64,000 bases of DNA from Actinopolymorpha rutila (GTDB taxonomy: Bacteria > Actinomycetota > Actinomycetes > Propionibacteriales > Actinopolymorphaceae). Both the position numbers and the translations under genes were made by a program. Where the stretch lies: NCBI RefSeq assembly GCF_013407855.1, contig NZ_JACBZH010000001.1:1984001-2048000 (forward strand). The letters run 5' to 3'. The notes under the pieces are model-generated. The model saw nothing but the letters and a program-made list of their open reading frames with translations, searched no databases and had not been told where the DNA came from. Shown here piece by piece: positions 1-64,000 of this stretch. How positions within the stretch are numbered: position 1 is the stretch's first letter; every line of letters starts with the position of its first letter.

Positions 1-97
1 GACAAGCGACTTACGTCGGAGCCGCCTGCGGGTGGCCCCGGCGACCGACACGGGCCTCCGCGCGGCTCACCAGCCCGGGGGCTGACAGGAGACAGAC

Positions 98-3000
98 TTG
101 CTCGAAAACGAGCCCGGCGCCGAAACGGGCGCCACACCCGAATACTCCGATCGACCCGCTGCCGACACCGGTGGCTCGCCGCCGCAGGCAGACGGCCCGC
201 CGCAGGAGCCGGAGGCGTCGAGCACCACGCCGCGGCGCACCACCCGTAAGCGCGCGAGCCGGGCGAAGAAGGCCGCCGCGCCGGCCGAGGCCACCGCGGA
301 CGCTGAGTCCCCGTCGGGTTCGGCCGAAGGTACGGCTGACGGCGCGCCCGACAGCGCGGCTGACGGTGCGGCCGAGGAGCAGAAGCCGGCGCCGCGCAAG
401 CGAGCCGCCGCCAAGCGCACCCGGGCCAAGAAGGCCGCGGCGCCGAAGAACATCCAGCCGGAGAACGCCCCGCCGGAGGACGTAGCGACGTCCGCCCCGG
501 CCGAGGCGGCGCCGGCCGCGAGCGGCGAGCCGGCGAAGGTCCAGTCCGCGGCCGAGCAGCAGGCCCCGTCCGAGCGGGCAGCACAGGTGTCGGCCGGCTC
601 GACCGAGCCCGCCGAACCCGCCGAACCCGCCGGTCCCCCCGAGCGCGACCGGCCTGCCGAGTCCACCGGATCCACCGGACAGCCGCAGGGCGGCCCCGAG
701 GCTCCGGCCGCAGTGGCCTTCCAGCCGCCGACCGTGCTGTTCCAGCCGCCGGCGATCGAGACTCCGTCGACGGCTCCCGCCGAGAAGACCCCCGCTGGGG
801 AGCCGGCCGAGTCCGGTGAGCAGAAGCCGTCGCGGCGCCGGCGTACCCGCGGCGGAGCGGCCGCGGAGGCTGCCGAGACCAACCAGACCGCCGAGACCGC
901 CAGGACCGATCAGGCGGACACCGACAAGCAGGGCCAGCCGGACCAGGCCGCCGAGGCGGACAGCGCCGGGGCCGACGGCGCCGGCAGGTCCACCCGGGGT
1001 CGGCGCGGCCGCAGGGCCGAACCCGTCACCGACGAGGCTGACAGCGACGACTCCGACGACGGCGAGGAGTCCGAGGGCGGCCGCCGTCGCCGCCGCCGTC
1101 GCGGCGGACGCCGTAGGAACAAGAACGGCACCGACGACGACTCCACCGCGGACTCCACCTCCGACGAGGCCGCTCAGGCCGGCGCCGACGGAGCGGCGGA
1201 GTCTCCGGGCGCGGAGTCGGAGGACTCCGAGGACGACTCCGACGAGGACGGTGCTGGTTCGCGTCGCCGCCGTCGCCGGCGCCGCCGGCGCGGTGAGTCC
1301 ACCGACGCCTCGCCGGACGACCCCGAGCACACCGTCGTCAAGGTGCGCGAACCCCGCAAGGGTGACGACGAGCCGAGCGCCCTGGAGGGGTCGACCCGGC
1401 TGGAGGCCAAGAAGCAGCGCCGTCGCGAGGGCCGCGAAGCCGGCCGTCGCCGGCCGCCGATCCTCACCGAGTCGGAGTTCCTGGCCCGCCGCGAGGCCGT
1501 CAAGCGGACGATGGTGATCCGTCAGCAGCGTGACCGGACCCAGATCGCGGTGCTCGAGGACGACGTACTCGTCGAGCACTACGTCACCCGCGAGTCGCAG
1601 TCGTCGATGATCGGCAACGTCTACCTCGGGCGGGTTCAGAACGTCCTGCCCAGCATGGAGGCGGCCTTCATCGACATCGGCCGCGGCCGCAACGCGGTGC
1701 TCTACGCGGGCGAGGTCGACTGGAACGGCCTGGGCCACGAGAACCAGCCCCGCCGGATCGAGCTCGCGCTCAAGTCCGGGCAGAGCGTGCTGGTCCAGGT
1801 GACCAAGGACCCGATCGGCCACAAGGGCGCCCGGCTGACCAGCCAGGTGAGCCTGCCCGGCCGCTACCTGGTCTACGTACCCCACGGCTCGATGAACGGC
1901 ATCAGCCGCAAGCTTCCCGACACCGAGCGCAGCCGGCTCAAGGCACTGCTGAAGGACATCGTTCCCGACGAGGCCGGTGTGGTCGTACGCACCGCCGCCG
2001 AGGGCGCGAGCGAGGAGGAACTCTCCCGCGACGTCGCCCGGCTGAAGGCGCAGTGGGAGGCGATCGAGAAGAAGACCACCAACGGTCAGGCGCCCAACCT
2101 GCTCTCCGCCGAGCCCGACCTGCTCATCAAGGTCGTCCGGGACCTGTTCACCGAGGACTTCGCCCGCCTGGTCGTCTCCGGTGACGAGGCCTGGGACATG
2201 GTCGAGGGGTACGTCGAGCACGTGGCGCCGCACCTCGCCGACCGGCTGGAACGCTGGTCGAAGTCCGACGACGTGTTCACGTCGTTCCGGGTCGAGGAGC
2301 AGATCGTGAAGGCTCTGGACCGGAAGGTGTGGCTGCCCTCCGGCGGTTCGCTGGTGATCGACCGCACCGAGGCGATGACCGTCATCGACGTCAACACCGG
2401 GAAGTTCACCGGTGCCGGTGGCAACCTCGAGGAGACCGTCACCCGGAACAACCTCGAGGCCGCCGAGGAGATCGTGCGCCAGCTCCGGCTGCGTGACATC
2501 GGCGGGATCATCGTCGTCGACTTCATCGACATGGTGCTCGAGTCCAACCGCGACCTCGTGCTCCGCCGGTTGGTGGAGTGCCTCGGCCGGGACCGCACGA
2601 AGCACCAGGTGGCCGAGGTCACCTCGCTGGGCCTGGTCCAGATGACGCGCAAGCGGATCGGCACCGGCCTGCTGGAGTCGTTCAGCGAGCCGTGTGAGGC
2701 GTGCTCGGGGCGCGGCGTGAAGGTCCGCCTCGAACCCGTCGAGGCGGCGCCGTCGTCGCCCAACGGCGAGGAGGAGCCCAGCCGGCGCTCCCGCCGCCGG
2801 CGCCGTGGCGGCGGTGGTGGCGGCAACGGCGTCGCCGAGCCGGTCGATGCCGAGCCGGTCGACGCGGAGCCCGTCGAGTCCGAGCCGGTCGAGTCCGAGC
2901 CGGTCGAGTCCGAGCCGGTCGAGTCCGAGCCGGTCGACGCCGACGCCGAGGGCGAGGCCGAGAAGACCGAGGGTGACCAGCGGCCTGCCGAGCAGCCGGA

Positions 3001-3427
3001 GGCCCAGCCGGCGGAAGCCGAGCAGCCGCGTGCCGAGCAGGCGGATGCCGCACCGGCCGCTGCCGCACCGGTGGCCAAGTGGGTGGACGTCGGAACACCC
3101 CGTTCCGAGGCGGCCGAGAACGCGACTTCCGTGACCGCTGCCGGCACACCCGACACGTCCGGTACGCCCGATGAGTCAGGTACGCCCGAGCCCGCCGGTA
3201 CGCCCGCGCAGTCCGTCGAGGCCGACCAGCCCACCCAGGTAGCGCAGCCGGCCCAGGAGACAGCCCAGGAAACGACCCAGCCGGCACAGGAGGAGGCGGC
3301 CCGCAACGGCGCGGAGCCCACCGGCAGGTCCGAGGAGCCGTCCGGTGCCCCCGAGGAGGAGTCGCCGGAGGACTTCGGTGGTCGTCCAGCACGTCGGCGC
3401 AGCCGCCGGCGAGTACCCGCGGAGTAG
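98..3427 (+). CDS. rne: Ribonuclease E/G (Rne/Rng family)
   Basis: Endoribonuclease for mRNA turnover and rRNA maturation, 1109 residues. The TTG start has an AGGAG site 6 bases upstream. Residues 1-460 are a low-complexity arm rich in A, E, P and R with Arg-rich patches, typical of actinobacterial RNase E. The catalytic core starts near residue 470 with an S1-like segment (IGNVYLGRVQNVLPSMEAAF). Two acidic sites follow: VIDVNTGKFTG (Asp near 764) and VVDFID (Asp near 808). The Zn-link CEACSGRG lies near residue 866. The C-terminal arm carries seven EPV(D/E)(A/S) repeats. It lies upstream of rplU and rpmA in the usual actinobacterial order. Rne versus Rng naming is not decided by sequence alone. 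Confidence 0.96.
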   Translation: MLENEPGAETGATPEYSDRPAADTGGSPPQADGPPQEPEASSTTPRRTTRKRASRAKKAAAPAEATADAESPSGSAEGTADGAPDSAADGAAEEQKPAPRKRAAAKRTRAKKAAAPKNIQPENAPPEDVATSAPAEAAPAASGEPAKVQSAAEQQAPSERAAQVSAGSTEPAEPAEPAGPPERDRPAESTGSTGQPQGGPEAPAAVAFQPPTVLFQPPAIETPSTAPAEKTPAGEPAESGEQKPSRRRRTRGGAAAEAAETNQTAETARTDQADTDKQGQPDQAAEADSAGADGAGRSTRGRRGRRAEPVTDEADSDDSDDGEESEGGRRRRRRRGGRRRNKNGTDDDSTADSTSDEAAQAGADGAAESPGAESEDSEDDSDEDGAGSRRRRRRRRRRGESTDASPDDPEHTVVKVREPRKGDDEPSALEGSTRLEAKKQRRREGREAGRRRPPILTESEFLARREAVKRTMVIRQQRDRTQIAVLEDDVLVEHYVTRESQSSMIGNVYLGRVQNVLPSMEAAFIDIGRGRNAVLYAGEVDWNGLGHENQPRRIELALKSGQSVLVQVTKDPIGHKGARLTSQVSLPGRYLVYVPHGSMNGISRKLPDTERSRLKALLKDIVPDEAGVVVRTAAEGASEEELSRDVARLKAQWEAIEKKTTNGQAPNLLSAEPDLLIKVVRDLFTEDFARLVVSGDEAWDMVEGYVEHVAPHLADRLERWSKSDDVFTSFRVEEQIVKALDRKVWLPSGGSLVIDRTEAMTVIDVNTGKFTGAGGNLEETVTRNNLEAAEEIVRQLRLRDIGGIIVVDFIDMVLESNRDLVLRRLVECLGRDRTKHQVAEVTSLGLVQMTRKRIGTGLLESFSEPCEACSGRGVKVRLEPVEAAPSSPNGEEEPSRRSRRRRRGGGGGGNGVAEPVDAEPVDAEPVESEPVESEPVESEPVESEPVDADAEGEAEKTEGDQRPAEQPEAQPAEAEQPRAEQADAAPAAAAPVAKWVDVGTPRSEAAENATSVTAAGTPDTSGTPDESGTPEPAGTPAQSVEADQPTQVAQPAQETAQETTQPAQEEAARNGAEPTGRSEEPSGAPEEESPEDFGGRPARRRSRRRVPAE
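2837..2941 (+). repeat. Seven 15-bp tandem repeats inside rne
   Basis: Seven head-to-tail 15-bp units of the form GAGCCGGTCGAGTCC, with small variants, encode EPVDA or EPVES pentapeptides in the disordered C-terminal arm of RNase E. Unit length is a multiple of three, so copy number can change without breaking the frame. Confidence 0.9.
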
Positions 3428-3471
3428 GCCGGCACGTGCCCGGTCAGAGCAGGAACACCCGGTGCGGGTGC

Positions 3472-3490
3472 CCGGTGGCTGGTCCACCGG
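3472..3490 (+). terminator. Hairpin after rne
   Basis: Perfect 7-bp stem CCGGTGG/CCACCGG with a 5-base loop, 45 bases after the rne stop codon. No T-tract follows, so it may be a weak terminator or an mRNA 3' end structure. Confidence 0.4.
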
Positions 3491-3511
3491 CATCCGCGGG
3501 GTGGCCCGGCT

Positions 3512-3541
3512 TTGATCCAGGCCGAGGGCCTGCGGTAGTCT
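3512..3541 (+). promoter_or_regulatory. Candidate promoter for rplU-rpmA
   Basis: TTGATC and TAGTCT are separated by 18 bases in the 200-bp gap between rne and rplU, about 85 bases before the rplU start. The match to the housekeeping sigma consensus is moderate; this is inferred from sequence only. Confidence 0.4.
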
Positions 3542-3627
3542 GATCCGTCGGCGCGGTGTCCGCGCCATCTTCGCGCGTCCGTTCCCCGCGACGCGCTCCC
3601 GAACGTCCGAAGAGAGTGAGACCAGCG

Positions 3628-3939
3628 GTGTACGCGATCGTGCGCAGTGGCGGCCGGCAGCACAAGGTGGCCGTCGGCGACGTCCTCGAGGTCAACCGAC
3701 TGGCCGAGCAGACGGGTTCGACGGTGCAGCTTCCGGCCGTCCTCGTCGTCGACGGTGAGAGCGTCACGTCCGACGCCGCGGCGCTCGGCAAGGTCTCGGT
3801 GACCGCTGAGGTCCTCGGTGCCGCCAAGGGCCCGAAGATCCATATCCTGAAGTACAAGAACAAGACCGGCTACCGCAAGCGCCAGGGTCACCGCCAGGCG
3901 CTGACCAAGGTCAAGGTCACCGACATCAAGCAGGGCTAG
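3628..3939 (+). CDS. rplU: 50S ribosomal protein L21
   Basis: Large-subunit ribosomal protein L21, 103 residues, which binds 23S rRNA. I chose the GTG start at 3628 because the protein then begins [14 protein letters not shown], the family N-terminus; a longer reading frame from 3556 would add an unrelated leader. The conserved C-terminal stretch [15 protein letters not shown] is present. It is followed by rpmA after 57 bases, the standard L21-L27 pair. Confidence 0.97.
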
Positions 3940-3996
3940 TTCGGCAGGCACCACCTGCGGACCAACCCACCGAAGAAGACCAAGGGCTGACATCTC

Positions 3997-4251
3997 ATGG
4001 CACACAAGAAGGGCGCTTCGTCCTCGCGGAACGGGCGCGACTCCACCTCCAAGCGACTCGGTGTCAAGCGCTACGGCGGCCAGCTCGTCGGCGCCGGTGA
4101 GATCATCGTCCGCCAGCGCGGCACCCACTTCCACCCGGGCTTCAACGTCGGGCGGGGCGGCGACGACACGCTGTTCGCGCTGTCGGCCGGCACCGTGGAG
4201 TTCGGTAGCCGCCGCGGTCGTCGGACCGTCAGCATCCTCCCGAGCGAGTAA
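3997..4251 (+). CDS. rpmA: 50S ribosomal protein L27
   Basis: Large-subunit protein L27, 84 residues, whose N-terminus reaches toward the peptidyl-transferase centre. It starts [16 protein letters not shown], the classical L27 N-terminus, and keeps [10 protein letters not shown] and [12 protein letters not shown]. There is no N-terminal leader of the kind cleaved in Firmicutes. A strong hairpin terminator follows, so rplU-rpmA can be read as a two-gene unit separate from obg. Confidence 0.97.
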
Positions 4252-4272
4252 GCACACCCGGACACATGTGGG

Positions 4273-4299
4273 CGGGGCGGGCCATCTGGGCCCGCCCCG
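4273..4299 (+). terminator. Intrinsic-type terminator after rpmA
   Basis: Perfect 10-bp GC stem (CGGGGCGGGC paired with GCCCGCCCCG) with a 7-base loop, 21 bases after the rpmA stop and followed by a short T-containing stretch (TACCTGTTT). Confidence 0.75.
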
Positions 4300-4373
4300 T
4301 ACCTGTTTGACCAGCGGTCACGCGACTGGCCGCGACGGTCCAGTCGGCGGTTCCAGCAGGGAGGAGGTGCGCC

Positions 4374-5735
4374 GTGGCGGTCCCCACGTTCATCGACCGG
4401 GTGACGCTCCACGTGGCCGGCGGTGACGGCGGTCACGGCTGCACCTCGGTTCACCGGGAGAAGTTCAAGCCCCTCGGCGGCCCGGACGGCGGCAACGGCG
4501 GCCGTGGCGGCAGCGTCGTCCTCGAGGTCGCGCCCAACCTCACCACCCTGGCCGACTACTACCACGCACCCCACCGCCGAGCCGCCAACGGCCGTCCCGG
4601 TCAGGGCAGCAACCGCGCCGGCGCCGACGGTGACGACCTCGTGCTGCGGGTGCCAGACGGCACGGTCGTCAGGACGACCGACGGTGAGGTGCTGATCGAC
4701 CTGGTGGGCGCCGGCACCTCCTACGTCGTCGCCGCCGGCGGAAACGGCGGCCTGGGCAACGCCGCGCTGGCCTCGGCCCGCCGCCGCGCTCCGGGATTCG
4801 CACTGCTCGGTGAGCCCGGCGACCGTCGCAGCATCGTCCTGGAACTGAAGCTCGTCGCCGACGTGGGACTGGTCGGGTTCCCCAGTGCCGGCAAGTCCAG
4901 CCTGATCGCCGCCATGTCCCGAGCCCGGCCGAAGATCGCCGACTACCCGTTCACCACGTTGGTCCCCAACCTCGGCGTCGTGACCGCGGGCGACACGACG
5001 TTCACCGTCGCCGACGTCCCCGGCCTGATCGAGGGCGCGAGCGAGGGGAGGGGCCTGGGCCACGAGTTCCTCCGCCACGTCGAACGCTGCAGCGCGCTGT
5101 GCCACGTGATCGACTGCGCGACACTGGAGCCGGGCCGCGACCCGCTATCCGACCTGGACGTCATCGAGGGGGAGCTCGCCGCCCACGGCGGGCTGGAGGA
5201 TCGTCCGCGCATCGTCGTACTCAACAAGGTCGACGTGCCCGACGCCCAGGACCTGGCCGAGCTGGTGAAGCCCGAGCTCGCCGCTCGTGGCCTGCACGTC
5301 TTCGAGGTGTCCGCCGCGACACACGCCGGCCTCGTCGAGCTGTCGTACGCCATGGCACGCCTGGTCCAGGGCCGACGTGCTGCGGCCCCGCCGGCCGAGC
5401 CCACCCGGATCGTGATCCGTCCCCGGGCCGTCGACGAGTCCGACTTCACCGTCACCCGCGAGGGCGACGTGTGGCGAGTGCGTGGCCGCCGTCCCGAGCG
5501 GTGGGTACGCCAGACCGACTTCAGCAACGACGAGGCCGTCGGCTACCTCGCCGACCGGCTCAACCGCCTCGGCGTCGAGGACAAGCTCCGCAAGCTGGGC
5601 GCCCAGCGCGGCGACGCGGTGGCGATCGGTGCGGAGGACAACGCCGTGGTGTTCGACTTCGATCCCAGCGTGGAGTCCGGTGCGGAGTTGCTGCAGGGTC
5701 CGCGCGGTAGCGATCCCCGCCTGGACGGCCGGTGA
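4374..5735 (+). CDS. obg: GTPase Obg
   Basis: Essential P-loop GTPase involved in 50S subunit assembly and stress control, 453 residues. The GTG start follows a strong GGGAGGAGG site. The Gly-rich Obg fold covers about residues 1-158, with GGDGGHG and GGNGGRGG. The G domain carries GFPSAGKSS (about 168-176), DVPG and NKVD (near 284). A C-terminal OCT domain covers about 330-440. It is 7 bases from proB, the usual actinobacterial arrangement. Confidence 0.97.
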
Positions 5736-5742
5736 CCGGCCG

Positions 5743-6894
5743 GTGACCAAAGGGCTGCGCACCGACGTGACGGCCGCCGAACGGGTGGTCGTCAAGGTCG
5801 GGTCGTCCTCGCTCACCACCTCGCGCGGCGGCATCGCCCAGGACCGCATCGACGCGCTCGTCGACGCACTTGCCACCCGCCGTGCCGCCGGCACCGAGAT
5901 CGTGCTGGTCTCCTCCGGCGCGATCGCCACCGGCTTCGCGCCGCTCGGGTTGCGCACCCGCCCGCGTGACCTGGCCACGCAGCAGGCGGCGGCGAGCGTT
6001 GGCCAGGGGCTCCTCGTGGCCCGCTACACCGAGGCGTTCGGCCGGCACGGCTTCCGGGTCGCGCAGGTGCTGCTCACCCTCGACGACGTGACCCGGCGGT
6101 CCCACTACCGCAACGCCTACCGCACGATGGCGCGACTGCTGGAGCTCGGCGTGGTGCCGATCGTGAACGAGAACGACTCGGTGGCCACCGAGGAGATCCG
6201 GTTCGGCGACAACGACCGGCTGGCCGCACTGGTCGCCCACCTGGTGCACGCCGACCTGCTCGTCCTGCTGTCCGACGTCGACGGCCTCTACGACGGTGAC
6301 CCGCGCCGGCCCGGCACCGCGCGGGTGGAAGAAGTACGCGGCGACGCCGACCTCGAGCACGTGTCGCTCGGGCGTTCCGGCCGGTCCGGCGTCGGCACCG
6401 GCGGCATGGCGACCAAGGTGGAGGCCGCCCGGATCGCGACCGCGGCCGGCGTACCGGTGGTGCTCTCCGACGCCGCTGACGCGGGCCGCGCCCTGGCCGG
6501 TGAACGCGTCGGCACCCACTTCCACCGGACCGGCCGGCGTCGCCCCACCCGGTTGCTGTGGCTCGCGCACGCCACCACGCCGCGCGGCCGGCTCCGGCTC
6601 GACAACGGCGCGGTGCGCGCGGTCTGCGAGCGCCGCGCGTCCCTGCTCCCGGCTGGGATCGTGGCGGTGGACGGCAGTTTCGAAGTGGGGGATCCGGTCG
6701 ATCTGGTCGATCCAGAGGGTCGTACTGTCGCCCGCGGGCTGGTCAACTTCGACGCCCGCGAGCTTCCCGACCTGCTCGGCCGGTCCACTCGGGACCTCGC
6801 CCGTGAGCTCGGCCCCGCCTACGAACGCGAGGTCGTCCACCGCGACGACCTCGTGCTAATTCCCGAACGCGACCGTACGATCGCGCACACCTGA
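5743..6894 (+). CDS. proB: Glutamate 5-kinase
   Basis: First enzyme of proline synthesis, phosphorylating glutamate to gamma-glutamyl phosphate; 383 residues from this start. The amino-acid kinase fold shows VVVKVGSSSLT near residue 14 and VPIVNENDSV near 140. A C-terminal PUA domain follows from about 290. The GTG at 5743 lies 7 bases after the obg stop. A second in-frame GTG at 5767, preceded by AAAGGG, would give 375 residues and is equally possible. Confidence 0.95.
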   Translation: MTKGLRTDVTAAERVVVKVGSSSLTTSRGGIAQDRIDALVDALATRRAAGTEIVLVSSGAIATGFAPLGLRTRPRDLATQQAAASVGQGLLVARYTEAFGRHGFRVAQVLLTLDDVTRRSHYRNAYRTMARLLELGVVPIVNENDSVATEEIRFGDNDRLAALVAHLVHADLLVLLSDVDGLYDGDPRRPGTARVEEVRGDADLEHVSLGRSGRSGVGTGGMATKVEAARIATAAGVPVVLSDAADAGRALAGERVGTHFHRTGRRRPTRLLWLAHATTPRGRLRLDNGAVRAVCERRASLLPAGIVAVDGSFEVGDPVDLVDPEGRTVARGLVNFDARELPDLLGRSTRDLARELGPAYEREVVHRDDLVLIPERDRTIAHT

Positions 6895-6919
6895 ATCACG
6901 CACTAAGGAGGGCGGCGGT

Positions 6920-7276
6920 GTGAGCTCCGACGAGACGCGGATGTGGCACATCACCGTGACGGTGGCGGGCGACCCCCACGATCCGGACGAAGTACGCGCC
7001 GGGCTTGAACGCCTGGTGGAGGAGCGGCCGTTCCTGTTGACCGTGCGCTTCCAGGAGGACCGGGCGGAGGTGCGCTACTGGGAGCAGGCCACCGAGATCC
7101 TGGACGCGGCCTCGCTGGCACTGCGGCTGTGGACCGAGCACCGCGACAGCGCCGGCCTGCCCCAGTGGGAGGTCATCGGCCTGGAGGTGCTCGACCGGGA
7201 CACCTTCACCATGCGCGTGGACGAGGGCACCGCACCGCCGCCGTTCGCGGGCATCGGCAGCGTCCGCCCGTACTGA
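6920..7276 (+). CDS. Conserved hypothetical protein between proB and proA
   Basis: Protein of 118 residues with no signal peptide or membrane segment. The GTG start has AAGGAGG about 9 bases upstream. It begins [22 protein letters not shown] after seven residues and is acidic and compact. I recognise it only as a small protein of the type found between proB and proA in actinobacteria. Function unknown; position suggests co-transcription with proline genes. Confidence 0.75.
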
Positions 7277-7337
7277 CGCTTCGCGGCCCGCTCAACCTGT
7301 CCGTCTGGTCCGAGGGACACGCCATAGGATCGGAAGC

Positions 7338-8642
7338 GTGACTGCTTCCGTGAACGCCGACGCCGGCACCGCAGGCGCCGACACCGACCGTGAGCGCGCG
7401 GCTGTCCTCGACGCCGCGGCCCGTGCCCGGGAGGCCGCCGTGGATCTGGCCGGCCGGTCCCGCGCCGACAAGGACGCCGCCCTGGCCGCGATGGGGGCCG
7501 CGCTGCGCGCCCAAGCGGCGAGCATCGTCACCGCCAACGCGGCCGACGTGGAGCGGGCCCGTGCGGCCGGAACGCCGGACGCGATCATCGACCGGCTGCG
7601 GCTGGACGAGGGCCGGATCGCGGCGATGGCCGACGGCCTGACCCAGGTCGCCGCGCTGACCGACCCGGTGGGTGAGGTGGTCCGCGGCTTCACGTTGCCG
7701 AACGGCCTGGAGCTTCGCCAGGTGCGAGTGCCGTTCGGCGTGGTCGGAATCATCTACGAGGCCCGTCCCAACGTCACCGCGGACGCGGCCGGCCTGTGCC
7801 TGAAGAGCGGGAACGCCGCCCTGCTGCGCGGCTCCTCCTCGGCGCGGGAGTCCAACGCCGCGATCGTCGACGTACTCCGGAAGGCACTGGTCGACGCCGG
7901 ACTGCCCGCCGACGCGGTCCAGCTCGTACCCGGTGACAGCCGCGAGTCGGTCGGGCACCTGATGCGGGCGCGCGGACTGGTCGACGTCCTCATCCCGCGC
8001 GGCGGCGCGAGCCTGATCCGCAGCGTCGTCGAGGGTTCCACGGTCCCGGTCATCGAGACCGGGGTCGGCAACTGCCACGTCTACGTCGACGCCGAGGCCG
8101 ACCTGGACATGGCCCTCTCGATCCTGCTGAACGCGAAGACCCAGCGCCCGAGCGTCTGCAACGCCGCCGAGACGCTGCTCGTGCACGCCGACGCCGCCGA
8201 GGCGTTCCTGCCGCGTGCGCTGGCGGCGCTGCGCGACGCGGGGGTGACGGTGCACGGGGACGCACGGGTCGCGGCGTACGACGAGAAGGTCGTCCCGGCC
8301 ACCGACGCCGACTGGGACACCGAGTACCTCTCCCTCGACCTCGCAGCGGCCGTCGTCGACTCCCTCGAGGACGCCTGCCGGCACATCCGCCGGCACGGCT
8401 CGGGCCACACCGAGGCGATCATCACGCGTTCGCAACCGGCAGCCCGCCGGTTCGTCCAGGCGGTCGACTCCGCCGCGGTGCTGGTGAACGCCTCGACCCG
8501 GTTCACCGACGGCGGGGAGTTCGGGTTCGGCGCCGAGATCGGCATCTCCACCCAGAAGCTGCACGCCCGTGGGCCGATGGGCCTGCCCGAGCTCACCTCC
8601 ACCAAGTACGTCGTGGTCGGCGAGGGGCAGATCCGCGGCTGA
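7338..8642 (+). CDS. proA: Gamma-glutamyl phosphate reductase
   Basis: Second enzyme of proline synthesis; reduces gamma-glutamyl phosphate to glutamate semialdehyde with NADPH. 434 residues, aldehyde dehydrogenase fold. Visible signatures are [17 protein letters not shown] and the catalytic Cys274 in [14 protein letters not shown]. The GTG start has GGATCGGAAG just upstream. It pairs with proB across one small gene. Confidence 0.97.
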
Positions 8643-8718
8643 CCCCGGCCGGCTGCCCGGGGCCCTTGCCGGCGGCCGGGCGCCGCGACCGGAGGGCTGC
8701 GGGGTAGGCTTTGCGGCC

Positions 8719-8859
8719 ATGGCGTCCCTCGTAGTTCTCGCACAGGAAGGTCCGAAGCTGCCCTTTCCAGGGCCGGTGTTCGGGCTCATCGCCTTCCTGA
8801 TCCTGGCCACCCTCCTGGCGATCACCCTCGCCTTCGGCAAGGGTCGACCGCACGCCTGA
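8719..8859 (+). CDS. Small single-span membrane protein
   Basis: Protein of 46 residues with one hydrophobic helix ([18 protein letters not shown]) and a short basic tail (GKGRPHA). It starts at an ATG in the proA-nadD gap. Coding is supported by its clean membrane topology and by its location, where actinobacteria often carry a similar short protein. No function can be assigned. Confidence 0.65.
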
Positions 8860-8909
8860 GTCCGACGACGGCAGATGCGTACGCACAGCCCGGCGGTCCG
8901 GAGGGCTTG

Positions 8910-9509
8910 GTGAGCGACCGACGTCCCCGACTGGGCGTGATGGGCGGCACGTTCGACCCCATCCACAACGGCCACCTGGTGGCCGCGAGCGAGGTCCAGG
9001 CCGACTTCGACCTCGACGAAGTGATCTTCGTGCCCACGGGCCAGCCCTGGCAGAAGGGCGCCCGGCAGGTCGCGGAGGCCGAGGACCGTTACCTCATGAC
9101 GGTGATCGCCACCGCGTCCAACCCGAGGTTCTCGGTGAGCCGGGTCGACATCGACCGGCCGGGTCTCACCTATACCGTCGACACGTTGCGTGACCTGCGG
9201 GCCGCGCGGGGCCCGGACGCGGAGTTCTTCTTCATCACCGGCGCGGACGCGCTGACCCAGATCCTGACCTGGCGTGACGTCGACGAGCTGTTCCAGATGG
9301 CGCACTTCGTCGGATGCACCAGGCCCGGCCACACCTTCGAGATCGACGAGCTTCCCGAGGACGCCGTCACGCTCCTGGAGATCCCGGCGCTGGCCATTTC
9401 CTCCACGGAGTGTCGCGAACGCGTCGCGGCGGGTCGCCCCATCTGGTACCTCGTCCCCGATGGCATCGTTCAGTACATCAACAAGAGGCGGATGTACCTC
9501 AAGCCGTGA
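8910..9509 (+). CDS. nadD: Nicotinate-nucleotide adenylyltransferase
   Basis: Joins nicotinate mononucleotide and ATP to deamido-NAD in NAD synthesis; 199 residues. The nucleotidyltransferase signature [12 protein letters not shown] spans residues 12-23 and the second motif ISSTECR is near 164. The GTG at 8910 is preferred because GGAGGG ends 4 bases before it; a TTG one codon upstream would sit on the ribosome site. It precedes rsfS, as is common. Confidence 0.96.
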
Positions 9510-9586
9510 GATCCTGGAGTGGACCTTACGCCGAACAGATACGCCGTTCCGAAACGCTTGCCCCGGAATCGGCGAGAAAGGACCTC

Positions 9587-10051
9587 GTGCCCGCAACGAC
9601 CGAAGCCGTCGAGCTGGCACAGCTGGCCGCCCGGGCCGCTTCTGACAAGCTGGCCCGCGACGTCGTCGCATTCGACGTCTCCGAGCGGCTCGCCATCGCC
9701 GACGCGTTCCTTCTGTGCTCTGCCACCAACGACCGTCAGGTCGGCGCCATCGTCCGGGAGATCCAGGACCGACTGGCCGCCGCCGGGTTCAAACCGTCCC
9801 GCCGCGAGGGCGACCGGGAAAACCGCTGGGTCCTGATGGACTACGGCGATCTCGTCGTTCACGTCCAGCACGTCGAGGAGCGCGCCTTCTACGCGCTCGA
9901 ACGACTGTGGCGGGACTGCCCCGAGATCAAGCTCCCCGAGGCCGTCACCGTCGGAGCCGGGCCTCGCGACCTGGCCGGAGACATGCCGGGTGACATGCCG
10001 GACGACCTGCCCGGCGCGGAGGGACCGCGTCCCACCGGAACCGACGCGTGA
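9587..10051 (+). CDS. rsfS: Ribosome silencing factor RsfS
   Basis: Iojap-family factor that binds L14 and blocks subunit joining in starvation; 154 residues. The GTG start has GAAAGGA 5 bases upstream. The core DVVAFDVSERLAIADAFLLCSATNDRQVGAI and DYGDLVVHVQHVEERAFYALERLW is complete. A C-terminal extension of about 30 residues is acidic and Pro/Gly/Asp-rich. The stop overlaps the next start by 4 bases. Confidence 0.95.
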   Translation: MPATTEAVELAQLAARAASDKLARDVVAFDVSERLAIADAFLLCSATNDRQVGAIVREIQDRLAAAGFKPSRREGDRENRWVLMDYGDLVVHVQHVEERAFYALERLWRDCPEIKLPEAVTVGAGPRDLAGDMPGDMPDDLPGAEGPRPTGTDA

Positions 10052-10686
10052 CCGCCGGCAGGTTGGTGGTCTGGCGGCACGGGCGGACCGAGTGGAACTT
10101 CACGGACCGCTTCCAGGGGCAGACCGACATTCCGTTGGACGAGGTGGGGCTGCGGCAGGCCGAGACCGCCGCAGTCCGGCTCGCGGCCCTGCGCCCAGCC
10201 GCCATCGTGGCCAGCGACCTGCAACGGGCCGCCCAGACCGCGGCGGCGCTGGCCCGGCTCACAGGGCTGGAGGTGTCGTACGACCCCGACCTGCGGGAGA
10301 TCCACGTCGGGTCCTGGGCCGGCATGACGAAGGTGGAGTTCGCCGCCAGCCACCCCGACCTCCACGCCCGGATGGAGGCGGGGGAGGACGTCCGGCGCGG
10401 CGGCGACGGCGAGACGGTCGCCGAGGTCGCCGAACGCGCGGAGAAGGCGTTCCGGCGGGCCACGGAACTCGTCTCCGATGGCGAGACCATCGTGGTCGCC
10501 TCACATGGCCTGGCCACCCGGGTCGGAATCGCCCGACTTGTCGGTCTCGCGCCGGCACACTGGGACGCGTTCGGCGGGCTGAGCAACTGCTCGTGGGTGG
10601 TCTGCGAGCAGGGCCGGCGAGGCTGGCGGATCGTGGAGTGGAACGCCGGCACCCTGCCCGAGCCGGTGCTCAGCGACGACCGCTGA
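10048..10686 (+). CDS. Histidine phosphatase family protein
   Basis: Phosphoglycerate-mutase-like phosphatase of 212 residues. The phosphohistidine loop WRHGRTEWN (His11) and the second His in VASHGLATR are both present, as is EIHVGSWAG with the acid residue. GTG start in a 4-base overlap with rsfS, implying translational coupling. The substrate is unknown; names such as gpmB or cobC would be guesses. Confidence 0.9.
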   Translation: MTAGRLVVWRHGRTEWNFTDRFQGQTDIPLDEVGLRQAETAAVRLAALRPAAIVASDLQRAAQTAAALARLTGLEVSYDPDLREIHVGSWAGMTKVEFAASHPDLHARMEAGEDVRRGGDGETVAEVAERAEKAFRRATELVSDGETIVVASHGLATRVGIARLVGLAPAHWDAFGGLSNCSWVVCEQGRRGWRIVEWNAGTLPEPVLSDDR

Positions 10687-10822
10687 GACCCCGGCCGGGC
10701 AGATCCGGGTAGATTCGACGTCGGTCCGGGGTGGGTGGCAGACGGTCGGGATCTCCGGGGGTGCCCTGGTTTCGCCTGTGCCGGGCGGACCAGATAGAGT
10801 GGGCCGCGCCCACACGGGCGAA

Positions 10823-10895
10823 GGGGCTGTAGCGCAGTTGGTAGCGCACCTCCATGGCATGGAGGGGGTCAGGGGTTCGAATCCCCTCAGCTCCA
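10823..10895 (+). tRNA. tRNA-Ala (anticodon GGC)
   Basis: 73-base cloverleaf. Acceptor stem GGGGCTG pairs with CAGCTCC, the D arm is GCGC-N8-GCGC, the anticodon stem CCTCC/GGAGG closes loop ATGGCAT with anticodon GGC, and the T arm AGGGG/CCCCT closes TTCGAAT. CCA is not encoded. A -10-like TAGAGT lies at 10795-10800. Its 3' side adjoins a decayed integrase, as at tRNA-targeted elements. Confidence 0.97.
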
Positions 10896-10917
10896 CACAG
10901 TAAGACCGCACGTCAGA

Positions 10918-10950
10918 GGCCGGTTTCCCACATCGGGACCGGCCTTCTTT
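10918..10950 (+). terminator. Terminator after tRNA-Ala
   Basis: Stem GGCCGGT/ACCGGCC, with the loop side able to extend through CCC/GGG, followed directly by TTCTTT. It lies 22 bases after the tRNA 3' end. Confidence 0.75.
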
Positions 10951-10980
10951 CGCGCCGTACAGCAGTTAAGGTCCCAGCCC

Positions 10981-11312
10981 TCACGACAGCGCCTCCTCCG
11001 CTCCGAGGCTGTCGGCCAGCTTCTTGAGCGCGGCACGGTCAGTTCCGATGGAACGTGGGTGTAGATCTCCATCGTCACGTCGATCTTGCTGTGTCTCAGG
11101 ATCTGCATCGCCACCCGCGGATGTACGTCGAGAGCAGCCAGCAGCGACCCGCACGTGTGCCGAGTGTCATGCAGTCGGATCACCCGCACGCCGGCCGTCG
11201 CACAACGGTTGGTGAAGCTGCGGCTGAAGTTCCTCGGCTCGATCGGACTGCCGTAGCGAGTGGTGAACACCAGCCCGTGCGGATCGGGCCGGCTCCAAAC
11301 CGACGAGCCCAA
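10981..11312 (-). pseudogene. Tyrosine recombinase/integrase remnant
   Basis: C-terminal catalytic part of a phage-type tyrosine integrase. Visible motifs are LVFTTRYGSPIEPRNF, HDTRHTCGSLLA (the R-box His and Arg) and LRHSKIDVTMEIYTHV with the catalytic Tyr. The N-terminal core-binding half is absent: a TGA lies just upstream in frame. Near 11037 one missing base shifts the frame; restoring it gives RAALKKLADSLGAEEALS and a stop at 10981. It lies at the 3' side of tRNA-Ala, as in elements that integrate there. Not functional as read. Confidence 0.85.
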
Positions 11313-11477
11313 CCCCGGATGACGTCAGCGAGGTAATCGGGGGCAGCGAAGTTAGTGGGGGTCGGCTGGCACAGCGCTCCACTTGGCCAGTCGGAGATTG
11401 GCCACATCGAATAACCAGGCCAATCTCCGAATGGCATTTTGTTGTTCACGGCCGTCTCGGCCGGCGCCGCGGCTGGG

Positions 11478-12269
11478 TCAGCCTGGCTTGACCGCCAGCG
11501 TCGCAAAATAGTTCGACATGTATTGGGCGGATGCGTCGGATTGGTGCGGTGCTTCTGCGAAGCCGGTGAGAACGAACCCCGCGGCGAGTTGCCCGCCGAT
11601 CTGGTCGGTGAGGGTGTGACTATATTCAAGAGGGGCATCCGCGCCGAACTTCGTGGCGCGTTCCTCGGCGGAATACTGCGTGACATCGCTGTACGGCAGC
11701 TTGTGCACGACGACCAGTTCGCCGCGCTCGTCGAGGGCCTCGTGGTCGAACAAGTACACATCAGGGTTGAGGAAGCCCACGAGCAGAGTTCCGCCCGGCC
11801 GCAGGACGCGGAAGCACTCACGCCACACCGGTGCCAGGCCAGGTACAAACAGGTTCGAGACCGGGTGGAACACAACGTCGAATGCTGCGTTGCCGAAGGC
11901 GCTGAGGTCGCGCATGTCACCCAGGACGGTGCGCAGCTCGAGTCCGTCGCGCGCCGCCACCATCTGGTCCTGGCCGAGCTGGCGGGGCGAGTTGTCGAAC
12001 ACGGTGACCCGCGCTCCTGCGGCGGCGAGGATCGGACCCTGCTGGCCACCGCCGGAGGCCAGGCACAACACGTCCTTGCCGGTCAGGTCCGTCGGCAGCC
12101 AGGAGCGGTCGACTGGCTCACGCCCGATGAGAACAATCGACCAGTCGCCCATGCGGGCGCGCTCGACATCCTCAGAACTCACCGGCCTCGTCCACTCGTT
12201 GCCCTCGTGGACATACTTGTCCCAGGCTGCCCGATTATGGGCACAGGGGTCGACGACAATGTCCTGCAC
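11478..12269 (-). CDS. SAM-dependent methyltransferase
   Basis: Class I methyltransferase, 263 residues. Motif I reads VLCLASGGGQQGPILAAAGA, followed by VTVFDNS, and motif IV lies around AFDVVFHPVSN. GTG start with GGGAG 6 bases upstream. It appears intact although it stands between an integrase remnant and gene debris. Substrate unknown; the length and the SGGGQQ variant match small-molecule or antibiotic-type methyltransferases of actinobacteria. Confidence 0.88.
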   Translation of the reverse strand: MQDIVVDPCAHNRAAWDKYVHEGNEWTRPVSSEDVERARMGDWSIVLIGREPVDRSWLPTDLTGKDVLCLASGGGQQGPILAAAGARVTVFDNSPRQLGQDQMVAARDGLELRTVLGDMRDLSAFGNAAFDVVFHPVSNLFVPGLAPVWRECFRVLRPGGTLLVGFLNPDVYLFDHEALDERGELVVVHKLPYSDVTQYSAEERATKFGADAPLEYSHTLTDQIGGQLAAGFVLTGFAEAPHQSDASAQYMSNYFATLAVKPG

Positions 12270-12344
12270 GTTTAACTCCCTGCTACAGCCAAGCGGACAC
12301 CAGCGGTACTGACAGTTCGGTGCCGCTAGCCAACACGATCACGG

Positions 12345-12428
12345 GTGGTAATCGTCACCACACCAGACGCCGACTGGCTCGCAGCCTTCACCCACCAACT
12401 CGTCGACGAGCGACTGTGTGCCTGCGGA
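12345..12428 (+). pseudogene. CutA-like N-terminal fragment
   Basis: 28 codons read VIVTTPDADWLAAFTHQL and then VDERLCACG, close to the N-terminus of CutA divalent-cation tolerance proteins. The frame then runs into unrelated residues, so only the first quarter of the gene remains. The assignment rests on motif recall from a short stretch. Confidence 0.5.
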
Positions 12429-12648
12429 TCGCGGCCGAAACCATCCCCGCTCATGAGGCTGACCAACTCCGCGCGATCAGGCGCTATGCCTGGATCAGCG
12501 AAGAACACGCCGACGACTTCTGGGACCGGGTACTGCAACTGGTCCGCGAATTCTCCCAGCTACCCAGCGCCGACCAGGGAAAGCTCACGCCTTCATGGCC
12601 GCCATCTACCCGACCCAGCACCCACGCCTGCCCGAGCGTCAGGAGTAG
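12426..12648 (+). pseudogene. Degraded C-terminus of an ArsR-like regulator
   Basis: Two reading frames in series give AWISEEHADDFWDRVLQLV, then REFSQLPS, then KAHAFMAAIYPTQHPRLPE and a TAG stop. This pattern matches the C-terminal part of the intact regulator at 28299-28895 in this window (IPEERAKEFWRRVDQVIHEF and GFTVGLYPMPDYPTLP). The DNA-binding half is missing, a frameshift separates the two parts, and it abuts the CutA-like piece. Confidence 0.6.
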
Positions 12649-12838
12649 GCCGGCCGTAGAACCGATCGGAGCCACCGGCACTCCAAGGTGCGTCAGGCCG
12701 GCCAGAGGTATCCGATCACGATCACCCGCTGCTGGCGTGGAGACCGGCGCCGTGCGTACGTACGTCGGCTGGTCGTTCAGGTCCCGGCCAGCTTGTCGAC
12801 GACCGGGGCGAACGCCTCCAGGCATTCGGGGAACACGC

Positions 12839-13708
12839 TCAGGTAGCTGATGCCGTGACGTACCCGAGGGCCTGAACCTGCTCGATGATTCCTTCCACGC
12901 TTCCGAGCAGGAAGTACGGCGAGGCCAGGACCTGTTCGGCCGACACGCCCCACCGGGACGCCGCCACCTCGGCCGCGGACTCCGGATGGTCGGTCACCAT
13001 GACGTACCAGATCAGTGCGCCGAGTTCGATGTCGTCGAACCGCTCACCGGCGGCATCACGGAGCCAGCCCACCGACTGGGCGATGCCGGCATCGGTCTCG
13101 TCCCCCAGGGCGAGCCCGGTCGTCAGCGAGGGAGCGAGGATGCCCACGACGTCGGCCTCGGACGCCGCCAGCTTCATGATTCTTCGGCCGGCGCCGCCGA
13201 TGTGGACTGGTGGGCGCGGCCGCTGCAGGGGTTTCGGCCAGCCCTCCATCTCGGTGATCGTGTAGTGCTCGCCGTCGAACGTGAACGGCTCGTCCGCCCA
13301 CAGTCCCTTCACGATCGCCAGGGCTTCGCGCAGGCTGTCGATGCGTGTACGCCGGTCGGGCAGGGTGATGCCGGTCTGGTCGTACTCGACTTGGTAGTAG
13401 CCCGCGCCGATCCCGAACTCCAGCCGTCCCCCGGACAGCACGTCGATAGCCGCCGCTTCCCGGGCGAGCAACGCCGGGTGACGGAAGTTGTTGCAGTAGA
13501 CGAAGCTCCCGAGCCGAAGCGTCGTGGTCGCGCAGGCGGCGGCGACCAAGCCGGGGCCAACCGGGAACATGTCCTGGTTGAAGTGGTCAGCACTCAGAAA
13601 GATGTCGTATCCCAGCGTCTCGACTCGCCGAGCGTTGTCCTGAAACTCCGCCAGGTTCGCTGTCGTGTAGGAGCCCGTTCCGAAGCGGAACCGCCGATTC
13701 ACAGCCAT
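12839..13708 (-). CDS. LLM-class (F420-type) oxidoreductase, 3' frameshift
   Basis: Luciferase-like TIM-barrel oxidoreductase, 289 residues as read. Start at 13708 (MAVNRRFRFG) with GGGAGGGG upstream. Family signatures are LGYDIFLSADHF, GRLEFGIGAGYYQVEYDQTG and RPPVHIGGAGRRIM. The last residues are aberrant. If one base is restored at about 12861 the frame continues as RHGISYLSVFPECLEAF, then APVVDKLAGT, and stops at 12777, as expected for this family. So the true gene is probably 12777-13708 with a one-base deletion, real or sequencing-derived. Cofactor F420 is inferred from the family. Confidence 0.85.
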   Translation of the reverse strand: MAVNRRFRFGTGSYTTANLAEFQDNARRVETLGYDIFLSADHFNQDMFPVGPGLVAAACATTTLRLGSFVYCNNFRHPALLAREAAAIDVLSGGRLEFGIGAGYYQVEYDQTGITLPDRRTRIDSLREALAIVKGLWADEPFTFDGEHYTITEMEGWPKPLQRPRPPVHIGGAGRRIMKLAASEADVVGILAPSLTTGLALGDETDAGIAQSVGWLRDAAGERFDDIELGALIWYVMVTDHPESAAEVAASRWGVSAEQVLASPYFLLGSVEGIIEQVQALGYVTASAT

Positions 13709-14015
13709 GCCGCACCCCTCCCGTACCGCAACGCGACTGCCCGTGGTCCTCGACGTCACTATGAGCCGCGGCCACCCCGTGGTCCACCTCACGAGACGGC
13801 GCCCGACTGACAGGATCAAGCCATGGCTGGCGGGAGGGAGTACCGAGTCGTAGCGACCGTCCGGCTGCGACCTGGCCGACAGGTTCGGGTTACTCGAGGA
13901 ACTTCCTGCGCGGCACCAGAACTCCACCGCCGGCTGACGCCGCAACGCCCAACGCGATGGCCCTGGCCACCCTGGAAGGTCAGAGGTCGATCTCCAACTC
14001 GGACAGTTCCGTGTT
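13709..14015. other. Intergenic region, no gene recognised
   Basis: 307 bases between two minus-strand genes. Open frames here are short and show no recognisable protein. It may hold the promoter of the oxidoreductase gene, but no clear -35/-10 pair was found. Confidence 0.4.
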
Positions 14016-14696
14016 CTACCGCAGCCGGATGACCTGCCGGGCGACCTCCCGCAACTTGACGTTGCGGCTCTGGGAACGCTTCCGCAGCAGGTCGAATGCG
14101 TGTTCCTTGTCGAGTTGGTGCCGCTCCATCAGGATCCCGAGCGCCGCGCCGATCTCGGTCCGGCTGGTCAGGGCGTCCCGCAGCCGCGTCGTCCGTCTGC
14201 TGAGGGCGAACGCCATGGCGAGCTGGGACGCGTACATGCGACCGGCGTACTCCGAACCAGTGGCGAACGCGTCCCGGCGGTCGGCGTAGAAGTTCAGGGA
14301 GCCGGCCATGCCGTCCCAGTCGAACATGTGCGCCGACAGCATGCCGCCGACGCCCAGCGCCACGGCCGCTGGGGCGAACGTCGGCCATCGCGGATCAGCC
14401 GCCATGTCGTTGACCAGGTGAACGGGCCCATGGCGCAACGACGCCACGCAGGGTCCCTCGCCGAAGCGGTACTGCACCGCGTCCACTTCCATCACGAAGT
14501 CGGCGGTGACCGCGAAACTTTCGAGCGCACCCTTCTGGTCTCGCAGCGTGACACCTGCCGCCACCGCGCCGGGCACCGCCGTCACGGCCGCCCTGGTCAG
14601 CCACGCGAGCGATGACTCGGGTGACTCGTGGGTCCACAGGGCGTGGGTCAACCCGTCGAGCGCATCCGCGAGCCGCTGATCGTCTGCCCCGTCCAT
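14016..14696 (-). CDS. GAF and ANTAR domain protein
   Basis: Predicted RNA-binding antiterminator, 226 residues. The GAF part covers about 25-150 (RFGEGPCVASLRHGPVHLV; DPRWPTFAPAA). The C-terminal ANTAR helices contain RTEIGAALGILMERHQLDKE and FDLLRKRSQSRNVKLREVA. ANTAR domains bind paired RNA hairpins to prevent termination. The ATG at 14696 is chosen as it starts right before LADALDGL; a GTG at 14744 would add 16 residues. Confidence 0.9.
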   Translation of the reverse strand: MDGADDQRLADALDGLTHALWTHESPESSLAWLTRAAVTAVPGAVAAGVTLRDQKGALESFAVTADFVMEVDAVQYRFGEGPCVASLRHGPVHLVNDMAADPRWPTFAPAAVALGVGGMLSAHMFDWDGMAGSLNFYADRRDAFATGSEYAGRMYASQLAMAFALSRRTTRLRDALTSRTEIGAALGILMERHQLDKEHAFDLLRKRSQSRNVKLREVARQVIRLR

Positions 14697-15137
14697 CAAC
14701 AAATCCCAACGCTGCTGTCGGATTCTCCTCGCCGTTCCCACCACCGGGAACTCGGTGGCCTCGGTCGAGGTTTCCGGAAGACTAGACCGGGTTCATCCCA
14801 CTCGCTAACGGGGATTTGACGGCGTCGGTGCACCTTCGAACGGGTGTCCGAACGCAAGCTGATACTCAGGTGAGGCGCGCGGTCGCTGCGCTGAGCCCGA
14901 TCCGCTGGACCACACGGAGGTCACCGCTCGCCAGCGACGGGGGAGCGCCGGGTGCAGTGATGTGATCCAGCGGATCGGGTGCCCGAACGCTACTCCACCG
15001 TGGTCTAACCGCGCACATCGGTATCGATCATGAAGTGGAATGTGGCCCACAACGGCCATTGCACCGTTCGCACGTCGAATTGAGCCGTGACAACGGCGAG
15101 TTGACATGACGCCATGCGGTCGATCACAAGCTGACGG
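14697..15137. other. Non-coding region with paired repeats
   Basis: About 440 bases between the ANTAR gene and the MmcQ-like gene. No supported coding sequence. It holds a 14-bp inverted repeat and a 14-bp direct repeat, listed separately. Confidence 0.45.
14842..14990. repeat. Interleaved direct and inverted repeats
   Basis: A 14-base direct repeat GGGTG(T/C)CCGAACGC lies at 14842-14855 and 14977-14990. A perfect 14-bp inverted repeat CCCGATCCGCTGGA / TCCAGCGGATCGGG lies at 14896-14909 and 14966-14979, spacer 56 bases. Origin unknown; the arrangement resembles the ends of a small lost element or a long-armed hairpin. Confidence 0.7.
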
Positions 15138-15497
15138 TCATCGTCGGTGGGTGGGGATGCGGGCGCGGACGGACCTGGGGAGCTTGGCGACGACCAGTTC
15201 GTACGAATGGTCGATCATCCACCGCAGTTCGTCGTCGTCGACGGAGCCGTCCAGTTCGACGGTGTTCCAGTGCCGCTTGTTCTGGTGGTAGCCGGGGCGG
15301 ACCGACGGGAGGCGTGCTCGCAACTCCAGCGCCAGGTCCGGGTCGCACTTGAGGTTCGTGCTCGGGCTGCCCTCGAGGGGTACGAGGGCGAACATCCGGC
15401 CGCCCACCTTGAACACCGCCACGCCCTCGCCGAAGGGATAGTCCTCGACCGCGCCGGGCATCCCGGCGCAGGCGGCGAGTACGTCGTCTCGGGTCAC
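15138..15497 (-). CDS. MmcQ/YjbR family DNA-binding-fold protein
   Basis: 119-residue protein of the MmcQ/YjbR family (CyaY-like fold). Signatures include GAVEDYPFGEGVAVFKVGG, FALVPLEGSPSTNLKC, GYHQNKRHWNTVELDG and LVVAKLPRS. GTG start overlapping the stop of the upstream PPOX gene by 4 bases, so the two are translationally coupled. Biochemical role unknown. Confidence 0.88.
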   Translation of the reverse strand: MTRDDVLAACAGMPGAVEDYPFGEGVAVFKVGGRMFALVPLEGSPSTNLKCDPDLALELRARLPSVRPGYHQNKRHWNTVELDGSVDDDELRWMIDHSYELVVAKLPRSVRARIPTHRR

Positions 15498-15946
15498 GAC
15501 GTCTGGGCGTTGGTGTAGACACGGCGGGGTACGACGAGCACGGCGGCCCGCCGCTCCTGTGCCATCACCCGGTCGTAGGTGTCCCAGTCGTCGTGGGTGC
15601 CACCCGCGGCAGAGAAGACATCCCGCAACAGCAACCGAAGTGCCTCGCCGTCGACGTCGGGATGCGGGTCGTCGGGACCGATGATGTCGACGTCTCCCTC
15701 GACCGCCGCCCACTGCCAGCCGGTTCGGACGACGACCGTGGCCCGAGGATCGGCTCGCAGGTTGCTCAGCTTGCGGGAGCCGCCGATGGCGACGAGCCCG
15801 ACCACCTGCCCGCCTCGCAGCGGGTGCTCCAGGACCCCGGCGTTGACCACCGAGGACTGGATGCCGCCGTCGCGCCGCAACGTGCTGAGCACGCACAGGC
15901 CGTGGTCGACCGGGATCAGCTCCGCGAACGCGGTGAGATCGTTCAT
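15494..15946 (-). CDS. Pyridoxamine 5'-phosphate oxidase-fold (F420-type) protein
   Basis: 150 residues, split-barrel flavin/F420 binding fold. Starts MNDLTAFAELIPVDHGLCVLS; keeps LVAIGGSRKLSNLRADPRAT and WAAVEGDVDI. Such PPOX-class proteins in actinobacteria are often F420-dependent reductases. ATG at 15946. It is the first gene of a two-gene minus-strand unit with the MmcQ-like gene. Confidence 0.88.
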   Translation of the reverse strand: MNDLTAFAELIPVDHGLCVLSTLRRDGGIQSSVVNAGVLEHPLRGGQVVGLVAIGGSRKLSNLRADPRATVVVRTGWQWAAVEGDVDIIGPDDPHPDVDGEALRLLLRDVFSAAGGTHDDWDTYDRVMAQERRAAVLVVPRRVYTNAQTS

Positions 15947-16084
15947 GGTTGCGTACGCCCTTCTCCACCGTTGCCCCTGCACACCGGACCGACGTCTGGA
16001 GCCTACGAGCGGCCACCGACACCCGGGCGGAGTTACGTCGCGTTTCCGGACACCGATCGCCCGATCGCCGGTTACCGTGACCCT

Positions 16085-16426
16085 GTGGAGCTGGTCTTCG
16101 GGTTGACCATTCCGGCGGTCGTCGTCCTCCTTGTCGTCTTCTGGGCGTACGACAAGGTGCAGCAGCGCCGTGGCAGGAGGCAGGGGACACCGCTGTCGTC
16201 GACGTACCTGAACGAGTTCACGGCGCTGTTCCACGCCACCAAGCGGACCGAACTCGAGCACCGGGAGTCGGTCTCGCTGATCCGCGAGGAGGATCCCCAG
16301 GGCGCCCCGCCGGGACTCGGCGTCGACCTGGACCGCGGCGTGGTCGTACTCCGGCCGGACAGGTCCCAAACCCGCTCCGGTCCCGACTCCGACAACGGTC
16401 CGGCGAGCCGCTCCCAGCGCCCGTAG
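16085..16426 (+). CDS. DUF6191-like membrane-anchored protein
   Basis: 113 residues from a GTG at 16085. One N-terminal membrane segment (LTIPAVVVLLVVFWAY) is followed by a basic stretch and a conserved cytosolic part with NEFTALFHATKRTELEHRES and GAPPGLGVDLDRGVVVL. The assignment to DUF6191 is from memory of that motif. Function unknown. It is divergent from the PPOX gene across about 140 bases. Confidence 0.65.
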   Translation: MELVFGLTIPAVVVLLVVFWAYDKVQQRRGRRQGTPLSSTYLNEFTALFHATKRTELEHRESVSLIREEDPQGAPPGLGVDLDRGVVVLRPDRSQTRSGPDSDNGPASRSQRP

Positions 16427-16478
16427 CGCGGCACGTCCGAGGCACGTCCGAGGCGCGACCGGCGCGAGCTCGCCGCGG

Positions 16479-17633
16479 TCACCGAGTGGCGCGGTCTCCG
16501 GCCGAGGTCGAGGTCCAGGTCGTGAGGTGGTCGTCGATCTCCGCTGTCAAGCGAGCCTTGACATCTTCGGGTGCGAACGACGCGGTGACCGCGTTCTTGG
16601 CCAGGGCTGCGATGCCGTGCTCGTCGAGGTCGAGCAGGTCGGCGGCCACGGCGTACTCACGGTTGAGGTCGGTGGCGAACATCGGCGGGTCGTCGGAGTT
16701 GACGGTGACCAGGCAGCCGGCGGCGACCATGTCCGCCAGCGGGTGCTCGGCCAGCGTCGCCACTGCACGGGTGGCGATGTTCGACGTGGGGCACACCTCG
16801 AGCGGGATCTGCCGCTCGGCGAGGTGGGCGAGCAGGTCGGGGTCGCGGGTGGCGGAGGTGCCGTGACCGATGCGTTCGGCGCCGAGGGAGTTGAGCGCGT
16901 CCCAGATCGTCTCCGGCCCCGTCGTCTCACCGGCGTGCGGGACGCTGTGCAGTCCGGTCGCCCGGGCCGCGTCGAAGTGCGGCTTGAACTGCGGCCGCCC
17001 CACGCCGATCTCCGGTCCGCCGAGCCCGAAGCTGACCAGGCCCGCGGGCGCCAGCCGGGTGGCCGCGTCCAGAGTGACGTCGGCGGCCGGGATCCCCGAC
17101 TCACCGGAGATGTCGAAGCACCAGCGCAGGACCAGGCCGAGGTCGCGCTCGGCGGCCAGCCGGGCGTCCTCGATGGCCTCCATGAACGCCTCGCCGGGGA
17201 TGCCGCGGTGGATGTGTGAGTACGGCGTGACCGTGAGTTCGGCGTACCGGATGCCCTGCGCGTGCATGTTCTCCGCCACGCCGTACGTCAATGTGCGGAC
17301 ATCCTCGGCGTCGCGGATCAGGTCGACCACGCTGAGGTAGACGGTGATGAAGTGCGCGAAGTCGGTGAACGTGAAGTACTCCGCCAGCTTCGCCTCGTCT
17401 GCCGGTACGCCTGCCTTCGGGTGCCGGGCGGCGAGCTCCGCCACGATGCGCGGGGACGCCGAGCCGACGTGGTGCACGTGCAGCTCCGCCTTCGGCAGCC
17501 CCGCGACGAAGGCCTCGTACCGGTGCGGAACGGCGTCCGGGAGGGCCGTCGTCGCTCTGGCGGGGTTCGGGGCAGCGGCCGGGGCGTCCGTGGAGGAGGC
17601 GGCGGAGGGGTGCGGCTCGGGCATCGCGGGCAT
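16479..17633 (-). CDS. Adenosine deaminase family protein (copy 1)
   Basis: Amidohydrolase of 384 residues. Metal ligands AELHVHH (His52, His54) are near the start. HAGE and ERIGHGTSATRDPDLL follow, and VNSDDPPMFATDLNREY carries the catalytic Asp. A Pro/Ala-rich leader of about 40 residues precedes the barrel. The closely spaced ATGs at 17633 and 17624 are alternative starts. The SDDPPMF form also fits adenine or aminofutalosine deaminases, so the substrate is open. It is divergent from a second deaminase. Confidence 0.87.
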   Translation of the reverse strand: MPAMPEPHPSAASSTDAPAAAPNPARATTALPDAVPHRYEAFVAGLPKAELHVHHVGSASPRIVAELAARHPKAGVPADEAKLAEYFTFTDFAHFITVYLSVVDLIRDAEDVRTLTYGVAENMHAQGIRYAELTVTPYSHIHRGIPGEAFMEAIEDARLAAERDLGLVLRWCFDISGESGIPAADVTLDAATRLAPAGLVSFGLGGPEIGVGRPQFKPHFDAARATGLHSVPHAGETTGPETIWDALNSLGAERIGHGTSATRDPDLLAHLAERQIPLEVCPTSNIATRAVATLAEHPLADMVAAGCLVTVNSDDPPMFATDLNREYAVAADLLDLDEHGIAALAKNAVTASFAPEDVKARLTAEIDDHLTTWTSTSAGDRATR

Positions 17634-17784
17634 GGCCGGGAGTCTCGCACAGCCGGCTGAGGCCGGGTCGCGAAGCTGACAGTAGATTGTCAGATACCCC
17701 TGCTGGGTCCCGCCTGGGAGGGGTTTATCCGCTCGGAACGCCGGGCCACCCTGTGTAACCTGCCCGCCGGAGGAGGTGCCGACC

Positions 17785-18792
17785 ATGACCGACGAGCTGC
17801 GTGCCCTGCCCAAGATCGAGCTGCACAGCCACCTCGACTGCGGCCTGAGCTACGACGCCGTACGCCGGATCGATCCCCGCATCTCCCGCGAGCACTACGA
17901 CCGGCACTTCGTCGCCCCGCCGGTCTGCGACTCCCTCGGCGACTACCTCACCTACACGTTCAACTACCGCGCCGTGCTGCAGTCCGAGCGCGCGCTGCGG
18001 ATCGCGGTGGAGGACGCGTTCGCCCAGCTCGCCGCCGACGGTGTGGCGTACGCCGAACTCCGGTTCGCGCCGATGGTGCACGTGGAGGACGGCCTGTCCG
18101 CCGACGAAGTGGTCGCGGCCGTCAGCGACGAGACTGCCCGCCAGACCGAGGCGACCGGCATCGACGCCGCACTGATCCTGTGCACGTTGCGCGACTACGA
18201 CGCCGAGCGGAGCCTGAGTACGGCGCGACTGGCGGTACGCCACGCCCGGATCGGCCCGGTGGCCGCGTTCGACATCGCCGGAGACGAGGCCCGCTACCCG
18301 CTCGACACCCACCTGCCGGCGTTCGAGCTCGTCGCCGACGCGGGCCTGGGGGTCACGGTGCACGCGGGCGAGGGCGGCGGTCCGGACAGCGTGACGGAGG
18401 CGCTGGACAAGACCACCACCCGGCGCATCGGGCACGGCGTCCGTTCGGTCGAGGACCCCGACCTGCTGGCCCGGCTGGCGGCCGAGCGCGTCCACCTGGA
18501 GGTGTGCCCGAGCTGCAACGTCCAGACCGGGGCGGTCGCGAGCTACGCCACGCACCCGGTCGGCGCGCTGCGGGCGGCCGGAGTGCCGGTGAGCGTCAGC
18601 ACCGACACCAGGGCCGTCACCGACATCGACCTGACCAGGGAGTACGCCAGGCTGACCGAGGTGTTCGGTTGGACCCGGGCCGACTTCGGCGAGGTCAACC
18701 GCGCGGCGCTGGCCGCGAGCTTCGCCGATCCCTCCGTACGCCGGCGACTGGCCGGCATTCTCGACGACGCCTACCCGAAGGTTCCGGCATGA
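17785..18792 (+). CDS. add: Adenosine deaminase (copy 2)
   Basis: Purine salvage deaminase, 335 residues. IELHSHLDCG gives His14 and His16; VTVHAGEGGG, RRIGHGVRSVEDPDLL and VSVSTDTRAVTDIDLTREY follow. ATG at 17785 is chosen: GGAGGAGG ends 9 bases upstream. It overlaps the HAD hydrolase start by 4 bases. Sequence differs well from copy 1, so the two are not a recent duplication. Confidence 0.9.
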   Translation: MTDELRALPKIELHSHLDCGLSYDAVRRIDPRISREHYDRHFVAPPVCDSLGDYLTYTFNYRAVLQSERALRIAVEDAFAQLAADGVAYAELRFAPMVHVEDGLSADEVVAAVSDETARQTEATGIDAALILCTLRDYDAERSLSTARLAVRHARIGPVAAFDIAGDEARYPLDTHLPAFELVADAGLGVTVHAGEGGGPDSVTEALDKTTTRRIGHGVRSVEDPDLLARLAAERVHLEVCPSCNVQTGAVASYATHPVGALRAAGVPVSVSTDTRAVTDIDLTREYARLTEVFGWTRADFGEVNRAALAASFADPSVRRRLAGILDDAYPKVPA

Positions 18793-19538
18793 CCTCGCCC
18801 ACGACCCGCTCCACGAGCACCGACCCGACCGCGACCCCGAACGCGCCCGTGCCGCCCGGCCAGGTGCTGATCTTCGACGCCGACGACACGCTGTGGGAGA
18901 TGAACCAGCTGTTCGAGCGGGTCATCGAGGACTACCTCGACTGGCTCGAACACCCCACCCTCGACCGGACGGCGATCCGGCGCATCCTGGACGACATCGA
19001 GGCCGCCAACGCCGTCGCGCACGGGTACGGCAGCAAGGTGTTCCTGCGCAGCCTCGGCGAGTGCCTGGAACACCTGCGTGCCCGGCCCGCGACCGCTCGG
19101 GAGCGCGCCGAGATCGACGAGCTCGCGGTGGCCCTGATCGAGCACCGGGTCGAGCTGCTGCCCGGCGTCGCGCAGACCCTGGACACCCTCGGCCGGCGCC
19201 ACCAGCTGCGGCTGCTCACCAAGGGCGACCTCGAGGAGCAGCAACGCAAGATCGACGTGTCCAACCTCGCGCACCACTTCGCCGGCATCCACATCGTCGC
19301 GGAGAAGCGGGTGGACACCTACGTCGAGCTCACCGCCACCCACGCCCTGGAGCCCGCCCGCACCTGGATGATCGGCAACTCCCCGAAGTCCGACATCAAC
19401 CCGGCGCGGCAGGCGGGGATGAACGCGGTCTTCATCCCCAACCAGCACACCTGGGTGCTCGAACACGACGAGGTGGACCCCGCCGACACCGGCGTACTCC
19501 GGCTGGACGCGTTCACCGACCTGCTCGACCACTTCTGA
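18789..19538 (+). CDS. HAD-family hydrolase
   Basis: 249 residues with a short Thr/Pro-rich leader. The HAD motif I is LIFDADDTLWEM (Asp30, Asp32), motif II is LLTKGD, and motif III/IV is MIGNSPKSDINPARQAGM. A four-helix cap region lies between. Likely a phosphatase; substrate unknown. ATGA overlap with the deaminase gene suggests nucleoside or sugar-phosphate salvage, which is an inference from position. Confidence 0.9.
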   Translation: MTSPTTRSTSTDPTATPNAPVPPGQVLIFDADDTLWEMNQLFERVIEDYLDWLEHPTLDRTAIRRILDDIEAANAVAHGYGSKVFLRSLGECLEHLRARPATARERAEIDELAVALIEHRVELLPGVAQTLDTLGRRHQLRLLTKGDLEEQQRKIDVSNLAHHFAGIHIVAEKRVDTYVELTATHALEPARTWMIGNSPKSDINPARQAGMNAVFIPNQHTWVLEHDEVDPADTGVLRLDAFTDLLDHF

Positions 19539-19539
19539 G

Positions 19540-19589
19540 CCCGTACGACCTCTGAAACCCGTACGACCTCTGAAAACCCGTACGACCTC
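19540..19589 (+). repeat. Three direct repeats after the HAD gene
   Basis: Three copies of CCCGTACGACCTC start at 19540, 19558 and 19577, linked by TGAAA-type spacers, directly behind the HAD stop codon. Period 18-19 bases. Confidence 0.9.
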
Positions 19590-19622
19590 GGAGTCCCCAC
19601 AACCCGAATCCCGGAGGTGGCG

Positions 19623-20075
19623 ATGCCCGGCCGGCGTGACCGTGCGCTCACCGAACCCGTCGTGTCGTGCGTCTTCGTCTGCCACGACGGCCACGGTCGG
19701 GTGCTGCTGGCCCGTCGCGGCGCGGGCGCCCGGGACGAGCCCGGCTCGTGGGACTGCGGCGCAGGGGCGCTCGAACACGGGGAGTCGTTCGAGGCGGCGG
19801 TGGCACGCGAGGTGAAGGAGGAGTACGCCACCGACGCACGGACGGTGACGACTCTCGGCGTACGCAACGTCCTGCGCGGTGAGCCGGTCTCGCACTGGGT
19901 GGCGGTCGTGTTCGCGGTCGCGGTCGACCCGGACACCGTCTCGATCGGGGAGCCGCACAAGTTCGACGCCCTGGGATGGTTCCCCCTGGAATCGTTGCCC
20001 GGACCGCGGCATTCCCAGCTGGACGACACCCTGAAGATGTTCGGTACGTGGCTGGCTACGGAACCAACGGGGTGA
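19623..20075 (+). CDS. Nudix hydrolase
   Basis: 150 residues. Nudix box GALEHGESFEAAVAREVKEE starts near residue 48. The fold is complete, including the downstream HKFDALGWFPLESLPGP. GGAGG is 6 bases before the ATG. It acts on an unidentified nucleoside diphosphate derivative. Three direct repeats separate it from the HAD gene. Confidence 0.9.
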   Translation: MPGRRDRALTEPVVSCVFVCHDGHGRVLLARRGAGARDEPGSWDCGAGALEHGESFEAAVAREVKEEYATDARTVTTLGVRNVLRGEPVSHWVAVVFAVAVDPDTVSIGEPHKFDALGWFPLESLPGPRHSQLDDTLKMFGTWLATEPTG

Positions 20076-20179
20076 CCAAGGGCCGAAGCGGTGAGATGAT
20101 CTCGGGACACGCCCCAGCTCGACACGGCTCGGTGGGCTCGCCTCGGTGAGCTCGTCCCCCACGACCGGTAGGGAGCCTC

Positions 20180-21883
20180 GTGATCGTTCTCCGCGCTCGC
20201 ATCACCTCCGCCCGGGTGGCGGCCAGGGTGGTGCCCGTGTGGGGTCCGGTGTGGCTTGCCGCAGTGTGGGTCCGGGCCGCCCAGCAGCTCGCGTTCCACT
20301 ATCGGCGCGAGGAGGCGGCCGCGGCCGCGCGTTCGGGCGTGCACTGCTGGCGTGCCCTGGACGCCCGCCGGCCCGACCGGCACGGTGCCCCACTGGCCCG
20401 GGCCCTGGGCGTGCTCGCCGAACGCCTGGCCGATCTCGGCTCGGTCGGCGAGGCGCTCGTCGTGGCTGAGGAGGCGGTCGCGCTCGCCGAACGACAGGAG
20501 AGCGCGGACGTCGTGACGCTCGCCGCCACTCGGTCAGCCCTGTCCGTCGTCTACGCGCACGCCGAGCGGCCCGACGAGTCGCTGCTCGCGGTCGAACGCG
20601 CGGTCCACCTGCTGCGGCCGCTGGACGTCGCCCCGAGCCGGACCGCGGTGGCCGTCCTAGCCGCCGGGCTGAGCCGGCTGGGTGGCCTCCTGGCCGCCAC
20701 CGGGCGCCACGAGGAGGCGCTGGCGGCCTACGGCGAGGCGGTGCTTCGGTACCAGCGGCTGTTCCGGCGGGGATGCTGGCGTTACACCGTCCCCTACCTC
20801 GGCGCCCAGGGCGAGCTGGCCCGCCAGCTGGGTGCCCTCGGACGTTATGCCGAGGCGCTCGAGCAGGGCGCCCGGCCGCTGGCGTACTTCCAGCTGATGG
20901 CCGGCGCCTATCCGGCCGAGTACCGCTGCGTCCAGGCGGCCCTGCTCACCGAGGTGGCGCGGTGGCGCGGCGCCCTCGGCCAGCACGCGGAGGCGCTGGA
21001 CGGCGCCGACCTCGCGGTGTCGTTGTTCCGGCACGAGCTCGACGTCCAGCCCGAGCGGGCCGGCGCCGGTCTGGCGTACGCCCTGCGGTGCCTCGCCGTC
21101 CAGTTGCACGCCCAGGGCAGGCCCGACGACGCGATCGTCGCGCTGGAGGAGGCGGTCGCCCTCCGCCAACGGCTGGCGACGGGGTCGCCCGCCCAGCTGT
21201 GGCCGCTGGCGGTGCTGCTGGTGGAGTTCGCCGACCTCATGTGGGAGCTGGGCCGGCGGGTGCCCGCGATCCGGCTCACCGCCGAACGCGTGGCCGTCGA
21301 CCGGCGGCTCCTCGCCGCGAACGTCGCCGGGATCGACGTCTCGGGCGCCGACACCGAACACGTCCTGGCCCGCGACCTCTACCTGCTCGGCGTCCGCTGC
21401 CGGGCGACCGGCCAGTCGGAGGAGGCGGCCCAGGCGGTCGAGGAAGCCATCGCGGTGCTGCGGTCCCGGGCGGCGAGGTTCGCGGACGACCAGGCGGTGC
21501 CGGCGGACGCCGTACTCTCCGACGACTCCCGGCACGCCGACGACGGCGGCGCCCTGCCCGACGACCCACGACGCGACGATCCGCGACGCGAGGACGTACG
21601 GCGTGATGACGTCCTGGCCGACGGGGTGCTGGCCGACGACGTCCTCGCCGACGACGCTCTGCTCGAGGACGAGCTGACCGGTGCCCGGCGGCTCCACCTG
21701 AGCGAGCGGGCGTGGCAGGACGACCAGGCACTACTGGCCGACGCGCTGGAGGAGATGGCACACCTCTACGACGCGCGCGGCTACCTCGTGGAGGCGTTCG
21801 TGGCGATCGACGAGTCCGTGGCGATCCGGGAACACCTGGCGTTCCCGCCGGTCAGGAACTCATCGGCACCTGGTGAGGCCTGA
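20180..21883 (+). CDS. TPR-repeat protein
   Basis: 567 residues built of tetratricopeptide-like helical pairs (for example GEALVVAEEAVALAER, GRHEEALAAYGEAVL, GRPDDAIVALEEAV, GQSEEAAQAVEEAI). GTG start with GGGAGCC upstream. A low-complexity, Asp/Arg-rich insertion near residues 450-500 (repeats of DDPRR and VLADD) interrupts the helices. No catalytic domain or signal peptide. Its 3' end overlaps the convergent alpha/beta-hydrolase gene by 32 bases. Function unknown; probably a protein-interaction scaffold. Confidence 0.8.
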   Translation: MIVLRARITSARVAARVVPVWGPVWLAAVWVRAAQQLAFHYRREEAAAAARSGVHCWRALDARRPDRHGAPLARALGVLAERLADLGSVGEALVVAEEAVALAERQESADVVTLAATRSALSVVYAHAERPDESLLAVERAVHLLRPLDVAPSRTAVAVLAAGLSRLGGLLAATGRHEEALAAYGEAVLRYQRLFRRGCWRYTVPYLGAQGELARQLGALGRYAEALEQGARPLAYFQLMAGAYPAEYRCVQAALLTEVARWRGALGQHAEALDGADLAVSLFRHELDVQPERAGAGLAYALRCLAVQLHAQGRPDDAIVALEEAVALRQRLATGSPAQLWPLAVLLVEFADLMWELGRRVPAIRLTAERVAVDRRLLAANVAGIDVSGADTEHVLARDLYLLGVRCRATGQSEEAAQAVEEAIAVLRSRAARFADDQAVPADAVLSDDSRHADDGGALPDDPRRDDPRREDVRRDDVLADGVLADDVLADDALLEDELTGARRLHLSERAWQDDQALLADALEEMAHLYDARGYLVEAFVAIDESVAIREHLAFPPVRNSSAPGEA

Positions 21884-23315
21884 GGTTCTTCTGCAGGAAG
21901 CCGGTCACCTGGTCCTCCCAGGCCGCGATCCGGGTCGCGTACGCCTGCAGGCTCGGGGTGTCGGGCAGCTTCCACAAGGTGACCGTGCCCGGGGCGGTGC
22001 GCCGGTACAACTGGCCCGCCCGGATCTGTCCGCGCTCGGCGACCAGCAGCACCTTGTGCGGGCGCATCGCCCTGATGTCGTGCCGCAGGCTCCGCGGCGG
22101 AAGTGAGCCCCGAAGCACGGCAGCCGTGGCGTACTCGACGTTCTCGGTGACCCGTTGCAGCCAGCCGGTCGGCGTGCCCGGGATACGCAGGGTGTCGGCG
22201 GGGGAGCGCCGCCCGACGCCCTCCGCGACGACCGCGCGGATCCGGCCGTCGTGCACCGACGCGGCCATCGCCGCCTCGCCACCCCGGCCCAGGCCGATCA
22301 CCCCGATCTTGGACCGGCGTACGCCGTAGTGGTGGGCCAGAAACTTGACCCCGGCGTAGATGTCGCGTTCGCCGGTCCAGCCGAGGTCCATCGCGTCGCC
22401 CTCGCTCAGCCCGGTGCCACGCGGGTCGTACAGCAGGACGCCGTACCCGTGGTCGGCCAGCAGCGCCGCCTGCGGGAGGACGTTGGAGCGGGTCATGCCG
22501 GCGTCGGGTGCCAGGACGACCGCGGCGGAGTTGCGGGACGGGATGTACCACCCGCGCAGGAGCACGCCGTCGGAGGTGTGCAGCTCCACGTCGTCGTACA
22601 CGAACCCCTTGTCGCCCGGGTCGAGCTTGTCCAGCAGCGCGGGCGGCGGGTTCACCGCGGCCACGCCGGCCACGACGGGCGGCAGCAGCAGCGCTGCCGC
22701 GACCACCGAGGTGACCAGGACGGGCAGCCGCAGCCACCGGCGCAGAGTTCTGCCGTACGCCAGAACGGACGCCAGCAGCAGCGGGAGCCCCACCACGACC
22801 AGGATCACCCCGGCCATCGCCCGCAACGACAGGCCGTCGGCGCTCGCGTGCGGCAGCCCGATCCCGAACCCGGCGGCCACATCAACCAGCCCGACCACGG
22901 CGGCCAGCCTGGCCCGCCGGCGCGGTGCACCACCACGCTGGGCACGCAGGACGAGCAGCGCGGCGGCCACGATCACCAGCAGGCGCGCCACCCGGCCGAG
23001 GAACGTGCCGCCCGGCGCGAGCACGATCAGCAAGCCGACGGCGGACACCTTCGTCGCCTGGGGGAGGAACCGCAGCGGGGGTTTCGGCTTCCGCCAGACC
23101 GGGCGGTGCCCGACCCAGCGGCCCAGCCGCCGGAGCACCCGCCGCCGGATGGGTGTGCGCTTCGGCCGCCCGGCGCGCCTGCCGCGGCGGGCGTGCCAGC
23201 GGTGCTTGTCGCTGCTGCCCGGCTTGCCGGCCTTGCCGCGCTTGCGGCGTTTCCAGCGCTCCCGGCGCGACGGGCGTTCGGGGAGTTCGGGGCGTTCAGG
23301 TGCGATGACCGCCAC
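21852..23315 (-). CDS. Membrane-anchored alpha/beta-hydrolase-like protein, catalytic triad lost
   Basis: 487 residues. A very basic N-terminus (about 1-85) precedes several membrane helices (about 85-235), then an alpha/beta-hydrolase domain (DGVLLRGWYIPS, GYGVLLYDPRGTGLSEG). The nucleophile elbow reads GLGRGG instead of GxSxGG: Ser is Gly (codon at 22287-22289). The usual acid and His positions read AERGQIRAGQ and LPDTPSLQAY, so those residues also look absent. I chose the GTG at 23315 because AAGGAGG precedes it. Probably a non-enzymatic relative. Confidence 0.85.
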   Translation of the reverse strand: MAVIAPERPELPERPSRRERWKRRKRGKAGKPGSSDKHRWHARRGRRAGRPKRTPIRRRVLRRLGRWVGHRPVWRKPKPPLRFLPQATKVSAVGLLIVLAPGGTFLGRVARLLVIVAAALLVLRAQRGGAPRRRARLAAVVGLVDVAAGFGIGLPHASADGLSLRAMAGVILVVVGLPLLLASVLAYGRTLRRWLRLPVLVTSVVAAALLLPPVVAGVAAVNPPPALLDKLDPGDKGFVYDDVELHTSDGVLLRGWYIPSRNSAAVVLAPDAGMTRSNVLPQAALLADHGYGVLLYDPRGTGLSEGDAMDLGWTGERDIYAGVKFLAHHYGVRRSKIGVIGLGRGGEAAMAASVHDGRIRAVVAEGVGRRSPADTLRIPGTPTGWLQRVTENVEYATAAVLRGSLPPRSLRHDIRAMRPHKVLLVAERGQIRAGQLYRRTAPGTVTLWKLPDTPSLQAYATRIAAWEDQVTGFLQKNLRPHQVPMSS

Positions 23316-23655
23316 GTCCGGCCTCCTTGCGGCGCGATGCCGGGTAGGAGGCACCCACCGACGGGGCGTCGCACGGACCATGTGGGGCTTGGTTCGAGCC
23401 GAGCCCGCCTCGGTCGGTCGTGACCGGACCGTCCCCCTCGCGGTGGTCGCGTACCTGAGTCGCCGGTGGGTGCCAAACCCACGATGCGGTCCGGGGCGCG
23501 GACAGACCCAGGGGACAAAGGTCGTCCGGAGGACCGGTCCGTCCCGGCCGGCTCGGGACGAGGGTCACGCACACACGACTCACCCGGGTCGGATGTGGTG
23601 CCGACCCGGGTGAGGTGCTGGTGCTGGTGCTGCAGGTCTGAGCGGCGGTGCGCGC
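23316..23655. other. Intergenic region with terminator
   Basis: 340 bases without a supported gene. Contains the promoter region of the hydrolase gene and the hairpin at 23579-23614. Confidence 0.4.
23579..23614 (-). terminator. Terminator hairpin downstream of the SDR gene
   Basis: Perfect 14-bp stem (CTCACCCGGGTCGG paired with CCGACCCGGGTGAG), loop of 8 bases, 41 bases past the stop of the minus-strand epimerase gene. No T-tract. Confidence 0.65.
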
Positions 23656-24645
23656 CTACTGGCCGGCGGCGGCGATCAGCTTGTCGAACGTCGCGTTGAG
23701 GTCGTCGTCGACCTGCCGGCGTTCGGGGTGGGCGTCGTACCACTCGACGATCTCGCGGGCCCCGGCCGAGAACGGGATCGTCGCCACGTAGTCGGGCACC
23801 AGCGCCTTGACCTTGCTGTTGTCGAAGATCACCGAGTGTGCCTTGTCGCCGAGCAGCGCGCCCTCCAGCGAGGGCTCGGCCGCCACGATCGTGTCGGACG
23901 CGACGTGGACCAGGTTCGCCTCGACGCCCAGGGCGGTGCCCATCGCGGTGTAGATCTGGTTCCAGGTCAGCGACTCGTCGGAGGTGATGTGGAAGCTGTC
24001 CCCGACGGCGGCCGGCTGTCCCAGCAGACCGACGAACGCCTTGGCGAAGTCGACGTGGTGTGTCAGCGCCCACAGCGAGGTGCCGTCACCGTGCACCACG
24101 ACCGGCAGGCCGCGGCGCATCCGGTCCAGGTCGGTCCAGTTGCCGGTGAGCGGGATGGCGGTGCGGTCGTAGGTGTGGGACGGACGCACGATCGTGGCCG
24201 GGAAGCCGTTGTCGCGGTACGCCTCGACCAGGAGGTTCTCGCAGGCGATCTTGTTGCGGGAGTACTCCCAGTGCGGGTTGCGCAACGGCGTCGACTCCAC
24301 GATCGGCAGCCGGGCCGGGGGAGTCTGGTACGCCGAGGCGGAGCTGATGAAGACGTACTGCCCGGTGCGGCCGGTGAACAGCTCCACGTCGGTGCGCACG
24401 TGGTCCGGGGTGAACGCGACGAAGTCGACCACCACGTCGAACTCACGGTCGCCGAGTGCCGCCCGTGCCGACTCGGGGTCGCGGATGTCGCCCTGAATCA
24501 CCTCGGCGCCCTCGGGCACGGAGCGGATCGAGGTCGAGCCGCGGTTGAGGATGGTGAGGTCGACACCGGACTCGACGGCGCGGGCGCCGCACGCCGAACT
24601 GATGATGCCGGTACCGCCGATGAACAAGACCTTGAGCGACGTCAT
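23656..24645 (-). CDS. NAD-dependent epimerase/dehydratase (extended SDR)
   Basis: 329 residues, Rossmann fold. The cofactor motif FIGGTGIIS is at the N-terminus, VFISSASAYQTP carries the Ser region and YSRNK carries the catalytic Tyr/Lys. Closest in style to sugar-nucleotide or isoflavone-like reductases with HVASDTI and VIFDNSKVKALVPDY. Substrate unknown. ATG at 24645. Confidence 0.88.
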   Translation of the reverse strand: MTSLKVLFIGGTGIISSACGARAVESGVDLTILNRGSTSIRSVPEGAEVIQGDIRDPESARAALGDREFDVVVDFVAFTPDHVRTDVELFTGRTGQYVFISSASAYQTPPARLPIVESTPLRNPHWEYSRNKIACENLLVEAYRDNGFPATIVRPSHTYDRTAIPLTGNWTDLDRMRRGLPVVVHGDGTSLWALTHHVDFAKAFVGLLGQPAAVGDSFHITSDESLTWNQIYTAMGTALGVEANLVHVASDTIVAAEPSLEGALLGDKAHSVIFDNSKVKALVPDYVATIPFSAGAREIVEWYDAHPERRQVDDDLNATFDKLIAAAGQ

Positions 24646-24803
24646 ACGGTCGGAGACTCCTCTGCTCGCTCTGCTCGCGGGCCCCTGAGCGCCGGGGTGG
24701 CGTACGGGTCTGGCCCTGCCATCCTTCCACCGCGCGACCGGAGTCGCTTCGGCCGCTTCCGGTGCTGGTCGCCGGCGTCGCGGCTCTGCTCGGCGGTCGG
24801 CGG

Positions 24804-25238
24804 TCAGCGGTCGGTGCCCGGGTCGAGCACCGGCTTCAGGTCCAGGACCGGGGTGCCGTCCAGCGCCTCCAGGTCGGCCACCCGGATCCGGAGGCCGTCC
24901 ACGGTAAGGATGCGCACCCGGTGCAGGCCGATCGGGTTCGGGCGGTCCGGTGAGCGGGTGCTGAAGACGCCGGTGAGCGGCCTGGTCCGGTCGTCGCGCG
25001 GATGGACGGCGAGGACGTCCCGGTCGGCGCGGTGCAGCCACGTGAGTACGAGGACGTCGGTGCCGGGCCGTAGATCGTGCAGGCCGTCCTTGACCTCTGG
25101 CACGAACACGAGGGTCGCCTCAGGTGCTCCCTCGTCACCCTGCTTGGGTGCGGTCGCCGGGTCCCGCAGCGGAGACTCCACCCGGCCGATCGGCCTCAAG
25201 TCGTACTGGGGACACTCCCCGCTCGTCTCCTGCTCCAC
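24804..25238 (-). CDS. trmO: tRNA m6t6A37 methyltransferase TrmO (TsaA/YaeB)
   Basis: 144 residues; methylates t6A37 of tRNA using SAM. Signatures are LRPIGRVESPLRD, VFVPEVKDGLHDL, LTWLHRADRD and FSTRSPDRPNPIGLHRVRI. The GTG at 25238 is chosen since AGGAAGG sits about 7 bases upstream; the longer GTG start at 25307 adds 23 unconserved residues. Confidence 0.88.
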   Translation of the reverse strand: MEQETSGECPQYDLRPIGRVESPLRDPATAPKQGDEGAPEATLVFVPEVKDGLHDLRPGTDVLVLTWLHRADRDVLAVHPRDDRTRPLTGVFSTRSPDRPNPIGLHRVRILTVDGLRIRVADLEALDGTPVLDLKPVLDPGTDR

Positions 25239-25356
25239 CGGGTTGCCTTCCTGTGCTCGGCGCTCGAACCACCTGCGTTCTGCCGTATCGTGCCCGATTC
25301 CGGTCACCGGTCCCGCACGGAGCTAACCTGCGCGACCCCCAACCGCACTATGGGGC

Positions 25357-26249
25357 ATGTCCCAGTCCGGTTCGGCAGTCGACGGGCCCGACGACGATCC
25401 CGGAGAGGATGTGGCGGACGCTGCGGACGACGTGCTGGTCGTCCGTGCGCGGGCAGGTGACAAGGCGGCGTTCGCCGCGCTCGTCCTTCGCCACGGCGAC
25501 CAGGCGCGCCGGCTTGCCGAACGCGTGCTGAACGACCCCGACCTTGCCCGGGACGCGAGCCAGGAAGCGATCGTCGTGGCACTGGTGAGCCTTGGGCGAC
25601 TTGCCAACCCGCGCAGCTTCGGGCCGTGGCTGGGTGGAATCGCGTTGAACGTCGCCCGTCGCTGGCTGCAGGAGTTCAGCAGAAGGCGCTGTCAAGGCGC
25701 GCTTGCACCAGGCGCGAGCCGCGCTCGCAGCCACTGTCCGAAACGTCGACACAGCCGCGTTGGGTGGACGTCTCCGTCGCCGGGATCCGGCGGCCCGACG
25801 GCGAGGACGCCGCCCTCAAGGTGCACGTCGTGATCCTGCAGGAGAACGGTGGCAGCAGGGAGCTTCCGATCGGCGTTCTCGCCAACGCTGCCGTCGCGCT
25901 GACCATGATCGTGGAGAGCGTGGAGATGCCACGCCCGATGACACACCAGTTCACCGCGAACCTGCTCGGCACGGCCGGCGCCCGGGTCACCGAGGTGCGG
26001 ATCAACGAACTCGCCGGCGGCACCTTCTACGCGTCGGTGCTGCTGGACGGCCCGGCCGGGCAAGGCGAGGTTGACGCCCGGCCGAGCGACGCGTTGTGCC
26101 TGGCCTGCATCACGGGTGCGCCGATCCGCGTCGACGAGCGCGTCTTCGGCGAGTCGGAAACGACCGGCAGCAGCTATGAATGGCGCGCTTATCCGACCAC
26201 CGAGTCCGACCTGGCCGAGGAGATCCGCCGCGCTTCGGGAGCGAAGTAG
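25357..26249 (+). pseudogene. Broken sigma-70-like / bifunctional-nuclease fusion gene
   Basis: Three frames in series. 25357-25680 encodes sigma region 2 (VRARAGDKAAFAALVLRHGD, DASQEAIVVALVSLGRL, FGPWLGGIALNVARRWLQEF). The next frame starts at AEGAVKARLHQARAAL, the end of sigma region 4, so nearly all of region 4 is deleted. A third frame from about 25760 encodes a DUF151/BFN domain: LQENGGSRELPIGV, ESVEMPRPMTHQF, GTFYASVLLDG, EVDARPSDALCLA. Intact sigma-BFN fusions are known in actinobacteria (from family knowledge). Here at least two frame breaks prevent a single product; the BFN part alone might still be translated. Confidence 0.75.
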
Positions 26250-26279
26250 CCCGGGGTAGTGCCCGGGTAGTGCGGAACC

Positions 26280-27152
26280 TCAGGCGTGCAGGTGACCCCA
26301 GGTGACTCGTCCCTCGACACGTAGGTCGAGCCGGTCACCGACGCGGCCGATCTCGCCCGCCGCCACGAGGTCGTCGATCAGGTCGCGGATCGCCCGGTCG
26401 AACTCCGCCACCGTCGCCTCGCCCATGTGGGTGCGGGAGCCGCCCACCTGTGAATGCCGGGCCTCGACGAACTCCTCCACCGTCGGCCGCCAGACCTCGG
26501 GACCGCACGATCGCTCACCGAGCTTGGTGAAGTGGCCGTGGCGCTCCAGTTCGCCGGGCACGTCGCGCCGCCGGTAGTCGCGTACGGGGGAGTAGCGAGC
26601 GAAGATCTCACCCAGCCGGGAGCTCATCGCGGGCGGTCCGTCCCAGGAACGCTCGACCACGGCGAGCACGGCGTTCGGCGCCGACGCCCGGGCGAACCTC
26701 GGCAACGCGACGTCCCAGTCCATCCAGTGCAGGCTCTCGCCGGCGGTGATCAGGGCGTACGGCGGATCGAGTTCGGCGTCCTCGGCCGTGCCCCGACGCC
26801 AACACAGCTTGGGGTTGTCGCCTCCGGGAAGCTCCCGGCCACGCGCGAGCATGGCCGCCGACCTGTCCACGGCGTGGACCCGGTCGACCAGCGGTGCCAG
26901 CCGTCGCGCCAGCTCACCGGTCCCGCAGCCGATGTCGAGCACGGCCCGCGGATGGTCGCCGGCGAGGTCGGTCAGCTCGGCCAGCAGCCGGATCAGGTCG
27001 TCGGGGTAGGGCGGGCGCCGGTCGTAGACCTCGACGATCAGGCGGTCCTGGAACCACCCGCCGTAGTCCGCGCGACCGGTGCCCCCGGTTGTCCGGGCGC
27101 CACCAGGTTGAGTGCTGTCATTGCTGTTACCGCCGGCCGACTTCGTGGTCAT
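26280..27152 (-). CDS. Class I SAM-dependent methyltransferase
   Basis: 290 residues, start at 27152 (MTTKSAGGNS). Motif I is AVLDIGCGTGELARRLAPL, followed by VHAVDRSAAML; WFQDRLIVEVYDRRPPYPDD precedes it as in ubiquinone/trans-aconitate-type methyltransferases. An AGAAAGAG site is just before the ATG. Substrate unknown. Divergent from the acetyltransferase at 27225. Confidence 0.88.
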   Translation of the reverse strand: MTTKSAGGNSNDSTQPGGARTTGGTGRADYGGWFQDRLIVEVYDRRPPYPDDLIRLLAELTDLAGDHPRAVLDIGCGTGELARRLAPLVDRVHAVDRSAAMLARGRELPGGDNPKLCWRRGTAEDAELDPPYALITAGESLHWMDWDVALPRFARASAPNAVLAVVERSWDGPPAMSSRLGEIFARYSPVRDYRRRDVPGELERHGHFTKLGERSCGPEVWRPTVEEFVEARHSQVGGSRTHMGEATVAEFDRAIRDLIDDLVAAGEIGRVGDRLDLRVEGRVTWGHLHA

Positions 27153-27224
27153 GACTCTTTCTAGCAAGGGTCGTCCGGGAAGGCCCGTCCCTCGGCGTCG
27201 GCGGGCTGCCGTACGGTCACCGGC

Positions 27225-27731
27225 ATGCCTACATGGACGATCAACCCGGAGTCGGTGGACGGGTCCTGGGTGGACGAGGCGATCCGGGAATACTTCACCG
27301 AGGTCGGCGCACGGATTCTCGGTCGCCCGGCCACCGACGACGAGTTGCGGACTGCCCTGGTCGACGACCCGCACCACGACCTGCGTCCTCCGCACGGCGA
27401 GTTCCTGGTCGCCCGGGATGAGGGTGGCGCACTCCTCGGCTACGCCGGGGTTCGGCTGCTCCCCGCCGTCCCTGGGGCCGCCGAGTTGAAGCGCATGTAC
27501 GTACGCCCGGCCGGCCGCGGGGCGGGCGTGGGCCGGGGGCTGTTGCTGGCGGTGGAGACGACGGCCCGGAGGCTCGGCGCCGCCCGGATCGTGCTGGAGA
27601 CGAACGACGAGCTTTCCGAAGCACGCTCGCTGTACGAGGCGCGCGGTTATCACGAAACCGTTCCGTACCAGGCGTCCCACGACGGCGCCGACCACTGGTA
27701 CGCCAAGCCACTCGCGGCCGATCCTGGTTGA
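27225..27731 (+). CDS. GNAT acetyltransferase
   Basis: 168 residues. The acetyl-CoA-binding motif is MYVRPAGRGAGVGRGLLLAVE, and the final strand LYEARGYHETVPY is typical of GNAT proteins. N-terminal MPTWTINPESVDGSW. Substrate unknown. The next gene is a second, unrelated GNAT protein 40 bases downstream. Confidence 0.9.
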   Translation: MPTWTINPESVDGSWVDEAIREYFTEVGARILGRPATDDELRTALVDDPHHDLRPPHGEFLVARDEGGALLGYAGVRLLPAVPGAAELKRMYVRPAGRGAGVGRGLLLAVETTARRLGAARIVLETNDELSEARSLYEARGYHETVPYQASHDGADHWYAKPLAADPG

Positions 27732-27771
27732 GCAGGCCTCGGATCCAATGGTCCCGGCCTACTCTCTGGGC

Positions 27772-28347
27772 ATGGAGGATGTCGGGGACGTGGCCTTCCG
27801 GGTGGCCGACAGCCAGGTAGCGGCGGCCGTCACCCTGGTGTACGAGCGGGCGACCGCGCGCCGGCTCGGAGCAGTTGAGCCCGTTGTGGCCGACCGGCGG
27901 CTGGTGGAGGTGCTCCGCGCCCGGCTGGACGCCCCGCGCACTGTGGTGGTCGTCGGCGAACGCGCGGGTGAGACGGTGGCCTGCTGCTTCGGGAGTCCGC
28001 TGCGGTCGGCTGACGGCGTTCCGTCCGAGGCCGAGGCGCACGTCAGCCTGGTCGCGGTGGCGCCGCCGTACTGGGGCCTGGGGTACGGCCGGGCCGTGCT
28101 GGCCTTCGCCGAGCGAGCCCTGGCGGCTATCGGCTACGAGGGCGCGCAGCTCCACGTGCAGACCGCCAACACCAGGGCGCGGAAGCTGTACGAACGCTGT
28201 GGCTGGACGCTGCTCGGCCCGGGCGGACCGCACAACGACGGCCCGCAGGCCGTGTACGGCAAACGTCTTCGCGACGCCGGCGCCCCGGCGGACGTCGGTC
28301 AGTCCGCGTCCTCCTCGGTGTCGGACGCCGGCGGCAGGGTCGGGTAG
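27772..28347 (+). CDS. GNAT acetyltransferase
   Basis: 191 residues from the ATG at 27772 (MEDVGDVAFRVAD); an ATG at 27748 would add eight residues. CoA site VAPPYWGLGYGRAVLAFAERAL and C-terminal strand LYERCGWTLLGPGG. No clear ribosome site. The last 49 bases overlap the convergent ArsR gene. Confidence 0.87.
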   Translation: MEDVGDVAFRVADSQVAAAVTLVYERATARRLGAVEPVVADRRLVEVLRARLDAPRTVVVVGERAGETVACCFGSPLRSADGVPSEAEAHVSLVAVAPPYWGLGYGRAVLAFAERALAAIGYEGAQLHVQTANTRARKLYERCGWTLLGPGGPHNDGPQAVYGKRLRDAGAPADVGQSASSSVSDAGGRVG

Positions 28348-28895
28348 TCGGGCATCGGATAGAGGCCGACGGTGAAGCCGTAGACCGTGTCTCCGGAGCG
28401 AGGCAGCCGGTCGAACTCGTGGATCACCTGGTCGACCCGGCGCCAGAACTCCTTCGCGCGCTCCTCCGGTATCCGCGCGCGCCGGATGAAGGAACGCATG
28501 CGGCCGTCCTCGTACGCCGCGGTCGACTCCTTCGCCGCGACCTCGAAGTCGTTGAGGTCGGGCGGAAACGTGCTGCCGTCGGGGGAGTGCCGGCCGAGGC
28601 CGACGTAGAACATCCGTGCGGTGCGGCCGTAGTAGCGCTCCTCGATGGCCCTGACGCGCCGCGTGCGTACGACGCGCAGCAGACCGGCTCGGGCCAGCAG
28701 GTTGACGTGGTGGGCGACCGTGCTCTTCGGCCGCTTCACCGCACCGGCCAACTCCGTCACGGTCGCGGCCCGCTCGTGCAGCAGGCCGAGCAGGGTCGTA
28801 CGCAACGGGTCGCTGATCGCCCGCACCTGCTCGGCGGTGGTGAGCTCGAGCCGGTCGTCGAGGTCGTAGTCCGGGGCGGGGGTATTGCTCGACAT
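28299..28895 (-). CDS. ArsR/winged-helix transcriptional regulator
   Basis: 198 residues. Winged helix at about 20-90: AEQVRAISDPLRTTLLGLLH, TVTELAGAVKRPKSTVAHHV, LLARAGLLRVVRTRRVRAIE. The C-terminal part (YYGRTARMFYVG; EEREAKEFWRRV-like helix; GFTVGLYP) is a dimerisation or ligand region. No metal-binding Cys pair, so not a classical arsenic sensor. Divergent from a dienelactone hydrolase it may control. Confidence 0.9.
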   Translation of the reverse strand: MSSNTPAPDYDLDDRLELTTAEQVRAISDPLRTTLLGLLHERAATVTELAGAVKRPKSTVAHHVNLLARAGLLRVVRTRRVRAIEERYYGRTARMFYVGLGRHSPDGSTFPPDLNDFEVAAKESTAAYEDGRMRSFIRRARIPEERAKEFWRRVDQVIHEFDRLPRSGDTVYGFTVGLYPMPDYPTLPPASDTEEDAD

Positions 28896-28965
28896 GGTTC
28901 GATCAGACTAGCATCGTCGATCGTTCGAGATATTTGGATCATTCGTGTCGAAAGTGAGCAGAGCC
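28896..28965. promoter_or_regulatory. Divergent promoter region, ArsR / DLH
   Basis: 70-base gap with AT-rich stretches (TAGCAT, GATATTTGGAT) and the palindrome TCGATCGTTCGA-like run around 28915-28930, a candidate operator for the flanking winged-helix regulator. Inferred. Confidence 0.35.
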
Positions 28966-29541
28966 ATGGCAGAGGTCGTGCTGTTCCACCACGCGCAGGG
29001 ACTGACCCAGGGAGTGGAAGGCTTCGCGGCCGAGCTGCGCCGGGCCGGCCACACGGTCCATGTGCCGGACCTCTACGAGGGACACACGTTCGAGACCCTC
29101 GAGGAGGGCCTGGCCTACGCGCGGCAGACCGGGTTCGGGACCGTCGGTGCGCGTGGACTCGCCGCGGCCGAGGAACTCGGCGACGGACTGGTCTACGCCG
29201 GCTTCTCGCTGGGCGTCATGCCGGCGCAGCAGCTGGCCCAGACCCGCGCCGGGGCCAAGGGAGCGCTGTTCTTCCACTCGTGCCTGCCGGCGGCGGAGTT
29301 CGGCGCGTGGCCGGCGGGCGTTCCCGCGCAGGTGCACGGAATGGAGGGCGACTCGTTCTTCGCCGACGACGGCGACCTCGACGCCGCACGTGAGCTGGTC
29401 GGCTCGGTCGACGGTGCCGAGCTGTTCCTGTACCCGGGCAAGGAGCATCTGTTCGCCGACTCCTCACTGCCGTCGTACGACCAGGCCGCCACCGAGCTCC
29501 TGACGCGCCGGGTTCTCGACTTCCTCGACCGGATCCACTGA
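28966..29541 (+). CDS. Dienelactone hydrolase family protein
   Basis: 191 residues. Begins MAEVVLFHHAQGLTQGV, the common form of this subfamily. The nucleophile motif is YAGFSLGVMPAQ (Ser), and a late His lies in GKEHLFADSSLPSYD. A GTG at 28945 would add seven residues. Substrate unknown; regulated perhaps by the divergent ArsR-like gene. A small hairpin (CTCGCG/CGCGAG, 29543-29561) directly follows the stop. Confidence 0.88.
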   Translation: MAEVVLFHHAQGLTQGVEGFAAELRRAGHTVHVPDLYEGHTFETLEEGLAYARQTGFGTVGARGLAAAEELGDGLVYAGFSLGVMPAQQLAQTRAGAKGALFFHSCLPAAEFGAWPAGVPAQVHGMEGDSFFADDGDLDAARELVGSVDGAELFLYPGKEHLFADSSLPSYDQAATELLTRRVLDFLDRIH

Positions 29542-29662
29542 GCTCGCGGTCTCTTCGCGAGATGCGCGGTCGGCGAGCTGACGCATCACGGTCAGCTCGC
29601 CCCGCTCATGCCAGGCGAGGCGTCGCAGGAGTTTGACAGCCGTCCAGGTTCCGCAGGACTCG

Positions 29663-29884
29663 TCAGTGCGGATCGGCATTGTCGAGCGCGGCGGCGAGTA
29701 CGGTCGCCTGCCGGGTCAGTTCCTCAAGCTCTACAGGGCTTTCCGCTCTTCGGGGATACCTGTCGCCTGGGCGGCGGGGCACGACGTGGAAGTGCAGATG
29801 AGGCACCGACTGGCCGGGTCTGCCGTTGTTCTGAAGGACTGTCGTACCGGTCGCGCCGAACGCTTGTCGGACCGCGACTGGCAT
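29663..29884 (-). pseudogene. HIT-domain hydrolase remnant
   Basis: 73 codons holding only the C-terminal half of a HIT protein: FGATGTTVLQNNGRPGQSV and then PHLHFHVVPR, which carries the HxHxH nucleotide-binding triad. The N-terminal half (about 60 residues) is absent: the frame starts 9 bases past the stop of the Nudix gene. It cannot form a normal HIT fold alone. Confidence 0.7.
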
Positions 29885-29893
29885 GTGTCAGTT

Positions 29894-30355
29894 CTACAGG
29901 TCGGTCGCCCATTCGTGGATGACCAGCGGATCGGCCAGGAGTGAATGCCAGGACGACAGGGACGCGGACTCCTGTAGGCGTTCGGCGAGGGGACGTGGCC
30001 GCAGGTCCGCGGCGAGCAGGAAGCCAGTCGGAAGCCACACCGCGCGGTAGCTTCCCGATTCGGAGTCGACCGGGCTGTTCATCTCCGGCCCGTCACCGGT
30101 GCCGAACCTACCGCCCACCGAACGGGCGAGGAAGTAGCGTTGTTCGCGGCCGTGGAAGTGTACGACGGCCACCAGTCCTTCGACGCGCACGTCGACGCCC
30201 AGCTCTTCGGCCGCCTCGCGTACGGCCGCGTCCACGTAGTCCTCGCCGGGCTCGACCTGACCGCCGGGCAACACGTGATACCGGCTGCCCGATCGCACCC
30301 GCTCCACGGCCGCGACGCACTCGTTCTCGACCAGGATCACTCCAGCGCGCGGCAC
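29894..30355 (-). CDS. Nudix hydrolase
   Basis: 153 residues. The Nudix box is GGQVEPGEDYVDAAVREAAEELGV-like, residues 31-54 (key residues G31, E38, R46, E49, E50, E51). Core strands RAGVILVENECVAAVERVRSGSRYHVLPG and YRAVWLPTGFLLAADLRPRPL are complete. GTG start at 30355 with no clear ribosome site. The HIT remnant follows. Confidence 0.85.
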   Translation of the reverse strand: MPRAGVILVENECVAAVERVRSGSRYHVLPGGQVEPGEDYVDAAVREAAEELGVDVRVEGLVAVVHFHGREQRYFLARSVGGRFGTGDGPEMNSPVDSESGSYRAVWLPTGFLLAADLRPRPLAERLQESASLSSWHSLLADPLVIHEWATDL

Positions 30356-30407
30356 GCGCTCATGGTAGGCGAGAGTCCTGGGGGTGATCAGCTGTCAGAG
30401 GCGGCTG

Positions 30408-30827
30408 TCAGAGGCGACGGTCGGACGGACGCAGGGCCCACGACAGCAGGGCCAGGCCGGCGAACGCGAACGGAACGATGAGGCCGCTGGACGGCTGGTG
30501 CATGGCGACGTTCGATGCGATCGCGCCGACCAGGTTGATCATGACGCCGGCGTACGCCCACTCCTTCAGCCGGGGCAGGCGAGGGGCCAGCAGCACCACG
30601 GCGGCGGCGATCTTTGCCGTACCCATGATCGTGGCGAGATAGCTCGGATAACCCAGCTCGATCATCACCGGGTAGAAGGGCGGCATCCGCAGCAGGTCCA
30701 TCGCCCCGCCGATCGCGCATTCGCCGACCACGAGTGCGGTGGCGGACCAGTAGACCCCCGAACGCCAACGGACTCGGGTCCGGGGCAACGGACCCGCCGG
30801 CCGGGACGCGGTTGTTGTTCGACTCAT
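30408..30827 (-). CDS. DoxX-like membrane protein
   Basis: 139 residues with four predicted membrane helices (YWSATALVVGECAIGGAM; YLATIMGTAKIAAAVVLLAP; AYAGVMINLVGAIASNVAM; IVPFAFAGLALLSWAL), the DoxX-like arrangement. Divergent from a TetR regulator with a shared 90-base promoter region, a common pairing. Function unknown. Confidence 0.85.
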   Translation of the reverse strand: MSRTTTASRPAGPLPRTRVRWRSGVYWSATALVVGECAIGGAMDLLRMPPFYPVMIELGYPSYLATIMGTAKIAAAVVLLAPRLPRLKEWAYAGVMINLVGAIASNVAMHQPSSGLIVPFAFAGLALLSWALRPSDRRL

Positions 30828-30890
30828 CGAGGAACCTCCCGTCGGGACCCGTCAACTCATATCGATACGGACCCGTTCTCTTAAGATGGA

Positions 30891-30900
30891 ACGGTACCGT
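30891..30900. promoter_or_regulatory. Candidate TetR operator
   Basis: Perfect palindrome ACGGTACCGT just downstream of a -10-like TAAGAT (30882-30887) and 18 bases before the tetR start. A related half-site pattern ACGG-ACC-CGT lies at 30867-30876. The position fits autoregulation and control of the DoxX gene. Confidence 0.5.
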
Positions 30901-30918
30901 CTCGATGGAGGTGAGGCA

Positions 30919-31536
30919 ATGTCTTCGGCGAAGCCGGCTGCGACGAGATCGGGGGAGCCGATCTCGCGCGGCGCCGGCGCCCGTCAGCGGGTGCTGCGCG
31001 CCGCCCTGGAGGTACTCGACGAACACGGCCTGCCCGGCTTCACCATGGAGGCGGTGGCCCGGCGCGCGAACGCCGGCAAGGCCACGCTGTACCGCCACTG
31101 GCAAAGCGCCGGCGCCCTCCTGATCGACGCCATGGACGCGACGTTCCAGCCGTTTCCCGAGCCCGACACCGGCCGGGTCGAGACCGACGTCGCGGAGCTG
31201 CTCACCGCGTTCGTCAGGCTGCTGGAGGAGACGCCGTTCCCGCGGCTGCTCGCCGCATTCGTCGACGCCGCCGAACGCGACCCCGCCCTGGCCGCCCTGC
31301 ACGCCGACCTGACCGAACGCCGCCGTCAACCGCTCCTTGCCGTACTCGACCGCGCCCGCGAGCGCGGCCAGCTGCCCGACCACCTCGACGCGGAGCTGGT
31401 CACCGACCTGCTCACCAGCCCGTTCTTCTACCGCCGGTTCGTCGCCCACCGGCCCATCCCGGAAGGGATGGTCGACGACGTGATCGCATGCGTCCTGCCG
31501 ACCGGGTTCCCGTCGAGGCGCTCCAAATCATCGTGA
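30919..31536 (+). CDS. TetR-family transcriptional regulator
   Basis: 205 residues; ATG at 30919 has GGAGG 7 bases upstream. The helix-turn-helix is RVLRAALEVLDEHGLPGFTM then EAVARRANAGKATLYRHWQS. The C-terminal ligand domain resembles TetR_C33-type. Divergent DoxX gene is the likely target. Ligand unknown. Confidence 0.93.
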   Translation: MSSAKPAATRSGEPISRGAGARQRVLRAALEVLDEHGLPGFTMEAVARRANAGKATLYRHWQSAGALLIDAMDATFQPFPEPDTGRVETDVAELLTAFVRLLEETPFPRLLAAFVDAAERDPALAALHADLTERRRQPLLAVLDRARERGQLPDHLDAELVTDLLTSPFFYRRFVAHRPIPEGMVDDVIACVLPTGFPSRRSKSS

Positions 31537-31568
31537 CGAACGTGCCGTGCCGATGGCAGGCTTCCCGC

Positions 31569-32168
31569 ATGAGTACGGATCTTGGGCCGTGGGAGCCGAT
31601 GTCGGTCGAGGAGGTCGCCGGGCTCTTCGACCGGCTGACGACGCCGTGGTGGATCGCGGGCGGCTACGCGATCGAGTTGTTCGTCGGGCGTACGTTCCGC
31701 TCGCACGGCGACATCGACGTACTCCTCCTGCGCCGCGATCAAGCGAAGGTGCACGAGGTCCTGCGAGGCTGGGACATCCACGCGGCGGACCCTCCCGGCA
31801 CTCTGCGGCTGTGGCTCGCAGGGGAGACACTCCCCGAGTCGGTACATGACATCTGGTGCCGCGAACACCCGGACGGTCCGTGGCGCGTCCAGGTGATGCT
31901 GGACGTGGCGGACGGCGAGGAGTGGGTGTCCCGCCGCGATCCGCGAATCCGCCGGCCGATCGCCTCTCTCGGTCTTCGCTCCGCGGACGGTACGCCGTTC
32001 CTCGTACCGGAGGTGCAGCTGTTCTACAAGGCCAGGGGTGCGCGGCCGAAGGACGAGACCGACCGCGCCGCCGCTCTGCCCGCCCTGGATCCCGAGGCAC
32101 GTCGGTGGCTGGACGACGCGCTCGCCCTCACCGCGCCGGATCATCCCTGGCGGGCAGGTCTCGTCTGA
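31569..32168 (+). CDS. Nucleotidyltransferase-fold protein (aminoglycoside adenylyltransferase-like)
   Basis: 199 residues. The motif WWIAGGYAIELFVGRTFRSH followed by GDIDVLLLRRDQ is the nucleotidyltransferase active site (Gly-Gly and Asp-x-Asp) of the ANT(2'')-like family. C-terminal FLVPEVQLFYKARGARPKDE. Resistance activity cannot be inferred; many such proteins have unknown acceptors. Confidence 0.8.
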   Translation: MSTDLGPWEPMSVEEVAGLFDRLTTPWWIAGGYAIELFVGRTFRSHGDIDVLLLRRDQAKVHEVLRGWDIHAADPPGTLRLWLAGETLPESVHDIWCREHPDGPWRVQVMLDVADGEEWVSRRDPRIRRPIASLGLRSADGTPFLVPEVQLFYKARGARPKDETDRAAALPALDPEARRWLDDALALTAPDHPWRAGLV

Positions 32169-32251
32169 GCCGGAGGCAGGCCGGGTGAGACGAGACCCGG
32201 CCCGGTGCGAAAGCGGTTGCGGCCCTCGGGCCGTAGCGATTGGGTGTGGGG

Positions 32252-33027
32252 ATGGGAAAGCGCGCGGCCGAGGAGCTGCCCGAGCACGTACGCCGCAACC
32301 GTGAGGTGTGGGACGCCGTCCTGAGCGAGGGGTTCGCCGCGCGGGCGCGCGAGCAGTGGGCCGCCGACCCGCACTGGGGCCTGTGGGCTACGCCGCAGAC
32401 GGACCTTCCCGTACTCCCCGCCGACCTGGCGGGCAAGGACGTCATCGAGCTCGGCTGTGGCACGGGGTACGTGTCGTCATGGGTCGCTCGGGCCGGCGGA
32501 AGGCCGGTCGGGATCGACAACTCGGCGAAGCAGCTGGCGGCGGCGCGGGCGATGCAGGAGGAGTTCGGGATCGGTTTTCCGTTGCTGCACGGCAATGCCG
32601 AGCAGGTGCCCTACCCGGACGCGAGCTTCGACGTGGCGATCAGCGAGTACGGAGCCGCCGTGTGGTGCGACCCGTACCGCTGGATCCCGGAGGCGGCACG
32701 ACTGCTTCGTCCCGGCGGCGAACTCGTCTTCATGCGCAACTCCGACCTGCTCATGCTGTGCCTTCCCGACGACGGCCCGGCCGGCACCCGCCTGCACCGG
32801 CCACAGTTCGGGCCGACCGGATCGACGACCCGGACGGCGCGGTGGAGTTCCACCTGTCGCACGGCCCGATGATCCGGCTGCTCCGCAAGTGCGGCCTGGA
32901 GGTCGAGGAGCTCGTCGAGGTCCAAGCGCCCGAGGACGCGTCCACCGCGTTCGACTACGTCGACCTGGCCTGGGCACGCCAGTGGCCGTGCGAAGAGGTG
33001 TGGAAGGCCCGTCGTACCGGCGTCTGA
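32252..33027 (+). pseudogene. SAM-dependent methyltransferase with one-base frameshift
   Basis: Frame 1 from the ATG at 32252 encodes motif I (VIELGCGTGYVSSWVARAGG), VGIDNSAKQLAAAR and PEAARLLRPGGELVFM up to HRPQFG. The continuation lies in the next frame as DRIDDPDGAVEFHLSHG, RLLRKCGLEVEELVEVQAP and WARQWPCEEVWKARR, stopping at 33027. Restoring one base near 32813 (GGGCC to GGGCCC) joins them into about 259 residues. Without it translation ends at 32872 with a wrong tail. Confidence 0.8.
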
Positions 33028-33051
33028 CAACCGTGCCTTGACACCTCGGCG

Positions 33052-34194
33052 TTACAACGCCCAGAGGGCGAGACCCGTCCCGATGCCGACGACCACGACG
33101 GCGCCGAGCACGGCGAGCAGGACGCGTGCCGGGAACGAGCGCCGCAGCATGATGAGCGACGGCAGGCTGAGCGCCGGAAGCGTGACGAGCAGCGCCCCCA
33201 CCGGTCCCGCGCCCATGCCGGCGTGGAGGAGTCCCTGGATGATCGGGATCTCACCGGCCGTGGGAATGACGAACAGCGCCCCGGCGACGGCGAGTGCGAC
33301 CAGCGCGAGAACACCCCACTCGGCCAGATGCCCGCTGATCGGGAACATCCACGCGCGGACGGCACCGAGTCCCAGAACGATGACGAGGTACTCCGGCACG
33401 AGCGTGAGCGACAGCCTGCCGAACGTCCTTGCGAACCGGCCCAGCGCCGCACGTGGGGTCACGCTGGTGTCGGTCTCCTCGTCCGCCGACCAGGTGGGTT
33501 CCGCGGTCGGCTGCGGGCTCAACCGCGCGACCAGAGGCGGGACGAGGAAGACGAGGAGGATGCCCGCCACGATCCGCACGCCCACCCACTGCAGGGGCAG
33601 CACGACCGCCATGAAGACGAGCACCGCCGGATTGAGCGTGGGGTTGCCGATCCAGTACGCCAGCGCCGAACTGGTCGGCACGCCACGACGGCGAAGCGAT
33701 GCCGTCACCGGGGCGGTGCAGCAGGTGCACATCATCGAGGGCATCGAGAGCAGTCCGCCGGCCAGCGACCCGCCGAGGCGTCGCGGCCCGCTGGTGAGCA
33801 CCCGGACCAGCCACTGGCGCGGGAGGAACGCCTCCACCGCGGAGGCGATGACCAGCGCGGCGAGCAGCGCCATCCACACCGACTTGAAGTACGCCAGACC
33901 GAACGACCAGGCCGCGTGCCATGAAGGCGCCGGTGGCGTACCGGAGCCGTCGGTGACCGAGGAGGTGGCGTCCAGTTTGCCGGTGTGGAGCACCCCCGCC
34001 GTCTTGTGGACGTACGGCAACCACTTGGCCCACGTCAGTGCGATCACCAGGACGACCACGAAGACGGCCAGCCCGACCAGCATCCCCTTCCCCGAGGGAC
34101 CCGACGGCGCGGACGCCTCGGACCGTCCGGTGTCGGGCGGGGATGGCGGCGCCGGCCGAACGTCCCTTCCCGCGGCCCTGGTGTGTTCGCTCAT
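33052..34194 (-). CDS. UPF0718/YraQ-type permease
   Basis: 380 residues, about eight to ten membrane helices. The family motif SMPSMMCTCCTAPVTASLRRRG carries Cys pairs in the first repeat; GNPTLNPAVLVFMAVVLPLQW follows, and IPTAGEIPIIQGLLHAG marks the second repeat. Relatives include ArsP, which exports organoarsenicals. A 27-base gap to selD and the same strand imply one operon, so a selenium-related substrate is a reasonable but untested idea. N-terminal 35 residues are soluble and Pro/Ser-rich. Confidence 0.85.
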   Translation of the reverse strand: MSEHTRAAGRDVRPAPPSPPDTGRSEASAPSGPSGKGMLVGLAVFVVVLVIALTWAKWLPYVHKTAGVLHTGKLDATSSVTDGSGTPPAPSWHAAWSFGLAYFKSVWMALLAALVIASAVEAFLPRQWLVRVLTSGPRRLGGSLAGGLLSMPSMMCTCCTAPVTASLRRRGVPTSSALAYWIGNPTLNPAVLVFMAVVLPLQWVGVRIVAGILLVFLVPPLVARLSPQPTAEPTWSADEETDTSVTPRAALGRFARTFGRLSLTLVPEYLVIVLGLGAVRAWMFPISGHLAEWGVLALVALAVAGALFVIPTAGEIPIIQGLLHAGMGAGPVGALLVTLPALSLPSLIMLRRSFPARVLLAVLGAVVVVGIGTGLALWAL

Positions 34195-34221
34195 GCGTCC
34201 CCTCCAGCGGTGCTCCGGGTG

Positions 34222-35259
34222 TCACGGTCGTAGGCGCAGCCGCCCTGTTCCAGGTGTGGCGCGCCCCACGACGGCGCAGGTGTGCCCGGTGGACCCGAGC
34301 CGGTCGAGCACCTCGGGTACGGCCTCGGGTGCCACGCCGAAGAGGAGGCCACCGGAGGTCTGCGCGTCGGCGAGCAGGCTCACGGTCAGTTCGTCGGTGC
34401 TTCCAGGGTCCAGCCGGTCGCGGATCCACTCCAGGTTGCGCGCGGAACCCCCGGGCAGGTGACCTTCGGCGGCCAGGTCGCGCGCGCCGGGAAGCACCGG
34501 AACGGCGGCGGCGTCGAGGTCGACGTCGACCTCGGACGCCCGCGCCATCTGACCGAGGTGGCCGAGCAGGCCGAAGCCGGTCACGTCCGTACAACCGTTG
34601 GCTCCGGCGTCGAGCGCCACGGTCGAGGCGTCGGCGTTCGTACGGCTCATCGACGCCACCATCGCGGCCACCGCTTCGTCGGACGCCTCACCGGCCTTGG
34701 CCGCCGTCGAGATGACCCCGGTGCCGATGGGTTTGGTGAGGACGAGTACGTCGTTCGCGCGCAGGCCGGAGTTGCGCAGCACGCGGTCGGGATGCACCTC
34801 ACCGACCACGCTCAGTCCGAACTTCGGCTGGGGGTCGTCCACCGTGTGACCGCCCGCGATCACGAAGCCGCACTCGTCGGCGACCTCGGCCGCGCCGGCG
34901 AGCACCTCGTCGAGCAGGTCGTGGGAGAGTTCGCCCGCGTTCCAGCAGACCAGGTTGAGCGCGAACAGCGGGCGGCCGCCCATCGCGTACACGTCGGACA
35001 CCGAGTTGACCGCCGCGATCCGGCCCCAGACGCGGGCGTCGTCGACGATCGGGGTGATGAAGTCCGCGGTCGACACGAGGGCGCGGTTGTCGTCGAGTCG
35101 CCACACCGCGGCGTCGTCGCCTGTCTCGGTCCCCACGATCAGGTCGGGGTGACCGGCGTGTAGGTGGCGCAGGACCTGCGCCAGCTCGCCAGGAGCGAGT
35201 TTGCCAGCTCAACCAGCGCGGTGGCTGTAGCTGGTGAGCCGCCTCGGCTGCTGGTTCAT
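34222..35259 (-). CDS. selD: Selenophosphate synthetase SelD, predicted selenoprotein (Sec17)
   Basis: Makes selenophosphate from selenide and ATP. Read from the ATG at 35259 (GGGG 6 bases upstream), the protein starts MNQQPRRLTSYSHRAG, then UGA, then AGKLAPGELAQVL and continues without a break to 34222, 345 residues, the family length. Aligned by hand to E. coli SelD (RLTQYSHGAGCGCKI), the UGA falls exactly on catalytic Cys17 and Lys20 is kept; Cys19 is Gly. Later motifs: GTETGDDAAVWRL, DFITPIVDD, GGHTVDDPQPKFGLSV. Without UGA read-through only a fragment from the GTG at 35136 is possible, lacking the catalytic loop. Divergent from senA; in that context it could be called senC. Confidence 0.9.
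35185..35211 (-). other. Selenocysteine UGA codon and candidate bacterial SECIS hairpin
   Basis: The UGA is at 35209-35211 (complement). Nine bases further, the transcript can fold into a perfect 5-bp stem CUCGC/GCGAG (35199-35185) with loop UCCUG, placing the loop about 14-18 bases after UGA. The stem is short and the loop lacks an obvious GU, so SelB recognition is uncertain. Confidence 0.5.
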
Positions 35260-35334
35260 CGCCGTCCCCTTCGGTAGGTTCGCTCCCGCAGCCTAACCAC
35301 GACAGAGCCGTTCGGCCGAGACCTCGTGTCCCTC

Positions 35335-35386
35335 GTCGGCCGGAGTTGTCGGCCGGAGTTGTCGGACGGAGTTGTCGGACGGAGAG
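35335..35386 (+). repeat. Four 13-bp tandem repeats in the selD-senA promoter gap
   Basis: Four head-to-tail units GTCGG(C/A)CGGAGTT occupy 35335-35386 (the last ends GGAGAG), directly before the senA ribosome site. Each holds a GGAG core resembling a Shine-Dalgarno sequence. They lie in the 143-base gap between divergent selD and senA. Confidence 0.9.
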
Positions 35387-35402
35387 ACCGGAGGAGCGCC
35401 TC

Positions 35403-36773
35403 GTGGGCGGTACGAAGGATGCGCGGTCGTCGACGGCGGAGGAGCTGGCCGGCTGGGTCAGGGACGCGAGCAGCCGGCTGGCCGAGCTGGTCGCCGACCT
35501 GTCCGACGAGCAGCTGATCGGACCGAAGATCCCGACGATCAACCCGCTGATCTGGGAGATCGGGCACATCACGTGGTTCATGGAGACCTTCGTGTTGCGG
35601 CGTGCCCTGGCAGAGCCGCCGATCTTCGACCACGCTGACGCGATCTGGGACTCCGGCACCATTCCGCACGACACCCGCTGGTCGCTGGTCCTTCCGTCGC
35701 GGAAGGAGACGCTCGCCTACATCGACGAGGTTGCCGAGCGGGTGGCGGACCGGCTGGGGCGGCCGGAGTCGACCGCGCAGCTGCGGTACATCACCAGGTA
35801 CGCCGTACACCACCACGACATGCACACCGAGGCACTCACGTACACGCGGCAGACGCTCGGCTACCCGGCACCCACGCTGCCCGGGGCGGCGGTGCCGGGC
35901 GAGGTGCCCGACGCGCCGGGGGAGGACGGCCCACTGGCCGGCGACGCGCCGATCCCCGGTGGCCGGTTCCTCCTCGGCGCCGACCGGGACGAGGAGTTCG
36001 TCCACGACAACGAGAAGTGGGTCCATCCGGTCGACCTGGCGCCGTTCGCGCTGGCCAGGGCGGCGGTGCCCCAGGCCGAGTACGCCGCCTTCGTCGACGA
36101 CGGCGGCTACCGGCGTCGCGAGGTGTGGGGTGACGACGGCTGGGCCTGGCGTCGTGGCGCCGACGCGGACACTCCGGTCTACTGGCGGCACGGCGCGAAC
36201 GGCTGGGAGCGCCGCGACTTCGACCGCTGGGTCCCCCTGGAGCCGCACCGGCCGGTGAGCCACGTCTCCTGGTACGAGGCCGAGGCGTACTGCCGGTGGG
36301 CCGGTCGGCGGCTGCCCACCGAGGCGGAGTGGGAGGCCGCGGCGATCGGGCAGCCGGACGGGTCGGGCGGACTCTCTCCGCGCAAGCGGCGGCTTCCGTG
36401 GGGAGCCGGCGCGCCGGAGGCCGAGCACGCCAACCTGGACTGGCGCCACCTGGGCACCGCCGACGTCGGTGCCTACCCCGCGGGCGACAGCGCGTTCGGC
36501 TGCCGGCAGATGGTCGGCAACGTGTGGGAGTGGACGGCCTCCACGTTCGAGCCGTACCCGAACTTCGAGCAGGACCCCTACCGCGACAACTCCTGGCCGT
36601 GGTTCGGCAGCCGTAAGGTGCTGCGCGGCGGGGCCTGGGCCACCCGGTCGCGGTTCATCCGGGGGACGCTGCGCAACTACTTCACGCCCGACCGGCGCGA
36701 CGTGCTCGCGGGGTTCCGGACCGCGGCCGCGGGCTCGGCAGGCTCGGCGGGCTCTGCTGACTCCGCGAGCTGA
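35403..36773 (+). CDS. senA: Selenoneine synthase SenA (EgtB-like)
   Basis: 456 residues. An N-terminal DinB-like domain carries iron-binding His: IGHITWFMETFVL (His55) and HHHDMHTEALTY (His136-138, His141). A C-terminal FGE-sulfatase/C-type lectin domain follows (GGRFLLGADRDEEFVHDNEKW, GRRLPTEAEWEAAA, QMVGNVWEWTAS, KVLRGGAWATRSRFIRGTLRNY). SenA joins a selenosugar to trimethylhistidine in selenoneine synthesis (family knowledge). The closely related EgtB makes ergothioneine; the adjacent SenB and SelD favour SenA. GTG at 35403 with GGAGGAG upstream. Confidence 0.88.
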   Translation: MGGTKDARSSTAEELAGWVRDASSRLAELVADLSDEQLIGPKIPTINPLIWEIGHITWFMETFVLRRALAEPPIFDHADAIWDSGTIPHDTRWSLVLPSRKETLAYIDEVAERVADRLGRPESTAQLRYITRYAVHHHDMHTEALTYTRQTLGYPAPTLPGAAVPGEVPDAPGEDGPLAGDAPIPGGRFLLGADRDEEFVHDNEKWVHPVDLAPFALARAAVPQAEYAAFVDDGGYRRREVWGDDGWAWRRGADADTPVYWRHGANGWERRDFDRWVPLEPHRPVSHVSWYEAEAYCRWAGRRLPTEAEWEAAAIGQPDGSGGLSPRKRRLPWGAGAPEAEHANLDWRHLGTADVGAYPAGDSAFGCRQMVGNVWEWTASTFEPYPNFEQDPYRDNSWPWFGSRKVLRGGAWATRSRFIRGTLRNYFTPDRRDVLAGFRTAAAGSAGSAGSADSAS

Positions 36774-36789
36774 CAGGCTGGGTGGACCG

Positions 36790-37764
36790 ATGCGGATCTG
36801 CCTGGTCACCCCGGCTCCGCCATGCAGCTACCACGGCAACCGCGTCACCGCGCTGCGCTGGGCGGACCTCCTGCGCGGGCTCGGCCACTCCGTCCAGGTC
36901 ACCCAGACCTACGACGGCACCCCGATCGACCTGCTGATCGCGCTGCACGCACGCAAGAGCGCCGATGCCGTACGACAGGTCCGGGCGCAGCACCCGGCCA
37001 CTCCGGTCGTGCTCGCGCTCACCGGCACCGACCTGTATCCCGACCTGGAAAGCACCGGCGTCGACCCGGGAGTCCTCGCGGCGGCCGACCGGTTGGTCGT
37101 CCTCCAGTCGCTCGGGGTGGAGCAGATCCCCGAGCACCTGCGTGGGCGGGCCCGGGTCATCGAGCAGTCGGCGCAACCGCCTCCGCCCGAGAACCTTCCC
37201 TCGGACGAGAGCCACTTCACCGTCGCCGTTCTCGCGCACGTACGGCAGGTCAAGGATCCGCTCCTCGTCGCCGAGGCCGTACGCCTGCTTCCCGCCGGCT
37301 CCCGGATCCAGGCCCGGCACGCCGGTGCGGTCATCGAGCCCGAACTCGGCACCCGGGCCGAGGAGGAGACGCGGACGAACCCGCGTTACACCTGGCTGGG
37401 CGAACTCCCGCCTCCGGACGCCCAGCGGTTGCTCGCCCGCAGCCGCCTGCTGGTCTGTCCCTCGCGGCACGAGGGCGGGGCGAACGTGGTCTCGGAGGCG
37501 CTGGCTGCCGGTGTGCCGGTCGTCGCCTCGAGAATCCCTGGTACGCAAGGGATTCTCGGCGCTGACTATCCGGGCTACTTCCCGGTCGGCGACGCCGAGG
37601 CCCTTGCCGAGCTGTTGAGCCGGGTCGAACGCAACCGTGAAGGCTTCTACGACGACCTCGTACGGCACTGCGCGCGGCTGGCCGATCTCGCGTCACCGGC
37701 GCGGGAGCGAGAAGCGTGGGCCGCACTTCTGGCCGAGCTCGGCGGAGCGGCCACGCGCGGGTAG
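36790..37764 (+). CDS. senB: Selenosugar synthase SenB (TIGR04348-type glycosyltransferase)
   Basis: 324 residues, GT-B fold. MRICLVTPAPPCSYHGNRVT then ALRWADLLRGLGHSV is the family N-terminus; DLLIALHARKSA, VVLALTGTDLYPDLES, RLVVLQSLG, FTVAVLAHVRQVKDPLL and CPSRHEGGANVVSEALAAG complete it. SenB uses selenophosphate and a UDP-sugar to make a selenosugar (family knowledge). It starts 16 bases after senA and is surely co-transcribed. The senA-senB-selD set is the defining selenoneine cluster. Confidence 0.88.
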   Translation: MRICLVTPAPPCSYHGNRVTALRWADLLRGLGHSVQVTQTYDGTPIDLLIALHARKSADAVRQVRAQHPATPVVLALTGTDLYPDLESTGVDPGVLAAADRLVVLQSLGVEQIPEHLRGRARVIEQSAQPPPPENLPSDESHFTVAVLAHVRQVKDPLLVAEAVRLLPAGSRIQARHAGAVIEPELGTRAEEETRTNPRYTWLGELPPPDAQRLLARSRLLVCPSRHEGGANVVSEALAAGVPVVASRIPGTQGILGADYPGYFPVGDAEALAELLSRVERNREGFYDDLVRHCARLADLASPAREREAWAALLAELGGAATRG

Positions 37765-37778
37765 GTCGCCCCGGCTCC

Positions 37779-38123
37779 TACGACGGCCTGACCCGTTTCG
37801 GCGTACGGACGATGATCGTGGCCGGACTCACGCTGCTGGCCGTCGCGATGGGGTGGCTGTCGTTCGTCCGCCCCGACGGGAGTTTCTGGGTGGACGTCCT
37901 TCCCGCCAGCCTGCTCGCCGCGCTCGGTATGAGCCTCGCGTTCATCCCGTCGCTGGGGACCGCGATCTCGGCCGCGCCGCCGGAGGACGGCGGTCTGGCG
38001 TCCGGCATCGTCAACGTCAGCTACCAGGTCGGCTCCGCGCTCGGTCTCGCCGTCGTCACCATCCGGGGCAATCGGTCCGCGGCGCCGACGGACGCCGACC
38101 CCGCTGAGAAGGTCACCGCCTGA
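37779..38123 (+). pseudogene. MFS drug-transporter C-terminal remnant
   Basis: The frame from 37779 reads YDGLTRFGVRTMIVAGLTLL, then PASLLAALGMSLAFIPSLGT, then GGLASGIVNVSYQVGSALGL, the last helices of an EmrB/QacA-type 14-helix MFS exporter. The first 350 or so residues are missing, and the C-terminus ends early. It follows senB after 15 bases, so senB transcription may run into it. Confidence 0.75.
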
Positions 38124-38228
38124 CCAGCAGTCGCTTCACCGTTCGAGGGCCGGTGGCCGAAGCACGGTCACCGGCCCTGACCCGTCGGCGAAGTGGAGCG
38201 ACCGGCTACGTGGCCACGCGGAGACAGG

Positions 38229-39296
38229 TCATTCGTGGTTGTGGTGCGCGGTACGGCTGTGCGCGAGCTGACCTTGCGGGCCGAGGGGATTGGTGCGGAT
38301 GTTGGCGCGGGCGAGGCGTTGCACCGCGTGCAGCAGGCGGTGTTCGGCATCGTGGGCGATGCTGTGGGCGTCGACGACGCTCAGCCGTGCATCGACGGCG
38401 ATGTCGATCTCGGCGTGGAGGGCATGTCCTACCCAGCGCAGACGTACGGTCTGAACCGCCGCGACGCCCGGAGTCTCGGCGGCCACCTGTTCGGTGAGGT
38501 GCACCAGGTCCGGGTCAACTCCGTCCAGCAGCCGGCCGAAGACCTCGCGGGCCGCACCCCACAACACGCTCACGATGGCGAGGGTGATCAGCAGGCCGAC
38601 CACCGGGTCGGCCCACGACCATCCGGCCGCGATCCCTCCGGCGGACAGCAGGACGGCGAGGCTGGTGAACCCATCGGTGCGGGCGTGCAGACCGTCGGCG
38701 ACCAGGGCGGCCGAACCGATCTGCCTGCCGACCTTGATGCGGTAGCGGGCGACGAGTTCGTTGCCGGCGAAACCGACCAAGCCGGCCAGAACGAGCCAGC
38801 TCAGGTTCGTGACCTGCCGCGGATGAGTCAGGCGGTCGACGGCCTCCCAGGCAGCGAGCCCGGCGGAGGCGGCGATGACGAGGACCACGACGAGCCCGGC
38901 CAGGTCTTCGGTGCGGCCGAGTCCGTAGGTGAACCGTCTGGTCGCGGCGCGGCGGCCCAGGAGGAACGCGATCGCGAGGGGAACCGCGGTCAGCGCGTCC
39001 GCTAAGTTGTGCAGGGTGTCGCCCAGCAGAGCCACCGAACTGGTCACACCGACCAGGACAGCCTGCGCGATCGCGGTGACCATCAGGGCGGCGAAGGAGA
39101 TCCACAAGGCACGCATGCCTCGCTTACTGGCCTCCAGCGCCCCGTCGATCACGTCGGCGCTGTCATGACTGTGGGGTGTGACGACGTGGTGGAGCCTGGC
39201 GAGCCACGATCGAGACCCGTGTCCGCGCCCATGGCTGTCGTGCCCGTGCCCGTGCCCGTGTCCGTTGCCGTGGTTGCTGGTGGGAGCTGAGGTCAC
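38229..39296 (-). CDS. Cation diffusion facilitator (zinc/cobalt/iron efflux)
   Basis: 355 residues. A His-rich cytosolic N-terminus (HGNGHGHGHGHDSHGRGHG) precedes six membrane helices. Metal-site helices show ALLGDTLHNLADALTA and ALVADGLHARTDGFTSL (Asp and His of CDF sites II and V), and a C-terminal dimer domain ends in HHNHE. GTG start at 39296 is the first in-frame start after a stop-free leader and is tentative. First of a run of metal-related genes. Confidence 0.9.
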   Translation of the reverse strand: MTSAPTSNHGNGHGHGHGHDSHGRGHGSRSWLARLHHVVTPHSHDSADVIDGALEASKRGMRALWISFAALMVTAIAQAVLVGVTSSVALLGDTLHNLADALTAVPLAIAFLLGRRAATRRFTYGLGRTEDLAGLVVVLVIAASAGLAAWEAVDRLTHPRQVTNLSWLVLAGLVGFAGNELVARYRIKVGRQIGSAALVADGLHARTDGFTSLAVLLSAGGIAAGWSWADPVVGLLITLAIVSVLWGAAREVFGRLLDGVDPDLVHLTEQVAAETPGVAAVQTVRLRWVGHALHAEIDIAVDARLSVVDAHSIAHDAEHRLLHAVQRLARANIRTNPLGPQGQLAHSRTAHHNHE

Positions 39297-39496
39297 CCAC
39301 CAAGGATCACACCCGATTCCGATTGCAGCACCCCCTGAACAGCCACGCCTGCGCAACCGCGAATCGTGTGCAGGACGCCTGCAACCGCGACTCCGGCCAG
39401 GCGCCGCGGCGGGGCCGCTCTCGGGCGACCGGGCCGCGACGGTTCGGTGCGATCCGTCGCGGCCCGGGTAGCCCTGAGTCCCCGTCCGGAGGGTTC

Positions 39497-41059
39497 CTAC
39501 GTCCGGTATCCGAGGAGGGTCATCATGCCGGCCTCGGCGTGGTAGACGTTGTGGCAGTGCACCATCCAGATTCCTGGGTTGTCGGCGTCGAAGTCGACCG
39601 TGAGCGTCTTGTGGGGCAGGACGATCGCGGTGTCCTTGCGCAGGCCGTTGCCCAGGGCGAAGGTGTGGCCGTGCAGGTGGACCGGGTGCCACATGGTGGT
39701 GGTGTTGACGAAGTTGAGGCGTACGCGTTCGCCGGCCCGCACCGGGGTGACGTGTGACAGGTCGTAGGGCTCTTTGTCGAAGGCCCAGTCGTACTTCATC
39801 ATCGAGCCGGTCAGCTTCAATGTCTGCGTACGGTCGGGGGCGCGGTTGGCGAGCCGAACGTCCTCGGCAGGTTTCAGCTCGCGGTAGGAAACCACGTGGC
39901 CGTCGAGTTCACGGGGACGGGTGCGTGCCGTCGGCGCGGACCCCGAGTTCGTACGTACGACCGCGAGCGCGGTGGCCTTCTTGCCCTCGGCCAGGGCGGC
40001 CAGCGGGAAGACGCCGGAGTCGAGGGTGACGAGGACGTCGTAGCGTTCGCCCATGCCCAGCAGGAGAGCATCCGTCTGCGTCGGCTTCACGGCGTACCCG
40101 TCGGTGTGGGTGACGGTCATCCGGTGTCCGCCGAGGGCGACCCGGAACGCGGTGTCCCCGGAGGCGTTGACGAACCGGATACGCAACCGGGTTCCCGGCT
40201 TGCCGCGATAGGACGCCGGTGCGCTGGGCAACCTGCCGTTGACAAGGAAGTGTGGGTAGCGCACGTCACCGGCGTCGCCACCGAGCAACGGACTCGTGGC
40301 CCCCATCATCATGTAGCCGCTGTCGCCGCTCATGCCCCCACCCATGCCGCGGCGGAGTTCGGCAAGGACCTGTTCGGGGGTTCCCGTGACGCCGTCGAGC
40401 CAGTCGTCGAGGACGACGATCCATTCGTCGTCGTAGTCGAGCGGCTCGTTCGGGTCGTCGACGATCAGTGGCGCGTACAGGCCGCGGTCCAGTTGGGGGC
40501 CGGTGTGGGGATGGAACCAGTACGTGCCAGGGTTCGCCGCGGTGAACTCGTAGGTGAAGTCCTTCCCAGCCGGAACGTTCTGCTGGGTGACACCGGGTAC
40601 GCCGTCGGCGTCGTTACGCAGGGAAAGTCCGTGCCAGTGCACGGTGGTGGCGGCGGGGAGCCGGTTGGTCAGCCGAGCGCGGACCACCTCACCCGCCCTG
40701 ACCCGGATCGGTTCGCCGGGGAGTTGGCCGTCGTAGGTCCAGGTGGTGACCGTCTTCCCGCCGAGGTCGATCTCACCGGCGGTGGCGGTCAGCCGGAAGT
40801 CGCGGATCCTGCCTGGCTTGCGGGCGGCCTCGGCTGCCCGGACCTGCGGGCCGTCCGGGTCGACGAATCCTGTCGGCAGGCGTCCGGATGGATGAGCGGT
40901 GGGGGTGGCGGCAGTGTCGTGGCCCATGGAGCCGTGGCCCATCGACTCGTGGTCCATGGAGCCGGCGGATCTGTTGTCGTCGCCGCAGGAGGCGAGCAGA
41001 CCGGCGCCGGCGGTCACCAGCGCGGCGCGAAGAAGGGTGCGTCGATCAACGGGACGCAT
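39497..41059 (-). CDS. Multicopper oxidase, lipoprotein with Tat-like signal
   Basis: 520 residues. The signal VDRRTLLRAALVTAGAGLLASC combines a twin-Arg and a lipobox Cys25. A Met/His-rich linker (SMDHESMGHGSMGHD) follows. Copper ligands are all visible: HWHGLSL (141,143), WFHPH (183,185), HPVHLHGH near 455, and HCHNVYHAEAGMM (His501, Cys502, His503, His507, Met512). Probably oxidises Cu(I) outside the membrane. Followed downstream by the CDF exporter gene and preceded by DUF6153. Confidence 0.93.
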   Translation of the reverse strand: MRPVDRRTLLRAALVTAGAGLLASCGDDNRSAGSMDHESMGHGSMGHDTAATPTAHPSGRLPTGFVDPDGPQVRAAEAARKPGRIRDFRLTATAGEIDLGGKTVTTWTYDGQLPGEPIRVRAGEVVRARLTNRLPAATTVHWHGLSLRNDADGVPGVTQQNVPAGKDFTYEFTAANPGTYWFHPHTGPQLDRGLYAPLIVDDPNEPLDYDDEWIVVLDDWLDGVTGTPEQVLAELRRGMGGGMSGDSGYMMMGATSPLLGGDAGDVRYPHFLVNGRLPSAPASYRGKPGTRLRIRFVNASGDTAFRVALGGHRMTVTHTDGYAVKPTQTDALLLGMGERYDVLVTLDSGVFPLAALAEGKKATALAVVRTNSGSAPTARTRPRELDGHVVSYRELKPAEDVRLANRAPDRTQTLKLTGSMMKYDWAFDKEPYDLSHVTPVRAGERVRLNFVNTTTMWHPVHLHGHTFALGNGLRKDTAIVLPHKTLTVDFDADNPGIWMVHCHNVYHAEAGMMTLLGYRT

Positions 41060-41148
41060 GGTGGTGTTACCTCACGATCGTGGAAGTACAGCGGTCTGGG
41101 AGTACGCCGAAGTCCGGCCACGACGAGATCGCGACCGGGTTGGCGTTC

Positions 41149-41643
41149 CTAGATCCGCTGCACCGACAGACCGGCGAGGTGAAGACCGACAGCAGGGCAC
41201 CCGGGTGGTCCGCGTGTCCCGGATCCGCCGACGCCGATGCCGACGCGGCGCCGGGGCACCATGACCTCGTCCCGGCGAAGCCGCACCAGGCGTACCGCGA
41301 TGATCAGGCCGAGCATCGTGAGTACGCCCAGGCAGACCGACAGCGGATCCAGCCCCATGCCGGGCCCGCCCGACTTGTGGGACGACACGGCGAGGTGCAT
41401 GCCCGGGATGATCGAGGAAACGTTGCCGCCAACGGCGTTGGCAAGAGCCGTGTCGGCCGTCGCGAGGTCGACGTGCGTGGAGGAGTGGCTCGAGTGAGCG
41501 GAGTGAGCGGGTACGGCGTGAGCGCCCATCGCCGGAGCGTCGTGGGAGGAGGGGTGCCCGAGCGTGTGCATTCCCGCAACGCCGAGCGTGAGCAGGCCGA
41601 GAACGAGCAACCGCACGGCGGCGGAGCCCGACCTGCCGACCAT
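41149..41643 (-). CDS. DUF6153-like membrane protein
   Basis: 164 residues. Two membrane segments (AVRLLVLGLLTLGVAGMHTL and LDPLSVCLGVLTMLGLIIAV) flank a His/Ser-rich extracytoplasmic loop (HSAHSSHSSTHVD) that could bind copper. ATG at 41643 with GGGAG 6 bases upstream. The DUF6153 name is from recall of this architecture. Sits between multicopper oxidase and a DUF305 remnant. Confidence 0.7.
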   Translation of the reverse strand: MVGRSGSAAVRLLVLGLLTLGVAGMHTLGHPSSHDAPAMGAHAVPAHSAHSSHSSTHVDLATADTALANAVGGNVSSIIPGMHLAVSSHKSGGPGMGLDPLSVCLGVLTMLGLIIAVRLVRLRRDEVMVPRRRVGIGVGGSGTRGPPGCPAVGLHLAGLSVQRI

Positions 41644-41738
41644 CACGTTCTCCCTGCTCTCTCGGCCTTGCCCGCTTCACGGTAACTCACCCGACTGAGA
41701 GCTCGGTGGTCTACCTGACCGCCATCTCGGGCGCCGGG

Positions 41739-42034
41739 TCAGAGGTTCTTCAACATCACGCGCATCTGTTTGATCTCGGCGGTCTGGCTGGTGGCGATGT
41801 GCGCGGCCATGGTCCTCGCCGGTGGGTAGAGCCCTTGCGGAGTTCGACTTCGGCCATCTCGATCGCACCGGCGTGGTGGCGGATCATCATCTGCAGGAAC
41901 ATCCGGTCGAACCCGGTCCCGGAGGCGTGGCGCATCCCGTCCATGTCGTGTTCGTCCATCATGCCCGCCATGGCGGTGGCCCCCAGGACCAGCGCCTGAT
42001 GCGGGCGCCGAACACCGCTCGGTGACCGGCTCAC
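41739..42034 (-). pseudogene. DUF305 copper-binding-type protein, frameshifted and truncated
   Basis: MAGMMDEHDMDGM, FDRMFLQMMIRHHAGAIEMA and EVELR lie in one frame; YPPARTMAAHIATSQTAEIK and QMRVMLKNL lie in another, ending at 41739. One base restored near 41836 would join them. The signal peptide part is missing upstream as well. DUF305 proteins are often secreted and linked to copper; this copy is broken as read. Confidence 0.75.
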
Positions 42035-42045
42035 GGTGCATCCGG

Positions 42046-42681
42046 TTACCCAGGCGGCGCAGACCCGACACTTCCGGCGTTGGCTGCGGCCTTGCGTGCG
42101 GTCAGCTCGACGGCCGGGCTGTTCCTGCGGCGAGGGCGCAGGCTGAGTGTCACGCGGTCGAAGCCCGCTTCCTCTGCCGCATTCCGCAACTCCCCCGGTT
42201 GCCGGCCGAGGACGTGGCGATGGACCGTGAGCACGAGCCGCCCGTCGGGCCGCAGCACCCGCGCGAGCTCGGCGAATCCGTCGTGCACTTTCCAGAGCAT
42301 GACGTTGTTGACGGAGATGACGACGTCGAGACTTGCCTCCGGGGCACCGGTGACCTCGGCGGTCCCGCCGCGAAGCTCGACGACGCCCTTCCGGAGCTCG
42401 TCGGCGCAGCGCGCTGCAGCCATGCGGCGCATCGTCTGGGAGGGATCGACGCCGAGCACGTGTCCGGTGGCCCCCACCGCAGCCGCTGCGAGCGCCAGTC
42501 CGACGCCCGGGCCGTGGCCGACCACCAGAACCCGTTCGCCCGGCTTCAGCTCACCGGAAGCGACCGCCCACCGCTCCTGTTCGGCGTTGCCGCGGGCCAT
42601 GAGCCGGCCGCCGAGCCGGCCGAGAATTCCCCGCGGATGTCCGAACGCGGGATCCACGATGCGCATCAGCAGGTTGCCCAT
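42046..42681 (-). CDS. SAM-dependent methyltransferase
   Basis: 211 residues from the ATG at 42681; a GTG at 42735 would add 18. Motif I reads VLVVGHGPGVGLALAAAAVG, followed by VLGVDPSQTMRRMAAARC; LARVLRPDGRLVLTVHRHV is the post-motif. N-terminal VDPAFGHPRGILGRLGGRLM is characteristic of this small family. Substrate unknown. It ends 12 bases before the DUF305 remnant. Confidence 0.85.
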   Translation of the reverse strand: MGNLLMRIVDPAFGHPRGILGRLGGRLMARGNAEQERWAVASGELKPGERVLVVGHGPGVGLALAAAAVGATGHVLGVDPSQTMRRMAAARCADELRKGVVELRGGTAEVTGAPEASLDVVISVNNVMLWKVHDGFAELARVLRPDGRLVLTVHRHVLGRQPGELRNAAEEAGFDRVTLSLRPRRRNSPAVELTARKAAANAGSVGSAPPG

Positions 42682-42759
42682 GTCCAGAGCCCACCACAAC
42701 GCCGACCCGGGTGTGACAGAAAACCCCGGATACACGGGGAGAGTTCGATACGGCGTACG

Positions 42760-43698
42760 TCAGTGGTGTGGTGCCGACGTCGCGGTGGCTTGTTCGAAAA
42801 GGTGCTCGCCCTGGCGTTCGACGGTCGCTCCACCCACGGTCACCACGACCAGCAACGCGACGAGTGCGGCGACCCCGGCGCGGACGTGCCGGGTGGGCGG
42901 GTGGATGAGAGCCTGAACCCTGGTGGGTACGTCACCTCCGACCGCGGCGGTCGCGACACTGCCGGACCGTGCGGAGAAAGCCCGGGTGTGTGCCTGGCGG
43001 GTGAGGGCGGCACGTGCCAGGGCGCGGGCCACCAGGCGCCGGTCGGCCACCTCCGCGGCGGCGTCCTCGTCGGCCCAGCGCTCCACCGCATGGCGTACTG
43101 CCTTGGTCGTACGAGAGAGGAAGGGGTTCGCCGCGGCCGCGACGTCGGCGGCGAGGATCCACCAACTGTGCCGGTGCCGGACGTGGGACCGCTCGTGTGC
43201 CAGCAGAGCAGCTCGTTCGTCGTCGGTCAGCGTCGCCAGCATGCCGCGGGTCACGATGATCCGGCCCGCGGCCTCCGGTGTGGTGAACGCGTCCGGGACA
43301 TCGCTGTCGACCACCACCACCGCGCCGGGTTCGCCGAGCCGGCCGCAGTCGCGGTGGATCCGCAGCAACGCGCGGGTTCGTGCGACCACCCGCAGGATCG
43401 TTCGTACGCACACCACAGCGAGGACGCCGAGGGCGACCTCGGCGACCGTTGGCGCGATCGGCGCCAGTGCTCGTAGTCGCTGTGGCGACCAGGGGCCGAG
43501 CTCGGCGATCTCCGCGTACTGTCCGATCCAGGTGAACGCCGTGACCGCGAGAACGAACCACGCCGCCGCGCTGACCGCCATCCCGGCGGGGACGAGCAGC
43601 CTGGTCGCCATGGCCGGGGGGAGGCTCCGAGCCAGCGCGGGCGCGGCCCAGCCGAACGTTCCGGCGCAGGCCAGGACGAGGAGTACCGAGGTGATCAC
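42760..43698 (-). CDS. M56-family membrane metallopeptidase (BlaR1/MecR1-like sensor)
   Basis: 312 residues. Four or so membrane helices; zinc motif LLAHERSHVRHRHSWW (His168, Glu169, His172) and the downstream Glu in VERWADEDAAAEVADRR. There is no C-terminal penicillin-binding sensor domain. It starts 3 bases after blaI on the same strand, so the pair forms a signalling unit in which the protease probably inactivates the repressor. Confidence 0.92.
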   Translation of the reverse strand: MITSVLLVLACAGTFGWAAPALARSLPPAMATRLLVPAGMAVSAAAWFVLAVTAFTWIGQYAEIAELGPWSPQRLRALAPIAPTVAEVALGVLAVVCVRTILRVVARTRALLRIHRDCGRLGEPGAVVVVDSDVPDAFTTPEAAGRIIVTRGMLATLTDDERAALLAHERSHVRHRHSWWILAADVAAAANPFLSRTTKAVRHAVERWADEDAAAEVADRRLVARALARAALTRQAHTRAFSARSGSVATAAVGGDVPTRVQALIHPPTRHVRAGVAALVALLVVVTVGGATVERQGEHLFEQATATSAPHH

Positions 43699-43701
43699 CG
43701 G

Positions 43702-44067
43702 TCACTCCTGGTCGGTCGAGCGGAGCAGTTGGGTCAGCAGTTCCTCGTCTTCTGGAGAGAGGCTGCCGACGAACCGGGTGAGAACCGCACCGCGGTCGGT
43801 GTCTCCATCCAGCAGTCGTCTCATCTGGAACGCCGTCACCTGGGCCGGGTCGCGCACCAGCTGGTAGCCGTAGCCGCGCCCGACAGGAGAGCGGGTGACC
43901 CGTCCCTTGCGGTGGAGGCGGCCGAGCACGGTCGTGATCGTGTTGTACGCCAACGCGTCGCCGAGCCGCTCGCGGACCTGGCCCGCGGTCATCGGACCGT
44001 CGGACGGGTCGAGGGCGGCGAGGATCTCCTGTTCGAGATCGCCGTGCCCGCGTCGAGGCAAACTCAC
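43702..44067 (-). CDS. BlaI/MecI/CopY-family repressor (copy 1)
   Basis: 121 residues; GTG start with GGAGG 5 bases upstream. Winged helix DLEQEILAALDPSDGPMTAG, QVRERLGDALAYNTITTVLG, RLHRKGRVTRSPVGRGYGY. The C-terminal dimer helices contain the region cleaved by M56 partners. Two TACA-N5-TGTA boxes lie between it and the divergent PAP2 gene, implying autoregulation. Confidence 0.92.
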   Translation of the reverse strand: MSLPRRGHGDLEQEILAALDPSDGPMTAGQVRERLGDALAYNTITTVLGRLHRKGRVTRSPVGRGYGYQLVRDPAQVTAFQMRRLLDGDTDRGAVLTRFVGSLSPEDEELLTQLLRSTDQE

Positions 44068-44080
44068 GTATCCTCCGTAC

Positions 44081-44095
44081 CTACAAATGTTGTAG
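44081..44095. promoter_or_regulatory. BlaI box 1
   Basis: Palindrome CTACAAATGTTGTAG (TACA-N5-TGTA) 14 bases upstream of the blaI start. Confidence 0.75.
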
Positions 44096-44108
44096 TAGTA
44101 CTCTCCAC

Positions 44109-44123
44109 CTACAAGGACTGTAG
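44109..44123. promoter_or_regulatory. BlaI box 2
   Basis: CTACAAGGACTGTAG (TACA-N5-TGTA), 28 bases centre to centre from box 1 and 58 bases before the PAP2 start, so it could control both directions. Confidence 0.75.
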
Positions 44124-44180
44124 GTGACGCCAGGTGATCTCGAGGCCGCGGCCGCAAAACCAGGAGGAGAACGCCGTCAT

Positions 44181-44858
44181 ATGGGCACAGAGATGATTGC
44201 CTCCGCCGCCGGGCAACTACCGGACGATTCGGCGTGGTTCCGAGCCGTCAACGCCTTCTCCCGCGCGACGGGGTGGCTGCACGCGCCGGTCACCGCGTAC
44301 GCGAAGTTCGGCGTGGTGTTGTTCGCCCTGCTGCTGCTGTGGGGATGGTGGAGCGCCCGCGGCACCGGCGACCTGAGCAAGGTCGCGGCGGCCCTGTGGG
44401 CGCCGGTGGGGACCCTGGTCGCCGTCGGGCTGAACCAGCCGATCGTGAACGGCGTACACGAGGCGCGTCCTTACACCGCGTTGCCGCACGTGCTGGTTCT
44501 GGTGTCCCGCAGCACCGACTCCTCGTTTCCCAGTGACCACGCGACGATGGCGGGCGCGGTGACGGCGGGCTTGTTCCTGGTGAGCCGCCGGCTCGGGCTG
44601 GTCAGCCTGGTCGCGGCCCTGGCGATGGCGTTCTCCCGGGTCTACGTGGGCGCTCACTATCCCGGTGACGTCCTCGCGGGGCTGGCGGTCGGAGCGGCCG
44701 CGGCACTCGTGGGCTTCGCGGTGTTCCGGCGGGTACTGGTGTGGCTGGTGGGGACGCTGGTGCGTACGCCGCTGCGTCCGTTGCTGACCGCGGCGCCGAG
44801 CGAGGAAGACGCGCCCCGCGGTCGCGTGACCCCGGATCAGCGCGTCAGCAGTTCATGA
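44181..44858 (+). CDS. PAP2-family membrane phosphatase
   Basis: 225 residues, about five membrane helices. The three PAP2 motifs are NGVHEARPY, SFPSDHATMAGA and SRVYVGAHYPGDV. Such enzymes dephosphorylate lipid phosphates, often undecaprenyl pyrophosphate. AGGAGGAG precedes the ATG. The stop overlaps the next start (ATGA). Divergent from blaI and under its boxes. Confidence 0.92.
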   Translation: MGTEMIASAAGQLPDDSAWFRAVNAFSRATGWLHAPVTAYAKFGVVLFALLLLWGWWSARGTGDLSKVAAALWAPVGTLVAVGLNQPIVNGVHEARPYTALPHVLVLVSRSTDSSFPSDHATMAGAVTAGLFLVSRRLGLVSLVAALAMAFSRVYVGAHYPGDVLAGLAVGAAAALVGFAVFRRVLVWLVGTLVRTPLRPLLTAAPSEEDAPRGRVTPDQRVSSS

Positions 44859-46255
44859 TCGACACGGTCGCCTCGCACATCCTGGCGCTGCCCGCGTGGG
44901 TGGCGCTGGTGGTGGTGTTCGCGCTTCCCGCGTTGGAGTCGTCGGCGTTCGTGGGGTTCGTCTTTCCCGGCGAGATCGCGCTGATCCTCGGTGGCGTACT
45001 GGCGTTTGAGGGCCGGGTGAGCCTGGCCGCGGTGCTGGTCGCCGGGATCGGCGGCGCGGTGGTCGGGGACTCCGTCGGCTACCTGATCGGACGCCGGTAC
45101 GGCCGGCGGCTGCTCGAAGGAACCCTGGGCCGGCTGGTCAACCACAAGCACTTTGACCGTGCGGAGCACTATCTCGCCGAGCGTGGAGGCAAGGCGGTGT
45201 TCCTGGGGCGCTTCACCGCCGCGTTGCGGGTGATGATTCCGGGGCTGTCGGGCATGTCGCGGATGCATTATCCGAAGTTCGCCGCCTTCAACGTCGCCGG
45301 CGGCCTCGCCTGGGGCGCCATGTGCGTACTGCTGGGCTACCTGGGCGGAAGCAGCTGGCGGCACGTGGAACACCTCGCGTCGCGCATCGGCTTGGGCGTC
45401 CTGGTCGTGGTCGTACTCCTGGCCCTGGCCGGTTACCTGCTCCGAAAGACGCGTGGTGACTGGTGGCTACGGCAGGGGGAGCGGATACGCGAGAGCCGGG
45501 CCGCCACGTGGGTGGTGAACCGGTTCCCCGGGCAGGTGGCCTGGATCGCTGCGCGGCTCGACCCGGGCTCCTCGACGGGGCTGGCGCTGACCGTCGCCGT
45601 GATCGTGGCCGTCGGGTCGACGTGGACGTTCCTCGGCGTCACCCAGGACGTCCTCGCCCACGAGGAACTCGCCACCATCGACCCCACCGTCCACGCCTGG
45701 GTTCTCCACCACCGCGTGGCCTGGCTGAACGACGTACTGCGGGTCGTCACGTGGCTTGGCTCCAACCTGGTACTGCTGCCTGGCCTGGTGATCGCGGCCG
45801 TCGTGTTGGTCCGTCGGCGCCGATCGTGGGGGCCGGCCATCACGATCGTCGCGGTCTACGGCTCCGCCGTGCTGGTCCACGCGGTTGTCCGGCAGTGGGC
45901 GCACCGAGCACGGCCGCCGGCTGCGGACTGGCTGTCCGGTGCCGGTGGCTGGTCCTATCCCTCCGGCCACACCATCCAGGCGACCGCGGCGTGGGGCATC
46001 GTCGCCATTCTCGCCATGGCTCACGTCTCGGTGCGCACCCGCGCTCTACTGGCTTCCGTCGCCGCGACCGTGGTGCTGTTGGTGTCCGCCAGCAGGATCT
46101 ACCTCGGCGTGCACTGGCCCACCGACGTACTCGCCTCGCTGGCCCTCGGAGTCGGCCTGCTGAGTGTGTACGGCATCGTGCGCCTGGCGATGCTCGCCCG
46201 ACGCGAAGTCGAACGAGAAGCCGAGCGAACAGGCGGGCAACTCGAACCCGCCTGA
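44855..46255 (+). CDS. DedA-PAP2 fusion membrane protein
   Basis: 466 residues. N-terminal DedA/SNARE-associated domain (about 1-190): FVGFVFPGEIALILGGVLAF, GDSVGYLIGRRYGRRLLEGT, FLGRFTAALRVMIPGLSGMS. C-terminal PAP2 domain (about 255-445): RQWAHRARPPAADW, YPSGHTIQATAA, SRIYLGVHWPTDV. DedA proteins transport lipid carriers such as undecaprenyl phosphate; PAP2 dephosphorylates the pyrophosphate form. The fusion therefore suggests coupled recycling. It overlaps the upstream PAP2 gene by 4 bases. Confidence 0.92.
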   Translation: MIDTVASHILALPAWVALVVVFALPALESSAFVGFVFPGEIALILGGVLAFEGRVSLAAVLVAGIGGAVVGDSVGYLIGRRYGRRLLEGTLGRLVNHKHFDRAEHYLAERGGKAVFLGRFTAALRVMIPGLSGMSRMHYPKFAAFNVAGGLAWGAMCVLLGYLGGSSWRHVEHLASRIGLGVLVVVVLLALAGYLLRKTRGDWWLRQGERIRESRAATWVVNRFPGQVAWIAARLDPGSSTGLALTVAVIVAVGSTWTFLGVTQDVLAHEELATIDPTVHAWVLHHRVAWLNDVLRVVTWLGSNLVLLPGLVIAAVVLVRRRRSWGPAITIVAVYGSAVLVHAVVRQWAHRARPPAADWLSGAGGWSYPSGHTIQATAAWGIVAILAMAHVSVRTRALLASVAATVVLLVSASRIYLGVHWPTDVLASLALGVGLLSVYGIVRLAMLARREVEREAERTGGQLEPA

Positions 46256-46365
46256 ACCTTCCAGACGGACGCGAACCGCTGCTGCCGTACGACGGGCTGG
46301 GTTGGTGGCCGCGGGTCGCGTCAATTCTGTTGCCGGCACTCGCCGAACTAGCCATGGTGAGCCAC

Positions 46366-46818
46366 ATGATCTTCGCGATCAGGCCTGTCGAGCTGACCGA
46401 CTACGACGACCTGCGCCCGCTGATGGACCCGCGTGACCCCGAGCCGAAGGCGCGGGAGGTGTTCGCCCAGCTCCTCGGAGACGACAGGTGGGCGATCATC
46501 GGGGCGTACCGCGACGACGTCGCTGTCGGATACGTTGCCGCCCAGGACTACGGACCACACCTCAGACATGGCGACTTCCATCGGACCGTCCGGATGCACG
46601 ACCTGATCATCACCGAGTCCGAGCGCGGCAACGGTGCGGGTACGCAACTGCTGAACGCGGCGATCGAGTGGGCCAGAGGTCGCGCGCGGTACGTCGAGTG
46701 GCAGGCCCACGAAACTCGTTCCGCACCCTTCTACACCAAGCTCGGATACACCGGGCTCGCCTGCCCACAGCCGGACTACCCGACGTTCACAGTGGACCTG
46801 CGTCCTGAGCACCAATGA
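46366..46818 (+). CDS. GNAT acetyltransferase
   Basis: 150 residues from the ATG at 46366 (MIFAIRPVELTDYDD) with GGTGAG upstream; an ATG at 46354 adds four residues. CoA motif IITESERGNGAGTQLLNAAIEW and C-terminal FYTKLGYTGLACPQPDYPTF. Substrate unknown. Confidence 0.86.
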   Translation: MIFAIRPVELTDYDDLRPLMDPRDPEPKAREVFAQLLGDDRWAIIGAYRDDVAVGYVAAQDYGPHLRHGDFHRTVRMHDLIITESERGNGAGTQLLNAAIEWARGRARYVEWQAHETRSAPFYTKLGYTGLACPQPDYPTFTVDLRPEHQ

Positions 46819-46945
46819 CCGGACTCCGCGTGTCGTCGCCCAGCGCACCGCTGCAACGGTCACGACTGCAAGGCCATGCGACCGGGAAGACCTGGCTGCA
46901 CCGCGTCGTCTGATTCGGGAGTGAGCACGTGAGGTTCCAAGCCTG

Positions 46946-47610
46946 GATGCAGATCTGGCCGACCGATACCTCCGTCACCTCGGCGTCCCGCGTCAGCACA
47001 CGCCCTCACTTCAAGGGCTCACCGTCCTGCACCATGCACATCTGAATCGCGTGCCGTCGAACGGCAACCGGTCGCCGTCCCTGGGGCAGCCATCTCGTCG
47101 TACTCGTTCGGTCTCCGCAGGGGCCATGGCTCGCCGACGTGGGTCTGGGCGACGGCTTCTACGATCCCGTGCAACTGGCCGCCGCCGGCATGGTCGACCA
47201 GCCGCCGTTCTCCTACCGGGTCGAACACCTCGACGGACCTGTCTGGCGGTTCCGCCACGACCGGGCGCTCGTCGATCGCGGGATTCGACGTCGATGTTCA
47301 GCCCGTTCCGCTGGCGGAGTTCGAGCCGATGCACGAGTGGCTGTCGACCGCTGCCGACTCGTCGTTCGTACGGAAGTTCGTCGTCCAGGCGCGGCGAGCT
47401 GACCACACCCTTGTCCTGCGCGGCTGCGTCCTCACCCGGGTCGACGCCGGTGGGCGAACAGACCGGGACGTGCTGGAGGAAGAAGGCTGGTACGCCCTGC
47501 TGTGTGACGAGTTCGGCCTACGCCTCGATGCCGTCGAACCCGAAGCACGTCGCCGGCTGTGGCACCGGGTTCGCGCCTCCCACGACGCCTGGCAACGCGC
47601 GGGACGGCTG
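46946..47610 (+). pseudogene. Arylamine N-acetyltransferase remnant
   Basis: Pieces of a NAT enzyme in three frames. DADLADRYLRHLGVPRQHTP and GLTVLHHAHLNRVP come first. Then GSHLVVLVRSPQGPWLADVG, LGDGFYDPVQLAAAGMVDQP and GPVWRFRHD. Then SIAGFDVDVQPVPLAEFEPM, HEWLSTAADSSFVRKFVVQA and DEFGLRLDAVEPEARRRLW. The segment with the catalytic Cys (RGGYCFE-type) is deleted between the first two pieces, and a second frameshift follows HDRAL. Non-functional. Confidence 0.75.
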
Positions 47611-47690
47611 CTTCTCCTTGTTCGATTGCGCCTCCGGCAGCGGACCGAAACCTGTTGCATACGTTCGGCCACGCACGTGAGGATCGCGCG

Positions 47691-48620
47691 GTGGAGGATC
47701 TGCGCAAGGCTTTGGATGCTGCCCTTCCGGATGTCCGGGTGCTCACTGTCGGCCGGCGGGTCGAGGGATATGCGAACGACCGTTGGACTGTCGAGTCCGA
47801 CGTCGGCCGCCTCCTGGTGAAGGTGCGCCGCATTCCCGAGGAGGATCCCCGTCAGGTCGAGGGACAGCTCCGTGCCCAACGCTGGCTGTCGGAGATCGGC
47901 TTCCCTACACCTGAGCTGCTGTGTGTGGTGTGGAAGTGCCCGCAGTTGGGTGGGAGACAGCTGTCGGTGCAGCGACATGTCGACGCCGTTGACGAGACCG
48001 GCGAGGTGCTCGAGGCGACGCCGGCCGACCGACGTGCGGCGTACTTCGAGGGGCTCGGCCGGGCTGTGGGCATGCTGCACAGCTTCGAGCTCCCGGAGTT
48101 CGGTGGGTGGCTCGACGACACCGGCACCCGCCACGACACATGGGCGGAGGCGATCCACCCCGGCGACGCGCTCCGGTCCGTCAGTGCGCACCCGTCGGTG
48201 GTCCCGCCGGACGCGCTCGCCGAAGCCGAACGCCGGATCGAGAACGGCCTTTCGGCACTGCCGGACATCAGGCCACGGCTCGTTCACCGTGACCTCCACG
48301 TCGACAACACTCTTCTCGGCCCGGGAGGCGGGTTCGGCGCGATCATCGACTTCGAGATGGTGCGCGAGTGGGACTTCCCGTACGACTTCAGCTGCCGCCT
48401 CGACGGGGTCCTCGACTTCTTCGCCGGCAGCAAGGAGCCGTTCATGGGCGCCTACAGAGAGGTCGCCGGAGAGTTGCCCGAATCGTTCGCCCTGAGGAAC
48501 TGGCTGTACACCGGCATCTACCAGATCCTTGCGATCGAGGAGTTCATCGGCGGCAACGAGGGCTACGCCCGGATACCGCAGGCACTCCTGGCGTGGCTGG
48601 ACAAGCGCGCCCCGGTTTAG
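47691..48620 (+). CDS. Aminoglycoside phosphotransferase-family kinase
   Basis: 309 residues. Kinase-like fold: GRLLVKVRRIPEEDPRQVEG (Lys), RLVHRDLHVDNTLLGPGG (His199, Asp201) and GAIIDFEMVREWDFPYDFS (metal-binding Asp). GTG start at 47691, with GAGG upstream. It phosphorylates an unknown small molecule; resistance cannot be inferred. Follows the NAT remnant closely. Confidence 0.87.
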   Translation: MEDLRKALDAALPDVRVLTVGRRVEGYANDRWTVESDVGRLLVKVRRIPEEDPRQVEGQLRAQRWLSEIGFPTPELLCVVWKCPQLGGRQLSVQRHVDAVDETGEVLEATPADRRAAYFEGLGRAVGMLHSFELPEFGGWLDDTGTRHDTWAEAIHPGDALRSVSAHPSVVPPDALAEAERRIENGLSALPDIRPRLVHRDLHVDNTLLGPGGGFGAIIDFEMVREWDFPYDFSCRLDGVLDFFAGSKEPFMGAYREVAGELPESFALRNWLYTGIYQILAIEEFIGGNEGYARIPQALLAWLDKRAPV

Positions 48621-48734
48621 GTTCTGCCCCACGGATCGAGGGGTGAGGTGTTCCCAGTCGTGGCTGCGGACGGCCCTCTTCCTCGTGGTGTCATCCTGGG
48701 TTTGCATGTCATGCCGCCAGAACGGGAGGTTGTC

Positions 48735-49649
48735 GTGGATCTGTGGAACGGCGAGGCCCTGGTGGACGCACCTGAGGTCACCGAGTTCCTTCACGAACAA
48801 CTCGGGCGTGAACCCTCGCTCGCGGCGCTGTCGGAAGTCGAGTACCAGCCGCGGACGACCAACGAGATCGGCACGATCTTCCGGGCGGTCTGGGCACCCA
48901 CGGGCGAGTCAGTCGTGGTCAAGCTGAACGCCACCCCGATCGAGCTTGACTGGATGCTCGAGGTCTCGCGACGTGCGCCCGAACTGGTGCCTCAGGTGTA
49001 CGCCAGTGGCCGGCGTCTTGGCGCTGTGGACCTGGGTTGGCTCGTTCTGCGGCGAGCGCCGCATTGCATCGACTTCGGCTGCCCTGATGACTGCCGCGAG
49101 CTGATGTTCGCGGCGGCGCGCTTCCAACAGGTGGCATGCGACATCGACAAGGTGACCTACCCGCCGATCGATGCCGCGTTCTTCGAGTGGTGCATGCCCG
49201 AGGCGATCAAGGCTGCCTGCCCGGGACCGGCCGAGGAAGTCCTTGCCAGGTTGCATGACGACCTCAGGTGGGTGGACGAGCAATCACCTCGCGTCCGGTC
49301 TCACGGCGACGTGTACTTCGACAACGTGCTGTCGGAGATCCCGGGAGGCCCACTCCTCCTCATCGACCCGACTCCCCGGACCGCCAACTGGGCGTGGGAT
49401 GCCGCCTACGCGCAGGTGCTGTCGGGCAAGGAGAGTACGCCTCGGCTGGTTCCGCTCCTTTCCGAGGCGCGACACTCGCTCGGTCTTCCCACCGGACACC
49501 CGGCGACTCTCGAGCGGCTGGAGACGATCCTTCTCGCGTGGTCGTCGATGCTCTGGTGGGGGATCAAGCCCGTACGGCGTACCGACCCGTGGTTCGCGAG
49601 GCGGGTCAGGCGGAACCTCGAACGCTGCGTCAGTGCGCCGCCTGGGTAA
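48735..49649 (+). CDS. Phosphotransferase (APH-fold) protein
   Basis: 304 residues from GTG 48735, which has GGGAGG 5 bases upstream; the codons before it have poor third-position GC, so the longer start at 48648 is less likely. SVVVKLNATPIELDWMLEVS carries the Lys, RVRSHGDVYFDNVLSEIPGG the catalytic HGD (His190, Asp192) and LLIDPTPRTANWAWDAAY the metal Asp. Substrate unknown. Confidence 0.8.
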   Translation: MDLWNGEALVDAPEVTEFLHEQLGREPSLAALSEVEYQPRTTNEIGTIFRAVWAPTGESVVVKLNATPIELDWMLEVSRRAPELVPQVYASGRRLGAVDLGWLVLRRAPHCIDFGCPDDCRELMFAAARFQQVACDIDKVTYPPIDAAFFEWCMPEAIKAACPGPAEEVLARLHDDLRWVDEQSPRVRSHGDVYFDNVLSEIPGGPLLLIDPTPRTANWAWDAAYAQVLSGKESTPRLVPLLSEARHSLGLPTGHPATLERLETILLAWSSMLWWGIKPVRRTDPWFARRVRRNLERCVSAPPG

Positions 49650-49658
49650 AGTCGGGCG

Positions 49659-50168
49659 ATGCCCGAGCTGAAGCCTTTGAGTGCTCGCCATGCCCCGGCG
49701 GTGCTGGCGTTCGAACTGGTCAACCGCGCGTACTTCGCTGCCTTCGTCTCCGACCGTGGCGACGGCTACTACGAACAGTTCGCCGACAGATACACCGCTC
49801 TGCTTGCCGAACAGGAGGGCGGCACCTGCGCCTTCTACGTGCTTGTCGACGAGGACGGCTCGGTGCTCGGCCGGTTCAACCTGTACGACCTCCAGGACGG
49901 CACCGCCGACCTCGGCTACCGGGTCGCGGAGGATGTCGCCGGCCGCGGCGTGGCGACCGAGACCGTCCGGGAACTGTGCACGCTGGCTGCGGCGCGGCAT
50001 GGGCTGCGTACGCTCAGAGCGGCCACCTCGCTCCAGAACGTCGCGTCCCAGAAGGTGCTGACCAAGGCCGGGTTCGTCCCGGTCGGGCCGGCCGATCCCG
50101 CCGACGTCGGTGGCAAGCCGGGCACGTGGTACCAGCGCGAGCTGGGTCGGCCGAGCAGCCCCCTCTGA
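49659..50168 (+). CDS. GNAT acetyltransferase (RimJ/RimL-like)
   Basis: 169 residues. MPELKPLSARHAPAVLAFEL start, LGYRVAEDVAGRGVATETVR as the CoA-binding loop, and ATSLQNVASQKVLTKAGFVP typical of RimJ/RimL-type acetyltransferases of N-termini or small molecules. It starts 9 bases after the kinase gene and is likely in its operon. Confidence 0.9.
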   Translation: MPELKPLSARHAPAVLAFELVNRAYFAAFVSDRGDGYYEQFADRYTALLAEQEGGTCAFYVLVDEDGSVLGRFNLYDLQDGTADLGYRVAEDVAGRGVATETVRELCTLAAARHGLRTLRAATSLQNVASQKVLTKAGFVPVGPADPADVGGKPGTWYQRELGRPSSPL

Positions 50169-50233
50169 CCTGGGTTGTCCTTCGGCAGTCATCCATGGAA
50201 ACGCTGCGGAGCCGGACACTCACTCAGCTTGAG

Positions 50234-50271
50234 CCTCCGCCGGCCCGACGGGGGGTGCGGGCCGGCGGAGG
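50234..50271 (+). terminator. Terminator hairpin after the GNAT gene
   Basis: Perfect 14-bp stem CCTCCGCCGGCCCG/CGGGCCGGCGGAGG with a 10-base G-rich loop, 65 bases past the stop. No T-tract. Confidence 0.7.
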
Positions 50272-50344
50272 GGCCGGGACACTTTCCGCTTCCTGGTGTG
50301 GGAAGAAAGTCTCGGGCATCATTAGCCTTTGGCCATGAAGATAG

Positions 50345-50363
50345 TACTACAAGATTCGTAGTA
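50345..50363. promoter_or_regulatory. BlaI box at the second blaI promoter
   Basis: TACTAC-AAGATTC-GTAGTA dyad (19 bases) containing TACA-N5-CGTA, 37 bases upstream of the second blaI-like gene. Confidence 0.7.
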
Positions 50364-50400
50364 GGTTCTGGCGGGAAGCTCGGACGACTGGAGGCCTGAC

Positions 50401-50793
50401 TTGGCGGGATCGCAGATGCGTCCCCGCGGGGGACTGGAGCGCGAGGTGCTGGCGTGTCTTGCGGCGGCCGACGGGGCGTTGTCGGCGAACGAGGTGCTTG
50501 CCGACCTCGGCGGCGGTTTGGCGTACACAACCGTGATGACCACGCTGGGCAGGCTGCACGCCAAGGGGCTGCTGTCGCGGGAACTGGACGGTCGCGCCTA
50601 CATCTACACGCTTGCCTCCGATCTCGGAACGGTCGACGAGGCGATGGCAGCGCACCGGATGCGTCGTGTTCTCGACAGTGGGGGCAACCACGCCGGTGTG
50701 CTGGCGCGGTTCGTCGAGGACCTCTCGCCGGAGGACGCCCGGGTGCTCGCCGACCTGTTGAGCCCGAAGTCCCGAGACGAACGCAAGGGCTGA
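50401..50793 (+). CDS. BlaI/MecI/CopY-family repressor (copy 2)
   Basis: 130 residues. TTG start with GGAGG 6 bases upstream; an ATG at 50416 is the alternative. LEREVLACLAAADGALSANE, YTTVMTTLGRLHAKGLLSRE and DGRAYIYTL form the winged helix. C-terminal HAGVLARFVEDLSPEDARVL matches copy 1 (RGAVLTRFVGSLSPEDEELL), so the two are paralogues. Followed by its own M56 partner. Confidence 0.9.
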   Translation: MAGSQMRPRGGLEREVLACLAAADGALSANEVLADLGGGLAYTTVMTTLGRLHAKGLLSRELDGRAYIYTLASDLGTVDEAMAAHRMRRVLDSGGNHAGVLARFVEDLSPEDARVLADLLSPKSRDERKG

Positions 50794-50794
50794 C

Positions 50795-51841
50795 GTGGAT
50801 CACGCCGCCTACCTGCCGCTGATCGTCAGTGTCCTGCTCTGGCTCACCGGCGCCCGGCTCGGGCGATGGTTGCCGCCGCCGACAGCCGTTCGGTTGTTGA
50901 CCGCGGCCGCGTTGGTGACGGCCTTGTCGACGGGCTTCGTCCTGGCCGTCGTGGCGTTCCTGGTGCTCGCCCGCATTCCGTTCGTGGCAGCTCTTGGGCA
51001 CTGGTCGGTGGCGAAGCTCGGGCCGGGCGATCGGATACCCGCGGCGATCGGTGCGGCGGCTGGGGTCGTCGTGGTGGTCTTGCTCGCTGCCGCTGTCCGG
51101 CGCCTCGTCCTCGCCGGGCGCGACCTCGCCGTGGCCGCCATCACGTGCCGGCAGCTCGGGCCCGCGGCGGACGGGCTCGTGGTTGTTCAGGACGAACGAC
51201 CCGACGCCTACACCCTGCCCTCTGGCCTCAGCGGCCGGGTCGTCGTCTCCACGGCCATGTTGCGTGCACTGCCCGCCGGTGAACGCCGGGTCCTTCTTGC
51301 GCACGAGGCGTCCCATCTGCGCCACCGGCATCACCTCTACGTCCAAACTGTCGAACTGGCTGCCGCCGCCAACCCGCTCCTACGCCCGCTGGCCGCCGCC
51401 GTCCGTGCCGCGATCGAGCGATGGGCGGACGAGGACGCCGCCGAAGAAGTCCGCGACCGCCGGCTGGCGGCCCGGGCACTGGCCCGGGCCGGACTTGCCC
51501 GCACCGGCTCACTACCGGGCATCGCGCTGGCCGCCGCGGCGTCAGCGGTCTCCGACCGTGCCCGCGCGTTGCTGAACGAGCCACCCAGACGCCGCCGGGG
51601 CCTCGCACTGGCGGTCGCCACCCTCACCGTCGTCGCCCTCGCTGCATCGGTGGAGACCGCCAAGGACACCGACCAGCAGTTCGAGATCGCCAAGGCCGCC
51701 TACATTCGTACACAACCCTTTTCCAGACACGCACCCTGCACGGGGGCCAAGGCACGCGTTGCCGACCCCCAGGACGTCCCGAGCTGGACGATCTCCGGGG
51801 TGAGCCACTCATGCAACAGCCGGTGGCCTCTCCCAACCTGA
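50795..51841 (+). CDS. M56-family membrane metallopeptidase (copy 2)
   Basis: 348 residues. Zinc motif LLAHEASHLRHRHHLY (His170, Glu171, His174), IERWADEDAAEEVRDRRLAA downstream, several membrane helices. GTG start one base after the blaI-like stop. The last 40 residues after FEIAKAAYI (from about 51700) look unlike the family and may reflect a lost stop or 3' decay. Confidence 0.87.
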   Translation: MDHAAYLPLIVSVLLWLTGARLGRWLPPPTAVRLLTAAALVTALSTGFVLAVVAFLVLARIPFVAALGHWSVAKLGPGDRIPAAIGAAAGVVVVVLLAAAVRRLVLAGRDLAVAAITCRQLGPAADGLVVVQDERPDAYTLPSGLSGRVVVSTAMLRALPAGERRVLLAHEASHLRHRHHLYVQTVELAAAANPLLRPLAAAVRAAIERWADEDAAEEVRDRRLAARALARAGLARTGSLPGIALAAAASAVSDRARALLNEPPRRRRGLALAVATLTVVALAASVETAKDTDQQFEIAKAAYIRTQPFSRHAPCTGAKARVADPQDVPSWTISGVSHSCNSRWPLPT

Positions 51842-51909
51842 CGGAACAGGGATCTGTGAGGCGGCGTCTCGATCACTCGAGGCTGGTCCTCGACGGTGTC
51901 GGGATCTGC

Positions 51910-52557
51910 TCACGTCCGGGTGCCGTCGGCGGAATGCGAGCGTGCGGCCGCGGGTCGGCGCGCCCGGCGGACCTCGAGCAGAACCGGCACCAGGGAGAGG
52001 ACGACGATGACCGCGACGATCGGGAGCAGGTAGTGGTCGACGTTCGGGACCGAGGAGCCAAGCAGATAGCCCGCCACGGTGACGCCGATCGTCCAGACGG
52101 TGCCACCCAGCACCTGCCACGCGGTGAAGGTACGGGTGGAGACACCGACGGTCCCTGCGAGGGGGTTCATCACGGTGCGCACCAGCGGGATGAACCGTGC
52201 CAGCACCAGTGCCTTACCCGTCCCGTACCGGTCCAGGGCATGGCGTGCTCGCTCGACCGCCTGCCCCAACCTTGGACGGTCCGGCCGATCCAGCAGCCTG
52301 GGGCCGATCGTGCCTCCGATCCAGAACCCGGTCTGGGCGCCCAGCAGGGCTCCCGCAACCGCGGCGGGAAGCACCGTGGTCAGCGAGAGATGCGCTGCGG
52401 AAGTCGAAGCCGTGGCGCACAGCAGGCCGGCGGTGAACAACAGGGAATCGCCCGGCAGGAAGAACCCGACCAGTAGCCCGGTTTCGGCGAACAGCACCAG
52501 GAACACACCCAGCGCGCCCAGGCTGGCCAGCAGGCTGTGCGGATTCAGAAGGTTCAT
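51910..52557 (-). CDS. DedA-family membrane protein
   Basis: 215 residues. FAETGLLVGFFLPGDSLLFT, GAQTGFWIGGTIGPRLLD, LARFIPLVRTVMNPLAGTVG are classical DedA motifs including the conserved Arg. Likely moves lipid-phosphate carriers across the membrane. Starts 50 bases after the glycosyltransferase stop on the same strand, so probably one operon. Confidence 0.92.
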   Translation of the reverse strand: MNLLNPHSLLASLGALGVFLVLFAETGLLVGFFLPGDSLLFTAGLLCATASTSAAHLSLTTVLPAAVAGALLGAQTGFWIGGTIGPRLLDRPDRPRLGQAVERARHALDRYGTGKALVLARFIPLVRTVMNPLAGTVGVSTRTFTAWQVLGGTVWTIGVTVAGYLLGSSVPNVDHYLLPIVAVIVVLSLVPVLLEVRRARRPAAARSHSADGTRT

Positions 52558-52607
52558 CCAGCTCCTCTCGGCTCACCGGCCCTGACTCGAGCCACGGCGA
52601 TGTGGGC

Positions 52608-54704
52608 CTACTGCGCGGCGCTGCTCCTGGCCCAGCGCCGGACGCGACCCGCGAGTCGACGTCCGGTGAGGACCGATCGCTTCCACGCATCGCCACCCGG
52701 CGTTTTCGCTCCGGGGGTGCGCCGCGCCGGAAGGGACAGGGCTTCCACGGTTGGTACGCCGTCGGTCGTCGTGATGACCGTGGCCGGAAGTCGTACGAAG
52801 GCGGTGCCGGCGGTGAGGCGGACCTCCACCGACCAGCGCCCTGGATCAAGCTCACCGTGGTGGCGGGCCAACAGGATCGAGCCTGCGGCGGCGGTCGTCT
52901 CGGCAGGGGTGAGCGCTGCCGGGATGGTGACCACGGAACCGGCGACCGTGTTCTGCGTCAGTCGCAGGGCGCTGCTGCCGTTGACCGGCTGTGGCACGAC
53001 GGCCGTGAGTGGGACGGAGATGTGCAGGTCCAGGCTGTTGTCGCCGTAGCCGATCTGCGGCAGCTCCCTCATGATGTGCAGGCTGTCGAGGCGGTTGGTG
53101 TGGTTCCCGACGTCGAGGGTGAGATTGCCCTTGTCGGTCCGGTAGGGCGTCACCACCGTGTCCGGGTTGGCGAGTACGGCGGGGACGCAGTGGTACGTGG
53201 CTGCGTCGGAACGGTGCGATCCCAACCGGGTTTCCTTCGTCCAGCCACAGCTGGTGAGGCGAACGAAGAGGTCCCAGGTTCCCGTCGGGAGCGGCCGTCC
53301 GCTCGCGGCAGTGGCGATGTCGACGGCGGCCTTCGCCTGGAACACCTGCCCGAAGACCGCACCCTGCTCCGCGACTGGGTGGCGGACGCAGTTGAAGGTG
53401 GTCGGGAGCAGGTATTCGGCCCTGGTGTCCCGGTCCCTGGCGAGTACGTCGACCTTGCTCTTCTGTAGCCGGGACGTGCAGTCCAGGTCGGCTTCGGTGA
53501 GCGCGGCCTGTCCGGCAGGCGACAGCGTGGAGTACACGCCGAGTGCGTCGCGGCCGTCGCGGTGGGCGAACGTGAGCAGCTCGCCACCGTTGCGTAGCTC
53601 CGCGGTCAGCGTCAGCTGGAGGGTGCCGGCCTGCCAGCCGACGTCGTCGAGCTGGGCCGCGGCGGCGATGTCGTTCTCCCAGTTGGCGAAGCTGACCAGG
53701 TCGTCCAGGAGGCCTGCTTGGGCGAGGCTGCCGATGACCCGGTGGGTGGGGGCGAGAGGCGCCGCGACGCCGGGCCCGAACCGTTCGGCGACCACCTTCC
53801 GGATCTCGTGCAGGAGGGGGCCGCGTTGGACGGCGGGGGTGTCGAGCAGTCGTTTGCCACGGAGCCGTTCCAACATCTCCACCCGATACCAGCGGCGGTA
53901 GAGGCGGTCGCGTAGCGGTCCGGGTTCGGTGTTGGCCTCGACGACGTCCAGAGCCTCGCGCAGAAAGCCGAAATAGCTCTCGGGCTCGAGGCGCTCGAAC
54001 CCGGCGTTGGAGTCGTCGTCACGGCGCACGTGGTAGTAGCAGACATAGTCGCTGAGTACGGAGATGGTGTCGGCGGCGAAGTAGGCGGCGATCACGAAGA
54101 CGTGGTCCTCGAGCCGGCGGCGGCCTTCGGGAAAGCGGAGACCGTGCTTGTCGAGAAACGACCTGCGGAAGAGCTTGTGTGGGGTGAGGCTGTCGATGAG
54201 CGGCGCGTCGGACAACGTCGCGGTCGGGTAGGTCTTGCGGAACAGTTCGCGGGGGACGCCACGTCCCTTGCCGACCATCTTGCCGACAACGATGTCGGAG
54301 TCGTTGGCCTTGGCAAACGCGTACATGCGGCGCAGTGCCTGCTGGCCGAGCAGGTCGTCGTTGTCGAGGAAGAAGACGTACTCGCCGTGGGCTGCCTCGA
54401 TGCCGACGTTGCGTGGCTTGCCGGACCAGCCGGAGTTCGCCTGGTGGATCACCCGGATGAAGGGGTGTGTCGCGGCGAGGTCGTCCAGGCGGCGTGGGCT
54501 GCCGTCGGTGCTGCCGTCGTCGACGAAGATCACCTCGAAGTCCCCGGCCGGCATGTCCTGGTCCATCAGCGAGGCGATGCAGTCCTCCAGATAACGCCCC
54601 GGGTTGTACACCGGGACGATCACGCTCACCTTCACAGCAGCCTCCCGCGAGGGGACGGCCTCCGGTGTCGAGGGGCCAACGGCGGGCGATGTCTGGAATG
54701 TCAT
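52608..54704 (-). CDS. Family 2 glycosyltransferase, TarS-like wall polymer enzyme
   Basis: 698 residues. GT-A domain at about 25-270: VKVSVIVPVYNPGRYLEDCI, FVDDGSTDGSP (Asp62, Asp63), NSGWSGKPRNVGIEAAHGEY, FFLDNDD (Asp114-117) and the acceptor-side RRRLEDHVFV. A helical linker and two beta-rich domains (about 400-670) follow, as in TarS-type wall teichoic acid transferases. No membrane segment. The ATG at 54704 has GAGGG 6 bases upstream; a GTG at 54635 with GGGAGG is the alternative. BlaI-like boxes lie about 170-210 bases upstream. Confidence 0.88.
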   Translation of the reverse strand: MTFQTSPAVGPSTPEAVPSREAAVKVSVIVPVYNPGRYLEDCIASLMDQDMPAGDFEVIFVDDGSTDGSPRRLDDLAATHPFIRVIHQANSGWSGKPRNVGIEAAHGEYVFFLDNDDLLGQQALRRMYAFAKANDSDIVVGKMVGKGRGVPRELFRKTYPTATLSDAPLIDSLTPHKLFRRSFLDKHGLRFPEGRRRLEDHVFVIAAYFAADTISVLSDYVCYYHVRRDDDSNAGFERLEPESYFGFLREALDVVEANTEPGPLRDRLYRRWYRVEMLERLRGKRLLDTPAVQRGPLLHEIRKVVAERFGPGVAAPLAPTHRVIGSLAQAGLLDDLVSFANWENDIAAAAQLDDVGWQAGTLQLTLTAELRNGGELLTFAHRDGRDALGVYSTLSPAGQAALTEADLDCTSRLQKSKVDVLARDRDTRAEYLLPTTFNCVRHPVAEQGAVFGQVFQAKAAVDIATAASGRPLPTGTWDLFVRLTSCGWTKETRLGSHRSDAATYHCVPAVLANPDTVVTPYRTDKGNLTLDVGNHTNRLDSLHIMRELPQIGYGDNSLDLHISVPLTAVVPQPVNGSSALRLTQNTVAGSVVTIPAALTPAETTAAAGSILLARHHGELDPGRWSVEVRLTAGTAFVRLPATVITTTDGVPTVEALSLPARRTPGAKTPGGDAWKRSVLTGRRLAGRVRRWARSSAAQ

Positions 54705-54870
54705 GTCGGACCCTCACTCATCTGGTTGCTGGTGGATCGGCGGGACCAAACCGGGTGCCGTGCGCGACGGTGACGGACCGAGTGCGGGTGAGCGGTCGGG
54801 CTGGGCAGGTTGATGCCCGTTCGAACATGCGTTTGCCCGCTTCGGGTACCTGGCTCACCTGCTCGTACTA

Positions 54871-54885
54871 CTACTGTTGTGGTAG
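54871..54885. promoter_or_regulatory. Degenerate BlaI-like box upstream of the glycosyltransferase
   Basis: CTACTGTTGTGGTAG, a weaker dyad than the other boxes, 28 bases centre to centre from the box at 54899-54913, the same spacing as the pair at 44.1 kb. Confidence 0.5.
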
Positions 54886-54898
54886 TTTCCAGAGACTA

Positions 54899-54913
54899 CT
54901 ACAGACTTTGTAG
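54899..54913. promoter_or_regulatory. BlaI box between glycosyltransferase and small membrane protein
   Basis: CTACAGACTTTGTAG (TACA-N5-TGTA), directly followed by TTGACA at 54914-54919. It lies between the leftward glycosyltransferase and the rightward small gene. Confidence 0.65.
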
Positions 54914-55083
54914 TTGACAAGCCGGAGTGTACGAAAGACGCGCTTGACGAGGCTTGACGATGACTGGGCTGCCCGATGGATGGCTTCACTGCAGGAGACC
55001 CGACGTGTCAGACCCGATCGCGCCAGACATGACCGGAGTGGCGGCCGACCACTGGGAATCAGGGCAGCGGAACTGCCACTGAC

Positions 55084-55218
55084 ATGTGGAACGACTTCGA
55101 CAACATCCTCGAACTGATCATCGGCTTCACCGGTGGAGTCGCGGCCTTGTTGTTCCTGCTCGGCTGGATCGAGGATCGGCTCGAACGTGATCCGGGTCGA
55201 CGCCGACGCTGGCGGTGA
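55084..55218 (+). CDS. Small membrane protein
   Basis: 44 residues: an acidic amphipathic start MWNDFDNILELI, one helix (IGFTGGVAALLFLLGWI) and a strongly basic tail ending RRRRWR. The charge pattern fits an inserted single-span protein. No clear ribosome site; coding is judged from topology and codon use. Function unknown. It lies on the rightward side of the BlaI box. Confidence 0.6.
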   Translation: MWNDFDNILELIIGFTGGVAALLFLLGWIEDRLERDPGRRRRWR

Positions 55219-55290
55219 GATTCCGTCGTACGGGCATCTGGTCAGGAGGACGCCTCCGGCGAGCCGGCTCTGACCGGTGGTGGTGCGGGG

Positions 55291-55328
55291 GAGCGGGTGA
55301 CGGGAATCGAACCCGCAGGACCAGCTTG
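55291..55328 (-). repeat. tRNA-Gly 3'-end fragment, copy 1 (candidate att site)
   Basis: On the minus strand this is the anticodon-stem-to-acceptor 3' part of a tRNA-Gly (AAGCTGGTC, GCGGGTTCGATTCCCGT, CACCCGCTC). 38 bases match copy 2 at 56680-56717 with one mismatch. The 5' half of a tRNA is absent, so this is not a functional tRNA. Confidence 0.75.
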
Positions 55329-55538
55329 CCTCTGGCGACGCTTTCGGCGCAGATTGGTCGTCCAAGTCTTCTGACTGCGGTGTCTGGCGCAGGCCGACGT
55401 CGCATCCGCGAAACAGGGCGGCAAGGTGCATGCCGCTGTGCGTGACCGCGCGAGGTTCGGTTACCTCGGCCCTGGCAGCGGTCGACCAAAGTGAATGAGT
55501 ACTTGCCGCATCTGCTGCAAAGCTGCAGGTCGACAAGT

Positions 55539-55567
55539 GTGCTCCCCGCGTACGCGGGGGTGATCCG
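55539..55567 (+). CRISPR. Single type I-E-like CRISPR repeat, no array
   Basis: A 29-base stretch beginning GTGCTCCCCGCG and ending GGGGGTGATCCG with stem CCCCGCG-TA-CGCGGGG has the length and form of actinobacterial type I-E repeats. No second copy occurs one repeat-plus-spacer unit away on either side, and no cas genes are in the window. Best read as a relic or chance solo repeat. Confidence 0.5.
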
Positions 55568-55613
55568 GCCGATGCCGCGCCGCTCGGCAAGTGCCGTGAG
55601 GATGGCAAGCGCC

Positions 55614-56168
55614 TTAGACGAGGGATGCTGCCGCGCGGCGTCGATAGGCCCATGCCAGCACCAGGAGCGATGGGCCCCAGAGGTTCAACGGGGCATAGCA
55701 AGCGGTGAAGACGGCCGTCCACGGTCCGCTCGTCATGCTGCCCGGACCATGACCTGTCCAGACCCTCCAGAAGCCCACTGTCCAGATCAACACGAGTGCC
55801 ATCGATCCGAGCGCGGCGACGAAGAATACGGCCTTCGGGTGAACCCCTCGACCGCCGAAGTGGGGCACCCATTGCGGAATCTCGTTCCCCAACGGCTGGA
55901 CAAGTCCGAACGCGGTGAGCGCGACGACCTCCGACAGCACACTGATCAGAGCGATGTAGACCGAGCTCCACCCATGCGAGACCCAGGGGTGGCCAGAGGC
56001 GTCCAGCTGGCCCATGGGAAACCCGAACGCCGCGGCCAGTCGCCAGAGACCGGAGGGGAGTACCAGGAAGGGAATCGCGTGTGCCAACCTTTTGGCCCAT
56101 CGGGGCGCTGATCGCTGTGCAACGTCGTCACAGGTCCGAACCTGGTTCGAGCTGGTGGCTGTCGTCAT
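55614..56168 (-). CDS. Hypothetical multi-span membrane protein
   Basis: 184 residues, about four helices (AHAIPFLVLPSGLWRLAAAF; VYIALISVLSEVVALTAFGL; AVFFVAALGSMALVLIWTVG; PLNLWGPSLLVLAWAYRRR). ATG at 56168 next to GAGGGA. Similar proteins of unknown role are common in actinobacteria, by recall of LVLPSGLWRLA. It lies between the two tRNA-Gly fragments. Confidence 0.7.
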   Translation of the reverse strand: MTTATSSNQVRTCDDVAQRSAPRWAKRLAHAIPFLVLPSGLWRLAAAFGFPMGQLDASGHPWVSHGWSSVYIALISVLSEVVALTAFGLVQPLGNEIPQWVPHFGGRGVHPKAVFFVAALGSMALVLIWTVGFWRVWTGHGPGSMTSGPWTAVFTACYAPLNLWGPSLLVLAWAYRRRAAASLV

Positions 56169-56677
56169 TCCCTCACATTCGAGGATGCAACTTAGCCGGC
56201 CATCCCTCGGCCGAGGGGGACCTCGTCCCTCGATCGAGGGGGGCTTGCGCCTGGCACCGCAGCCGATCTTGGGGAATTCAGCTCGGCGCGGTCGACGCTG
56301 CGAGCACCCGATGGCCGAGCCGACCGTGGGCGTGGAGGAGTCCGAAAGCGTCAAGGCGGATGGGCTGTCCAGCCCGACAGGCAGCTACGCGTCGACCAGT
56401 CGCTCGAGGGTCGCCACGCCGGGCCGGAGTTCGTCTGGAGGTGACGTCCCGTGGAGTGGTGTAGCTCGTCGCGTGGTGCTCTGCGAGTGCGAGCAACAAT
56501 GCCGTAGCGGCGGTGGCTGTCCTGCCATTCGTCGTGGGCCTCGATCAGCACGCAGCTCGAGAGCCGGAGGAGGGCGGCGGGGTTGGGAAGATCGCCACGA
56601 CGTCGGTGCGTCTCTTGACCTCTCGACGAGAAGACCCAGGTCGAGCCGGTGCCTGCTCTGACCTGGGCCTTGTGGTG
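56169..56677. other. Region without a supported gene
   Basis: About 500 bases between the membrane-protein gene and the second tRNA-Gly fragment. Open frames on both strands are short and conflict with each other. No domain recognised. Confidence 0.4.
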
Positions 56678-56721
56678 TGGAGCGGGTGACGGGAATCGAA
56701 CCCGCATGACCAGCTTGGAAG
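56678..56721 (-). repeat. tRNA-Gly 3'-end fragment, copy 2 (candidate att site)
   Basis: On the minus strand it runs from the anticodon loop (CTTCCAA, anticodon TCC) through the 3' anticodon stem and T arm to the acceptor end CACCCGCTCCA. The upstream sequence cannot form the matching 5' half, so identity starts inside the anticodon loop, a usual crossover point for tRNA-targeting integrases. Confidence 0.75.
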
Positions 56722-57026
56722 ATGCGGAAACGACCCTGGACGGGCGGCCTGGAGTGACCTCCGGTCACCTCGTGGAGCCGAGGTGTTGGCGTCGAAGCGC
56801 GGACGTGGAGGAAGCATGCGCGCAGTGCGATATTCGCTTGAACGAGAACACAGTGGAACGTTCTTAACGCCAACAGTGCTCGACTCTCGGCGGCTGGTAA
56901 CGTGAAAAAGAAGATTGACTCATATCAAGATAACGGCAAGATTTCTGCCGGTGAACCGGGACGCCGACCGACAAAGAGAGAACTGGAGATTGCGCAATAC
57001 TGCGGTTCTGGCGTTCGGTCGAGCTA
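56722..57026. other. Lower-GC junction region
   Basis: 305 bases where GC falls visibly, including an A-rich run near 56903-56913. A possible weak promoter (TTGACT 56915-56920, then AAGATT after 17 bases) points right toward the broken gene. No gene recognised. Confidence 0.35.
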
Positions 57027-57766
57027 TTGGGTGCACCTCGATTGAACTCCCAAAATTCCGATGAGCGTTGGCACCTGGTGCGGCCAGGGCAACTATTGCC
57101 GTGGAGTGAGCAGCATCCGCTGTGCCGACAGCGCCTAAATAGAGACAAGGTGTGGAGACACACGGTCTATGGCGGCGTATTTCGTCTGGACCAGTTGCAC
57201 GCCGCCCTAGAGCAGGCGTTCGGTCCGTCTGGGCCCGATGTGGATGAGCGTGTCCCGCGCGGAGAAGCGCACTCTTCGCCGTAATTGTGGGCGAGGATGG
57301 TCGGCTGTTGTTGGACACGTTGGTGTTATCAACTGCTGCGTGGGCGGTCGGGCGAGCGCATCGGCCAAGCTCAGGCGGAAGGTCTTGGCTGGAAGGCTTC
57401 GAGCAGGCCGCCAACCGATTCACCGACGCCGTGCGCGAGATACTGACTGCCACTGAGGACGACAAGGATGCTGCGAACCTCAGTGAGGACGAAAGACCGC
57501 TGACCAAACCGGTAAACGGCTCGGAATTGACCGCACTGGTTCGGTTGGCAGCTAATCAGCTTGGCATAGGGAATATCCTCAATCCTTCGGATCTTCGAGT
57601 CCACAGTGAGATCGTGAACCGTGAACAGGTCTCGGGTACAGCTTCAGGCTTCTTGAATAGTTTCTACATCGACGACCTTGCGAGGGTCGCGAACGCGGTG
57701 AAAGAAGGTGATAGGCCCGGGTGCCGACCGATCCCTTCCGCATATCCATACATGATGGGTTGTTGA
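57027..57766 (+). pseudogene. Low-GC degenerate gene, N-terminal part of an unknown protein
   Basis: First frame: SDERWHLVRPGQLLPWSEQH, VWRHTVYGGVFRLDQLHAAL, EQAFGPSGPDVDERVPRGEA. After one missing base near 57270 it continues ALFAVIVGEDGRLLLDTLVL, STAAWAVGRAHRP, WLEGFEQAANRFTDAVREIL, and SGFLNSFYIDDLARVANAVK. It resembles the N-terminal region of a larger protein, which I cannot name. It stops where an IS256-type fragment begins, so it is truncated as well as frameshifted. Confidence 0.6.
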
Positions 57767-57843
57767 ACCAGCTGACCGGCTGGGTGCTGGAGACCGCTCT
57801 TGAGGAGGAGATGAGCGATCACCTCGGCTATGACAAGCACCAG
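57754..57843 (+). mobile_element. IS256/Mutator-family transposase fragment
   Basis: Thirty codons read DGLLNQLTGWVLETALEEEM then SDHLGYDKHQ, the N-terminal signature of IS256-family transposases. The rest of the transposase and any terminal repeats are missing. Confidence 0.7.
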
Positions 57844-58068
57844 GTGGCACTCCCGGCGAGCAGTCGCAGCTTCTCCGCCGGAGGAAACGACCGCCGCCGT
57901 GGCCGGTCTGATCGAGGTCCTTCCGTCGCCATGACCCCATCGTTCCTGACGGACATATCTGTGCCGGGAATCGTCATCGAAGGAAGATCCATCCTCGCCC
58001 CGAGAGGGCTACTTGCTCTGAACCACTGGACTCACCCAACCCTGACACCCAGGGATGCGCGGCCGCGG

Positions 58069-59532
58069 CTATCGGCCTCGTGCCAGCTGTGGATTGCCCG
58101 GCAGGACGGATGTCGACTCCGCTCGCCATAGCAGGTGCGCCCCGTAGCCGCGCCACGGTCGCCATTGGTTGGCTCGTCGCGTGAGGCCGGCTGCGTCGGC
58201 GGGTAGCTGGTGCGCCCCAGCGGCCGAGCGCAGGCTGTGGTCGGCGGCGGGGAAGGAGTCTGGATCACCGAGCGCGTGCAGCATGAGGTCCTCGACCTGG
58301 GCGGGACCGAGACCGGGTACGGCGAGCAGGCCGCGGCGGACCTCAACGCGGTCGGCGCCCTCGTCCAGGCGTAGCTCGCCGGTGGCGAGCTGCTGCGCCA
58401 TCTCCCGCACCGTGCTCGCTCGGGCCGCGGGCATAGCGAGGTCGGCAGCGGCGATGGCTGCGGGGCCTGGAAACGTGTGGGTCAGTCCGCCGTCGGGGCC
58501 GGGCAGCGGCTCGGCGAGCGCCGCGACCAGGGTCTGCGCATGTGGGCCGAGCACGGTGCGCAGCGCGGTCTCTGCACCGTCCACTGTGCCTGGTAACCGC
58601 AACCCTGGCGTCGCCTCGGCAAGCGGCGCGAGGGCCGGATCTGTGGCCAGCACCGGAAGATAGCTGCCAGGATCGGCGTCGAGGTCGAGCAGGCGCCGGC
58701 AGCGGGCCACGGCGGAGCCCAGATCGGCCACGGTTGCCAGCCGGAGCGTCGCGTGCACATGGTCGGGCGTTGGGTGCAGCGTTACCGTGCCCGGGCCGCC
58801 GGGGAGCCGGAGCACCCGCCGGTACGCGCGGTGGGCGTACTCCTCGATGCCCGGCAGCGCGCGGGCCGCCAGCCATTCGACCACCCCGTGCGGGTCATAC
58901 GGTTGCCGCAGAGCCAGCCGCAGTGTGAGGCCGCCTGGGTGCGGGGCGCCGCGGCGGCGCACGGCCGCGCGTAGTTGTGACGGTGTGGCGTCGAAGATCT
59001 CGCGGAGCGTGTCGTTGAACTGCCGGATGCTGGAAAAGCCGGCGGCGAAGGCGACCTCGCCGAACGGCATCCTGGTGGTCTCGACGAGTAGCCGTGCCTG
59101 GTAAGCCCGCTGGGAGCGAGCCAGCGCGAGCGGTGGGGCGCCGACCGCGTCCACCAGCAGGCGGTGCAGATGTCGGACGCTGACCGCGAGCTGCCGGGCC
59201 AACCCAGGCACGCCTTCGCGGTCGATGACGCCGTCGGCGATTAGCCGCATCGCCCGACCGACGACGTCGGCCCGGCTGTTCCACTCCGCCGATCCGGGCG
59301 CCGCGTCCGGGCGGCAGCGCTTGCAAGCGCGCAGCCCCGCGAGCTGAGCGGCAGCGGCGGTCCGGTAGAAGGTGACGTTGGCCGGCTTCGGGCAAACCGG
59401 CGAAGGGCAGCTCGGCCGGCAGTAGATCCCGGTGGTACGTACCCCGACAATGAACCAGCCGTCGAAGCGTGGATCGCGGCTGCGGGTGGCCTGGTAGCAG
59501 CTCTCGAAGTCGAGGTCCATCTCGGCGATCAT
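58069..59532 (-). CDS. AlkA-type DNA glycosylase fused to Ada N-terminal and AraC domains
   Basis: 487 residues. Ada zinc domain: GVRTTGIYCRPSCPSPVCPK (Cys38, Cys42) and LRACKRCRPDA (Cys70, Cys73). AraC-type helix-turn-helix: LAVSVRHLHRLLVDAVGAPP, FGEVAFAAGFSSIRQFNDTL. AlkA part from about 195: GVVEWLAARALPGIEEY, then VPGLGPAQVEDLMLHALGDP with the catalytic Asp in FPAADHSL. It senses and repairs alkylated DNA. The ATG at 59532 overlaps the MFS stop by 4 bases (ATGA). Confidence 0.92.
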   Translation of the reverse strand: MIAEMDLDFESCYQATRSRDPRFDGWFIVGVRTTGIYCRPSCPSPVCPKPANVTFYRTAAAAQLAGLRACKRCRPDAAPGSAEWNSRADVVGRAMRLIADGVIDREGVPGLARQLAVSVRHLHRLLVDAVGAPPLALARSQRAYQARLLVETTRMPFGEVAFAAGFSSIRQFNDTLREIFDATPSQLRAAVRRRGAPHPGGLTLRLALRQPYDPHGVVEWLAARALPGIEEYAHRAYRRVLRLPGGPGTVTLHPTPDHVHATLRLATVADLGSAVARCRRLLDLDADPGSYLPVLATDPALAPLAEATPGLRLPGTVDGAETALRTVLGPHAQTLVAALAEPLPGPDGGLTHTFPGPAAIAAADLAMPAARASTVREMAQQLATGELRLDEGADRVEVRRGLLAVPGLGPAQVEDLMLHALGDPDSFPAADHSLRSAAGAHQLPADAAGLTRRANQWRPWRGYGAHLLWRAESTSVLPGNPQLARGR

Positions 59533-60791
59533 GCCTGATCCCCGGCGCCGACCCTGTCGGGTGTCCTGCCGTCGGCGGCCCGATATCGCGCCCCAGCGGC
59601 GGCTAGGTCCCGGGCGAAGGCGAGGGCGGGCATCGCCATCAGCGCGCAGATCGCCAGCACAGTGGCGGCGACGCCGTCCCGCAGGGTCAGCGCAGCCAGC
59701 CCAGCGCCCAGCGGCGGAGTGGCCTGCATCAGCGTCCGCAGCACCGCGAACAACCGCCCGTGCACATCGGATGGGGCGGCAGCCATTCGTAGGGTCTGCG
59801 CCCAGGTGGTCATCGCTGCCGCGCAGCCGCCCAGCCCGACCAGGCCCACCACGGCAACCCACGGGGACGGGACCAGCACGGCGAGGACGGCCATCGCGGC
59901 CACGAGCGACGCCAACACCACCGAGCGCGTCAGCGACGGCCGCCAGGACCAGCGCAGCAGAACCAGCGCGGCGAGCAACTCGCCCCCTGTCACCGCGGCC
60001 ACCAAGTAGCCGTACCCGCCAGCGCCGAGCCCGTACTCGACCGCCCGCTCCGGCAGCACCACCAGCAAGGCACCCTCGCCGATGTTGAACAACGCGAACA
60101 TGAACGTGGTGTCGCGCAGCACCGGCTCGCGCACCATCAGCCGCAGCACCGGCCCAAGCCCACCGCCACGCCGGGACACCGTGGCCGGCCGGGTGACCGC
60201 CCGCGCCGGACCGGCGCCTATCCGCGTGCCGAGCAGGCACAGCGCGAAGATCACGTAGCTCAGTACGTCGAAGGCCACCACGTACCCGGCCCCGACCGTA
60301 GCCACCGCGACGCCGGCACCGACGGCGCCGACCAGGCCCGCGATCCCGAAGCTCACCGACTCCAGGGCGTTTGCGGCCATCAGCTGCCCTGGCGCCACCA
60401 GTTCGGGAATCAGCGCCGGGAACCCGGCCAGGCTGGTCATCTTCAGCAGCCCGTACACCCCAGCGACCATGTACAGCTGAACAGCGGTCAACCCGCCCCA
60501 CACCGCAGCCAGCGGCACCGTGCCGAACACCGCCGCCCGCACCAGGCTGTCCCCGACGAGCAGCCACCGGCGGTCGTACCTGTCGAGGGCCCATCCGGCG
60601 ACCAGCCCACCGACCGCCACCGGCGCTGTGTAGAGCACGGCAAGGATCGCCACGCTGCCGTGGGCCAAACCCAACGCGTATGCCACCAACGCGACCCAGC
60701 TCGCCGCATCTCCGGCCGCCGACACGGTGGCCCCGATCCACACCCGGCGGAACGCGGCGTTGCTCAGTGGGGACTCGCTCTTGTCGATCAC
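59529..60791 (-). CDS. MFS transporter
   Basis: 420 residues, about 12 helices. NAAFRRVWIGATVSAAGDAA start, GLVAGWALDRYDRRWLLVGD loop, FPALIPELVAPGQLMAANAL, then WAQTLRMAAAPSDVHGRLFA in the second half, as in macrolide-efflux-like MFS proteins. GTG at 60791 is tentative; the open frame continues upstream without conserved sequence. First gene of the unit with Ada-AlkA; the substrate is unknown. Confidence 0.87.
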   Translation of the reverse strand: MIDKSESPLSNAAFRRVWIGATVSAAGDAASWVALVAYALGLAHGSVAILAVLYTAPVAVGGLVAGWALDRYDRRWLLVGDSLVRAAVFGTVPLAAVWGGLTAVQLYMVAGVYGLLKMTSLAGFPALIPELVAPGQLMAANALESVSFGIAGLVGAVGAGVAVATVGAGYVVAFDVLSYVIFALCLLGTRIGAGPARAVTRPATVSRRGGGLGPVLRLMVREPVLRDTTFMFALFNIGEGALLVVLPERAVEYGLGAGGYGYLVAAVTGGELLAALVLLRWSWRPSLTRSVVLASLVAAMAVLAVLVPSPWVAVVGLVGLGGCAAAMTTWAQTLRMAAAPSDVHGRLFAVLRTLMQATPPLGAGLAALTLRDGVAATVLAICALMAMPALAFARDLAAAGARYRAADGRTPDRVGAGDQA

Positions 60792-61193
60792 GCGTCCATG
60801 CTTCAGGTACGCCGCCGGCCGACGCTGGCGGAAATCCGCCAACTCGGTCCAGCCGGCGCAGTCCAGATCATGGACCGGCATCGCGGCGCTATCAATGCAC
60901 TTCGCTGCTTCGATGGGCTGGTGCTCAAGGGGTCCCCGCCCGGGGCTAGCGCCGTCAAGCCCGCCGAGCGGTGCCGCCCGCCTGGCCATCGAAAGCTGAA
61001 GCAGTTCAGGGTCTGTGGCAGTTCGAGCGTCCATAATGACAACCCGGAGTGCCTATTGGGAATTCCCGATCCCGCTGTGACATTTCTTCACTGCTCCGCA
61101 TCTTCCCGCCACGGCTGTCCCCTGCGCATACTCCAGGACCGCCGCCCTCGAGGCATCGAAGGGCGACGGCCGATCGGATGGAGCTGATGGAAA
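60792..61193. other. Divergent intergenic region
   Basis: About 400 bases between the leftward MFS gene and the rightward aldo/keto reductase. No conserved coding. Contains the perfect palindrome GGGAATTCCC at 61058-61067, a possible regulator site. Confidence 0.4.
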
Positions 61194-62093
61194 ATGACGT
61201 CGCACCCAGTCTTTGCGGCAGCCGCCGGCACGTGGCTGCTCGGTGACCTCAAGGTCAACAGGATCGGTTTCGGCGCCATGCGCCTGACCGGCAGCGGCGC
61301 CTTGCACCAGGGCACCCCCAGCGACCGCGGCCAGGCGATCGGCGTGCTGCGTCGCGCAGTCGAGCTCGGGGTGAACCACATCGACACCGCGGCCTTCTAC
61401 TTCTCTCGGCTGCGCTTGGCCAATGAGCTGATCAACTCGGCGCTGGCGCCGTACCCGGACGATCTCGTCATCGCCACCAAGGTCGGCCCGTTCCGCGACG
61501 CCGCCGGCGAGTGGACCACCCCGGCGCGGCCCGACCAACTACGCGGCCAGGTGGAGGAGAACCTGCGTCAGCTCGGCCGCGACCACCTCGACGTGGTCAA
61601 CCTGCGCCTCATGGGCCAGGACTCCATCAGCGAGCACTTCGGGGCCCTCGCCGAGGTGCGCGACGCGGGACTCGTCCGCCACCTCGGCATCTCCGACGCC
61701 CGCCCGGAACACCTTGCCGAAGCCCGGGCGATCGCACCGGTGGTATGCGTCCAGAACCGCTACAGCATCGACGCACCCGGCGAGGACGAGATGCTGCGCG
61801 CATGCGAGGAGCTCGGCATCGCGTTCGTACCCTTCTTCTCCATCGCCGGGAAGGGACGCATGGCGGGAGCCGCCCGGGCCGAGCACGACGAGGTCCACGC
61901 CGTGGCCCGTGCACACGGTGTCTCACCGGCACAGGTACGCCTGGCATGGATCCTGCAAAAGGGCGCCCATGTGCTGGCCATCCCTGGGACCGGTGACCCG
62001 GATCACCTCGTCGACAACGTGGCAGCGGGCGCGCTTCGGCTGACGGAGGAAGAACTTCAGCTCCTCGATGCGATTGGCCCCTCCGACTCCTGA
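61194..62093 (+). CDS. Aldo/keto reductase
   Basis: 299 residues, NADPH-dependent TIM barrel. VNRIGFGAMRLTG, GVNHIDTAAFYFS (Asp and catalytic Tyr), VIATKVG (Lys), LDVVNLRLMG, HLGISDARPEHL, VPFFSIAG and IPGTGDPDHLVDNV (cofactor loop) are all present. ATG start with GGAGCTGATGGA upstream. Substrate unknown. Confidence 0.92.
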   Translation: MTSHPVFAAAAGTWLLGDLKVNRIGFGAMRLTGSGALHQGTPSDRGQAIGVLRRAVELGVNHIDTAAFYFSRLRLANELINSALAPYPDDLVIATKVGPFRDAAGEWTTPARPDQLRGQVEENLRQLGRDHLDVVNLRLMGQDSISEHFGALAEVRDAGLVRHLGISDARPEHLAEARAIAPVVCVQNRYSIDAPGEDEMLRACEELGIAFVPFFSIAGKGRMAGAARAEHDEVHAVARAHGVSPAQVRLAWILQKGAHVLAIPGTGDPDHLVDNVAAGALRLTEEELQLLDAIGPSDS

Positions 62094-62163
62094 CGTCGGC
62101 CACGTCAACCGTGCCGCTCCGCGGCCAGCGAACGTCAGCTCGCGGAGGGGTGCTCGTCGTGGG

Positions 62164-63015
62164 TTATGGCGTGGGTGGACCGCAGATGCCGACGATGTTG
62201 AAGGATCGTGGTGCTGGTGTTCCGGAGGTGTCGAAGGTGGAGACGAGGATGTCTTTCGGGAAGCCCGACCGGGTGCCGTTGACGATGACGGTGCCGGGAT
62301 CGGTGTTGCCAGCCAGAGTCGCGGTGAAGGTGCAGTTGCCGACGCTTCGGGTGAAGTGCACCGCGTAGGAGCCGGTGGCCAGGACGTCTGCGCCGGCGAG
62401 GTAACGGGCACCTGGGATGAAGGTGGCTTGGGTTGCTGGTATCCAGCCGCCGACGAGCTGGTCCTCCTGGATGTCTCGGGCGTCGTTTTGGGACTTCGTG
62501 TAGTAGGCGTCGTCATGGGTGTGGCCGCGGTAGTAGCCAGCGACATCGGCGATGACATGAACCGAGCCGGCGTGGTTATAGATCTGGACTTTGCCACCAG
62601 TACCAAGCTTGACGGTAGCCTGCGTTGCGGTCGTGGTGCCCGCCTGGAAGTTGCTGGTGCTGGTCGCCGGACGAGTTTGGCCGGCCGGCCACACGGTGAG
62701 GTAGCTATCGGCTGTCGACCCGGTGGCGGTGAGCGTGAGTACCACCGCGACCGCATCGGATGCGACTCCGCCCCGACCGCTGACCTGGAGGGTGATGGTC
62801 TGGGCTGGGCCGACCTTGCCGGTCGTGCCGCCGTCGCCGGTACGGGTGTCGAGAATGCGTGTGGGCGTTACTGGTTCGAAGATGGCCCGGTCACCCGCGC
62901 TGGTGGTGGCGCCGGCCAGCCCCATCCCGCCAGCTCCCAGAACAGCACCGCACAAGGCACCAACGACAAGGAATACCGCGCCTGATGTGCGGGCACGCCA
63001 CGGCCGGTGAGCCAT
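62164..63015 (-). CDS. Secreted protein with FxPVTPTRILDTR domain
   Basis: 283 residues. Signal peptide or anchor: RARTSGAVFLVVGALCGAVL. The mature part starts FEPVTPTRILDTRTG, continues VGPAQTITLQVSGRGGVASD, AVVLTLTATGSTADSYLTVW and YNHAGSVHVIADVAGYY, a module common in secreted actinobacterial proteins, then a unique C-terminal domain with two Cys. AAAGGAG lies 5 bases before the second ATG (63015). Function unknown. Confidence 0.85.
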   Translation of the reverse strand: MAHRPWRARTSGAVFLVVGALCGAVLGAGGMGLAGATTSAGDRAIFEPVTPTRILDTRTGDGGTTGKVGPAQTITLQVSGRGGVASDAVAVVLTLTATGSTADSYLTVWPAGQTRPATSTSNFQAGTTTATQATVKLGTGGKVQIYNHAGSVHVIADVAGYYRGHTHDDAYYTKSQNDARDIQEDQLVGGWIPATQATFIPGARYLAGADVLATGSYAVHFTRSVGNCTFTATLAGNTDPGTVIVNGTRSGFPKDILVSTFDTSGTPAPRSFNIVGICGPPTP

Positions 63016-63254
63016 CATGGCTCCTTTCCGAATGACCTGCGCTAGGGGATGTACGCGAGATCAAACCGCAACAGCTGGAGCAAGTGGATGTGCCGACATC
63101 ACCGAGTTGAGACCGGCCCGGAGAGTGTGCACGAGCACAGCAATCGGGAAGAGCGTTTTCCAACACTGCGTCCGGTTCCGGCCAGCTAAGCCAGAAGGTC
63201 GTCATCGGCACGATGGTCGGCGAAGGAGGCCGACTTCCGCGTCCACCCCCTCAA

Positions 63255-63298
63255 CTAGTACGACAGCTGTAGATCGCGATCTACAGCTGTCGTACTAG
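63255..63298. repeat. 44-bp perfect palindrome next to the IS element
   Basis: Two exact 22-base arms, the left beginning CTAGTACGACAGCTGTAG and the right its reverse complement, with no spacer. Both ends are CTAG. The right CTAG directly touches the putative IS end (GGGCGTGTCCTGCGG). Confidence 0.95.
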
Positions 63299-64000
63299 GG
63301 CGTGTCCTGCGGATCTTCATCGCAGGAGCAGGATGAGGCAGGCGATAAGGACTTCGGAGCGGTAGTAGGCGGCCCGTTTGGCGTAGCGGGTGGCCAGACT
63401 GCGGAATTGTTTGAGGCGGTTGAAGCAGCGTTCGACCACGTTGCGGTTGCGGTAGAGCTCGGGGTCGAACGCTGGTGGGCGTCCGCCGGCTCGGCCGCGT
63501 TGTTTGCGGCGCTGGATCTGGTCGGCACGCTCGGGAATGGTGACCTTGATTCGCCTGTGCCGTAAGGCTTTGCGGGTGGAGGGATGGGAATAGGCCTTGT
63601 CGGCCAGCACCCGCCCAACCTGCACCCGCACCCCGTCGATGCGCAGGTCGGAGATCTCATCCAGCAGCGGCAGCAGTTGAGGGTTGTCACCCGCCTGACC
63701 GGGGGTGAGGATCACGCTGACCGGTAGCCCGGCGCCGTCGACGGCCAGGTGCAGTTTGCTGGTCAGCCCGCCCCGGGATCTGCCCAGGGCCTCTCCTGGC
63801 ACGGCGAGGTTTTCGATCCAGTCCGCGCAGCCCCCTTTTTCCGGGCTCCAGCGGCATGCTGGTGTGCCCGGATGTGGGTGGAGTCCACACTGATCACCCA
63901 CTCGACCTCACCGACGGAGTCGTCTTTGGTGACGACCTCGCTCATCAGCTTGTCCCAGGTGCCGTCCGCGGTCCATTTCCGTAACCGCTCATGGGCTGTC
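63299..64000 (-). mobile_element. IS5-family insertion sequence, partial
   Basis: One end is placed at 63299, where GGGCGTGTCCTGCGGATC follows CTAG, a target preferred by some IS5-family members. The transposase reads leftward and is cut off by the window end, so the second terminal repeat and target duplication cannot be checked. Confidence 0.75.
63317..64000 (-). CDS. IS5-family transposase, partial, two frames
   Basis: The upstream frame, open to the window end, reads TAHERLRKWTADGTWDKLMS, EVEWVISVDSTHIRAHQHAA (first catalytic Asp in VDST). The downstream frame reads WIENLAVPGEALGRSRGGLT, SKLHLAVDGAGLPVSVILTP, VGRVLADKAYS (second Asp) and YRNRNVVERCFNRLKQFRSL (catalytic Glu). The frames meet at an A5G5 run (63831-63840, complement), a likely -1 slippery site as in the IS427 group. 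The transposase is typical rather than degraded. Confidence 0.88.

Follow-up and report, generated by a model that had tools for sequence, protein, structure and literature searches.

A sen-linked selenophosphate synthetase gene of Actinopolymorpha rutila with an in-frame UGA, probably read as selenocysteine, at its catalytic codon

Selenophosphate synthetases (SelD) that contain selenocysteine (Sec) have long been puzzling: the synthesis of this amino acid requires the very enzyme into which it is built. The title of Guimaraes et al. (1996), as given in the reference list of PMC8659212, asks whether this self-need acts as a feedback. Sec-SelD as such is long known and ordinary: a 2006 survey counted 38 of them (PMC1794560, excerpt), and a 2015 survey found Sec encoded in 19% of the detected prokaryotic SelD genes, always at the same position (PMC4561486, excerpt). 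A stretch of 64,000 nucleotides from Actinopolymorpha rutila (the window) contains a selD gene with a UGA at its catalytic codon, next to genes resembling those of selenoneine synthesis (sen). We asked whether this gene encodes a working Sec enzyme, and which pathways it would supply. The interest of the locus rests on the sen linkage and on an apparent handover from a cysteine-containing SelD (Cys-SelD) to a Sec-SelD.

Positions 34222 to 35259, minus strand: selD (senC), 345 aa, predicted selenophosphate synthetase with Sec as residue 17 (TIGR00476, 375 bits, cut-off 125)
Positions 35209 to 35211, minus strand: UGA codon 17, probably read as Sec, aligned with catalytic Cys17
Positions 35266 to 35272, minus strand: probable ribosome binding site GAAGGGG, read directly from the sequence

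The selD frame begins with the ATG at 35259, passes a single in-frame TGA at codon 17 (35211-35209) and ends with the TGA stop at 34222-34224; the GAAGGGG run is located 7-13 bases 5' of the ATG. Around codon 17, the peptide is MNQQPRRLTSYSHRAG-U-AGKLAPGE, and codon 17 aligns with the Cys of the solved SelD chains 3u0o and 2yye. The original prediction had placed an open frame between 35259 and 34222, with an in-frame UGA at the position of the catalytic Cys17, a conserved Lys20 and Gly instead of Cys at residue 19. Re-reading of the sequence and the alignment with the two solved chains bear out all of these features, and Gly19 proved to be common to a clade (discussed below). It had also stated that gene callers begin at 35136 and lose the active site. 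Because a mechanical ORF call indeed starts at the GTG at 35136, without the catalytic loop, truncation by gene callers is a fair expectation, which suggests that senC will come out too short when sen clusters of this kind are annotated automatically.

The TGA is shared by relatives. Among the 80 relatives kept, which are the best 80 of at least 295 confirmed matches, codon 17 is TGA in 69, TGC in 9 and TGT in 2, and the closest named relatives in this set are Pseudonocardiales. Two same-genus orthologues (94% and 92% identity) both have TGA at this codon, so that the proposed inspection of close relatives returned TGA and not Cys. Chance or sequencing error is unlikely because of this distribution in relatives and congeners, and a lone nonsense mutation was ruled out on the same ground. 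The in-frame TGA at the catalytic codon of selD is thus confirmed as real.

The genome of the window (G000) was searched as one contig of 6.95 Mb. It holds one SelA, a SelB (262 bits, cut-off 242) and a tRNA-Sec (75 bits), which ARAGORN reads as tRNA-SeC with the anticodon tca. All three genes that the original prediction had named for a check are therefore present, and absence of the Sec machinery is ruled out. A second match to the tRNA-Sec model at C1:288307 (52 bits) was rejected as a tRNA-Ser. The alpha subunit of formate dehydrogenase (FdhA) is encoded in the same genome region as SelB and has its own in-frame TGA in the context NQARI-U-HSATVPGLG. The fold 3' of the FdhA UGA is no better than those of shuffled sequences (z 0.14); a GGUCU loop is visible. 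The search for the selenouridine synthase SelU/YbbB in this genome gave no match above the cut-off of 220 bits and only a fragment of 24 bits. One SelD copy was found in the genome.

Positions 35184 to 35200, minus strand: first hairpin, 3' of the UGA and 5' of the SECIS-like hairpin, pairing within synonymous-shuffle expectation
Positions 35166 to 35182, minus strand: bSECIS-like hairpin GGCGCAG-GUC-CUGCGCC, apical loop 33 nt 3' of the UGA (rules of PMC13188914, covariation)

To the published bacterial SECIS limits (loop of 3-9 nt, stem of 4-16 bp, G in the first two loop positions, spacing of 16-37 nt and MFE of -7.5 or lower; PMC13188914, excerpt), the second hairpin conforms with its GUC loop, stem of 7-8 bp, spacing of 33 nt and -13.0 kcal/mol (z -2.78). 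The folding energy of the 52-nt stretch as a whole is not extreme (z -1.34). The 63-nt stretch from codon 17 onwards was compared across 98 genes, comprising 26 Cys genes and 72 TGA genes (the window, L122, L123 and 69 relatives, with the duplicate loci L093, L094, L099 and L104 dropped). At least six of the seven pairs of the second hairpin are formed in 71 of the 72 TGA genes versus none of the 26 Cys genes, and its loop starts with GU in all 72. It is fully paired in 48 of the 72 (67%). When synonymous codons were shuffled 1000 times within this gene set, full pairing averaged 39% and never exceeded 49%; the pairing therefore goes beyond what the encoded amino acids would impose. The first hairpin was rejected as evidence for Sec reading because synonymous shuffles do equally well.

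Covariation was counted over the pairs of both hairpins in alignment A1 (72 TGA rows, 69 distinct), in which 93.6% of the cells are paired. There are 52 double-changed cells versus a shuffled mean of 19.6, a count reached in 0 of 500 shuffles, although the hairpin shuffle controls treat related sequences as independent. When the partners were slid by 1-3 columns as a control, about 50% of the cells were paired at most. In the 11 nearer of the 26 Cys genes, to which this count was applied, 58% of the cells are paired, a value reached in 98 of 500 shuffles, and no covariation excess was found. The Rfam search found no SECIS family here and no credible match for the hairpin. A model of the hairpin stretch (R1) matched only selD itself in the window genome, among 150 scored of 13,589 candidates, and it is therefore no independent check on FdhA. 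Taken with the Sec machinery and the TGA in relatives, the SECIS-like hairpin supports the earlier reading that selD is probably translated with Sec.

The Gly at residue 19 is a lineage trait, and we regard it as a minor variation, because Cys19 is absent throughout the clade, is lacking in a solved SelD and, in E. coli SelD, is not known to be essential. In the SelD tree, which has 117 rows (91 TGA and 26 Cys) and was built by a quick method with SH-aLRT support and without bootstrap, the window SelD belongs to a clade of nine members (SH-aLRT 99), none of which has Cys19. Cys19 is kept in 67 of the 91 TGA rows and in all 26 Cys rows, and changes only twice on the tree. Chain 2yye, which we take to be Aquifex aeolicus SelD, likewise has no Cys two residues past the catalytic position (CAAK), but it is a distant relative of the window SelD. 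At residue 14, six of the nine clade members (L013, L014, L015, L018, L019 and L028) have Cys, encoded by TGC, three residues before Sec17 and without Cys19, as if the neighbouring cysteine had moved sides; in the three from this genus, residue 14 is Arg, encoded by a different codon in each.

Positions 35346 to 36773, plus strand: senA, selenoneine synthase-like, start perhaps at GTG 35403, divergent from selD (NF041186, 495 bits, cut-off 420)
Positions 36790 to 37764, plus strand: senB, selenosugar synthase-like (TIGR04348, 368 bits, cut-off 300)
Positions 33052 to 34194, minus strand: ArsP_1-type permease, 27 nt 3' of selD
Positions 35335 to 35384, no strand: tandem repeat with a 13-bp unit (3.8 copies, 97% matches), located between selD and the probable start of senA

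Judged by the family models, senA, senB and selD appear to form a selenoneine-type cluster in which selD is the senC, a setting that the original prediction had not mentioned. The distance between the start codons of selD and senA is 86 nt or 143 nt, according to which senA start is chosen, and the tandem repeat sits in the upstream stretch common to both genes. On the EgtB model, the senA product scores 330 bits, below the cut-off of 360. The SenB of the window matches the solved SenB 8fbx (E 1.8e-54); it has the motif EGGANV and keeps the lysine before DP. This lysine is present in all 26 other SenB rows, of which 25 have EGGAN and one has EGGAH (L184, Hydrogenophaga). An EgtD is encoded elsewhere in the genome (TIGR03438, 369 bits, cut-off 291), so hercynine can be made. 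The permease gene is probably co-transcribed with selD, and L015 (partial match), L019, L122 and L123 likewise have an ArsP_1 permease adjacent to selD. Next to the permease, a class I methyltransferase (32240-33027, plus strand) is split over two overlapping frames and looks broken; the corresponding stretch of the congener G001 has a 229-base piece only, and that of the congener G002 has no match.

The association of sen genes with Sec-encoded SelD extends beyond the window. In 26 of the 117 rows of the SelD tree, senA or senB is located in the flanking stretch, and all 26 are TGA rows, versus none of the 26 Cys rows; this count is biased, as most rows were gathered by similarity to the window SelD. 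A less biased sample started from SenA, whose cut-off was passed by 18 of 396 genomes of the phylum, including the window genome. Of these 18, all but G282 yielded a SelD, and TGA is present in every one of the 19 copies whose N-terminus can be read. One further match, L177, lacks the N-terminus, and L178-L180 were too weak (21-45 bits) to be taken as SelD. Apart from the window genome, there are 17 SenA-positive genomes; a SelA was found in 14 of them, over the cut-off in 12, and the three without it are at most 82% complete. In genome G251, the SenA match (C1:2794374-2795661) is in two adjoining pieces and perhaps frameshifted.

A clade of family f21 (L160-L173 and L176) consists of Sec-SelDs, most of them sen-linked, with the motif KAG-U-(A/G)(S/A)K. 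As seen in folds, its SECIS-like hairpin is of the type GCTCCAGG-GGT-CCTGGAGC, has another sequence and is nearer to the UGA, and it looks like a separate solution in another lineage. For two plasmid sen loci, the gene table, itself incomplete, lists no selD in the 5 kb or so around senB. One of them, L183 on a plasmid of Methylorubrum populi BJ001, carries senA and senB close to insertion-sequence transposases, again with no annotated selD next to them. The near relatives L013 and L014 have no senA or senB in the stretch covered. A gene for the selenium-binding protein SBP56 is convergent with their Sec-selD (L013:5065-6558; L014:5051-6502, minus strand).

Five same-genus genomes besides G000 were compared (DISPLACEMENT of a Cys-SelD). 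G003 and G004 have a Cys-SelD only, adjoining tRNA-Sec and selA. G001 has both types, a Cys-SelD adjoining tRNA-Sec and selA and a sen-linked Sec-SelD. G002, like G000, has a Sec-SelD only, and both have kept tRNA-SeC and selA. No SelD was found in G005 (130 contigs, 95% complete). The Cys-selD of G001 occupies 5395-6450 of its stretch. The alignment of G001 with G000 runs up to G001 position 5394 and resumes from 6515, with 1120 bases between in G001 versus 8 in G000; G002 has 60 bases in place of 2038 of G001, and its edge on the tRNA-Sec side is within 2 bases of that of G000. The Cys-SelDs of the genus and the sen-linked Sec-SelDs fall in different clades of the SelD tree. The Cys gene occupies the same place in G003, which is the furthest removed of the five (82% identity in selA), and loss is therefore the simpler reading. 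The selA-selB tree supports only the joining of G001 with G004 (96/99), and G000 and G002 are not sisters in it; therefore, one or two losses of Cys-SelD are possible. From these comparisons, the Sec-SelD of the sen cluster appears to have displaced the Cys-SelD in this lineage.

We consider it highly probable, from genomic sequence, that the gene encodes a working Sec-containing selenophosphate synthetase, which would receive Sec through SelB and the hairpin, feed both the sen pathway and SelA, and have displaced a Cys-SelD. SelB would bring Sec-tRNA to UGA17 through the hairpin, and the selenol at residue 17 would take part in making selenophosphate from selenide and ATP. Part of the selenophosphate would pass to SenB and SenA for selenoneine, formed from the hercynine made by EgtD, and part to SelA for the Sec of FdhA and of SelD itself. 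Next to tRNA-Sec and selA, the lineage would once have carried a Cys-SelD; its work would have passed to the sen-linked Sec-SelD, and the Cys-SelD would have been deleted, so that the selenophosphate supply would now depend on its own product. Only tentatively do we propose the further step that, with the housekeeping Cys-SelD displaced by the sen-borne enzyme, all selenophosphate is self-dependent and the loop could be all-or-none, with G001 as an intermediate. If this is true, a cell line below the threshold of active SelD could restart neither pathway without outside Sec or leaky reading of the UGA.

The alternatives concern the reading of the UGA, the product of the cluster and the history of the Cys-selD. 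The plain ORF call at 35136 would fit a pseudogene, or a gene that ends at UGA17 with a shorter product made from the GTG. Such a product would be without the catalytic loop, and this alternative is very improbable for several reasons: the 16 codons 5' of the TGA are conserved in G001 (one silent and one changing difference from the window) and in G002 (two silent, none changing), the TGA is kept in most of the best 80 relatives, the hairpin covaries in TGA genes but not in Cys genes, and no second selD was found in this genome, which does contain selA, selB and tRNA-Sec. Scarcely more probable is that the UGA is read through mostly with Cys, Ser or Trp. Misreading of UGA is known in general, and the inserted residue is not readable from sequence, but the genome has a dedicated tRNA-SeC and a SelB, and the UGA is followed by a SECIS-like hairpin within the published rules (PMC13188914, excerpt).

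The cluster might make another selenium compound, such as one like ovoselenol, rather than selenoneine. The solved structure nearest to the window SenA is the selenoxide synthase OvsA (353 bits), ahead of EgtB (244 bits) and SenA (222 bits), and the product of the SenA-like enzyme is uncertain for this reason; a literature search on a SenA structure found no paper. We nevertheless regard another product as unlikely, because the protein exceeds the cut-off of the NCBIfam SenA equivalog, over the last 72 aligned residues it shares 41 with SenA and 35 with OvsA, a small margin in favour of SenA, and the EgtD for hercynine is in the genome. A similarly low probability is given to a history in which the Cys-selD was never in the line of G000 and G002 and was gained by G001, G003 and G004. 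The selA-selB tree, which leaves G000 and G002 unresolved while joining G001 and G004, would allow such a gain. It is opposed by the same position of the gene in the distant G003, by the grouping of the three Cys-SelDs of the genus with those of the same-family genomes G006 and G007 (SH-aLRT 94, quick tree), and by the gaps of G000 and G002 against G001, whose edges on the tRNA-Sec side differ by no more than 2 bases. Displacement of the Cys-SelD by the sen-linked Sec-SelD is thus preferred.

Close relatives then show three states: Cys-SelD only, both types, and Sec-SelD only with a second consumer of selenophosphate. Gene removal could therefore test both the feedback and what self-dependence costs. 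What merits a test is the sen linkage together with the apparent disappearance of the older Cys form, the Sec-SelD kind itself being established. No report of a Sec-encoded SenC was found among the titles, abstract openings and excerpts covered in the selenoneine and selenoprotein literature, which included excerpts of PMC10891094, PMC11929427, PMC10702425 and PMC13188914; the Nature 2022 sen paper is outside this scope and may hold one.

Like known Sec-SelD (SPS2) enzymes, the window SelD would have Sec at the catalytic position, a bSECIS 3' of the UGA, and SelA, SelB and tRNA-Sec to serve it. It differs in its linkage to senA and senB, in Gly19 for Cys, in Arg14, and in a SECIS-like loop that is far downstream (33 nt) behind a first hairpin. 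In the sen pathway, SenC provides selenophosphate, SenB the selenosugar and SenA selenoneine (PMC9814287). The cluster of Variovorax paradoxus likewise has SenA, SenB and SelD as SenC side by side (PMC9814287; PMC10891094, excerpts); for the window, the SenC is predicted to be Sec-encoded, a statement on this SenC alone. The SenB motif is EGGANV in the window versus the EGGAHV named in PMC10891094 (excerpt). According to an excerpt of PMC1273633, Photobacterium profundum has a Sec-SelD next to selAB and a Cys-SelD next to ybbB, with different histories. G001 similarly holds the two SelD types in one genome, but its Sec form is located at the sen cluster and its Cys form beside tRNA-Sec and selA, whereas in the window genome the Sec form is the only one found.
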